Origin: Verrucomicrobiota bacterium
GTDB lineage: Bacteria > Auribacterota > JABMQX01 > JAFGEW01
Assembly (NCBI GenBank): GCA_016931415.1
Contig: JAFGEW010000087.1
Span: forward strand, 1-38,626
Reading direction: 5' to 3'
Length of the DNA: 38,626 nucleotides
Part shown: positions 1-38,626 of the stretch, in pieces
Layout: each line of letters opens with the position of its first letter
Position numbering within the stretch: the first letter of the stretch is position 1
Program-made: the position numbers and the translations under genes
The notes under the pieces: generated by a model
The model's input: the letters and a program-made list of their open reading frames with translations, nothing else
Database searches by the model: none
Told to the model about the DNA's origin: nothing

Positions 1-1
1 A

Positions 2-1084
2 CACCTCAGCAGCATCCCACAGCTTGCGGTTGCCCTCGTCGTGTGCGCGATCGTCGGGTTCACCGCGTCTAACGCCATGGCCACCGCGCAAGGCGGCACT
101 CCGGGCGTGGCGATAGTCATCGGTGAGATCAAGTTCAGCCTCGATGCAGCCGGTACGATCCCTCTTCCCGCCAGCCACATTGACCGAGGGCAAGACTTCT
201 ACATTCACGTCTACGACGTCATCGACACCGACTCGATCGGCGACCCGGACGCTTCGCACGGCGCCATCGGGGCGATCCAGGTGTATCGCCAGGTTCGCGC
301 TCTCGACGGGGAGTGGCCAGCGACGTGGGAACTCGTCCTGGACGCCACGGGGCCAAATGGGCTTATGGAGAACTACTCGACCAACTACTACCGCCTTGTG
401 GCCCCGTATCACGAGCAGACGTTGGCCGGTACCAGCCAAGACGTGCGCTACAAGATCGTTGCCACGGACGGAGAGACAGGCACCGCTTACGACAACCCGA
501 AAGAAGAGATCACGCCGGAGAAGAAGATTCGCGGCGTGGACCGCACTGTGATCACGTCAGTCGCTCTCGTTGGTGAAGCCGAGATCGACCTTCCACTTGG
601 TGACAATGTCGTGCTCAACGCCGAGGCTTACGACAATGGAGCGGATACGCTGCCCAACACCTCGGACGACATCAAGCTTGATCAAGTCTCGTTTGACTGG
701 ACGGCCAACCCCGCCCTGGGTACATTCGCCCCGGCATCCGGCACCTCAACCGAGTTCACGGGCGGTCAGAGCCCTGGGTTCTGTACCGTGATGGCCACCC
801 CACAGGGCGGAGGCGCACTGGGCCGCGTCTACGTGACGCTTCTCGGGGTGGGCTACCGCATTCTGCCTGATCCCGCCTACGTGCTGCCCAATGGGCAGAA
901 GACGTTCAGGATGATCTATCCAATCGGGGGACACCATACCTATTTCACAGGATGCAACGCGGGGCCAGCGGGCCGCTGGCCGTGCGAGGCGATTTCTTGC
1001 TTGGCCGGCGACACGATCGGCGCTAGACTGCCGACATGCCGAGGCTGGCGCGTAGAGTGGCTCCTGGGTTTCCGCATCACGTGA
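2..1084 (+). CDS. Secreted Ig-like hypothetical protein; 5' end outside the window, 3' end replaced by an inserted element
   Basis: The frame is open from the window edge. Its first 30 or so residues are hydrophobic (LAVALVVCAIVGFTASNAMA) and look like a signal peptide whose start codon lies just upstream; a GTG at 41 would cut that helix short. Residues about 15-160 contain acidic, beta-rich sequence of no family I recognise. Residues about 170-270 resemble a bacterial Ig-like domain (valine/glycine-rich strands ending in GRVYVTLLGVGYRI). From base 923 the frame runs into the left inverted repeat of a RAYT-type element, so the last 50 or so residues are element sequence and the native C-terminus is missing. 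Likely exported. No function can be assigned. The codon mix is less GC-biased than in the housekeeping genes further on. Confidence 0.6.
   Translation, partial: HLSSIPQLAVALVVCAIVGFTASNAMATAQGGTPGVAIVIGEIKFSLDAAGTIPLPASHIDRGQDFYIHVYDVIDTDSIGDPDASHGAIGAIQVYRQVRALDGEWPATWELVLDATGPNGLMENYSTNYYRLVAPYHEQTLAGTSQDVRYKIVATDGETGTAYDNPKEEITPEKKIRGVDRTVITSVALVGEAEIDLPLGDNVVLNAEAYDNGADTLPNTSDDIKLDQVSFDWTANPALGTFAPASGTSTEFTGGQSPGFCTVMATPQGGGALGRVYVTLLGVGYRILPDPAYVLPNGQKTFRMIYPIGGHHTYFTGCNAGPAGRWPCEAISCLAGDTIGARLPTCRGWRVEWLLGFRIT
923..944 (+). repeat. Left terminal inverted repeat of the RAYT-type element
   Basis: Begins ATCGGGGGACACCATACC. The reverse complement of 1713-1734 reads ATCGGGGCACACCATATC over the same stretch; mismatches are at positions 8, 17 and 19 of 22. 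It lies 92 bases upstream of the transposase ATG. Confidence 0.75.
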
Positions 1085-1710
1085 CGCAGCGGGGCAACCG
1101 CCGTCTGCGCACGTTCTTTTGCGACGAGGATCACGAGGCCTCCATCGGCCTGATGCGCGAGTGGTGCGACCGCTGCGGCGTCGAGGTGTGGGCCTACTGC
1201 TGATGCCCAACCACGTCCACCTGATCGCGGTGCCGGAGAGTGAAGACGGACTCCGCCGCGCCATCGGTGACGCGCATCGGCGCGCGCGCACCGTCGCTCC
1301 ACGCGGCGCGTCAACCTCCGCGAGCGCTGGCGCGGGCACCTGTGGCAAGGGCGGTTCGCCTCCTGCGCCATGGGCGACGAGCATCTGCGCATGGCGGCAC
1401 GATACGTCGAGATCAACCCCGTGCGAGCTGGACTCGTCGAGCAGCCCGGTCAGTGGCGGTGGAGCAGTGCGTTGGCCCCTCTGGCTGGCGCCGACGACGC
1501 GCTGGTGCGCGTTCAGCCGCTGCTGCGGAAGGTCGGCGACTGGGGCGTTTTCCTGGCCGGTCCCACGCACGGCACGACGGCCGAGCTGCTCCCCGCCCAC
1601 GAGCGGACGGGCCGCCCGCTGGGCCGCACGTCGTTCATCGAGCGCCTCGAGCGCCTGCTTGACCAGCCTTTGCCGCCCCGAAAACCGGGTCGAAGACCGA
1701 TGCATATGGT
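1036..1710 (+). pseudogene. REP-associated tyrosine transposase (Y1/HUH, IS200-like), two frameshifts
   Basis: Starts at ATG 1036 (MPRLARRVAPGFPHHVTQRG), the usual RAYT N-terminus. The first frame stops at TGA 1201-1203. Losing one base just before it explains this: in the next frame the protein continues MPNHVHLIAVPES, which holds the HxH metal-binding motif of HUH nucleases. A second shift around 1280-1300 moves to a third frame with GHLWQGRFASC and then RYVEINPVRAGL, the segment that carries the nucleophilic tyrosine. Similarity fades near 1700. All catalytic motifs are still recognisable, so the decay is recent, but no full-length product can be made by ordinary translation. Confidence 0.85.
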
Positions 1711-1712
1711 GC

Positions 1713-1734
1713 AATGGATATGGTGTGCCCCGAT
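1713..1734 (-). repeat. Right terminal inverted repeat of the RAYT-type element
   Basis: Inverted partner of 923-944, 19 of 22 bases matching. It marks the right edge of the element, 72 bases before the next gene. Confidence 0.7.
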
Positions 1735-1805
1735 CTCGCGGCACAGGCGGCTTCTCAGAGAGTTACACAGAGATGCAACCCCAGTGATCATGGAGGAAGA
1801 AGAGC

Positions 1806-2609
1806 GTGACATCCATCATTGCACTTGTGCTCGTGTCCCTGGTCTCTGCTGCACCCGGGGCCGGTAGCGTGGACACCGTCGGGTCTGCCGAACCAGACTT
1901 GAAGCTCGAGGTGCAGTGTGAACAAGCCTCCGGCAAGGCCGGTGACTCGTTCGCCCTCAATGAGCCAGTATGGTTCTCGCTGAGCTTGCGCAACGTGGGT
2001 ACCGAGCCGACCTCCGTTTGGATTAGCGGGGACCCACACAGGGGTGCCGCATGCAGTGCCGCACAGAAATCGGCGGCCAAGGTTAAGCCTGTTCCACAGC
2101 GAATCTACTTGGAGAGAAACTTCAGGCAGGTGTCCCTTGCCCCTGGGGAGGCGATAGGTGCTCATCTTCTGCTGGGGGAGTTCCTGATCGTGACGGAGCG
2201 TGGTGTCGTCGAGATCCAGTGTTCCATCCGCGTCATGGCCGGTGATCAGCAACCAGTTGTGGTGACAGCGACCAGGGAGGTCACCTTCACGGAGAAACTG
2301 GATGACGAGGCCCTGAGAGACCTTGTCAAGCAGCTCCGGGAAGACTTCGAGGGCGGCAGCGAGGAGATCCGCATACGAATGGTGAGAAGCGTTCAGTCCC
2401 TCGATACCATACCGGAGGCAGTGGACTTCCTCATCCTTGCTGGATCTACCGACAGCGAGGAAGTGCAGCTCACAGTGGTTGATGTTCTCTCAAAGCTCCC
2501 GCGACGCAATGAGGAGCTTGACGCTCTTCTCAGACACCTCTCCCACAGCAGGAGGCAAGCTGTCCGCCGCAGCGCGGAAGCGGCCCTAAGGGGATCAGGA
2601 GAGCAATAA
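1806..2609 (+). CDS. Secreted hypothetical protein with HEAT-like C-terminal helices
   Basis: 267 residues from a GTG start. GGAGG at 1792-1796 gives a 9-base spacing and decides the start. The N-terminus (MTSIIALVLVSLVSAAPGAG) is a clean signal peptide. Residues about 30-165 look like a beta-sandwich (KLEVQCEQASGKAGDSFALN, then EPVWFSLSLRNVGTEP), similar in style to the beta domains that accompany secreted repeats. Residues about 175-262 are helical with regular leucine and arginine spacing and an ending, RRSAEAALRGSG, typical of HEAT or armadillo-like repeats. It is therefore likely an exported scaffold or binding protein; no enzyme motif is visible. It lies directly after the RAYT-type element and carries the same relaxed codon use as the truncated gene before it. 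Confidence 0.75.
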   Translation: MTSIIALVLVSLVSAAPGAGSVDTVGSAEPDLKLEVQCEQASGKAGDSFALNEPVWFSLSLRNVGTEPTSVWISGDPHRGAACSAAQKSAAKVKPVPQRIYLERNFRQVSLAPGEAIGAHLLLGEFLIVTERGVVEIQCSIRVMAGDQQPVVVTATREVTFTEKLDDEALRDLVKQLREDFEGGSEEIRIRMVRSVQSLDTIPEAVDFLILAGSTDSEEVQLTVVDVLSKLPRRNEELDALLRHLSHSRRQAVRRSAEAALRGSGEQ

Positions 2610-2734
2610 CAGGACAGAATCGGGTAGAGTCGAGACGTGGCGCGGTGGCGACGGGATCGGGGAGTCGCTGTTTCCCCAAGTGGTGCGGGGTGCCTCATTC
2701 CGATACATCGCTCTGTCTCCGCGTCCCGCTCATC

Positions 2735-2767
2735 GAACCGGACGTGCGGGTTTCCCGCATCCGGCTC
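2735..2767 (-). ncRNA. Group II intron domain V remnant
   Basis: Read on the minus strand, this 33-base hairpin starts GAGCCGGATGCGGG, has an AAA loop and closes with CCCGCACGTCCGGTTC. It has the AGC catalytic triad at its base and the GUUC-type 3' side of group II domain V. The sequence after it (GATGAGCGGGACGC, then CGACTCTACC near 2624) resembles the usual run-out to the intron 3' end. No reverse transcriptase frame remains upstream; instead a RAYT-type end and an IS4 remnant follow. It is therefore a dead 3' fragment. Confidence 0.65.
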
Positions 2768-2825
2768 TCGGACAAGGCATCATGCTTTCGCCCACGGGGA
2801 GCGGCGCACAAGCAACGGCAGGCGT

Positions 2826-2870
2826 AATCGGGGGACACCATGGATGTAATCGGTAATCGGGCGACGCCAT
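2826..2870 (+). repeat. Two solitary RAYT-type ends in tandem
   Basis: Bases 2826-2841 (AATCGGGGGACACCAT) are identical to 922-937, the left end of the RAYT-type element. A second copy at 2855-2870 differs at two positions. They lie 29 bases apart in the same orientation with no transposase between or beside them, so they look like leftover or non-autonomous ends. Confidence 0.6.
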
Positions 2871-2879
2871 AGAATGGCA

Positions 2880-3075
2880 CTAAGATAAGGGGCGCCTGTG
2901 GCTGTTGCGGTGTTGGATTTCCTTGAACTGGGAGCGGGGCCGGTTGAGGAGCTGGTAGTTCTTGGGGCGTCGTTTTCGGGCTCGGTGTTCGAGCCGTTTG
3001 GGGCGCAGGGGATGGCGTCGCGAGCAACGCAGTGCCAGAACTGCTCGAGCAGGCATCGGCGCGCTTTCCCTAGTC
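2880..3075 (-). pseudogene. IS4-type transposase, C-terminal remnant with a frameshift
   Basis: On the minus strand, residues CLLEQFWHCVARDAIPCAPN (about 3061-2996) lead, after a frameshift near 2996, into RLEHRARKRRPKNYQLLNRP and the stop at 2880. The KRRPKNYQLLNRPR block is the typical C-terminal tail of IS4-family DDE transposases. The upstream part, with the catalytic residues, is not recognisable. A decayed fragment. Confidence 0.55.
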
Positions 3076-3267
3076 GCTGCGGCGCCGGGGCCGATGCCCA
3101 TTGGCGTGCGGCAGCGAGATGATGCTGCTGCCCTTGGTGAGCAGTCAATGCGGGCGCTGCTCGGTGTACGTGCCGAGCGGCGCCCGCGTTTTGTTGTTGT
3201 CGGGAGTCTTGTGGGCGGTCTGCAGCGCGCGTGACGCTTACACGTTGCATTGGAGAGGAAATGCGGG

Positions 3268-4164
3268 TCAGCGCCCACGGACGCCGTGGGGGTGCATGCC
3301 GGGGCGGCGGTAGGACGTGCCGCCGAAGTAGGGAATGCCGGCGGCCCAGGATGGGGCTTCGTCGGGCTTCTCCTCGATGCGGCGCACGATGCCCGTGCGC
3401 TGGGCGATGAAGAGGTCGTCGACGAAAAGGCGCACGGCGAAGCGGAGCGTCGGCGCCTTCGGCTCGGCGCTGTCCTCTCTACTTGTCGCTTTCTCGGGTT
3501 TCAGCGCGCCCTGTACGGCCTGGTTCTGCCGTGGCTCGGAGCTTGCCTTCGCTGAAGGCGCGCGCACATCGTCGGCGGAGAAGATCGGTGTCTCGACCCG
3601 CCGGATCTCGCGCGGCTGGATGCCGAGCACGCGGAGCTGCCAGAGCCGGTTGCCGCGCAGGGGCTGCGGTGCGTCGGATGCAGGGTCGGGTGTCGGGTCG
3701 ATGTAGACCTGCACTTCGAATCGGATCACGGGCAGAACCTCGGGCACGAGGCTGCTGGTCTTGATCCGGATCCGGTACTCGACGGGCCGAGGCTCGTCCT
3801 GCGTCCCGTCGGGGACGGCGGATTCGCGGAACTCGTCGATGTAGACGTCGAACGGCACCCGCTCCTCGTAGAAGGCCGCCAGCGTGGCCGGATCGGCCGG
3901 CTCGGCAGCCTCCTCGACAGGCTGGACGGCCGCGAGGTCGGTCTGGGTGACGCGGAGCTCGCGCACTTGGTCATCGTCGCGGTAGCTGATGATGGCGTGC
4001 TCGCCGAAGCGCTGGGTCACCGTCACGTACGTGTACGCCGGGACGACGACGATCTGGTCGCCGTCACGGCCGGCGAGTTCCTTTTGTGTCAGGAACCCGA
4101 TGGCACACGCCGGCCCGGCAGCGCAGAGCGCAATGAGCAGGAGCGCGACGATCCGTGCGCGCAC
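3268..4164 (-). CDS. Exported hypothetical protein
   Basis: 298 residues from GTG 4164. The frame is open for 18 more codons upstream, but GGAAGGA lies about 8 bases before this GTG and the protein then begins directly with a signal peptide (MRARIVALLLIALCAAGPACA). The mature part begins GFLTQKELAGRDGDQIVVVP, followed by beta-rich sequence, an Ala/Pro/Glu linker around residue 95, a second beta region (RFEVQVYIDPTPDP, then RLWQLRVLGIQPREIRRVET) and a basic, Lys/Ser/Glu-rich linker before FAVRLFVDDLFIAQRTG. No family recognised. It lies downstream of jag on the same strand but 246 bases away, so it is probably a separate unit. Confidence 0.65.
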   Translation of the reverse strand: MRARIVALLLIALCAAGPACAIGFLTQKELAGRDGDQIVVVPAYTYVTVTQRFGEHAIISYRDDDQVRELRVTQTDLAAVQPVEEAAEPADPATLAAFYEERVPFDVYIDEFRESAVPDGTQDEPRPVEYRIRIKTSSLVPEVLPVIRFEVQVYIDPTPDPASDAPQPLRGNRLWQLRVLGIQPREIRRVETPIFSADDVRAPSAKASSEPRQNQAVQGALKPEKATSREDSAEPKAPTLRFAVRLFVDDLFIAQRTGIVRRIEEKPDEAPSWAAGIPYFGGTSYRRPGMHPHGVRGR

Positions 4165-4410
4165 GGCAGTATCCTTCCGTGGATCCGGGTTGGGGCGGGG
4201 CACACCCCACCCCTCCACCGAAGGTATCGGGTATTTGGGCGCCGGGCTTTACGGGGCGGGCAGAAGACCTGCCTTTGACGGGCCCCGCAGGGTCTCGCAG
4301 CGTCAAGCTTGTGCAGGAAGCAGTTCGGCCCCTTCGGGGCGGGTCCAACCCCGGTTTCTCGGTCGGAGCACTTCCCCGACAAGCCTCTGCGTCCTGGGCG
4401 GTGGAAGCGA

Positions 4411-4977
4411 TCAGTGGTTGAAGTTCTCTTCCTGCTCGTCTTCGGACTCGGCAGCTTCCTGGGGGGCCTGGGGGGCCGCCTGCCGGCCGCCGACGGGCAC
4501 GATCTGGACGCGCTTCATGCCGGTCTCGGGGTCTTCGTCCACGCTCACCGTGCGCAGGGCCGGCCAGTCGCGCAGCGCGGTGTGTACGACGCGGCGGTCG
4601 GCGGCCACCATCGGTTCGAGCGTGACCGGCTCGCCCGTGCGCTGGGCGTCTCGGGCGGCGTCCTTGGCGAGCTTCTCGAGCTGGGCCTTGAGCCGTCCGC
4701 GGTAGCCGGCGCAGTCGATGAGCACAGCGCGGGTGGCCCCGAAGCGCTTGTTGACCAGCAGATTGACCAGGTACTGGATCGCCTCGAGCGTGTGGCCGTC
4801 GCGGCCGATGAGCCGGCCCGACTCGGTCGGGTGCTCGAGCGAGAGGATGGTGCCCTCCTCACGATGGCGGATCTCGATCAGGGCATCAATGCCGAGGCCG
4901 TGCAGCATGGGGTGCAGGATGTCGTTCTCGGCGAAGCGGATCACCGTCCGCCACTCAACGTTTGCGGGCGCGTTCAT
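4411..4977 (-). CDS. jag: Jag/KhpB RNA-binding protein (KH-R3H)
   Basis: 188 residues. Jag (KhpB, SpoIIIJ-associated) binds RNA and is linked to cell envelope growth; it commonly sits after yidC, as here. A type II KH domain covers about residues 25-100, with GRLIGRDGHTLEAIQYLVN as the nucleic-acid binding loop. An R3H domain follows at about 110-165, marked by RRVVHTAL and the closing MKRVQIVP. The tail is acidic and glutamine-rich (AAESEDEQEENFNH). The separate N-terminal Jag_N domain of many homologues is missing, which makes this a short form. The ATG overlaps the yidC stop codon (ATGA, 4974-4977), which points to coupled translation. A short GCCCC/GGGGC hairpin at 4328-4340 lies downstream but has no T-run. 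Confidence 0.9.
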   Translation of the reverse strand: MNAPANVEWRTVIRFAENDILHPMLHGLGIDALIEIRHREEGTILSLEHPTESGRLIGRDGHTLEAIQYLVNLLVNKRFGATRAVLIDCAGYRGRLKAQLEKLAKDAARDAQRTGEPVTLEPMVAADRRVVHTALRDWPALRTVSVDEDPETGMKRVQIVPVGGRQAAPQAPQEAAESEDEQEENFNH

Positions 4978-6803
4978 TTGTGATTCGTTTTCCCTGTTAG
5001 CTGAGGTTTGTTGTCGCCTCTCTGGACCACGAGCTGGGCGCCGAAGCCGAACACCGTGCTGAAGAGCCAGTACAGGTTCAGCCCCGCGGGGAACGAGTAG
5101 AAGATGAACAGAAAGAGGATGGGCATCATCTGCGACATCATCTTCTGCTGCGGATCGGTCGCCTGAGCCCCGCCGCGGATACGTTGCGACAGGATGGTGA
5201 ACACCGTCATAAGGACCGGCAGGATGTGGACCGGCAGCGACCCGATGAGCGGGAGCGACGGAATGGTGAAGAGGGTGTCCGGCTGCGACAGGTCGGTGAT
5301 GTGGCCGACGAACGGCGCGCGCCACAGCTCGATGGCGCCGCGGAGCATGGTGAACATCGCATAGAGCACCGGGAACTGGAGCAGCATCGGGAGGCAGCCG
5401 CCGAGCGGGTTGACCTTGTGCTCGCGGAACAGCTTCATCTGCTCGATCTGGAGCTTCTGCTTATCGTCCTTGAACTTCTCCTGGAGCTGCTTGATCAGCG
5501 GCTGGATGCGCTGCATCTCTTTCATCGACTTGAAGCTGCGGCGGTCCAGCGGGAACAGGAGCAGCTTGATGAGCGCCGTCAGCAGGATGATGGCCACGCC
5601 GTAGTTGGGGATGAAGCCATAGATGAAGTTGAGCACCGCCATCAGCGCGCCGGAGATCGGCGCGAGGAAGCTCGTGCCCATCACCTTCGAGTAGCCCAGC
5701 TCGCGCAGCCGCGAGTGCTCCTTCGGGCCGACGTAGAGCGCCAGCTCGAAAGTTCTCGCCTGGCCCTTGGTCAGCGTCGACTCATCCATCGCGACGCTCA
5801 AGCCGTCGGCGAAGATCTTCTGCTTCTTCTCCTCGTCGGCGTAGCGGAGGAAGAGCGCGGTCGAGATGAGCTCCTTGGCCTGGATCTCGCCGTTCTGCTC
5901 CGGGCCGCGCGCGTCGAGCACGGCGGTGAAGTAGCGGTTGCTCACCGCCGCCCAGCGCAAGACCTGAGCCGACTGCGCGATGGGGCTCTTCTTCTCGGTG
6001 GCCACCGTGAGCTTGTGGTAGCCGCCGGTGTTGACCGTGATGACCGTGTCGCCCTTGGCGTGCTTGGCGTCCACGGGTGTCACTGCGGCGACCTGGAGCT
6101 GGAAGGCGGGCAGGCTGACCTTGTCGGTCTTGGCCTCGAAGGTCAGCGTGACCTGGAGCCGGTATCCCTCCTCGGGCAGGGTGAACTCCTTGGTGACTGC
6201 GAACGCCTTGTTCTCGTGGCGCAAGACGAGGTGGCGATCGGCGCCCGCGGGCGTGACGTTCTTGAACTCGGCCTCGGCCAGATCGAGCGCGCTGCCCGCT
6301 TCGGCGTTGATGGCGAGCGGCAGCATGCGCGGAGGGAGATCGTCGTCGCAGAAGGCGTACTTCTCGTCGCCGTGGATGGTGATCGTGTGGTCGGGACTCG
6401 TCACCTTGGTCTCCATGGTGACCTGGCGGACGACGCCGCCCTTGGTGGAGATCTGGAAGGTGGCGAAGGGATTGGCCAGCTCGAAGGTCTGCTCTTCGAA
6501 AGCGATCGCTTCAGGCGTCTCATCGCCCTCAGTTGTCTCGCCGGTCTCGGCCGTCGCCGTCGCCTCGGTTGGCTCTGTGGACTCTGCCGCCTCCGTGTCC
6601 GGCGTCGTGGTGTCGGCCGTGATCGTGTCGGGCTGCTCGTCCGTCGTGGTGTCGGCGGGCTGCTCTCCCTGGCCCGAGGTTTCGGCCTGCTCTGTGGGTG
6701 TCGGGTTCTCCTGCGCCGGTTTGGGGCTTGGCCGGAACAGGAGGCCCCAGACGAGCAGGATGGCGAGGCAGATGGCCCAGAAGGCGAGGTGTCGTTTATC
6801 CAT
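4974..6803 (-). CDS. yidC: Membrane protein insertase YidC
   Basis: 609 residues, longer than the E. coli protein (548). YidC inserts and folds inner-membrane proteins, alone or with SecYEG. An N-terminal helix (residues about 6-25, LAFWAICLAILLVWGLLF) is followed by a long Thr/Glu/Ala-rich linker (about 30-100), then the periplasmic P1 beta domain (about 105-375), and the conserved five-helix insertase core (about 385-595). In the core, LIKLLLFPLDRRSFKSM carries the positive groove residue as Lys where E. coli has Arg; the cytoplasmic hairpin with MQRIQPLIKQLQEKFKDD follows. The gene starts 3 bases after the yidD stop and overlaps jag. The P1 domain points to a Gram-negative envelope. Confidence 0.97.
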   Translation of the reverse strand: MDKRHLAFWAICLAILLVWGLLFRPSPKPAQENPTPTEQAETSGQGEQPADTTTDEQPDTITADTTTPDTEAAESTEPTEATATAETGETTEGDETPEAIAFEEQTFELANPFATFQISTKGGVVRQVTMETKVTSPDHTITIHGDEKYAFCDDDLPPRMLPLAINAEAGSALDLAEAEFKNVTPAGADRHLVLRHENKAFAVTKEFTLPEEGYRLQVTLTFEAKTDKVSLPAFQLQVAAVTPVDAKHAKGDTVITVNTGGYHKLTVATEKKSPIAQSAQVLRWAAVSNRYFTAVLDARGPEQNGEIQAKELISTALFLRYADEEKKQKIFADGLSVAMDESTLTKGQARTFELALYVGPKEHSRLRELGYSKVMGTSFLAPISGALMAVLNFIYGFIPNYGVAIILLTALIKLLLFPLDRRSFKSMKEMQRIQPLIKQLQEKFKDDKQKLQIEQMKLFREHKVNPLGGCLPMLLQFPVLYAMFTMLRGAIELWRAPFVGHITDLSQPDTLFTIPSLPLIGSLPVHILPVLMTVFTILSQRIRGGAQATDPQQKMMSQMMPILFLFIFYSFPAGLNLYWLFSTVFGFGAQLVVQRGDNKPQLTGKTNHK

Positions 6804-6806
6804 CGG

Positions 6807-7007
6807 CTATCTCACAGGGTCATATCCGCCGGGGTGCCAGGGGCCGCACTTGCAGAGCCGCACGAGTCCGGCAATCAGGCCGCGCACCAGTCCCTTGCGG
6901 CGCAGGCTTTCGATCATGTAGCGCGAGCAGGTCGGGGTAAACCGGCACACGGGCGGCATGAGGCGGCCCAGCGTGAGCTGATACAGACGCACAAGCCCGA
7001 TGGCCAC
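6807..7007 (-). CDS. yidD: Membrane protein insertion efficiency factor YidD
   Basis: 66 residues from GTG 7007, the first usable start after rnpA (MAIGLVRLYQLTLGRLM). YidD is a small peripheral inner-membrane protein that aids YidC-dependent insertion. The family signature is complete: PPVCRFTPTCSRYMIESLRR and CKCGPWHPGGYDPV. No clear ribosome binding site precedes the GTG; a CTG at 7025 is possible but less likely. It sits between rnpA and yidC, the standard order. The preceding rnpA stop is 29 bases away. Confidence 0.9.
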   Translation of the reverse strand: MAIGLVRLYQLTLGRLMPPVCRFTPTCSRYMIESLRRKGLVRGLIAGLVRLCKCGPWHPGGYDPVR

Positions 7008-7036
7008 CCACGTCAGCGGATTCAGCGGGACCCGGG

Positions 7037-7444
7037 CTAAAACAGGTCCAGCTTCGCCAGCAGCGTGGCGACCGACTCCTCCAGTTGGTGGTAGGAGCGC
7101 TCCGCCGCCTCGCGCCGGACCGTAATGACCACGTCGTGGCCTGGTTTGAGCTGATGCTTGCACAGCCTGAATATCTCCCTGAGGCGCCGCTTGACCCGGT
7201 TGCGCTCGACCGCCCGGCCGAACTTGCGGCCCACACTCAGTCCGAGCCGCGTCCGCGTGTGGCCGGTCGGCAACGCGTGCATAGCCAGCCCGCCATGCAC
7301 GCTTCTCTTGCCCTTGTAGTAGACGGCCAGGAAGTCCTTGCGTCGGCGAATCCGCTCCTGCTTGCGGAAGGCGTGGTGCGCGCCTACACGGTCAGGCGTT
7401 TGCGGCCCTTGCGCCGTCTCCTCCTCAGGACAGCCCGTCCCCAT
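7037..7444 (-). CDS. rnpA: Ribonuclease P protein component
   Basis: About 135 residues. RnpA assists the catalytic RNA of RNase P in trimming tRNA 5' leaders. The core is clear: [20 protein letters not shown], then [20 protein letters not shown] with the RNR motif, and a C-terminal helix. The start is not obvious. The codon just before GAHHAF is GTA, not GTG, and no ATG, GTG or TTG lies between the core and an ATG at 7444. That ATG is inside rpmH, so the two genes would overlap by 61 bases, with an extra Pro/Glu-rich N-terminus. Similar long rnpA/rpmH overlaps are known in Thermus. A rare ATT start near the core would be the alternative. Confidence 0.9.
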
Positions 7445-7518
7445 CGAGTGCTCATCCTCTTGTGAAAACCGTGCGTGCGGCGACGACGCAGGTTCGACGG
7501 TTGGTATGTCCGTTTCAT
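7384..7518 (-). CDS. rpmH: Large ribosomal subunit protein bL34
   Basis: 44 residues, the standard L34 length. [20 protein letters not shown] followed by an Arg/Lys-rich tail is diagnostic. GGAG lies 8 bases before the ATG. It heads the rpmH-rnpA-yidD-yidC-jag cluster. A strong promoter lies at 7638-7666, giving a leader of about 113 bases with two stable hairpins. dnaA, which often lies divergently upstream, is not present; a siroheme synthase gene is there instead. Confidence 0.97.
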
Positions 7519-7548
7519 CAAGCTCTCCGATTCGCTGTGCGAGAGTGT

Positions 7549-7584
7549 GCGCCTGCAGGCGCGGTACACGCGCCTTGAGGCGCG
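7549..7584 (-). promoter_or_regulatory. Two adjacent hairpins in the rpmH leader
   Basis: A perfect 14-base palindrome (GCGCCTGCAGGCGC, 7549-7562) is followed six bases later by a 6-base-pair stem with a four-base loop (CGCGCC TTGA GGCGCG, 7569-7584). The arms share GCGCC/GGCGC, so they could also pair with each other. They lie in the predicted 5' leader, about 30 bases before the rpmH start. The structure is seen directly; a regulatory role is inferred. Confidence 0.4.
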
Positions 7585-7637
7585 AGGTGCGCGTCCGGCC
7601 GCATGCAATGACGTGCCGGGCGTCCCAGGAGTGTGCC

Positions 7638-7666
7638 TTTATAGACGTCCCGACCGGTGCTGTCAA
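7638..7666 (-). promoter_or_regulatory. Sigma70-type promoter of the rpmH cluster
   Basis: On the minus strand, TTGACA (7666-7661), 17 bases, then TATAAA (7643-7638). Near-perfect consensus. The expected transcript start is near 7631, about 113 bases before the rpmH ATG. Confidence 0.75.
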
Positions 7667-7743
7667 GGTACAAAGGCCGGAGGCAGAGAGCGCGTGCCGA
7701 TGTGCCCAGGGCCGTTTCTAGCCAGGTGGCCGCGCGGAGTCCT

Positions 7744-7771
7744 TTGACCCACGGCTGCTGGGGGCTATAAT
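7744..7771 (+). promoter_or_regulatory. Sigma70-type promoter of the siroheme/heme genes, almost at the start codon
   Basis: TTGACC (7744-7749), 16 bases, TATAAT (7766-7771). Transcription would start near 7777-7780, only about 4-7 bases before ATG 7784. The transcript would be leaderless or nearly so, which agrees with the lack of a usable ribosome binding site. Confidence 0.7.
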
Positions 7772-7783
7772 GGCCCGGGGTTG

Positions 7784-8470
7784 ATGCGCAGAATGAACAG
7801 CTCGCCACAGAAGCGGTACTACCCGGCGTTCCTCGATGTCGAGGGGCTGCGGTGCGTCGTGGTGGGCGGTGGCAATGTGGCGCTGCGCAAGGCACATGCG
7901 CTCACGGTAGCCGGTGCCGAGGTGTCCGTGGTGGCCCCGGAGGTCAGCCGGGAGATGGAGGCTTTGGTGGCCGCCAGCCCGCGAGTCCGGCTCGTGCGCC
8001 ATGAGTTCGACCCCAACGATCTGGCGGGCGCCTACCTGGCGATCGCGGCGACAAACGACGCCACGGTGAACGAGACGGTCGCCCGAGTCGCGCGCGAGCT
8101 GGGCATGCTCGTCAACGTTGTGGATCAGCCGGCGCTGTCGGGTTTCATCGTGCCGGCCACGGTATCTCGCGGGCGGCTGCAGGTGGCGATCTCGACCTCG
8201 GGCGCCAGCCCCGCCTTCGCCGCGCGGCTGCGCAAGCGGCTGGACGACCAGCTCGATGCCGACCTTGCCGCCACCCTGGAGGGGTTGGCCGAGGCGCGCG
8301 CCCTGGTGCTGGCCGAGGTGGCCGATCCGGTTCGGCGCGCGGCCATCCTCAAGCGGCTTGCATCGGACGAGGTGGTCGACTCCTGCCTGGATGCGAAGGC
8401 GCAGCGTGCGGACACGTGGCTGATGGATGAAGCGCGGAGGCTGATCGAGGGCGCGGGGGAGGCGGAGTGA
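7784..8470 (+). CDS. Precorrin-2 dehydrogenase / sirohydrochlorin ferrochelatase (siroheme synthase N-terminal type)
   Basis: 228 residues. It converts precorrin-2 to sirohydrochlorin with NAD and may insert iron to give siroheme, like Met8p or the N-terminal half of CysG. The NAD-binding motif is VVVGGGNVALRKAHAL near residue 25. VNVVDQPALSGFIVPATVSR holds the catalytic aspartate region, and ISTSGASPAFAARLRKRLDD matches the dimerisation segment. The uroporphyrinogen methyltransferase half of CysG is absent. ATG 7784 and ATG 7793 are both possible, and a TTG at 7781 is in frame; the promoter position favours one of the first two. The stop overlaps the next start (GTGA), so it forms one unit with the HemX-like gene and hemA. 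Confidence 0.9.
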   Translation: MRRMNSSPQKRYYPAFLDVEGLRCVVVGGGNVALRKAHALTVAGAEVSVVAPEVSREMEALVAASPRVRLVRHEFDPNDLAGAYLAIAATNDATVNETVARVARELGMLVNVVDQPALSGFIVPATVSRGRLQVAISTSGASPAFAARLRKRLDDQLDADLAATLEGLAEARALVLAEVADPVRRAAILKRLASDEVVDSCLDAKAQRADTWLMDEARRLIEGAGEAE

Positions 8471-9318
8471 ACGTCGCTGCCATCGCATTGATTGCCTGTT
8501 CGGGGCTCGCGTATGCGGCGGGGCTTGTCGTGTACCTCGCCGGGCGGCGCGGGGCACTCGAGCGGCGGAGCGTGGCGCTTGTCGCCGCGGGCCTGGGGCT
8601 GCACACGGCGTCGATAGCGGCGTTCTGGATCGCGTTCCGGCAGCCGCCGTGGGCGACGGCGTGCGGCGTACTCGCGCTGTGGAGCTGGATGTCCGTTGTC
8701 GTGCTCATGGTGCTTGCGGCGCGCCGGGGGATGCGGGTGCTCGGGGCATTCGTCGTGCCGGCCGTGCTCATGATGTTCATCGCAGCGTTCGCGGTGCCCA
8801 AGCGGGCGTTCGCGCTGCCGTCGGGCACGCCGCCGCTGCTGGCGCTGCACATTCCGTTGGTCTTTCTCGCCTACACGGCGTTTCTCTACGCGGCCGTCGC
8901 CGCAGCCCTCTACCTGGCGCAGGAACGCCGGATCAAGCGCAAGGGCCCCAGCGCCTTCTTCGAGAGCATCCCGCCGCTCGAGTGGCTCGACCGCTTCACC
9001 GGGGGAGGGCTTGTCGCCGGGTTCGTTGTGCTGACGGCCGGGCTGGCGATCGGCATCGCCTGGCTCGCGAGCTCGCAAGTCGAGGGCGGGCTCCGCGACC
9101 CGAAGATCGGCGCCGTCGGCGTCGTGTGGCTGCTCTACGGGCTCCTCGTCGCCGCCCGGTTTCTTGGGCGAGTGCGCGGCCGGCGTGCGGCGGTGATGGC
9201 CGTGTTGTGCTTCCTCATCACCCTAGCCTTGTTCGTGTTCGTGCGGCACGGCATCCCGAGCGATCTCGATCGCGCGCGCGCCGCCCATGTCGAGGGGGGT
9301 GTGCACGGGGCGCCATGA
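8467..9318 (+). CDS. HemX/CcsA-like integral membrane protein
   Basis: 283 residues with about eight hydrophobic helices, in the cytochrome c assembly (CcsA/CcmC) superfamily. The position directly before hemA is that of HemX, which affects GluTR levels in some bacteria. The tryptophan-rich heme-handling signature of true CcsA is eroded: at about residues 200-225 only DPK and VVWLLYG remain of the WGxxWxWDPKE block. A conserved-looking histidine lies in LLALHIPLVFLAYTAF. This favours HemX over a cytochrome c synthase. GTG start inside the previous stop; its own stop overlaps hemA (ATGA). Confidence 0.8.
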   Translation: MNVAAIALIACSGLAYAAGLVVYLAGRRGALERRSVALVAAGLGLHTASIAAFWIAFRQPPWATACGVLALWSWMSVVVLMVLAARRGMRVLGAFVVPAVLMMFIAAFAVPKRAFALPSGTPPLLALHIPLVFLAYTAFLYAAVAAALYLAQERRIKRKGPSAFFESIPPLEWLDRFTGGGLVAGFVVLTAGLAIGIAWLASSQVEGGLRDPKIGAVGVVWLLYGLLVAARFLGRVRGRRAAVMAVLCFLITLALFVFVRHGIPSDLDRARAAHVEGGVHGAP

Positions 9319-10694
9319 AGATCGTTACCCTTGGAGTGACGCACAAGACGGCGCCCGTCGGGTTACGCGAGCAGCTCGCCATCGCGCCCGGCGAGCTTGG
9401 CGAGACGCTGCGATTCGTCCGCTCGCACCCGAACGTGGCCGAGTGCGCCGCGCTCTCGACGTGCAACCGGGTCGAGATCTACGCCGTGGCGATACCGCCC
9501 ACGCCGGTGTGCTTCCTCAAGTCGGTGTTGAGCCGGTCGGACTTCGCGCGCCGGGCCGAGTTCGAGGGCCGGTGGCTCGAGATCGAGGGACCCGAGAGCG
9601 TGCGCCACCTTTTCGAGGTGGCTGCCGGGCTCGACGCGATGGTTGTGGGCGAGCAGGAGATCGTTGCACAGGTCAGGGAGGCGTTCCGCGCGGCGGAAGC
9701 GGCCGGAACGATCGGCCGCGTGCTCGGCGAGCTGTTCCGCCGGGCGCTCGCGGTGTCGAAGCGGGTGCGAACCGAGACGGACCTGAGCCACGGCGCGCTG
9801 TCGGTGGCGTCGGTCGCCGTCAGACTCGCGCGCAAGATCTTCGGTGAGCTCGGTCGCAGGCAGGTGCTCATCGTGGGCGCGGGCGACACGGCGGAGCTGA
9901 CCCTGCGGCACCTCATCAAGAACGGTGCACGCTCGGTTGTGGCCGTGAACCGCTCGTTCGAGCGCGCCGGGACGCTTGCCGCCCGGTTCCACGGGCGCGC
10001 CGCGCGCTTCGAGTCGTTGCTCGACGAGCTTGATTCGGCCGACATTGTCATCACGACCACCTCGAGCGCGGAGCCGATCGTCACGGCCGGCGCCATGCGC
10101 GGCGTGATGCGCCGGCGGCGGGGACGACCCGTGTTCTTCATCGACATTGCCGTGCCGCGCGACGTTGAGCCGGCGGTCAACGCCCTCGACGGCGTGTACG
10201 TGTACAATATTGATGATCTTGGTGCGGTCGTTGAGGAGCAGCGGGCGAAACGCGAATTGGCGCTTGACCGCTGCCGTGTTATTGTGGATGAAGAGATGGT
10301 GTCGACCATGCGCTGGCTCGAACGCCGCGAGCTCGAGCCGGCGCTCCGGCAACTCTATAGCACCTTTGATGAAGTCCGGGCTCGTGAGCTCGGCGATCAT
10401 CTTCGGCGATTCCAGGGGCTGACTCCCGAGCTTCGCGCGCAGTTCGAGCAGTGGTCGCGGCATCTCGTGAAGCAGTTGCTTCACGGCCCAGTCTCGAAGC
10501 TGCGCCGGACGGCGGATCCGGCGGCCCTGAATCGATACATCGAAACGCTCGGCGAGCTGTTCGGCGACGGCGGGCAAGGCCCCGCCGGGGCGGAGAACCG
10601 GGCGGATGTCCGCGCTGACGCGGATGCCCGTGCCGACGCGGACGCCCGGGACGGCGCCGATGCCCGGCCGGGCGAGGAGGAGAGCATCGAATGA
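9315..10694 (+). CDS. hemA: Glutamyl-tRNA reductase
   Basis: 459 residues. It reduces glutamyl-tRNA to glutamate-1-semialdehyde, the first committed step of C5 heme synthesis, using NADPH. The catalytic Cys is residue 50 in STCNRVEIYAV. GLDAMVVGEQEIVAQVREAF and the NADPH loop VLIVGAGDTAEL follow, then the C-terminal dimerisation helices (residues about 320-425). After residue 425 comes a tail built of Ala/Asp/Arg repeats encoded by tandem 18-base units, not part of the family fold. Start and stop overlap the neighbours (ATGA on both sides), so it is translated with HemX and PurF. hemC, the usual next gene, is absent. Confidence 0.96.
   Translation: MKIVTLGVTHKTAPVGLREQLAIAPGELGETLRFVRSHPNVAECAALSTCNRVEIYAVAIPPTPVCFLKSVLSRSDFARRAEFEGRWLEIEGPESVRHLFEVAAGLDAMVVGEQEIVAQVREAFRAAEAAGTIGRVLGELFRRALAVSKRVRTETDLSHGALSVASVAVRLARKIFGELGRRQVLIVGAGDTAELTLRHLIKNGARSVVAVNRSFERAGTLAARFHGRAARFESLLDELDSADIVITTTSSAEPIVTAGAMRGVMRRRRGRPVFFIDIAVPRDVEPAVNALDGVYVYNIDDLGAVVEEQRAKRELALDRCRVIVDEEMVSTMRWLERRELEPALRQLYSTFDEVRARELGDHLRRFQGLTPELRAQFEQWSRHLVKQLLHGPVSKLRRTADPAALNRYIETLGELFGDGGQGPAGAENRADVRADADARADADARDGADARPGEEESIE
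10602..10667 (+). repeat. Tandem 18-base repeat in the hemA tail
   Basis: Units of 18, 18, 15 and 15 bases (type GCGGATGCCCGTGCCGAC) encode ADVRAD, ADARAD, ADARD and GADAR. Unit lengths are multiples of three, so copy number can change without breaking the frame. Confidence 0.7.
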
Positions 10695-12136
10695 GTACAC
10701 TGCAGTTTCCGCCGGCGGAGCATCCGCACGACGAGTGCGGGGTCTTCGGCGTGTTCGGCCACCCCGAGGCGGCGCAACTCACCTACCTGGGCCTCTACGC
10801 GCTTCAGCACCGCGGCCAGGAGAGCGCCGGCATCGCCACGAGCGACGGGACCGAGATCCACGTGCACAAGGGCATGGGGCTGGTAGGCGATATATTCAAC
10901 GAGGGAGTACTCCAGGGCCTCGGGGGCCACATGGCCGTCGGCCACGTGCGGTATTCCACGCTCGGCATGAGCTCTCTGAAGAACGCCCAGCCGGTCACCA
11001 TGCGCTATGCGCACGGGCCGATCGCGGTGGCCCACAACGGCAACCTGACCAACGCCCGCGCGCTTCGCGATGAGCTCGAGGCGGCCGGCTCGATCTTCCA
11101 GAGCACGGCCGAGAGCGAGATCGTTATCCACCTCATGGCGATGCAGCGGCTCGCCAGCGAGCGCGACGCGCTCGTGCGCATGATCCAACTCATCGAGGGA
11201 GCATTCTCGCTCGTGATTCTCAAGCCGGACGTCCTGATCGGTCTGCGAGATCCGCACGGCTGGCGGCCGTTGTGCCTGGGCCGGCTCGACGGGGCGTACA
11301 TCCTCGCCTCGGAGACGTGCGCGCTCGACCTGCTTCATGCCGAGTTTGTCCGCGAGATCGACCCGGGTGAGGTTGTCATCATCAGCGAGTCGGGCATCGA
11401 GTCGTTCTACCCGTTCGGGCACAACACGCCGCGGGCGCACTGCATCTTCGAGCACGTGTACTTTGCCCGGCCCGACAGCCGGCTCTTCGGCGACGTGACC
11501 CATCTCGTTCGCAAGCGGCTCGGCGGGGCGTGCGCGCGCCAGCATCCGGTCGAGGCTGACGTTGTCATGGCGATCCCCGACAGCGGCAACTCGGCCGCGA
11601 TCGGCTATGCCGAGGCCTCGGGCATCCCGTTCGACTTCGGCATTACACGCAACCACTACATCGGCCGCACGTTCATTCAGCCCGAACAGGCGATCCGCGA
11701 CTTCGGCGTGCGCGTCAAGCTCAACCCGGTGCGCGATATCATCGCCGGTAAGCGGATCGTGGTTGTTGAGGACTCGATCGTGCGCGGCACCACGACCGTG
11801 CTGCGCATGAACAGCATCCGCGAGGCGGGCGCGCGCGAAGTGCATCTACGCGTGAGCTGTCCGCCCGTGATGTGGCCGTGCTACTACGGGATCGACTTCG
11901 CCACGCGGGACGAGTTGATCGCGGCAAGCAAGTCGGTCGACGAGATCCGCGACTTCCTCGGCGTCGACAGCCTGGGCTATCTCTCGAAGGAGGGGATGCT
12001 CGCGTGCATGAACGACCACGGCAGGGCGTTCTGCACGGCGTGTTTTGACGGCAACTACCCGGTGGCCGTCGAGGACACGCTCGACAAGTTCGTCCTCGAG
12101 GGAGATCGCCGCCAGGGATACCTGCGATTCAGCTAG
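10691..12136 (+). CDS. purF: Amidophosphoribosyltransferase
   Basis: 481 residues. It makes 5-phosphoribosylamine from PRPP and glutamine, the first step of purine synthesis. A 15-residue propeptide precedes the catalytic Cys16 (HDECGVFGVF). The glutaminase half follows (HRGQESAGIAT, GHVRYST, AHNGNLTNA), then the phosphoribosyltransferase half with the PRPP loop VVVEDSIVRGTT. Cysteines in the C-terminal half (HCIFEHVYFARP, WPCYYGIDF, FCTACFDGNYP) fit the [4Fe-4S] form known from Bacillus, which has a processed propeptide. The start overlaps the hemA stop. The other pur genes lie 22 kb away on the other strand. Confidence 0.97.
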   Translation: MSTLQFPPAEHPHDECGVFGVFGHPEAAQLTYLGLYALQHRGQESAGIATSDGTEIHVHKGMGLVGDIFNEGVLQGLGGHMAVGHVRYSTLGMSSLKNAQPVTMRYAHGPIAVAHNGNLTNARALRDELEAAGSIFQSTAESEIVIHLMAMQRLASERDALVRMIQLIEGAFSLVILKPDVLIGLRDPHGWRPLCLGRLDGAYILASETCALDLLHAEFVREIDPGEVVIISESGIESFYPFGHNTPRAHCIFEHVYFARPDSRLFGDVTHLVRKRLGGACARQHPVEADVVMAIPDSGNSAAIGYAEASGIPFDFGITRNHYIGRTFIQPEQAIRDFGVRVKLNPVRDIIAGKRIVVVEDSIVRGTTTVLRMNSIREAGAREVHLRVSCPPVMWPCYYGIDFATRDELIAASKSVDEIRDFLGVDSLGYLSKEGMLACMNDHGRAFCTACFDGNYPVAVEDTLDKFVLEGDRRQGYLRFS

Positions 12137-12167
12137 CCATGCGTGCGCGGTCCGAGGGGAGGCAGCT

Positions 12168-13469
12168 CTGAGCCTGACGATTGTTGTGTTGCTCCTGCTC
12201 CTGGCGTGCTCGGGGTTCATGTCGGGCTCCGAGACGGCGCTGTTCAGTCTGTCGAGGCTGCGCGTGCGCCGGCTGCAGAGCGAGAGCAAGCGAGGGCGGC
12301 TCATTGCCGCGCTGCTGGCGCACCCGCGCAGCCTGCTGTCGACGATCCTGATCTACAACATCTTCATCAACGTGTTCGCCTCGAGCCTGTCGGCGTCGCT
12401 CTTTCGCAACCTGGGGGCTCCCCCGGTCGCCTCGGCCGCCGTGATGACGTGTCTCATTCTGGTCTTCGGCGAGATCTCGCCCAAGACGATCGCCATCCGC
12501 AACGCCGAGCCGCTGGCGCGCGCGGTCGCTCCGATCATCTACGGGCTCTCGCGTCTCGTGTCGCCGCTGCGCGCCATGCTGCTGTGGGTCACCGGCGGTA
12601 TCGTGCGTCTTATCGACAGACGCATCCCGTCCGACAGCACGATCTCCGAGGGCGAGCTCCGGACCGCAGTGCGCATCGGCCTGAGCGAGGGCGTGCTCGA
12701 TGCGCAGGAGCGCGACATGATTCACGGCGTGTTTGTGCTCGAGACCAAGCACGTGCGCGACGTCATGAAGCCGCGGCGCGACCTGTTTGCTCTCGATCTG
12801 ACCACGCCGCTCGACGAGATCGTCCGCCGCGTCTCCGAGCACGAATACGCGCGCGTGCCCGTCTACGAGGAAGAGCCGGACCGCATTGTCGGCATGCTGT
12901 ATGCTCGCGACCTGCTCGGCTACCGCGGCGGCGGCGGGTCGGACATCGCCGCGCGCTCGCTGCTGCGCGAGCCGTACTTCGTGCCCGACTCGATGGCCAT
13001 CGACGACCTGCTTGCCGAGCTGCGGCGCCGGGCGCTGCACTTCGCCCTTGTCGTTGATGAGTACGGCACGGTGATCGGCTTTCTGACCCTCGAGGACGTG
13101 CTCGAGGTGATCGTGGGCCGGCTTGACCTCAAGAAAGGCGAGCCGCTGCGCTACTCGCTCGAGGACGACCGGACCGTGCTGGCCGATGCCGCCCTCGGCC
13201 TCGACCAGCTCAACTCGCTGCTCGGCACGGCGCTCGAGGACGAGTACTCGGTCTCGATCGGCGGAATGATCACGCACAGGCTTGGGCGAATCCCCGAAGC
13301 GGGCGAGGGGCTCGAGCTGCCTGGCGTGCGCATCGAGGTGTTGCGCGCGCAGAAGACGCGCATCGAGCTCGTCCGCGTCAAGCGCACTGACCGCGGGCGG
13401 CCCGCCGAGCGCGCGCATCCGCTTGACGGCGTGCACGGGGCAGGCGGCGGAGGAGGGACGCGGCAATGA
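12168..13469 (+). CDS. DUF21-CBS-CorC/HlyC membrane transporter (first paralogue), CTG start
   Basis: 433 residues. Family members (CorC/CNNM, once annotated hemolysins) are linked to magnesium and cobalt export. A DUF21 membrane domain (residues about 1-175; MSGSETALFSLSRLR, VFGEISPKTIAIRN) leads to a CBS pair (about 200-320; VRDVMKPRRDLFALD, VVDEYGTVIGFLTLEDVLE) and a CorC_HlyC domain (about 335-415). No ATG, GTG or TTG lies near the true start. A strong GAGGGGAGG at 12154-12162 is five bases from CTG 12168, and the protein would then begin directly at the first helix. CTG 12174 and GTG 12186 are the alternatives. The stop overlaps the next gene, its paralogue. Confidence 0.88.
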   Translation: MSLTIVVLLLLLACSGFMSGSETALFSLSRLRVRRLQSESKRGRLIAALLAHPRSLLSTILIYNIFINVFASSLSASLFRNLGAPPVASAAVMTCLILVFGEISPKTIAIRNAEPLARAVAPIIYGLSRLVSPLRAMLLWVTGGIVRLIDRRIPSDSTISEGELRTAVRIGLSEGVLDAQERDMIHGVFVLETKHVRDVMKPRRDLFALDLTTPLDEIVRRVSEHEYARVPVYEEEPDRIVGMLYARDLLGYRGGGGSDIAARSLLREPYFVPDSMAIDDLLAELRRRALHFALVVDEYGTVIGFLTLEDVLEVIVGRLDLKKGEPLRYSLEDDRTVLADAALGLDQLNSLLGTALEDEYSVSIGGMITHRLGRIPEAGEGLELPGVRIEVLRAQKTRIELVRVKRTDRGRPAERAHPLDGVHGAGGGGGTRQ

Positions 13470-14758
13470 TGCTCCTTCTGGGTCTGTTGCTCATTGTTGG
13501 CTTCCTGGCGACGCAGGCGTTCTTCTCCTCGACCGAGATGGCCATCGTCTCGTGCAGCCGGCTGCGGCTGCGCCACCATGCCGAGCATGGCGACCGCCGT
13601 GCGGCCACCATTCTGGGGCTGCTGAGCCGGCCGGAACGGTTTCTGGGCACCACGCTTGTCGGCGTCAACCTGTCGGTCATCATCATGTCGACCGTGGCCA
13701 ACGTGGTCGCCTACAGGTTGCTGCCCGAAGGGTCCAAGCATCTCGTCGACATCACGGCCGCGGTTCCGCTGACGATCCTCATCGTCATCTTCGGCGAGAT
13801 CGTCCCCATGACGCTCGCGCGCCACCACAGCTGGCGGATGTCGTGGCGCCAGGTTGATCTGCTCACAGTGGCGATGCGCTACGTGCTCCGCCCCGTCGTC
13901 GAGTTCGCCTCGAGCGTCTCAAAGGCCGTGGCCGCGCTCGCCGGTGGCGCGCACCAGGAGCGCAACCCGTTCGTGTCGCGCGAGGAACTGCGGCTGCTGC
14001 TCAAGGAGGGGGCCCAGACCGGCCTGCTCGATCCCGAAGGGCGGCGGATGATCCACCGGATCTTCGAGCTGCACGCGACGTTCGCCAAGGACATCATGAC
14101 CCCACTGATCGACGTGGTGGCCGTGCCGGCCGATGCGACGGCGCAGCAGGTCGTCGCGCTGATGCGCGAGAGCGGCCACTCGCGTGTGCCCGTGTACGAG
14201 CAGCGCGTGGACGAGATCGTCGGGGTCGTCTCAGCGTTCGATTTCCTGCACCTCGAGCGGCCGCCGGCCGATGCCCGGGCCGTGATGCGCCGGCCGCGCG
14301 TGGTGCCGGAGAGCAAGCCGATCGACGACCTGTTGCTGGAGTTCCAGCTCACGAACTCGAACTTTGCGCTGGTCGTTGATGAGTACGGTGGAGTGTCCGG
14401 CATTATCACGTCCGAGGATATCATCGAGGAGATCGTCGGCGAGATTAGCGACGAGTACGACCGGCCCGAGCCGCCCGCGCAGGAACTCGTCGACGGTATG
14501 GGGCTCATCGACGGCCGGCTTCGCATCGAGGAGTTCAACGAGGAGTTCGAGCAGAAGCTGCCCGAGGCGCCGGCCGAGACCGTTGGCGGCCTTGTCGTGG
14601 CCTACTTGGGGCGCATTCCGCGTGCCGGCGAGACGATCGAGATCGCCGGGCTGACCGTCAACGTGCTCGAGGCCACCGAGCGGCGCGTCGAGCGGCTCTC
14701 GATCAAACCGTTGACAAGCCGCCACGATGGCCCTATAAGCGAGGGGAACGTACATTAG
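13466..14758 (+). CDS. DUF21-CBS-CorC/HlyC membrane transporter (second paralogue)
   Basis: 430 residues with the same layout as the gene before it. The DUF21 domain (FFSSTEMAIVSCSRLRLR, IVIFGEIVPMTLARHHS) spans about residues 1-170, the CBS pair about 190-310 (KDIMTPLIDVVAVPA, VVDEYGGVSGIITSEDIIEE) and the CorC_HlyC domain about 330-415. Sequence identity between the two is moderate, so the duplication is old, and they may form a heteromer as adjacent pairs in other bacteria are thought to do. ATG overlaps the previous stop (ATGA). The end of the gene contains the promoter for the lipoprotein downstream. Confidence 0.92.
   Translation: MMLLLGLLLIVGFLATQAFFSSTEMAIVSCSRLRLRHHAEHGDRRAATILGLLSRPERFLGTTLVGVNLSVIIMSTVANVVAYRLLPEGSKHLVDITAAVPLTILIVIFGEIVPMTLARHHSWRMSWRQVDLLTVAMRYVLRPVVEFASSVSKAVAALAGGAHQERNPFVSREELRLLLKEGAQTGLLDPEGRRMIHRIFELHATFAKDIMTPLIDVVAVPADATAQQVVALMRESGHSRVPVYEQRVDEIVGVVSAFDFLHLERPPADARAVMRRPRVVPESKPIDDLLLEFQLTNSNFALVVDEYGGVSGIITSEDIIEEIVGEISDEYDRPEPPAQELVDGMGLIDGRLRIEEFNEEFEQKLPEAPAETVGGLVVAYLGRIPRAGETIEIAGLTVNVLEATERRVERLSIKPLTSRHDGPISEGNVH
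14711..14739 (+). promoter_or_regulatory. Sigma70-type promoter inside the end of the second CBS transporter gene
   Basis: TTGACA (14711-14716), 17 bases, TATAAG (14734-14739). The predicted start is near 14746, about 60 bases before the lipoprotein ATG. It lets the OmpA-like lipoprotein and LapA-like gene be made apart from the transporters. Confidence 0.7.
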
Positions 14759-14806
14759 CCGCCATCACGCACCGCGGCGGCACATTCTCTGCAAGGGGAC
14801 GGGTCT

Positions 14807-15478
14807 ATGAAACGGGTCGTATTTCTTCTCACGGTCGTTATCGGCACGGTGCTGCTCACTGCGGGCTGCCTCCAGGGCGAGAAGCAAGCCCGGCCGACCA
14901 AGATGGACTCGCTCGGCTGGTGGCCGACCAAGGCCCAGCTCGCACCCAAAGCCGATCCGCGTCCGACTATGGACGGCGAGTGGTGGTGGGCCACGGAGCG
15001 CGGCCCCGAGACGGATCCGCTCTGGGGCAACCGTGGCTTCGTCTACGTGTTGCGCCGTACGGGCCAGGAGCAAGTGCCGGCCGGCAGCGAGAAAGTGACA
15101 CTGCCGCGCGACCTCAAGGCCGTCGAAGGGCTCATCTTCGAGGACGTTTACTTCGAGTTCGACAAGTCCGAGATCACGCCCGCCGGCAAGGAGGTCCTCG
15201 ACGACGTTGTCGCCAAGCTCAACGAGTATCCCGAGGCGATGGTCACCATGGAGGGCCATACCTGCTCGATCGGGACCGAGGAATACAACATGGGCCTCGG
15301 CCAACGGCGCGCCGACGCCGTGCGTGGCTACCTGGTCAGCCAAGGCATCGCGCCCGAGCGGCTCAAGACCGTGAGCTACGGCGAGACACGACTCAAGGTG
15401 CAGGAGCGCACGCGCGAGGACTTCGCGCGCAACCGGCGCGTCGAGTTCCAGGTGACCATGCCTGAGGAGATCAGGTAG
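14807..15478 (+). CDS. OmpA-family (Pal-like) lipoprotein
   Basis: 223 residues. The signal peptide ends in the lipobox LLTAGC, with Cys21 as the acylated residue. Residues 25-95 form a short, tryptophan-rich linker (LGWWPTKAQLAP, GEWWWATERGPETDPLWG) I do not recognise. The OmpA peptidoglycan-binding domain covers about 108-220: YFEFDKSEITPAGKEVLDDV, EGHTCSIGTEEYNMGLGQRR and FARNRRVEFQV. It probably tethers the outer membrane to peptidoglycan, as Pal does, though no tol genes are nearby. A GGGGA precedes the ATG. It is co-transcribed with the LapA-like gene 36 bases downstream. Confidence 0.93.
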   Translation: MKRVVFLLTVVIGTVLLTAGCLQGEKQARPTKMDSLGWWPTKAQLAPKADPRPTMDGEWWWATERGPETDPLWGNRGFVYVLRRTGQEQVPAGSEKVTLPRDLKAVEGLIFEDVYFEFDKSEITPAGKEVLDDVVAKLNEYPEAMVTMEGHTCSIGTEEYNMGLGQRRADAVRGYLVSQGIAPERLKTVSYGETRLKVQERTREDFARNRRVEFQVTMPEEIR

Positions 15479-15514
15479 CACGCATCCGGCACGTCTACTT
15501 GAGGAGGTGGTCCG

Positions 15515-15733
15515 ATGGGGAAGGTTCGCCTGATCATCGGCATTGTTGTTCTTGTGATCCTGTTCGTGTTTGCCTTGTTCAACAGCGACACGGCCAACAT
15601 CCAGTTCTTCCTGAAGAAGTGGACCGTGCCGAAGGTGCCGGTCTGGGGCATCATCTACATCACGCTTGCCATCGGCCTGCTCGTTGGCTACATCCTGCGC
15701 GGCGGGCACAAGAAGAAGAAAGAGCAGAGCTGA
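15515..15733 (+). CDS. LapA-domain (DUF1049) small membrane protein
   Basis: 72 residues with two membrane helices (IIGIVVLVILFVFALFNS and VWGIIYITLAIGLLVGYIL) around NIQFFLKKWTVPKVP, the typical LapA pattern, and a Lys-rich cytoplasmic tail. Family members (YciS/LapA) help control lipopolysaccharide assembly in enterobacteria; here the role is unknown. GAGGAGG lies 8 bases before the ATG. An intrinsic terminator follows 37 bases after the stop. Confidence 0.9.
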   Translation: MGKVRLIIGIVVLVILFVFALFNSDTANIQFFLKKWTVPKVPVWGIIYITLAIGLLVGYILRGGHKKKKEQS

Positions 15734-15770
15734 AGGCTTTCAGTCCTCTGACGATCTGGTGGGCATGAAG

Positions 15771-15803
15771 CGGCCACTCCGCCTGCGGCGGGGTGGCCGT
15801 TTT
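15771..15803 (+). terminator. Intrinsic terminator after the LapA-like gene
   Basis: A 13-base-pair stem (15771-15783 with 15787-15799, one G-T pair) with a three-base loop, followed by TTTT. It ends the lipoprotein unit and separates it from the leucine dehydrogenase promoter. Confidence 0.85.
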
Positions 15804-15821
15804 CGACAGCGCGCGACGTGC

Positions 15822-15851
15822 TTGACAGAGCGCTCCGGCCCCTGATATGAA
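15822..15851 (+). promoter_or_regulatory. Promoter of the leucine dehydrogenase gene
   Basis: TTGACA (15822-15827), 18 bases, TATGAA (15846-15851), with TG just before the -10 box (extended -10). The transcript would begin near 15858, about 39 bases before the ATG. Confidence 0.6.
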
Positions 15852-15896
15852 CGGTTGGACGAAGGGCTTGGGGCGGACGACGGATCAGGAGGCGTC

Positions 15897-16982
15897 ATGG
15901 GCGTTTTCGATCGGATGGCAGTCGGCGATCATGAACAGCTTGTCTTCGTGCAGGACCGTGCGTCGGGCCTGCGCGGCATCATCGGCATTCACTCAACCGT
16001 GCTTGGGCCGGCGCTCGGCGGGCTGCGGATGTGGCCGTACAAGACCGAGGACGAGGCGATCAACGACGTGCTGCGCTTGTCGGAAGGGATGACGTACAAA
16101 GCGGCGGCCTCGGGCCTGAACCTTGGCGGCGGCAAGGCGGTCATCATCGGCGATCCGCGCACGGACAAGACGCCCGAGGTGTTCCGCGCCATGGGCCGCG
16201 CGATCGAGCGGCTCGGCGGCTCGTACATCACGGCCGAGGACGTCGGCACCTGCCCCGACGACATGAGCTTTATCCGCGAGACGACCCAGCACGTCACCGG
16301 CTTGAGCCGTGCCGAGGGCGGCAGCGGCGATCCGTCGCCGACGACGGCGGCCGGCGTGCAGGAGAGCATCGTCGCCTGCCTCGAGGCGGTCAACGGCGCC
16401 CCGGCCAAGGGCGACGAGGTACTCGACGGGGTGCGGGTCGCCGTGCAAGGCGTCGGCCATGTGGGCGGCGTGCTGTGCCGCAACCTGGCCGCCAAGGGCG
16501 CGCGGCTCACCGTGTGCGACATCAACGCCGAGCAAGCCGAGCGCGTCTCCAAGCAGTGCGGCGCCACGGTCGTGGCGCCCGAGGCCATCTACGACGTCGA
16601 GGCCGACGTGTTCGCCCCGTGCGGGCTCGGCGCCATCCTCAACGACGAGACGATCCCGCGGCTCAAGTGCCGCGTCGTGGCTGGCGCGGCCAACAACCAG
16701 CTCGCCGACATCAAGCGCCACGGGCCCATGCTCGAGCAGCGCCGGATCCTCTACGCGCCCGACTACGTGGCCAACGCCGGCGGCCTGATCAACATCTACT
16801 ACCGGGACATTCTGGGCCGGGCGTGCGACACCGAGGCTTGGTCGCCGACGGGCATCTACGACACGATGAAGACCGTGCTGCGTGTGGCGAGCGAGCGCAA
16901 GGTGCCCACCTACCAGGCCGCCCAGGAGCTGGCCGGCGTCCGTATCGAGGAGGCCCGGCGCTCCAAGATGGCTCAGCGGTAG
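15897..16982 (+). CDS. Leucine dehydrogenase (Glu/Leu/Phe/Val dehydrogenase family)
   Basis: 361 residues from ATG 15897, chosen because AGGAGG lies 6 bases before it; the frame is open 14 codons further up without such a site. It deaminates branched-chain amino acids with NAD. LGGLRMWPY and GMTYKAAASGLNLGGGKAVI carry the two active-site lysines of the family; AEDVGTCPDDM follows. The NAD-binding domain (about residues 170-310) has VAVQGVGHVGGVLC. NAGGLINIYYR near residue 300 matches the leucine/phenylalanine branch, and the length fits leucine dehydrogenase. The substrate range is inferred: valine or phenylalanine dehydrogenase is possible. ychF follows after 11 bases. Confidence 0.9.
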   Translation: MGVFDRMAVGDHEQLVFVQDRASGLRGIIGIHSTVLGPALGGLRMWPYKTEDEAINDVLRLSEGMTYKAAASGLNLGGGKAVIIGDPRTDKTPEVFRAMGRAIERLGGSYITAEDVGTCPDDMSFIRETTQHVTGLSRAEGGSGDPSPTTAAGVQESIVACLEAVNGAPAKGDEVLDGVRVAVQGVGHVGGVLCRNLAAKGARLTVCDINAEQAERVSKQCGATVVAPEAIYDVEADVFAPCGLGAILNDETIPRLKCRVVAGAANNQLADIKRHGPMLEQRRILYAPDYVANAGGLINIYYRDILGRACDTEAWSPTGIYDTMKTVLRVASERKVPTYQAAQELAGVRIEEARRSKMAQR

Positions 16983-16993
16983 CAGGTGGGCGT

Positions 16994-18073
16994 ATGAAAG
17001 TCGGCCTGGTTGGCTTGCCGAACTCGGGCAAGACCACCGTTTTCAACCTGCTCACCGGCCAGCAACTCGCCGTCGAGCCGTACTTCACCGAGGAGCATAC
17101 CGTCCATCTGGGCACGGCCCACGTGCCCGATGCGCGGGTTGATTTCCTCCACACGTTTCACCCGCGCGCCAAACGCACCTACGCCGAGGTGGTGTTTGTT
17201 GATATGGCCGGCGTGCCCGTCGGCGGCGCCGGCCACGGCTCGAAGGCCCAGCTCTTCTCGTGCGTGCGCGATACCGAGGCCCTCGTCTACGTCGTCGGCG
17301 CGTTTGACAACGAGAGCGTCCTGCGCCCGTTCGACACCGTTGATCCCGTGCGCGATATCGAGACGCTTGACCTCGAGCTCATGCTGGCTGACCTCGAGAT
17401 CATCGACAAGCGCATCGAGCGCATCCACAAAGAGCTTCAGGCCTTCAAGGACAAGTACTCGCCCGAGCTCGACGTCCTTGTGCGCTGCAAAGCGGCGATC
17501 GAGGCCGAACGGCCCATCCGCCGTCTCGGCCTGAGCGCCGATGAGGCCAAGCTGCTGGGCGGCTTTCGGTTCCTCTCGGAGAAACCGTCGGTGGTGCTGC
17601 TCAACACGGGCGAGAGCGACGCCGGGCGTCCCGTGCCCGAGGCCGTTGCGGCCGCGTGCGCCGGTCGTGACTTGCCGGTCTTCGCCATGAGCGCCAAGAT
17701 CGAGGGCGAGATCACCGGGTTGCCCGACGACGAGCAACGCGCCTTTCTCGACGAGCTGGGCATCGCGGAATCCGGCCTCCCCAAGTTCGTACATGCCGTC
17801 TACAGCGCCCTGGGTTTGCGCACGTTCCTGACCATGGGCGACACCGACGTGCGGGCCTGGACCGTGTCGAAGGGTGCAACCGCCCTCGAAGCGGCCGGCA
17901 AGATCCACACCGACATCGCCCGTGGCTTCATCCGTGCCGAGGTCACTGCCTTCGAGGACATCAAAGCCGCCGGCAGCCCCAAAACCGCCAAGGAAGCCGG
18001 CCACCTCCGCCTTGAAGGCAAGGAGTACGTTGTCCGCGATGGCGACGTGATCCTCTTCCGCTTCAGCGTGTAG
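16994..18073 (+). CDS. ychF: YchF/OLA1-family ATPase (Obg-related)
   Basis: 359 residues. YchF binds ribosomes and hydrolyses ATP; in E. coli it is linked to the oxidative stress response. The P-loop is GLPNSGKTT, slightly off the common GLPNVGKST. VVFVDMAGVPVGGAGHGSKA is the switch II region. The base-recognition motif is NTGE (VVLLNTGESDAG), the NxxE form that explains ATP preference. A coiled-coil insert (residues about 125-160) and the TGS/DUF933 domain (about 275-359; RAWTVSKGATALEAAGKIH, VRDGDVILFRFSV) complete the protein. Its last 42 bases are repeated at 19931-19972, so the present 3' end with a TAG stop may have been supplied by an inserted cassette. Confidence 0.95.
   Translation: MKVGLVGLPNSGKTTVFNLLTGQQLAVEPYFTEEHTVHLGTAHVPDARVDFLHTFHPRAKRTYAEVVFVDMAGVPVGGAGHGSKAQLFSCVRDTEALVYVVGAFDNESVLRPFDTVDPVRDIETLDLELMLADLEIIDKRIERIHKELQAFKDKYSPELDVLVRCKAAIEAERPIRRLGLSADEAKLLGGFRFLSEKPSVVLLNTGESDAGRPVPEAVAAACAGRDLPVFAMSAKIEGEITGLPDDEQRAFLDELGIAESGLPKFVHAVYSALGLRTFLTMGDTDVRAWTVSKGATALEAAGKIHTDIARGFIRAEVTAFEDIKAAGSPKTAKEAGHLRLEGKEYVVRDGDVILFRFSV
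18030..18071 (+). repeat. Left copy of a 42-base direct repeat (ychF 3' end)
   Basis: Perfectly identical to 19931-19972. It encodes the last residues of YchF (VRDGDVILFRFSV); the base after the shared block gives TAG here and TGA at the distal copy. It has the position and form of an attachment site. Confidence 0.85.
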
Positions 18074-18080
18074 GAGGAAC

Positions 18081-18109
18081 TTGACACGGGTCGCGTCGTT
18101 CTAGATAGT
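18081..18109 (+). promoter_or_regulatory. Promoter of the three-gene cassette
   Basis: A perfect TTGACA (18081-18086), 17 bases, then GATAGT (18104-18109, four of six consensus). It lies 10 bases inside the left repeat, so the cassette carries its own promoter. Confidence 0.5.
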
Positions 18110-18165
18110 GGCTTCATATCTTGAGGGATCAGCTAACCTCTTGCATCTCGCCCGTAGGAGGAGAC

Positions 18166-19008
18166 ATGGCCATCAGACCCACCCCTCGGCCCGGCGGCAG
18201 AGGGCGTTTGCCTGAATACAGAAGACCGCCGGTCAATGAGGTGGTTCTCGGGGTTCAGTTTGGCGAGCTGACGGATTTCCAGACGGTGCACTCAGGGCTG
18301 TACTGGCAGACGATCAGGGCGCAGTACCCCAAGCTGCAGGAAAGAGCGCCGCTGAGTACAGCGTTCGAGTTCTTCGGGGACCCAGTGAGGTTGGAGCACG
18401 GGGTCCATGTCGAGCAAGTGCCGCCTCTCAGGAGGTGCTGGTTCCTTGACGAATCTGAGAACCGTCTAGTCCAGCTTCAGCCCGAGCGGTTCCTCCACAA
18501 CTGGCGCAAGGTTACCGGAGAGGAGGAGTATCCCCGATACAGCAGTATCAAGAAGAGCTTCGAGCAGCTTTGGCAAGGATTCCTGGGCTTCGTGCAGACG
18601 AACGAGATCGGCAAGATAGCGCCGAACCAGTGGGAAGTCACCTACGTCAACCACGTCTATCGCGGCGAAGGCTGGGATACGCTGGCAGATCTCTCCGATA
18701 TCCTTGCATGCTGGTCGGGCGCCTCCTCCGCGGGATACTTGCCGACGCCGGAGACGAACGCGGTTGCCCTCTCGTATGCGTTTCCCGAGCAACACGGACG
18801 GTTGCACGTGCATCTGGACCTTCGCTTTCAGAGGCCGGGCAACAAGAAGCTCCTGCGTCTGGAGTTGACAGCACGAGGCAAACTTGATTCGGACGACCCC
18901 AGTGATCTCCATCGCTGTCTGGATGTGGGACATGAGTGGATTGTCTGGGGCTTCACAGACCTGACGACCGGGAAAGCGCACAAACTGTGGGGACGGTGTG
19001 ATGTCTGA
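18166..19008 (+). CDS. TIGR04255-family protein
   Basis: 280 residues from ATG 18166, set by AGGAGGAGA immediately upstream. It matches the sporadically distributed TIGR04255 family, whose function is unknown. Marks are RRPPVNEVVLGVQF near residue 20, a Leu/Gln/Arg core (VQLQPERFLHNWRK) near 105, EEYPRYSSIKKSFEQLWQGF and the later EVTYVNHVYRGEGW. The C-terminal half (YAFPEQHGRLHVHLDLRF to LELTARGKL) looks like a second beta sheet, suggesting a two-lobed fold. No signal peptide, helix pair or catalytic motif is seen, so it is cytosolic. It overlaps the next gene by 8 bases. TIGR04255 genes often sit in variable regions of genomes. Confidence 0.75.
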   Translation: MAIRPTPRPGGRGRLPEYRRPPVNEVVLGVQFGELTDFQTVHSGLYWQTIRAQYPKLQERAPLSTAFEFFGDPVRLEHGVHVEQVPPLRRCWFLDESENRLVQLQPERFLHNWRKVTGEEEYPRYSSIKKSFEQLWQGFLGFVQTNEIGKIAPNQWEVTYVNHVYRGEGWDTLADLSDILACWSGASSAGYLPTPETNAVALSYAFPEQHGRLHVHLDLRFQRPGNKKLLRLELTARGKLDSDDPSDLHRCLDVGHEWIVWGFTDLTTGKAHKLWGRCDV

Positions 19009-19525
19009 CGCACTACGCCATTCCAACGGCAGACTCCTGGACGACCGAACGACTGTTCCGGTTGGCGAGGAGGCTCTTAATGAGAAACCTCTCTTCCAGA
19101 GGTGCGGCCCCACTTACGAGGCGGGGACCTTGGTTCTGGTTCCTACCTGGGGCCCGGAATGGTTCGCGTCTGCTCTCGACGGTATCTGGCGAGTCGCGTC
19201 GTTGCGGTCGGACTGGGACGGCGAGGGAAGCCCTCCTCCGTCGCCCGTCGCAGTCGGAACTGCCGTGCGCCTCCTCCAGGGCCTCGTGCATTACGATCTT
19301 CCCTCTCCGTTTGTCTGTCCTCTGAGAGAGGGTGGCCTACAGATCGAGTGGCAGCGTTACGGCAGAGAACTGGAGGTCGAGTTCTGGGATGCGGAGGAGG
19401 TCGGGTACCTGAAGGTGCGTGTGGATGGCTCGACAGAGGAGGGGCAATGCCCCGCTTTCGACCTGCACACGTTTCGAGAGCTCGCGGAGTGGCTGAACGA
19501 GGAGTCTGATCCCGGCAATCCCTGA
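19001..19525 (+). CDS. Small uncharacterised protein with a WDGEG and EGGLQIEW pattern
   Basis: 174 residues. ATG 19001 lies inside the end of the TIGR04255 gene, with GGGGAC just upstream; a GTG at 18998 is directly before it. Residues about 60-150 carry a pattern I know from many unnamed small proteins: LRSDWDGEGSPPPSPVAVGT (a trp-asp-gly block followed by an Ala-rich helix), then PFVCPLREGGLQIEWQRYG and LEVEFWDAEE. The first 55 residues have no recognisable content. It is likely a cytosolic alpha/beta protein. Overlapping translation with the TIGR04255 gene suggests a shared complex or pathway. Function unknown. Confidence 0.65.
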   Translation: MSDALRHSNGRLLDDRTTVPVGEEALNEKPLFQRCGPTYEAGTLVLVPTWGPEWFASALDGIWRVASLRSDWDGEGSPPPSPVAVGTAVRLLQGLVHYDLPSPFVCPLREGGLQIEWQRYGRELEVEFWDAEEVGYLKVRVDGSTEEGQCPAFDLHTFRELAEWLNEESDPGNP

Positions 19526-19536
19526 GCTGTAGTTGC

Positions 19537-19920
19537 ATGGCCAAAGAGGGACTCTCGGTCGAAAGCAGGCCTCCCGTTCGAGAGGACGAGGAGCTATGGG
19601 TCGGCGTCCTGCCGCAGTTCGTCAAGTCCAATCCGGACGGCACGCATCGGCCCTCTTCGGCAACATTCAAGAGCAGAACGCGTCACATATCGGTCTTTCT
19701 TGCCTCGAAGACGACCCCGCAGGAGTGCATGTCGAGGAACCCGACCTGGGTTGGCTTGGCGGCGATTCACGTAGCTCTCCCCAGGGAGCTTGGCTACGAG
19801 GTCGTGGAAGATCCGCTTCCTGGCAATCCCGCCCACGCTGAGATTCTTGGTCCAATCACTAAGAAGGCGCATGCCAAGAGGATGGCAAGAGAGGCGAAGT
19901 GGATCGTTGAGCCGCATTGA
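19537..19920 (+). CDS. Small uncharacterised protein with an RPSSATFK and NPAHAEI pattern
   Basis: 127 residues, 11 bases after the previous stop. HRPSSATFKSRTRHISVFLA and VEDPLPGNPAHAEILGPIT resemble conserved blocks of an unnamed family of small proteins that I associate with the WDG-type protein encoded just before it; this is recall, not a search. The conserved Ser/His/Asn residues could bind a ligand but no catalytic triad is evident. It ends 10 bases before the right 42-base repeat, so it is the last gene of the cassette. No clear ribosome binding site is seen before the ATG. Confidence 0.65.
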   Translation: MAKEGLSVESRPPVREDEELWVGVLPQFVKSNPDGTHRPSSATFKSRTRHISVFLASKTTPQECMSRNPTWVGLAAIHVALPRELGYEVVEDPLPGNPAHAEILGPITKKAHAKRMAREAKWIVEPH

Positions 19921-19930
19921 TCGCGTCATT

Positions 19931-19972
19931 TTGTCCGCGATGGCGACGTGATCCTCTTCCGCTTCAGCGTGT
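19931..19972 (+). repeat. Right copy of the 42-base direct repeat
   Basis: Identical to the ychF 3' end at 18030-18071 but not attached to any gene; followed by TGA in the same frame. This would be the ancestral ychF end if a cassette entered between the two copies. Confidence 0.85.
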
Positions 19973-20099
19973 GAACGTGCTCGTTGGCCCGGTCGGCCGC
20001 CCCTGCGGTGGGTCAAGAAAGCGTGCGCATCGGCCTGAAGGTCTATGCTAGATGTGACCCGCTTGGGACATCCAGGCACTTGCGGGGAGGCGGCGTCTC

Positions 20100-21182
20100 G
20101 TGATTCGCGCGGTCGAACACGCCATGCAGAAGTACTGGGGCTACGACCGGTTTATGCCCCTGCAGCGGCAGGCGATCGAGTGTGCCGTGAACCGCCGCGA
20201 CTCGATTGTCGTGCTGCCGACGGGGGCGGGAAGTCGCTCTGCTTTCAGGCGCCGGCAGCGGCGATGGACGGGGTTGCCGTTGTCGTCTCGCCGCTCATCT
20301 CGCTGATGAAGGACCAGGTCGATGCGCTCGCCGAGTGCGGCGTTCCCGCCGCGCGCATTGACAGCTCGCTGGCGCCGGCGGAGCGCGACGCGGCGTACCG
20401 CCAGATGCGCGCGGGACGCCTCAAGCTCGTCTACGTGGCGCCCGAGCGGCTCGTTTCGGAGCGGTTTGTGGAGATCCTGCGAGACGTGAAGCTCTCGTTT
20501 ATCGCTGTGGACGAGGCGCACTGCGTCAGCCTGTGGGGCCACGACTTCCGCCCCGAGTACCGCGAGCTGGGTGTGCTCAAGGAGCTGTTCCCGAATACGG
20601 CCATCCACGCCTACACGGCCACGGCGACCGAGCAGGTCCGTTGCGATATTGCCGAGCAGTTGCGGCTCGGATCGCCCGAGGTGCTCGTCGGCTCATTCGA
20701 CCGGCCGAACCTCGTCTACAAGGTCGAGCGGCGCGCCAACATGGCCAAGCAGGTCTGCGCCATTCTTGACCGGCACAAGGGCGAGTCGGGCATCATCTAC
20801 TGCATTCGGCGTGCCGATGTGGATGCGCTGTGTGCCGGGCTGATGGGGCTCGGCTACAAGGTGGCCCCCTATCACGCGGGCATGACCGACGAGGACCGCA
20901 AGGCGAACCAGGAGGCGTTCATCACAGAGCGGGTCGACACGATCGTTGCGACGATCGCGTTCGGCATGGGCATCGACAAGTCGAACGTGCGCTACGTCAT
21001 CCACGCCGGCATGCCCAAGTCGCTCGAACACTACCATCAGGAGACCGGCCGGGCAGGCCGCGACGGGCTCGAGGCCGAATGCACGCTGCTCTACACGGGC
21101 GCCGACTTCACGACGTGGTCGAGAATCCTTCAGCACATGGAGCCCGAGCCGATGGAGGTCGCGCAGCGCAAGCTCAGAGATA
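20100..21182 (+). pseudogene. recQ: ATP-dependent DNA helicase RecQ, 5' part, frameshifted and cut by IS630
   Basis: RecQ unwinds DNA 3' to 5' at recombination and repair sites. GTG 20100 follows GGGGAGG; the protein starts MIRAVEHAMQKYWGYDRFMP with the Q motif (LQRQAIE). The Walker A motif is broken: VLPTGAGS is read where VLPTGGGKS is expected, because the G-run at 20222-20226 is one base short. In the next frame the helicase continues normally with GGGKSLCFQAP, DEAHCVSLWGHDFRPEY, YTATATEQVR and YHQETGRAGRDG. The frame then ends at an IS630 inserted after codon GAT (KLRD); it resumes at 22319. Confidence 0.92.
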
Positions 21183-21208
21183 CTACCGGGAGCAGTATTC
21201 ATTGAACA
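21183..21208 (+). repeat. Left terminal inverted repeat of the IS630 element
   Basis: Begins CTACCGGGAGCAGTATT. The opposite end begins CTACTCCGAGCATTATT when reverse-complemented; 13 of these 17 bases match. Confidence 0.75.
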
Positions 21209-21211
21209 CTT

Positions 21212-22261
21212 TCAGATAGCCGCGTAGCGGACATCTTCCTGATGAAAGAAGCGTTGAACCACTTCGGGTTGTTTCTGTGTGCTGCGCAGATACGAGCGCA
21301 CCCCGGCCATCATTTCCTGCTGGTCGTGTGGCCGGTGGCGGCCCACGGCATTGCTCTTGACGTCCTGGTTGAGCCCCGCCTTGGCGGGGTCGGGGTTGAG
21401 TCTCGGGCTGTAGCCCGGCAGGTAGAAGAGCCGGAGCTGCTCGGCGTTCTGGGCGAGCCACCGCTCGACGGCCCTCGAGCGGTGCACGGGATGCCGATCG
21501 ACGATCAGGAACACCTTGCGGCCGACCTGCCGAACCAGGCGTCGCAGAAACGCGACGAACACCGGCGCGGTGAACCGGTGCCGGAACACCATGAACGACA
21601 GTCGTCCACGGTTGGTGATGGCCGAAATCATGTTACAGCCAAACCGCTGGCCGCTGCCCGCGATCACGGGCGTTTTGCCTCGACGCCCGTAGCTGGTGCC
21701 GACCTGATGATCGCTGCGCAGGCCCATCTCGTCGCCCCAATGGATCTCGGCCTTCTCGACCTTGGCGCGGCGCCGAATGCGCGGGTACTCCTCGTTGAGC
21801 CATCGCTTCACGGCGGCCGAGTCTTGCTCGTAGGCCCGGCGCACCGGTTTCTGCGGTGTAAAGCCCCAGGCTTGCAGGTAGCGGCCCACCGTCCAAACCG
21901 AGATCTCAATGCCGAAACGGCGGGCGATCAGCTCCTGCACGGCCTCGCGGGTCCACAAGGCGAACGGCAGCCGGAGTTGGTCCGGGCAGCGGTTCTCGAT
22001 CAGGCGAACCACCGTGGCCGCCTGATGGCCAGCCAAGCGCGAGTGCCGCTTGGGCCCGCGCTTGCGCGCCTTGAGCGCCGCGGCGCCGCCGCGTTCGACC
22101 GCGCGCAGCCAGTTGTGGATGGCCCCGCGGCTGACGCCGAAGACACGGACCGCCTCGACCTGACTCATGCCTTGATCCCGAATAGCGCGCACCACCTGCC
22201 GGCGCAGGTGTTCCTGGGCCGCGGGTGCCAAACGACGAGCATCGAATCGTGTGTTATCCAT
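21212..22261 (-). CDS. IS630-family transposase, probably inactive
   Basis: 349 residues. N-terminal helix-turn-helix (about residues 20-60; MSQVEAVRVFGVSRGAIHNW), then a second, winged DNA-binding part and the DDE domain. The first two acids are visible, D177 in IHWGDEMGL and D255 in FLIVDRHPVHRS. The third should be the E of a YSPELNPDE-type motif; here the sequence is YSPRLNPDPAKAGLNQDVKS, so position 292 is proline and about three residues are added. The DNA shows a CCCCGCC-AA-GGCGGGG hairpin at 21374-21389 in that place. The frame is otherwise intact. No strong ribosome binding site; the ATG is 56 bases from the right end of the element. Confidence 0.92.
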   Translation of the reverse strand: MDNTRFDARRLAPAAQEHLRRQVVRAIRDQGMSQVEAVRVFGVSRGAIHNWLRAVERGGAAALKARKRGPKRHSRLAGHQAATVVRLIENRCPDQLRLPFALWTREAVQELIARRFGIEISVWTVGRYLQAWGFTPQKPVRRAYEQDSAAVKRWLNEEYPRIRRRAKVEKAEIHWGDEMGLRSDHQVGTSYGRRGKTPVIAGSGQRFGCNMISAITNRGRLSFMVFRHRFTAPVFVAFLRRLVRQVGRKVFLIVDRHPVHRSRAVERWLAQNAEQLRLFYLPGYSPRLNPDPAKAGLNQDVKSNAVGRHRPHDQQEMMAGVRSYLRSTQKQPEVVQRFFHQEDVRYAAI

Positions 22262-22291
22262 ACCACGTCATATACACGGCGCCCCGACAAA

Positions 22292-22317
22292 TGTCAAGTA
22301 AATAATGCTCGGAGTAG
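22292..22317 (-). repeat. Right terminal inverted repeat of the IS630 element
   Basis: Inverted partner of 21183-21208, imperfect. It is followed by the duplicated TA and recQ sequence. Confidence 0.75.
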
Positions 22318-22318
22318 T

Positions 22319-23044
22319 ATGTACGACTTCTGCCAGGGTGTCACGTGCCGCCACCGGGCCATCCTCGAGTACTTCGGGCAGTCGTCGAGCACGGCCATCT
22401 GCGCTGCATGCGACGTGTGCCTTGGCGGACTCGAATGCCTGCCTGCGGCCGAGAGCCTGCCCATCGCCCAGAAGATCCTCTCCTGCGTTGTGCGGCTCGA
22501 GGGCCGGTTCGGCGCCGACTACACCGCCTCAGTCTTGGCCGGCTCACGTGAGGGCCGTGTTCTTGCCTACGGCCACGACACACTGAGCACGTACGGGCTC
22601 CTGAAAAACTACGGCAAGCGCCTCGTGCGAGACTGGATCGAGCAACTCGTCGCGCAGGCCCTCTTGCGGAAGGTGGGCGAGTACAACACGCTCGAGGTGA
22701 CGGGCGACGGCAAGCGGGTGCTCATAGGCAAGGCCGTTCCGCGCCTGCTCCCCTCGCAGCGCAAGCAGCCGCCCGCGAAGCTCTCCAAGGCGGCGAAGGA
22801 TTCGTGGGAGGGTGTGGACGAAGAGCTGTTCAGCGCGCTGCGGCAGTTGCGGCGCGAGCTGGCTATCGAAAAGAAGGTGCCGGCTTACGTCATCTTCAGC
22901 GACGCCGCATTGCGCGACATGGCGAGGCGCAAGCCGACCACCCTCGATGCCTTCCTCGAAGTCAGCGGTGTCGGCGAGAAGAAGCGAAGCCAGTATGGCG
23001 CAGCCTTTACCGCTCTGATCCGCGACCATATCGCCTCCGCCTAG
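22319..23044 (+). pseudogene. recQ: RecQ, 3' part (zinc-binding, RQC and HRDC domains)
   Basis: 241 codons continuing the helicase after the IS630. MYDFCQGVTCRHRAILEYFG and ICAACDVC supply the four zinc cysteines. The winged-helix RQC domain covers roughly the middle (YGLLKNYGKRLVRDWIEQLV). A complete HRDC domain closes the protein (LRQLRRELAIEKKVPAYVIF, LEVSGVGEKKRSQYG). Both parts together make about 602 residues, the normal RecQ length, so nothing but the two lesions is missing. It may still be translated from the ATG at 22319 but would lack the motor domain. Confidence 0.92.
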
Positions 23045-23069
23045 GGGCGGCATCTCCTCTGTTTTGGGG

Positions 23070-23098
23070 TTGTCTGCGCTGTGTCGTGCCGGTAGCAT
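23070..23098 (+). promoter_or_regulatory. Possible promoter of the sodium symporter gene
   Basis: TTGTCT (23070-23075), 17 bases, TAGCAT (23093-23098); four of six consensus bases in each box. About 60 bases of leader before the ATG. Confidence 0.35.
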
Positions 23099-23165
23099 GC
23101 TGCGCGTACGCCAGACGGCCTGATCGGGATCGCGTGTGCCTGTTTGATTCAGGGGAGGACGATCC

Positions 23166-24731
23166 ATGACTGCGCAGCGCGAGACGTGGCGAACGCATAT
23201 CGGCATGATGGTGGCCATGATCGGCACCGAAGTCGGTCTCGGGAACGTGTGGCGGTTCCCCTACCTGTGCGGCAAATACGGCGGCGGCAGTTTCCTGGTG
23301 CCGTACATAGTGCTGCTGCTCGGCGTGGCGATGTTCGGGATGATGAGCGAGTGGGTCATCGGCCGCCACACACGCCGCGAGCCGCTTGGGGCGTTTCACA
23401 AGATCGGCTTCCCGTTTGGGCGCGACGTCGGCGCCTGGGGCGTGATCGGCCCGTTCTTTCTCTACTCGTACTACATCGTGGTGACGGCGTGGGTCTTGTT
23501 CTTCATCGTCGCATCGGTGGCGGGCCTCTATTTCGGCGCGGACACGAAGGAGTATTTCCTCGCCTTTCTCGGCAGTCCGTGGGTATTCGTGGCGCATGCG
23601 GCGGCGGTGGCGTTCACGAGCATCGTGCTCTCGTTCGGTGTGCAGAAGGGCATCGAGCGGGCGTGCAAGGTGATGATCCCAGCGCTGTTTGTGTTGCTCA
23701 TCGTCGTGGCGATCCGTTCTCTCACACTGCCGGGCGCGGCCACGGGCGTCGAGTTCTACATGCGGCCGCGCTGGGAGGGAATCGCCAATGCCGAGGCATG
23801 GCTCGCCGCGCTGGGCCAGGTGTTTTTCACGCTCAGTCTCGGTATGGGCGCGATGATCATCTACGGCTCCTACATGAAGCGCTCGTGGGGTATCCCGCTC
23901 AACGCATTCGCGTGCTCGCTGGGCAATACGTCGGCGTCGATCCTGGCCGGCTTCGCCATCTTCCCCGCGGCGTTTGCGCTCGGGTTCGCCGGCGACGTTC
24001 AGGGCTCCGAATCGGTCATGCTGACCTTCACCGTGCTCCCCAGGGTCTTTGCCACCATGCCCGTCGGGTGGCTCTTCGGCGGGCTGTTCTTCTTGTTGCT
24101 GGCGTTCGGCGCGCTCTCGAGCGCAATCAGTATCCAGGAGCCGGCAATCGCGTGGATGAAGGAAGAGCTGCGTTGGCCGCGCCGCAAGAGCGCGCTACTC
24201 ACCGGCGGCGTGCTCTGGCTCATGGGGCTCCCCTTTGTTGTCAACGGCTTCGTCTCGCACAACGCGGCGGGCGAGGGGGCCGGCATCGGCGAGAAGCTTG
24301 CCCTGTTGATCAAGATGGACAAGGTGATCAACTACGTCGGCCTGCCGCTCTTCGCGCTCATCGCCATTCTCGCTGTCGGCTGGGTGATGAAGAACAGGGG
24401 ATTCGAGGAGCTGAACCGCAACGCGCGCGTCAAGCTCGGCTGGTGGGTCAAGCCCTGGATGCGCTTCGTCGTGCCGGCGCTCGTGCTGCTCGTGCTTCTC
24501 GCCAACGTGTTCGAGCAGTTCTTCGAGAAGACGTACCGGCAGCTGTTTGGAGCACGGCCGGCTTCGTTCGAATCGATCGGTATCACGCCTGTGACGATCC
24601 TCACCATCATCCTCGTGAGCGGTATTGTCTGGGGCGGGGCGGTCGGCGGCTTTATCACTGTCGTGCGCATCGAGCGACACAAGGAGAAGGAACGACAGAC
24701 CGCCGGGGGCGGCGAGGGAGGCGCGGACTGA
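23166..24731 (+). CDS. Sodium-dependent transporter (neurotransmitter:sodium symporter family)
   Basis: 521 residues with about 12 membrane helices. NSS proteins (LeuT, MhsT, SLC6) carry amino acids or similar solutes with sodium. The first helix has the sodium-site signature (MIGTEVGLGNVWRFPYLCGKYGG) and helix 6 has the unwound substrate segment (QVFFTLSLGMGAMIIYGSYM). Helix 8 gives GALSSAISIQEPAIAW. GGGGAGG lies about 8 bases before the ATG. The substrate cannot be read from the sequence; hydrophobic amino acids are usual. A one-helix protein gene overlaps the stop codon, as in other NSS operons. Confidence 0.95.
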   Translation: MTAQRETWRTHIGMMVAMIGTEVGLGNVWRFPYLCGKYGGGSFLVPYIVLLLGVAMFGMMSEWVIGRHTRREPLGAFHKIGFPFGRDVGAWGVIGPFFLYSYYIVVTAWVLFFIVASVAGLYFGADTKEYFLAFLGSPWVFVAHAAAVAFTSIVLSFGVQKGIERACKVMIPALFVLLIVVAIRSLTLPGAATGVEFYMRPRWEGIANAEAWLAALGQVFFTLSLGMGAMIIYGSYMKRSWGIPLNAFACSLGNTSASILAGFAIFPAAFALGFAGDVQGSESVMLTFTVLPRVFATMPVGWLFGGLFFLLLAFGALSSAISIQEPAIAWMKEELRWPRRKSALLTGGVLWLMGLPFVVNGFVSHNAAGEGAGIGEKLALLIKMDKVINYVGLPLFALIAILAVGWVMKNRGFEELNRNARVKLGWWVKPWMRFVVPALVLLVLLANVFEQFFEKTYRQLFGARPASFESIGITPVTILTIILVSGIVWGGAVGGFITVVRIERHKEKERQTAGGGEGGAD

Positions 24732-24889
24732 TGGGTTTTCTCTATGACGCGGCTTTTGGCTGGTGTTTCGTGCTCGGCCAGATTGTGATCGTTTTCATCG
24801 TCTTCATGATCCTGCACCGCCACGCGCTCCGCCGCCACGAGGAGCTGCTGAGAAATGAACGGCGCGTCGAGGGGCCGGACGCCGAGTAG
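24731..24889 (+). CDS. One-helix small protein partner of the NSS transporter (MetS-like)
   Basis: 52 residues. One membrane helix (WCFVLGQIVIVFIVFMILHR) and a charged cytoplasmic tail (HALRRHEELLRNERRVEG). Its ATG overlaps the transporter stop (TGATG), so translation is coupled. Small one-helix proteins such as MetS are needed by some NSS carriers (for example MetP of Corynebacterium). Sequence similarity to MetS is only in layout, so the name is by position. Confidence 0.7.
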   Translation: MGFLYDAAFGWCFVLGQIVIVFIVFMILHRHALRRHEELLRNERRVEGPDAE

Positions 24890-24893
24890 GCAG

Positions 24894-24926
24894 ACGCCGC
24901 ACCGGGGATGCTGTCCGGTGCGGCGT
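24894..24926. terminator. Hairpin between converging genes
   Basis: A perfect 12-base-pair stem (24894-24905 with 24915-24926) and a nine-base loop, five bases after the plus-strand stop and eight bases past the end of the minus-strand gene. It could serve both directions, but no T-run follows on either strand. Confidence 0.5.
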
Positions 24927-24933
24927 GCGGGTG

Positions 24934-25245
24934 CTATTGAATGATCCAGACGTCCCCGGCGGCCAGGTTGGTCTCGAGCAGCACGAGACCGTCGAAATCG
25001 CGCACGACAACAACGTGCACGATGTCCCACCCGAGGTCGTAGTCGATCGCCTCGCCCGGCAGGAGGTAGTCGCCGAACGGCTCGACCACGATCGCATCGT
25101 GAGACTGGTTCTCGATCGAGGCGATGCCGCCTCCGCCGTGGTCGATGACGACGACATCGCGTCCGCCGTCGTCACAGGCAAGCCCCACCAGCCCCAGTGT
25201 CGCCAGGAGTCCAAGAATAGCCAAGGGGCGTATAAGCGCTTTCAT
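24934..25245 (-). CDS. Small exported protein, possibly a lipoprotein
   Basis: 103 residues. The first 24 form a signal peptide (LAILGLLATLGLVGLACDDG). The Cys is preceded by GLA, not a classic lipobox, so lipid attachment is likely but unsure. A Gly/Asp-rich mature start is followed by about 75 residues of valine-rich strands (VVVEPFGDYLLPGEAIDYDL, VVVVRDFDGLVLLETNL). GGAGGGAT precedes the ATG. No family recognised. It lies after the kinase and CheR genes on the same strand. Confidence 0.7.
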   Translation of the reverse strand: MKALIRPLAILGLLATLGLVGLACDDGGRDVVVIDHGGGGIASIENQSHDAIVVEPFGDYLLPGEAIDYDLGWDIVHVVVVRDFDGLVLLETNLAAGDVWIIQ

Positions 25246-25359
25246 GGCTTATCCCTCCGTCGGGTCGTGTCTTCCGATCCTATTCAACGTATTCGACGCA
25301 CGGGCGGCGCAGTTATTTTATGAAATTGATCTTTCAGAGCGTTAGGAAACAGCTCTGGC

Positions 25360-28089
25360 TTATTCGTCGCGAGATTCGAGCAACATTTTGTTGATCACGC
25401 GCAGCAGGCGCGCCTTGTCGATCGGTTTGGCCAGCAGCGCGTCGGCGTGGGCCTTATGGGGATGGAATCTGTATTCCTGCTTGTCCCAGCCGGTTACGAG
25501 GACCACTCCGGTCTTGGCCCGCGACTCCTTGACTGCCTTGGCCACGTCCCATCCGCTCATGCCCGGCATGCCGACATCGGTGATGACCAGGTCGTGGCGG
25601 CGGGCGTTGAAGGCGGCGAGACCTTCGGGACCGCTATGGGCAACCTCAACCCTGTGACCGGCGCGGGTTAGGATGTCACGGATGATGCGGTTGAGCTCGG
25701 CATTGTCTTCGATGAGCAGCACGTTAACGGCGCGGATGACCTCAGTAGGGGCTTCTTCCGGCTCGGGGATGGGTCGCATCGCCTCGGCCGCGGCGGGTAG
25801 GATGACACTGACCGTGGTGCCCTGAGCGAGCTCGCTTTCGATGGTGATGGTGCCGCGGTGCTGCTTGATGATGCCGTAGGTGATACTCATGCCGAGGCCG
25901 GTGCCTTTGACGCCCTTCGTGGTGAAGAAGGGATCGAAGACCTGACTCCGGACTTGGGCGCTCATGCCGATGCCGGTGTCCGTGATGCACACGAGGACCT
26001 GGCGACCCTTCTGGATCGTCTCCATGGTGAGCGTCCCGCCCTCGGGCATGGCGTCGATGGCGTTGAACACGATGTTGGTGAGCGCCTCGCGCAGGTCGCG
26101 TTCGTCGCCATCGACCGGGTCGATTCCGCCCTCGATGACCTTGAGCGCGATGTGGACGTTGCGCAGGTCGGCCTCTTGTTTGAGTCGCGTCTCGGCGATG
26201 CCGGCCAAGCCGCGCACAACGGCATTGAGGTCGAGGGGGGCGAAGCCTTCGGTGCTCTTGTTCCGGACCAACTCCTGGACCCGTTCGACGGTGCGGGCGG
26301 CGTCCTTGGCGGCCTTCTCAACCGTCTCGAGGCCCTCGAGCACTTCCTTGTCCGTGGTCGTCTCGGCCAGGCACTGGGCCGTGCCGAGGATGATGCCGAG
26401 CGCGTTGTTGAAGTCGTGAGCGACGCCCGCGGCGAGCTCGCCGAGCGCGCGCAGCTTCTCGGTGCGCAGAAGCTCTTCCTGGGCGCGTCTGAGGTCGGCG
26501 AGCGTGCGGCTCAGGTCGTTGTAGAGTCGCGCGTTCTTGACGACCGCCGCCATGGACTGCGCCACCGAGGTCAGCAGCGCGATCTCCTCGTCGCGGTAGG
26601 GGTAGAAGTGGCGGCTGATCACGGTGATCATGCCGACAAGCTCATCGCGCACGATGAGCGGCACGGAGACCGCCGAGCCGTTGTCGTCGCCCGGGACCTG
26701 GGCGGTCGACTCGCTCTCGCGCAGATTGGAGACGACCTCCGGCCGGCGCTCTTCAGCGACGTGTCGCAACAGGTGCTGGCGCAGCACGGAGCACGTCTGC
26801 TTGGTACACGGCGGGAGGCCGTGCGTGTACCAGGCGGCCTCCTCGAGCGGAGCACCAAGCGTTACGAGTGCGATACAACCGCAATCGCCGGGGAACGTCC
26901 GGAGCAGCCGATCGAGGGCCGACTCGATTACCTCGCCGAGGTCGAGTGACTCGTCGAGCGCCTGGACCACGTCGCAGAGCATGCCCAGCTCACGGTTGCG
27001 CCGAAGCAGATTCTCCTCGACCGCCTTGCGCTCGCGCAGGTCGGCGCCGATGATGAGGTGGCCGATCAGGTTGCCGTCTTCGTCTTCGAGCGGGGCGGCG
27101 AACAGGGCCACGGGCACCCGGTTGCCGTCGCGGTCGGCGGCCGTCGCCTCGATGTTCTCGACGGATTGCCGTGCCTCGAGTCCTTGACGGCAGGTATCCC
27201 AGCCCTCGATGAGGAACTCGCTCACGTCGCGCTCACACATCTCGGTGCTTGGACGACCGGTGAGCCGTTCGGCGCCTTCGTTGAACAGCGTGATTCGCCA
27301 TCCCGGCGTGCATACGACGATGGCCACGAGCGGGTTTTCGACGAGGCGGCGGAGATGGCGCTCCTGCTCGCGTACGGCGCGCTGGAGCCGGTGCCTCTCA
27401 GTCACGTCGACGAGCGCGATGAGGTACTGGGCCAGACCCTCGTGACCGAGCTCGGTTCGTATCAATGGTGCCACCGTGATGTCGAACTGCCGTTCATTGC
27501 CGTGGCGGTCGACGGTCGGCACATCGGTCAGGCTTACCGACGAATCGCTCTCGACGACGGCAGCCACTGCGTCAAGGACCCCGCCGGCGTGCAGCAGATC
27601 GTCGGGGAGTGCGGCGTCGAGCAGGCGGCCCTCGACGTTGGGCATGCCGGTGAACGCAGTCTCCTCGTAGCGCCGGTTGGCTGAGATGACCTTATGGCTG
27701 CGATCGACAACGAGCAGCGCGGCCGGCAGCGTAGCGATGATGCGGCCCCTGAAGGTCTGGAGCCGGGCGAGTTCCTCGTTGATCTCACTGAGCTCGCGGT
27801 TGCGCGCCTCGAGGTCGGCGTTGAGAAGCGACAGCTCCTCATTGGCCGATTCGAGCTCTTCCTTGCTCGTCTGGAGCTCCTCGTTGCTGATCTCGAGCTG
27901 CGAGTTCAGGTCCTCGACCTCCCCGCTGCGGCGTTCGAGCTCGGTGGTGCGGAGCCGCACCTGGGCGCGAAGTGCTCGCACAAACACGAACGCCACGAAG
28001 GCCCCTGCGACGACGAGTGCCACGGCGATCAGGATCAGGCGCAGTTCAGACCGGGCCAGACCGAGTTGAGCAAACTGAGCACCGATCAC
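25360..28089 (-). CDS. Hybrid sensor histidine kinase with two PAS, one GAF and a receiver domain
   Basis: 909 residues from GTG 28089, which overlaps the cheR stop (GTGA) and follows GAGGGA; the frame is open 11 codons further up. One membrane helix (about 18-39) is followed by a long coiled coil (about 40-112; EELQTSKEELESANEELSLL). PAS domains cover about 112-234 and 242-364 and a GAF domain about 365-524. HisKA has the phospho-acceptor His558 (GELAAGVAHDFNNALGIILG). HATPase follows (FNAIDAM, DTGIGMS, FTTKGVKGTGLGMS), then a receiver domain (about 788-909) with Asp838 in DLVITDVGMPGMSG. The coiled coil resembles the one in CheB-CheR-PAS fusion kinases, here split from CheR. The signal sensed is unknown. 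Confidence 0.93.
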   Translation of the reverse strand: MIGAQFAQLGLARSELRLILIAVALVVAGAFVAFVFVRALRAQVRLRTTELERRSGEVEDLNSQLEISNEELQTSKEELESANEELSLLNADLEARNRELSEINEELARLQTFRGRIIATLPAALLVVDRSHKVISANRRYEETAFTGMPNVEGRLLDAALPDDLLHAGGVLDAVAAVVESDSSVSLTDVPTVDRHGNERQFDITVAPLIRTELGHEGLAQYLIALVDVTERHRLQRAVREQERHLRRLVENPLVAIVVCTPGWRITLFNEGAERLTGRPSTEMCERDVSEFLIEGWDTCRQGLEARQSVENIEATAADRDGNRVPVALFAAPLEDEDGNLIGHLIIGADLRERKAVEENLLRRNRELGMLCDVVQALDESLDLGEVIESALDRLLRTFPGDCGCIALVTLGAPLEEAAWYTHGLPPCTKQTCSVLRQHLLRHVAEERRPEVVSNLRESESTAQVPGDDNGSAVSVPLIVRDELVGMITVISRHFYPYRDEEIALLTSVAQSMAAVVKNARLYNDLSRTLADLRRAQEELLRTEKLRALGELAAGVAHDFNNALGIILGTAQCLAETTTDKEVLEGLETVEKAAKDAARTVERVQELVRNKSTEGFAPLDLNAVVRGLAGIAETRLKQEADLRNVHIALKVIEGGIDPVDGDERDLREALTNIVFNAIDAMPEGGTLTMETIQKGRQVLVCITDTGIGMSAQVRSQVFDPFFTTKGVKGTGLGMSITYGIIKQHRGTITIESELAQGTTVSVILPAAAEAMRPIPEPEEAPTEVIRAVNVLLIEDNAELNRIIRDILTRAGHRVEVAHSGPEGLAAFNARRHDLVITDVGMPGMSGWDVAKAVKESRAKTGVVLVTGWDKQEYRFHPHKAHADALLAKPIDKARLLRVINKMLLESRDE

Positions 28090-28940
28090 GATAATCCCTC
28101 TATCTTGCGGTAGATCTGCCACGTCTTGTCTACTTGGTCGAAGGCTGGTTCGACCTCGGGGCGGAGCTTCTCCGACTTGCCCAGTATGAGGTACCCGCCC
28201 GGCAACAAAGCGTAACGGATGTTCTGCAGCGCGCGCGTCTGGGCCTCTCGCTCCAGGTAGATGAGCATGTTACGGCACGTGATAAGATCCAGGTGCGAGA
28301 TCGGCGGATCGGCAAACACGTTGTGCTCACCGAAGCGCACCATGCGGCGGATGGATGGGTTCACGGTGAACGGATTGGAGCCGGTGAAGTAGCGCGCGAC
28401 CGTGCAGGCATCGGTCTCGCCGAGCGCGTCGCGCATATAGCGGCCGGCGCGCGCCTTGGCTAGGGCCGTCTTGTCCACATCGGTGGCGAACAGCTTTGGC
28501 TCGAAGCGTCCGGGCTGGCGGTCGACCACCTCGAAGAACAATATCGCAAGCGAGTAGGCCTCTTCGCCCGTGGAGCAGGCGACGGTCCAGACGCGTATCT
28601 GGCGCGGCTCGGGACTCCCACATCGCTCGATGATATCGGGCAGCACCCGTTCGCGTAGCACGCGGAACATACCGGGATCGCGGAAGAACGTGCTGTAGCC
28701 CACCATGACGTGCGAGAGGAGGCCGTCGAGCTCAGATTCGTCCGCCTCGACCATGCACAGGTACTCGGCCACCGATGAGCACTGGCGCATGGCAGCCCGG
28801 CGCGCGATCGAGCGACCCAGCGAGCTGGGTTTGTAGGCGGACAGGTTGAAGCCGCGGCGGGTTTCGATCAGGTCGATCAGGTGGGAGATTTCTTCAGGCA
28901 GTGCCATGCCCTGCGAGACGGTTCGGTTACTTGTGACCAC
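28086..28940 (-). CDS. cheR: CheR-type protein-glutamate methyltransferase
   Basis: 284 residues. CheR methylates glutamates on chemoreceptors with SAM. The N-terminal helical domain spans residues 13-75 (SLGRSIARRAAM), the catalytic domain follows: GYSTFFRDPGMF, the SAM site VWTVACSTGEEAYSLA, LFATDVDKTALAKAR and ITCRNMLIYLEREAQ. No beta subdomain or TPR repeats are visible. The start is unsure: GTG 28940 has GAGG very close and ATG 28907 has no good site. No receptor, CheB or CheA is in the window. With the overlapping kinase it more likely belongs to a CheB/CheR-like signalling unit than to flagellar chemotaxis. Confidence 0.92.
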   Translation of the reverse strand: MVTSNRTVSQGMALPEEISHLIDLIETRRGFNLSAYKPSSLGRSIARRAAMRQCSSVAEYLCMVEADESELDGLLSHVMVGYSTFFRDPGMFRVLRERVLPDIIERCGSPEPRQIRVWTVACSTGEEAYSLAILFFEVVDRQPGRFEPKLFATDVDKTALAKARAGRYMRDALGETDACTVARYFTGSNPFTVNPSIRRMVRFGEHNVFADPPISHLDLITCRNMLIYLEREAQTRALQNIRYALLPGGYLILGKSEKLRPEVEPAFDQVDKTWQIYRKIEGLS

Positions 28941-29030
28941 ACCGGCCTCATTCCTGGGTGTTGCGCAAAGCGCCTGCGACCGAAGAGATTATAGCGCAAC
29001 TCAGGTGTCAGCGGCAATGGAAATCCGCAG

Positions 29031-29585
29031 CTATTCGCCCGGCGGTGTCCAGGGCGGACAGAGCGCGTGCTCGATGCCGAGGAGGTCGAGCACGCGCGCC
29101 ACAATGGTGTCCACGAGCGCCTCAATGGTCTTCGGGCCGGTGTAGAAGCCGGGCGAGGCAGGCAACACGACGGCGCCCGCGAGCGTCACCTGTGTCATGT
29201 TGCGGAGGTGGATGAGCGAGTACGGCGACTCGCGCACGACAAGTACGAGCCGGCGGCGCTCCTTGAGGAAGACGTCGGCCGCGCGGGCGATGGCGGTCTC
29301 GGCAACGCCCGAGGCGATGCGACCAAGCGTTGCCATGCTGCACGGGACGATGGCCCCGCCCTCGTAGCGCTGCGAGCCGCTCAGCGCGGGCACATCGGCC
29401 GCGTCGTCGGCGTAGACGGGATAGCCGAACGAAGAGAAGTCCATGCCGCATTCCTGCTTGTTGACGCGGCGTGCGTTGGTACTGACGATCAGATCGACGG
29501 CATGCTCCGTCGTCGAGAGGAAGCGCAACAGCCGCTCGGCGTAGAGAAGCCCGCTGGCGCCGGTGACACCCACTACGTATCTCAT
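29031..29585 (-). CDS. ubiX: Flavin prenyltransferase UbiX
   Basis: 184 residues from ATG 29585, preceded by GGAGGGGGCT. UbiX joins dimethylallyl phosphate to FMN to make the prenylated flavin cofactor of UbiD-type decarboxylases. The flavin site VVGVTGASGLLYAERLL is at the N-terminus, VPCSMATLGRIASG and VVRESPYSLIHLRNM in the middle, and PGFYTGPKTIEALVD at the C-terminal end. It overlaps the spacer after ubiE by 16 bases, and both are on the same strand. No ubiD gene is in the window. Confidence 0.95.
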   Translation of the reverse strand: MRYVVGVTGASGLLYAERLLRFLSTTEHAVDLIVSTNARRVNKQECGMDFSSFGYPVYADDAADVPALSGSQRYEGGAIVPCSMATLGRIASGVAETAIARAADVFLKERRRLVLVVRESPYSLIHLRNMTQVTLAGAVVLPASPGFYTGPKTIEALVDTIVARVLDLLGIEHALCPPWTPPGE

Positions 29586-29601
29586 AGCCCCCTCCCCCGC
29601 C

Positions 29602-30297
29602 TCACGGCAGTTTCCCGTGCACAAGCCCGGCGATGCCGGCGCTCAACTGCACGCCCTCGACGCGCCGAAACCCGATCGTCTCCATGAGGAAGATGAACTC
29701 GTCGATGCGCATGTGGTTCAGGATCGAGCGGGTCAGGTAGCGGTACGCGCCGAAGTCACCGGCAACGACCAATCCGGCCAGCGGCACAAGCGTGGTGCCG
29801 AAAGTCCAGCAAAACAGGCGCGCGGGCCACGTCACCGGCCGGAAGAACTCGAGGATGACGCACGTGCCCCCGCTCTTGAGCACGCGCTTGATCTCGATCA
29901 GGCCCTCGGCCTCCGAGTTCATGTTGCGCACCCCGAAGCCGCAGAGCACCGCGTCGAACGACCGGTCGGGGAACGGCAGCTTGAGCCCGTCGCCGACGAC
30001 GACATCCGAGCGCTTGGCCCATGCCGGCGTCTTTGCCAGTTTGCGGCCCGTGAGCTCCGTCATGCGCGTCGAGAAGTCAGCGAACGTCACGTGGGCCTGC
30101 TCATGGTGCCTGAGGCACTCGATGCCCAGATCGCCCGTGCCGCAGCAGAGGTCGAGCACGCGCGGCGTGCGGCGGCCATCGAGCGTCTCAACCGCGCGTG
30201 CGCGCCAGCGGCGGTCGGCGCCGAGGCTCAGCAGGCGGTTGAGCCGGTCGTAGCGCCGCGCGATGTGCGAGAACATCTGTTCGATGTGCCGTTCCAT
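29602..30297 (-). CDS. ubiE: Demethylmenaquinone/ubiquinone methyltransferase UbiE/MenG
   Basis: 231 residues. It C-methylates the quinone ring with SAM, the last step of menaquinone (and one step of ubiquinone) synthesis. MFSHIARRYDRLNRLLSLG is the family's N-terminal block; SAM binding is at VLDLCCGTGDLGIE, and FDAVLCGFGVRNM plus RVLKSGGTCVILEF follow. The family signature GTTLVPLAGLVVAGDFGAYRYL is present near the end. Menaquinone is the more likely product since no other ubi genes besides ubiX are near. An extended -10 box lies just 13 bases before the ATG. Confidence 0.95.
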   Translation of the reverse strand: MERHIEQMFSHIARRYDRLNRLLSLGADRRWRARAVETLDGRRTPRVLDLCCGTGDLGIECLRHHEQAHVTFADFSTRMTELTGRKLAKTPAWAKRSDVVVGDGLKLPFPDRSFDAVLCGFGVRNMNSEAEGLIEIKRVLKSGGTCVILEFFRPVTWPARLFCWTFGTTLVPLAGLVVAGDFGAYRYLTRSILNHMRIDEFIFLMETIGFRRVEGVQLSAGIAGLVHGKLP

Positions 30298-30309
30298 GTT
30301 TCCGGCGCG

Positions 30310-30318
30310 ATCATATCA
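30310..30318 (-). promoter_or_regulatory. Extended -10 box directly before ubiE
   Basis: Minus strand TGATATGAT (30318-30310): TG, one base, then TATGAT (five of six). No convincing -35. Transcription would start about 6 bases before the ubiE ATG, nearly leaderless. Confidence 0.4.
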
Positions 30319-30368
30319 CAAGCCATGCACTCTCGGCGTCGAGGAGCTGCTCGGGCCTGCAAAAACGG

Positions 30369-30398
30369 GTGACGGTCGCTCTTGTCCTGCGCTAGAAT
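30369..30398 (+). promoter_or_regulatory. Promoter of the DUF1015 gene
   Basis: GTGACG (30369-30374), 18 bases, TAGAAT (30393-30398). The -10 box is good, the -35 moderate. The leader would be about 43 bases and contains the AGGAGG site. Confidence 0.45.
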
Positions 30399-30447
30399 GC
30401 GTGTGCTTGGTGGCGAGAGGCAGAACCGAACCAGGAGGATGACGAGG

Positions 30448-31752
30448 ATGGCGGAGGTTCGTCCATTCAGAGGACTGCGCTACAACCCGGCGAAGGTGCC
30501 GATCGAGTCCGCGGCAACACAGCCCTACGACAAGATTACGCCCGAGATGCAGGACGCCTACTATGAGGCGAGTCCGCATAACGTCGTCCGCCTGGTTCTG
30601 GGGCGCGAGACGCCGGACGATGACGTCGCCAACGAGGCCGGCCCGAACAAGTACACGCGCGCCGCCGAGTTCATGAACCAGTGGGCGACCGATGGTGTGC
30701 TTGTCGAGGACGCCGAGCCGGCGATCTACGCCAGCACGCAGATCTACGAGGTGGAGGGTCACACCTATCACCGGCGCGGTTTCGTGGCGCTGCTCAAGCT
30801 CGAGCCGTTCGGTTCGGGCCTCGTGTATCCCCACGAACGGACGTTCAAGAAGTACAAGGACGACCGGCTGCGCCTGATGCGCGCCACCAATGCCAACCAC
30901 GGCCACATCTTCATGCTCTACTCGGAGCCGGGGCGCCCGATCAGCCGTCTCCTCGAGCGCATCGAAGAGCGCGGCAAACCGGTTATGTCGGTCGAGGCGC
31001 TCGGCGTGCGCCATACGATGACGCCGATCACCGACCCCGGCGAGATCGAGACGATTGTACGCGTCATGGCTGACAAACAGCTCGTTGTCGCCGATGGCCA
31101 TCACCGCTACGAGACGGCCATCAACTACCGCGACGAGATGCGCCAAAGGCACGGCGTCGGGGGGCCGTACGACTGGTGCATGGTGACCATGTTCAACATG
31201 GAGGACAAAGGGCTGGTGATCCGCCCGACGCACCGGCTCGTGCGCAACCTCGATGGGTTCGATCCCGGTGCGTTGCGGCGCAAGCTCGAAGTGTACTTCA
31301 CGATCGACGAGTGCCGGGTCGGTCAGATCGGCTCGACTATCCGGTCGTCGAGCAGCGATCAGACGCGCCTGGCGCTCTACACCGGGGGGGAGCGAGCACT
31401 CGTGCTCACGCTCATCGACCGCTGGCGCCTGCCACAGGCCGTCAAGCAGGAGGCCCCGGGGCCGGTGCTTGATCTCGATGTAACCGTTCTCCACGGGCTC
31501 ATCCTGGACTATGTTCTCGGCCTGTCGCGCGAGCAGCAGGGCCAGGTGGGCAACCTCTGGTACGTGGCCACCATCAGCGAGGGGGTCGAGGGGGTGCGGA
31601 GCGGCGAGTACCAGGCGGCGTTCTTCCTGAATCCGACGCGCATCGGCCAGGTGCGAGCCGTGGCCTTGAGCGGCAACGTTATGCCGCAGAAATCGACCGA
31701 TTTCTACCCGAAGCTCCTGACCGGTCTCGTGATGCGTCGCATCACGGAGTAA
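30448..31752 (+). CDS. DUF1015-family protein
   Basis: 434 residues from ATG 30448; AGGAGG at 30433-30438 is 9 bases upstream, while the ATG at 30439 touches that site and is too close. DUF1015 proteins are conserved, cytosolic and of unknown function. The family blocks are complete: VRPFRGLRYNPAKV and PYDKITPEMQDAYY at the start, LVYPHERTFKKYKDDRLRLM, VVADGHHRYETAINYRDEMR, and a C-terminal IRSSSSDQTRLALYTGG region. The DGHHRYE block looks like an active site. It is divergent from ubiE across a 150-base gap holding both promoters. Confidence 0.92.
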   Translation: MAEVRPFRGLRYNPAKVPIESAATQPYDKITPEMQDAYYEASPHNVVRLVLGRETPDDDVANEAGPNKYTRAAEFMNQWATDGVLVEDAEPAIYASTQIYEVEGHTYHRRGFVALLKLEPFGSGLVYPHERTFKKYKDDRLRLMRATNANHGHIFMLYSEPGRPISRLLERIEERGKPVMSVEALGVRHTMTPITDPGEIETIVRVMADKQLVVADGHHRYETAINYRDEMRQRHGVGGPYDWCMVTMFNMEDKGLVIRPTHRLVRNLDGFDPGALRRKLEVYFTIDECRVGQIGSTIRSSSSDQTRLALYTGGERALVLTLIDRWRLPQAVKQEAPGPVLDLDVTVLHGLILDYVLGLSREQQGQVGNLWYVATISEGVEGVRSGEYQAAFFLNPTRIGQVRAVALSGNVMPQKSTDFYPKLLTGLVMRRITE

Positions 31753-31992
31753 GCATGCCAGAGCATGCGTGGTGCGTCGGAGCACATGCTGAGCGTGCAG
31801 GCGAGCGCCAGCACGTGTTCGCTGTCAAGTGCTGTAGCGGGCACCCTCTTGTGCCGATACAGCCTGATGGACGGGCCGCGCCTGCCATGCGGCGATCGCT
31901 TGAGTTCGATCCGGACGGGCGGTATGATCGGCACAGCCGCCCCGCGACGAGATTGTGCGCGGCGGAGATCGGCACAACGGAGGACACGACCA

Positions 31993-32478
31993 ATGATTGA
32001 CAAGGCAACGGCGAGCCGGTTCGCCGATTGGGCCGAGCAGGTTATGTTGCAGATGAGCGACTATCTTGTCGCGGTCAAGAAGCTCTGGTACGTCCACTGC
32101 GAGCAGACCGAGCGGCCCGAAGTATCCCTTCAGGATCTGGCGCTCATCCTGCGCGACGATCCGCGCTTCTACTTCATGGACCTGCCCGAGGAGGAGTCCG
32201 CGAGCGAGGACGAGGAGTTGCGGCTCGAGAAGATGGGCTTCTTCCGTGGCCCCAAGGTGATGCTTCACAGCCGCGTGCCCAGTGCCGACGAGCTCATCAG
32301 CAAGATGAGCGAGAACCTCAACCGGCTCATGGAGAACTTGCGCAAGGCCTATGAGATCCGGCCCAAAGAGGACGAGCGCGCCGAGGACGAGCTGATCGAT
32401 ATCATGATCAAAGCCGACCAGCTCCGCAAAGAAGTCCTCAAGGCGATGAGTGAACGCGCTCCCGAGGAGAGCCAATAG
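31993..32478 (+). CDS. Small helical hypothetical protein
   Basis: 161 residues from ATG 31993, preceded by GGAGGA. Residues about 1-60 are helical with a possible winged-helix pattern (VSLQDLALILRDDPRFYFMD). An acidic patch follows (PEEESASEDEELRLEKMG), and the C-terminal 60 residues look like a coiled coil (LISKMSENLNRLMENLRKAY to IDIMIKADQLRKEVL). No signal peptide or enzyme motif. No family recognised. It lies 240 bases after the DUF1015 gene, so it may have its own promoter, but none is clear. Confidence 0.7.
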   Translation: MIDKATASRFADWAEQVMLQMSDYLVAVKKLWYVHCEQTERPEVSLQDLALILRDDPRFYFMDLPEEESASEDEELRLEKMGFFRGPKVMLHSRVPSADELISKMSENLNRLMENLRKAYEIRPKEDERAEDELIDIMIKADQLRKEVLKAMSERAPEESQ

Positions 32479-32532
32479 CGAGAGCCCTCGACACGCCCTG
32501 CCCCCGCTTCCTGCGCGTCAGTTGAAGGCAAA

Positions 32533-32554
32533 GCGGACGCACCGGTGCGTCCGC
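32533..32554. terminator. Perfect 22-base palindrome between converging genes
   Basis: GCGGACGCACC and its exact complement form an 11-base-pair stem without loop bases. It lies between the plus-strand hypothetical and the minus-strand rpiB. No T-run on the plus side, a short TTT on the minus side. Probably a two-way terminator; a protein-binding site is also possible. Confidence 0.45.
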
Positions 32555-32587
32555 CTGCATCGACCTGGGAACAACTGGGAGCTGTCC

Positions 32588-33034
32588 CTATCGGCTCCGG
32601 CAGTCTCTTTTCATGATCTTGTCGACGCGGCGGGCGTGGCGACCGCCCGCGAATGCCGTGGCGAACCAGGCTTCGAGGATGGCGTTGGCCTGAGCGGGCG
32701 TGGTGCGTCGGCCGCCCATGCAAAGCACATTGGCGCTGTTGTGCTCCCGGCTCAGGACGGCGGCCTCGGGATCGTTGACGAGCGCGGCTCGGATGCCGGG
32801 CACCTTGTTGGCCGCGATGCTCACGCCGATGCCCGTGCCGCAACTCAGCACGCCCACATCGGCCTTGCCCGTCGAGACGGCCTCACTCGCGGCGAAGGCA
32901 TAGTCGGGATAGTCGACCGAATCGGTGCTGTCGGTGCCGAAGTCGACCACCTCGTGGCCGTGCTCGACGAGCCAGCGCTTGACGTGCTCCTTGAGTTCGT
33001 ATCCGGCGTGATCGGCTCCGAGAGCGACTTTCAT
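32588..33034 (-). CDS. rpiB: Ribose-5-phosphate isomerase B
   Basis: 148 residues, normal for the family. It interconverts ribose 5-phosphate and ribulose 5-phosphate in the pentose phosphate pathway. VALGADHAGYELKEHV holds the phosphate and base-catalysis region; SCGTGIGVSIAANK has the catalytic Cys; SREHNSANVLCMGGR the ring-opening His region. The ATG overlaps the phosphatase stop (ATGA). It may supply ribose phosphate for the purine genes upstream on the same strand. Confidence 0.95.
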   Translation of the reverse strand: MKVALGADHAGYELKEHVKRWLVEHGHEVVDFGTDSTDSVDYPDYAFAASEAVSTGKADVGVLSCGTGIGVSIAANKVPGIRAALVNDPEAAVLSREHNSANVLCMGGRRTTPAQANAILEAWFATAFAGGRHARRVDKIMKRDCRSR

Positions 33035-33483
33035 AAGATCTTGATCACCTCGTGCATGGCTCGTTCGAGTATGGTGAGCACGTGCCGGTAGGCATCGATG
33101 TCGTGGCCAATCGGGTCGGGCACGTCGGGGTAGTCGGCATCGTTGCGGACGGGGTCGAACTCGCGCATGAGATAGACCTTGTCGTCTACGCTCTTGAACC
33201 AGTCGACGATGTGACGCCGGTGGCGCTCGGCCATGCAGAAGACGAAGTCGGCTTCGTCGAGCATATAGCCGTTGAGCGTCGAGGAACGGTGATCGCCGAT
33301 GTCGATGCCGACCTCGTCCATCGTCTCGATCGCCAGCGGGCTGGCGGGCGAGCCGGCGTAGGTCGAGGTGCCCGCCGATCGGATGTCGAGGTCGAGATGT
33401 GGGGCCATCTTGCGCAGCAGGCCGACGGCCATTGGGCTCCGACAGGTGTTGCCGGTGCACACAAAGAGGACGCGTTTTGCCAT
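33031..33483 (-). CDS. Low molecular weight phosphatase, YwlE-like (arginine/tyrosine)
   Basis: 150 residues. The P-loop is CTGNTCRSP (Cys9, Arg15), and the general acid lies in VPDPIGHD. Bacterial arginine phosphatases of the YwlE type have Thr at the third place after GN (CTGNTCRS), where ordinary tyrosine phosphatases have Ile. This protein has the Thr, so protein-arginine phosphatase is the better guess, although no McsB-type kinase is near. In other bacteria this gene is often next to rpiB and tsaC, as here. Confidence 0.9.
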   Translation of the reverse strand: MAKRVLFVCTGNTCRSPMAVGLLRKMAPHLDLDIRSAGTSTYAGSPASPLAIETMDEVGIDIGDHRSSTLNGYMLDEADFVFCMAERHRRHIVDWFKSVDDKVYLMREFDPVRNDADYPDVPDPIGHDIDAYRHVLTILERAMHEVIKIL

Positions 33484-33578
33484 GGTGCTCCGATCCGGCT
33501 TATCACGCAGAGTTCTCGGGCGAGACTAGGAAGCTCACCGGGTCAAGTCAACGCTTTTCCCGTCCTGGTCCGCGGAGT

Positions 33579-34226
33579 TCACGCGAAGCGAAGTGGCGTG
33601 CCAAGCAGTGCGGCGATCTCGCTGGCTGGAATGGCGCCCTCGCGCAGGAGCGTGGGCGGTGACGTGGTGCAGTCGAGTACAGTCGAGTCAGTGCCGAGCG
33701 GCGTGCGGCCCGCGTCGAGCACGACCTCGATCCGGCCGTTGAAGGCCTCGAGCACCTCGGATGCGTCGCGCGGGCTGGGCCGGCCACTCAGGTTGGCGCT
33801 TGTGCCGACGATCAGGCCGCTTGTTGCGACGAGCGGGTCGCCCAACGCGCGCAGCAGGCCGCTCAGTGTCGGGTCGGGCGAGACGCGGAAGCCAATCCTG
33901 TCCCCCGACGGCCCATTGAGGATCATCGTGATCGGCCCCGGCAGGTAGCGGTCGATAAGACGGCGCGCCGCCTCGGGCACGTTGGCGGTGTGGGCGGCGA
34001 TCGCTGCCGGCTCGGCGAGGTAGACGGCGAGCGGCTTGTTGAAGCCTCGGCCCTTGAGTGCGTAGATGCGCTCGACGGATCCGGCGAACTCGGGCAGGCA
34101 GCCGATGCCGTAGACGGTCTCGGTCGGAAAGGCGACGATGCCCCCTCGCTTGACCAGCGCCGCCGCCTGAGCCAGCAGCTCCGCCGGCGGCCTGGCAGGA
34201 TCGACGCGGAGGTCGAGCGTGTTCAC
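33579..34226 (-). CDS. tsaC: Threonylcarbamoyl-AMP synthase (TsaC/Sua5)
   Basis: 215 residues. It makes threonylcarbamoyl-AMP from threonine, bicarbonate and ATP for the t6A37 base of tRNAs. The YrdC fold is shown by GGIVAFPTETVYGIGC, ALKGRGFNKPLAVYLAE, LPGPITMIL and TSANLSGRPSPRDASEV. The extra C-terminal Sua5 domain is absent, so TsaC type. The gene begins 2 bases after the purE stop. The phosphatase gene starts 95 bases after its end. Confidence 0.94.
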   Translation of the reverse strand: MNTLDLRVDPARPPAELLAQAAALVKRGGIVAFPTETVYGIGCLPEFAGSVERIYALKGRGFNKPLAVYLAEPAAIAAHTANVPEAARRLIDRYLPGPITMILNGPSGDRIGFRVSPDPTLSGLLRALGDPLVATSGLIVGTSANLSGRPSPRDASEVLEAFNGRIEVVLDAGRTPLGTDSTVLDCTTSPPTLLREGAIPASEIAALLGTPLRFA

Positions 34227-34228
34227 AG

Positions 34229-34747
34229 CTATTCGTTCCGGACGTCGCGTCCGTCCTTCTCGACCCTCTCGGCCAAGTCGGCGCGGTAGTTGTTGAGGCG
34301 TTTGAGCAGCGCCGGGTCGGAGAGCGCGAGGATCTCGATGGCGAGCAGCGCGGCGTTCTTAGCGCCCGCGTCGCCGATGGCCACCGTGGCCACGGGCACA
34401 CCGGCGGGCATCTGCACCGTCGAGAGCAACGAATCGAGCCCACCGAGGTGAGGCGACGGAATCGGGATGCCGATCACCGGGAGCGTCGAGTGCGCCGCGA
34501 GCGCACCGGCCAAATGCGCCGCGCCGCCGGCGGCGCCGATCAGCACGCGGATGCCGCGGCCGCGGGCCTCGCGGGCGAACTCGGCCGTCTTCTCCGGCGT
34601 GCGGTGCGCCGAGAGCACTTTGACCTCGTACTCGACATGGAACTCTTTGAGCGCGTCGAGGGCCTTCTGCACGGTGGGCATGTCCGACGTGCTGCCCATG
34701 ACGAGGCTGACCTGCGGGGTCGACGTGCTGCGTGCGGCGTTCATCAT
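34229..34747 (-). CDS. purE: N5-carboxyaminoimidazole ribonucleotide mutase
   Basis: 172 residues from ATG 34747, preceded by GGAGAGGGA; an ATG at 34765 is also in frame but has no such site. It moves the carboxyl group in N5-CAIR to give CAIR in purine synthesis. MGSTSDMPTVQKALDAL, VLSAHRTPEKTAEFAREA (catalytic His) and GAAGGAAHLAGALAAHSTLP are class I PurE blocks. It lies between purD and tsaC. purK, its partner, is not in the window. Confidence 0.95.
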   Translation of the reverse strand: MMNAARSTSTPQVSLVMGSTSDMPTVQKALDALKEFHVEYEVKVLSAHRTPEKTAEFAREARGRGIRVLIGAAGGAAHLAGALAAHSTLPVIGIPIPSPHLGGLDSLLSTVQMPAGVPVATVAIGDAGAKNAALLAIEILALSDPALLKRLNNYRADLAERVEKDGRDVRNE

Positions 34748-34769
34748 CTTTCCGTCCCTCTCCATGGTG

Positions 34770-36038
34770 CTAGCGAATCGCTTTGGCGCCGATGTCCGTG
34801 CGGAAATGGGCGCCGTCGAAGTGGATCATCTCGACCGCGTTGTAGGCGGTCTCGATGGCCGATTCGAGCGTGCGGCCTCGGGCGGTCACGCCGACCACGC
34901 GTCCGCCAGCCGTCACGAGCGTATGGCCGTCCAGCTTCGTGCCGGCGTGGAAGACCACCACGTCGGGATCGGCCTCGGCGTCCTCGATGCCGGTGATGAC
35001 CTTCCCCTTCGCATAGGCACCGGGGTAGCCGCCGCTCGCCATGACGACGCAGATGCACCCACTGCTCGACCAGCAGAGATCGGAGCGCTCGATCGAGCCG
35101 TCGATGACGCCGCAGAGCACGTCGACGAGATCGTCCTCGAGCCGCGGCAAGAGCGCTTGTGTCTCCGGGTCGCCGAAGCGCACGTTGAACTCGAGCACTT
35201 GCGGGCCGTCGCCTGTCATCATGATCCCGGCGTAGAGCACGCCGCGGAAGTCGAGCCCTTCGGACGCCATGCCGCCGACGATCCGCTCGAACACCTCGGT
35301 GCGGATGCGCGCCCAAGCGAGCTCGTCGATGATGGGCGCGGGCGAGTACGCGCCCATGCCGCCCGTGTTGGGGCCTTTGTCGCCGTCGAACACAGGCTTG
35401 TGGTCCTGGGACGAGTCCATGAGCACAAACGACTCGCCCGAGACGAAGGCAAGCACGGACGCCTCCTCGCCGACAAGTCTCTCCTCGATGAGGATGTGGC
35501 TGCCGGCTTCGCCGAACGTCTGCTCGCGCAGTGTGCGGTCGACGGCGGCAAGGGCCTCGGCTTCGTTGGCGCAGACGATGACGCCCTTGCCCGCGGCCAA
35601 ACCGTCGGCCTTGACGACGACAGGCCGGCCGAGCTGTCTGACATAGGCGGCCGCCTCGTCGGCGCTGTCGAACACCCGGTGCGGCGCGGTCGGCACGTTG
35701 TGGCGCGACATGAGCTCCTTGGCGAAGATCTTGCTCCCCTCCATACGCGCGGCCTTGGCGTTCGGGCCGAACACGCGCAGGCCGGCGGCCTGGAACGCGT
35801 CGACGAGGCCCGCGCACAGCGGCGCTTCCGGCCCGACGACGGTGAGGCCGACTCGCTCGCGACGCGCGAAGTCGACTAGGCCGGCGATGTCCTCGGCCGC
35901 GATCGGCACGCACGTGGCGTGACGCGCGATGCCGCCGTTGCCCGGGGCGCAGTAGATACCCTTGACCTGCGGGCTCTGCCTGAGCTTCCATACGAGCGTG
36001 TGTTCGCGGCCGCCGCCGCCGATGACGAGGACCTTCAT
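34770..36038 (-). CDS. purD: Phosphoribosylamine-glycine ligase
   Basis: 422 residues. It joins phosphoribosylamine and glycine with ATP (GAR synthase), the second step of the purine pathway. VLVIGGGGREHTLVWKLRQS starts the N-domain; the ATP-grasp domain follows (GRPVVVKADGLAAGKGVIVC, GDKGPNTGGMGAYSPAP, VLEFNVRFGDPETQALLPRL). The C-domain ends in TAYNAVEMIHFDGAHFRTDI. It lies 15 bases after the purH stop and 22 bases before the purE start, so the three pur genes are one unit. Confidence 0.97.
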   Translation of the reverse strand: MKVLVIGGGGREHTLVWKLRQSPQVKGIYCAPGNGGIARHATCVPIAAEDIAGLVDFARRERVGLTVVGPEAPLCAGLVDAFQAAGLRVFGPNAKAARMEGSKIFAKELMSRHNVPTAPHRVFDSADEAAAYVRQLGRPVVVKADGLAAGKGVIVCANEAEALAAVDRTLREQTFGEAGSHILIEERLVGEEASVLAFVSGESFVLMDSSQDHKPVFDGDKGPNTGGMGAYSPAPIIDELAWARIRTEVFERIVGGMASEGLDFRGVLYAGIMMTGDGPQVLEFNVRFGDPETQALLPRLEDDLVDVLCGVIDGSIERSDLCWSSSGCICVVMASGGYPGAYAKGKVITGIEDAEADPDVVVFHAGTKLDGHTLVTAGGRVVGVTARGRTLESAIETAYNAVEMIHFDGAHFRTDIGAKAIR

Positions 36039-36053
36039 ACCTTCGCTCTGCTC

Positions 36054-37631
<1,578 letters not shown>

Positions 37632-37768
37632 CAGACACCTCCTGCTTGTCGCTTCCGGCGGGTTACCCCAGACGCGCGGCAGGGTACACCACGGGACGGC
37701 TTCAGGGCAAGGGCTCACGGAGCTGCATGGTCCGCAGATGAATCTGTGAGGATCTGTGTGATCCGTGG

Positions 37769-38626
37769 CTACCTCTTCTGGCAGCGCTGCCAGCGCTCGC
37801 CGAGGTCGGGGGCGGCGACGGTCTCCATGACGTAGTCGGCGTATTGGGCCGACGTGGCGCCGTCCTTCTTGCCGGTGGCCAGGCAATTCTTTTCGTAGAG
37901 CTGGCAGACGTCGAGGGCTCTTTCGAGGCGGGTGGCTTTTTCGGTGAAGCCGATGTGCTGGAGCAGAAGCACGGTGGCGCGCATCATGCTCGATGGGTCG
38001 GCGTACTCGGCGCGGCCTTCCTTGACCATGCGCGTACCGGAGCCGTGTATGGCTTCGAACATGGCGTAACGCTTGCCGATGTTGGCGCTGCCGGCGGTAC
38101 CGACGCCGCCCTGGATCTGGGCCGCCTCGTCGGTGAGGATGTCGCCATAGAGGTTCGGCAGCGCGAAGACCTGGAACTGGCTGCGGCGCTCGGGATCGAT
38201 GAGCTTGGCGGTCATGATGTCGATGTACCACTCGTCGCACGCGATGCCGGGGTATTCCTTGGCGATGCGGGCGCCGATCTCGCTGAACTTACCGTCGGTG
38301 GTCTTGACGACGTTCGCCTTGGTGACGATCGTCACGCGCTTCTTGCCGTTCTTCTTGGCGAACTCGAACGCGAGCCGGATCAGCCGCTCGCTGCCCTGCG
38401 AGGTGATGACCTTGAAGTCGAGGGCCAGGTCGGGCGTCACCTCGATGCCGCGCGAGCCGAGCACATACGCACCCTCGGTGTTCTCCCTGAAGAACGTCCA
38501 GTCGATGCCCAGCTCGGGCACTTTGACGGGCCGCACGTTGGCGAACAGGTCGAGCTCGCGCCGCATGGTGACGTTGGCGCTCTCGATGTTGCCGCGCGGG
38601 TCGCCCTTCTGCGGCGTCTCGGTCGG
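37769..38626 (-). CDS. Isocitrate/isopropylmalate-type dehydrogenase, N-terminus outside the window
   Basis: 286 residues are present; the frame runs out of the window at the top (TETPQKGDPRGNIESANVTM continues before RRELDLFANVRPVK). The family decarboxylates a beta-hydroxyacid with NAD(P). The substrate Arg region (NVTMRRELDLFANVRPVK), WTFFRENTEGAYVLGS, the catalytic Lys in VTIVTKANVVKTTDG, the metal aspartates in LPNLYGDILTDEAAQIQGG and the nucleotide loop AIHGSGTRM are all visible. The Ser after the substrate arginine block (SANVT) and the length favour NAD(P)-isocitrate dehydrogenase, but homoisocitrate or isopropylmalate dehydrogenase is possible. Confidence 0.92.
   Translation of the reverse strand, partial: PTETPQKGDPRGNIESANVTMRRELDLFANVRPVKVPELGIDWTFFRENTEGAYVLGSRGIEVTPDLALDFKVITSQGSERLIRLAFEFAKKNGKKRVTIVTKANVVKTTDGKFSEIGARIAKEYPGIACDEWYIDIMTAKLIDPERRSQFQVFALPNLYGDILTDEAAQIQGGVGTAGSANIGKRYAMFEAIHGSGTRMVKEGRAEYADPSSMMRATVLLLQHIGFTEKATRLERALDVCQLYEKNCLATGKKDGATSAQYADYVMETVAAPDLGERWQRCQKR

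Follow-up and report, generated by a model that had tools for sequence, protein, structure and literature searches.

The window, by which we mean the whole 38,626-nucleotide stretch of DNA that was analysed, carries three small genes (P1, P2 and P3; Table 1) that lie together in a tight operon whose composition is foreign, and the same trio exists beyond the host genome. In our preferred reading, which we hold tentatively, the trio would be a conflict module of three genes that was acquired horizontally and that acts most probably against phages, in an abortive or toxin-type manner. What the evidence establishes is the module itself, the fact that it is mobile and its link to conflict genes.

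Table 1. Features of the inserted cassette and its target gene (positions are those of the window)
Feature	Position	Strand	Basis or remark
ychF (redox-regulated ATPase YchF), target gene with duplicated 3' end	16994..18073	+	TIGR00092, E 4.5e-84
Direct repeat copy 1: ychF end, 41 coding nt and the T of the stop	18030..18071	+	42/42 identical to copy 2
Insert of about 1.86 kb enclosed by the repeats, without an integrase ORF	18072..19930		ORFs, GC, codon use
Promoter-like TTGACA-17-GATAGT, inside cassette	18081..18109	+	10/12 matches, weak
P1, TIGR04255 family protein, 280 aa	18166..19008	+	NCBIfam
P2, 174 aa	19001..19525	+	ATG start at 19001; GTG at 18998 is an alternative start
P3, 127 aa	19537..19920	+	PDC-M32B homologue
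Direct repeat copy 2: fragment of the ychF 3' end, reading in frame into TGA	19931..19972	+	42/42 identical to copy 1

The three genes are co-directed, with an 8-base overlap between P1 and P2 and an 11-base gap between P2 and P3, as a first-pass annotation of this DNA had described. That annotation had also assigned P1 to the TIGR04255 family and pointed out a WDGEG/EGGLQIEW pattern in P2 and an RPSSATFK/NPAHAEI pattern in P3, all of which we find. Its claim of foreign codon use agrees with the GC3 of the trio (0.70-0.73 versus 0.85-0.92) and with the mean codon cost (1.10-1.16 versus 0.71-0.84), both compared with correctly framed neighbours only, the 'CBS1' gene being left out; the GC content is about 0.60 in the trio and 0.65 in the surroundings. 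The claim that the trio has its own promoter stands in part: a promoter-like site does lie within the insert, and one such site was found where 0.4 would be expected in shuffled sequence, so that the support is weak. The neighbours of the trio are housekeeping genes only, with no defence gene adjoining it in the window. The IS-damaged DNA said to lie beside the trio is there as well: the recQ-like gene downstream of the insert (20045-23044) has a frameshift near the Walker motif and is split by a transposase-like ORF on the minus strand (21212-22261) that, from a reading of its sequence, is probably of the IS630 type.

The flanking direct repeats had been noticed before; what had been missed is that copy 1 is the very end of ychF. 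In each copy the reading frame closes at the same point, with TAG ahead of the cassette and TGA behind it. Markov resamples of the window gave exact repeats of 21 nt at most, against the 42 nt observed, which rules out a chance origin, and the 42-mer has just two copies in the 4.06-Mb genome, which rules out a dispersed element. We infer the route of insertion from this arrangement: a cassette with its own promoter would have inserted at the extreme 3' end of ychF, restored the gene and left a copy of the gene end on the far side. Duplication of a gene's 3' end with the reading frame restored is typical of gene-end attachment sites, and the duplicated gene end on both sides of the insert resembles what tyrosine-integrase elements leave at gene 3' ends. 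However, the window insert differs from such elements in that its ORF list holds no integrase or recombinase gene. As an account of the insertion only, the cassette could be an ordinary genomic-island remnant, in which an integrase-bearing element at ychF was later stripped of all else, leaving the attachment sites with three cargo genes in between. The duplication and the restored frame fit this account, which we consider quite possible, if somewhat short of an even chance. Against it, gene-derived repeats enclose the trio alone at four trio loci (inserts of 1.9-2.8 kb), with an integrase in none of them, and the two tyrosine recombinases of the host genome are both on contigs other than that of the window.

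The architecture of an insertion at a gene 3' end recurs in a viral contig (L089). Here, the 3' part of a phage gene is present on both sides of the trio as 137-nt copies that end one codon before the stop; 135 of the 137 positions are identical, and by reading, both differences look synonymous. The source gene appears by eye to be of the NlpC/P60 type, with no match in Pfam, and searches found neither a named phage carrying the P1 of this contig nor an empty site. At a second locus (G233), the trio is flanked by 139 nt duplicated from the 5' part of a gene, and one of the copies lies at the contig edge. A third (G231) has a 137-nt copy, 87% identical, on either side of the trio; this case is weak, and the repeat may instead represent a decayed paralogue. 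When the loci collected by that stage were surveyed, exact repeats of at least 20 nt at a distance of 1-4 kb occurred around these trios only, apart from small dispersed repeats in one locus (L086). Repeats were present at four of 14 trio loci and at none of about 54 other loci (p = 0.001, or 0.007 without G231). Two trios added after the survey have no repeats that match adjacent gene ends, and the repeats near the G288 and G048 trios do not match them either.

The trio is not a peculiarity of close relatives, an explanation that is ruled out by loci in at least five phyla. Fifteen complete P1-P2-P3 operons have the same order, and one more (G255) has a broken P3. In addition to the window, they include a Mycobacterium paragordonae plasmid (L036), a Phycisphaera metagenome-assembled genome (L041), further genome loci (G288, G352, G231, G048, G130, G385, G437 and two copies in G233) and three viral contigs, where the trio is amid tail genes (L089), adjoins a tyrosine recombinase (L090) or adjoins terminase-like genes (L091); among the second G233 copy, G048 and G130, P2 or P1 is weak or partial in some. 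The phyla are that of the window, Actinomycetota, Planctomycetota and, since G288 and G231 fall there, two further small phyla. In the first ten trios, the spacing is -23 to +2 bases between P1 and P2 and -4 to +40 between P2 and P3, except in G233, where one overlap of P2 and P3 is longer and varies with the start chosen. Among 365 genomes, P3 is encoded in 11, and eight of these have TIGR04255 as well, where 1.2 would be expected (p = 1.7e-6), and with the host genome excluded the count is seven of ten (p = 1.1e-5). The two genes are adjacent in seven of the eight, the exception being G307. These counts, together with the spread over phyla and viral contigs, bear out the expectation that the families would be neighbours beyond this genome and its close relatives, and the earlier placing of the two small proteins in variable genome regions holds. 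The eight early P2 proteins, aligned together, were too diverse for the scan of the genome collection, and a narrower P2 alignment gave five loci; single-protein scans of viral contigs using several P3 proteins gave no matches.

Searches of Pfam and PHROGs, as well as a sequence search of solved structures, returned nothing useful for any of the three proteins, and P2 and P3 have no match in NCBIfam either. P2 does match the PADLOC model PDC-M32A (E 1.6e-9), only at profile positions 266-364 of 375, and so it is not a full-length M32A protein, which has about 375 aa. P3 matches the PDC-M32B set in a profile-profile comparison (1.2e-9), whereas hmmscan against the M32B models gave no match at E <= 1. 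In P2-P3, a domain like the M32A C terminus is followed directly, after 11 nt, by an M32B homologue. Therefore, the trio is not wholly new: P2-P3 would be a variant of the PDC-M32 pair, itself a candidate for phage defence in PADLOC. Because P2 and P3 are homologues of that candidate pair, the first-pass description of the system as undescribed was only partly right. P2-P3 dyads without P1 are present in Latescibacterota, Gemmatimonadota and viral contigs, and so P1 is inessential to the core. One viral contig (L038, 5917-6393) has a solitary P2 homologue, without P3, among phage structural genes; this P2 could be a lone partner or a counter-acting protein. On the Hymenobacter plasmid pHA (L033, 4983-5309), a P3 homologue without an annotated gene adjoins a HipA-type toxin pair.

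The PDC-M32 pair is found between hsdM and hsdS in two genomes. The order in the first (L130, G123:C34, 1-8506) is hsdM, M32A, M32B, hsdS, CAP12/Pycsar TIR and hsdR, and in the second (L145, G428:C195, 595-5807) it is hsdM, a truncated M32A, M32B and copies of hsdS, the hsd genes there being recognised by eye. This placement is a lead for a restriction-tied effector. In Hymenobacter monticola, BrxE and DUF262 proteins are near a DUF4209-P2-P3 locus, and an AbiEii protein is near the Phycisphaera trio.

The match of P1 to TIGR04255 (E 8.7e-16, 58.5 bits with a cut-off of 30) covers profile positions 2-252 of 252; thus, P1 is a full-length member of the family, as are the P1 proteins of six other trios tested. 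TIGR04255 has no assigned function, and no paper naming the family was found in the literature searched. The order of secondary structure elements in the P1 model (pLDDT 77.7) matches a duplicated TBP domain (beta-alpha-beta4-alpha, in tandem), and the top seven PDB matches are TBPs, a weak result with low TM values of 0.22-0.40 with five sequences. The model weakly predicts a tandem TBP-like/helix-grip fold. Only about nine of the 48 family loci in the sample are of this trio type, and the remaining ones pair TIGR04255 with HEPN, PIN, DUF7689 or unknown proteins. For example, two loci (L054, 2235-3139, and L057, 2232-3070) have TIGR04255 followed by an unnamed protein of 158-173 aa and a HEPN-type protein, confirmed by Pfam for L054 only; by sequence, they would represent a second recurrent type of TIGR04255 trio. 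In two others (L058 and L060), TIGR04255 forms an operon with a DUF7689 protein, for which L058 alone has Pfam confirmation.

The model of P3 is better (pLDDT 91.2). Five PDB matches have probabilities of 0.54-0.98, namely HopF2/AvrPphF and several KptA/Tpt1 structures, and the others are negligible; the viral library also yields a baculovirus RNA 2'-phosphotransferase. We take the HopF2/AvrPphF and KptA/Tpt1 structures to belong to the ADP-ribosyltransferase superfamily. The fold matches are weak in themselves (E 0.019-0.32, TM 0.39-0.51, identity 7-12%), and the predicted ADP-ribosyltransferase/KptA-like fold is a weak but consistent result. Among 21 aligned members, S52 is conserved in 21, H100 in 20 and an Arg in beta-1 in 17. 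The family thus has R-S-H rather than the R-S-E or H-Y-E triad of the superfamily, and it lacks the catalytic Glu, as read from the alignment. The P3 of the window lacks even the Arg, which is replaced by V22, and therefore this copy may be attenuated. The KptA/Tpt1-type matches would also fit a complex for nucleic-acid modification or repair, with a KptA-like P3 and a TBP-like P1, that phages carry for counter-defence or superinfection exclusion, and the trios near tail, integrase and terminase genes on viral contigs favour it. However, most loci are in genomes and fewer in viral contigs, and PDC-M32 is inside restriction operons, so we consider this explanation decidedly improbable.

Some of the same observations would be expected of a toxin-antitoxin or addiction module, with P3 as toxin, P2 as antitoxin and P1 as regulator, that is kept by post-segregational killing and not by phage defence. 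The genes are small, compact and translationally coupled, plasmids and viral contigs carry them, and TIGR04255 genes adjoin HEPN and PIN domain proteins elsewhere. Broken P3 or P2 parts (G255, G307 and G223) and the loss of the Arg in the window point the same way. Nevertheless, the recurrent three-gene order and the nesting of PDC-M32 in type I restriction operons point to defence, and we regard an addiction module as rather unlikely.

The preferred reading, an anti-phage conflict module, draws on several lines of evidence. They are the order, conserved in 15 loci with overlapping or near-adjacent genes, the co-occurrence of TIGR04255 with P3, the PDC-M32A/B homology, the hsd, CAP12/Pycsar TIR, BrxE/DUF262, HEPN and AbiEii context, and the HEPN or PIN partners of TIGR04255 elsewhere. 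To these are added the five P3 fold matches above negligible probability, all of them to the ADP-ribosyltransferase superfamily, the conservation of Ser, His and Arg, and the recurrence of the insertion architecture in L089. We infer the following roles. The core would be the P2-P3 pair. As the likely effector, P3 would be a minimal enzyme of the ADP-ribosyltransferase/KptA fold and would modify a cellular target through its Arg-Ser-His site, and P2 would bind P3 and restrain or present it. P1, as a TBP-like saddle protein, would be the recognition subunit that senses invader nucleic acid and releases P3. The weak fold matches, the missing ART Glu and the missing Arg of the window copy, the lack of defence neighbours in the window and the dyads without P1 all count against this explanation. 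One could go further and propose that TIGR04255-P2-P3 is a new class of defence, in which a TBP-like sensor and a minimal ART-like R-S-H effector travel in bacteria and phages as a very small cassette without an integrase, which inserts where genes end (3') by duplicating that end; we think it quite unlikely that all of this is correct.

These results join TIGR04255, a family to which no function is assigned, with two small uncharacterised proteins in a single module that is open to testing. They also tie the module to a defence candidate that is listed yet unproven, and they propose an effector fold together with residues suited to mutation. If confirmed, repeated integrase-free insertion at gene 3' ends would indicate how very small defence cassettes travel between chromosomes and phages.

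Several known systems resemble the trio in part. The PrrC anticodon nuclease is reported as a translation-stopping effector that is genetically linked to a type I restriction enzyme (PMC2610378). The PDC-M32A/B genes within hsd operons in two genomes are analogous to that description in linkage, whereas the window trio is outside any type I restriction operon. On Hymenobacter plasmids, as in the window, the P2 and P3 homologues are directly downstream of a first gene, but there the first protein is DUF4209, an RNase-like protein of a HEPN family (PMC3710099) with an RNxVAH motif, in place of TIGR04255. Other unrecognised first proteins precede P2-P3 at two more loci (L129, 4092-5983, and L040, 4799-6809), which are further swaps of the first subunit. 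Another such system is PDC-M32: P2 resembles M32A over the C-terminal third of the latter, P3 and M32B are homologues and the gene order is the same. The window trio differs in having no counterpart of the N-terminal two thirds of M32A and in having a separate TIGR04255 protein ahead of P2. M32A can be described as P2 fused to another N-terminal domain, and it is the place of this domain that TIGR04255 takes in the trio.
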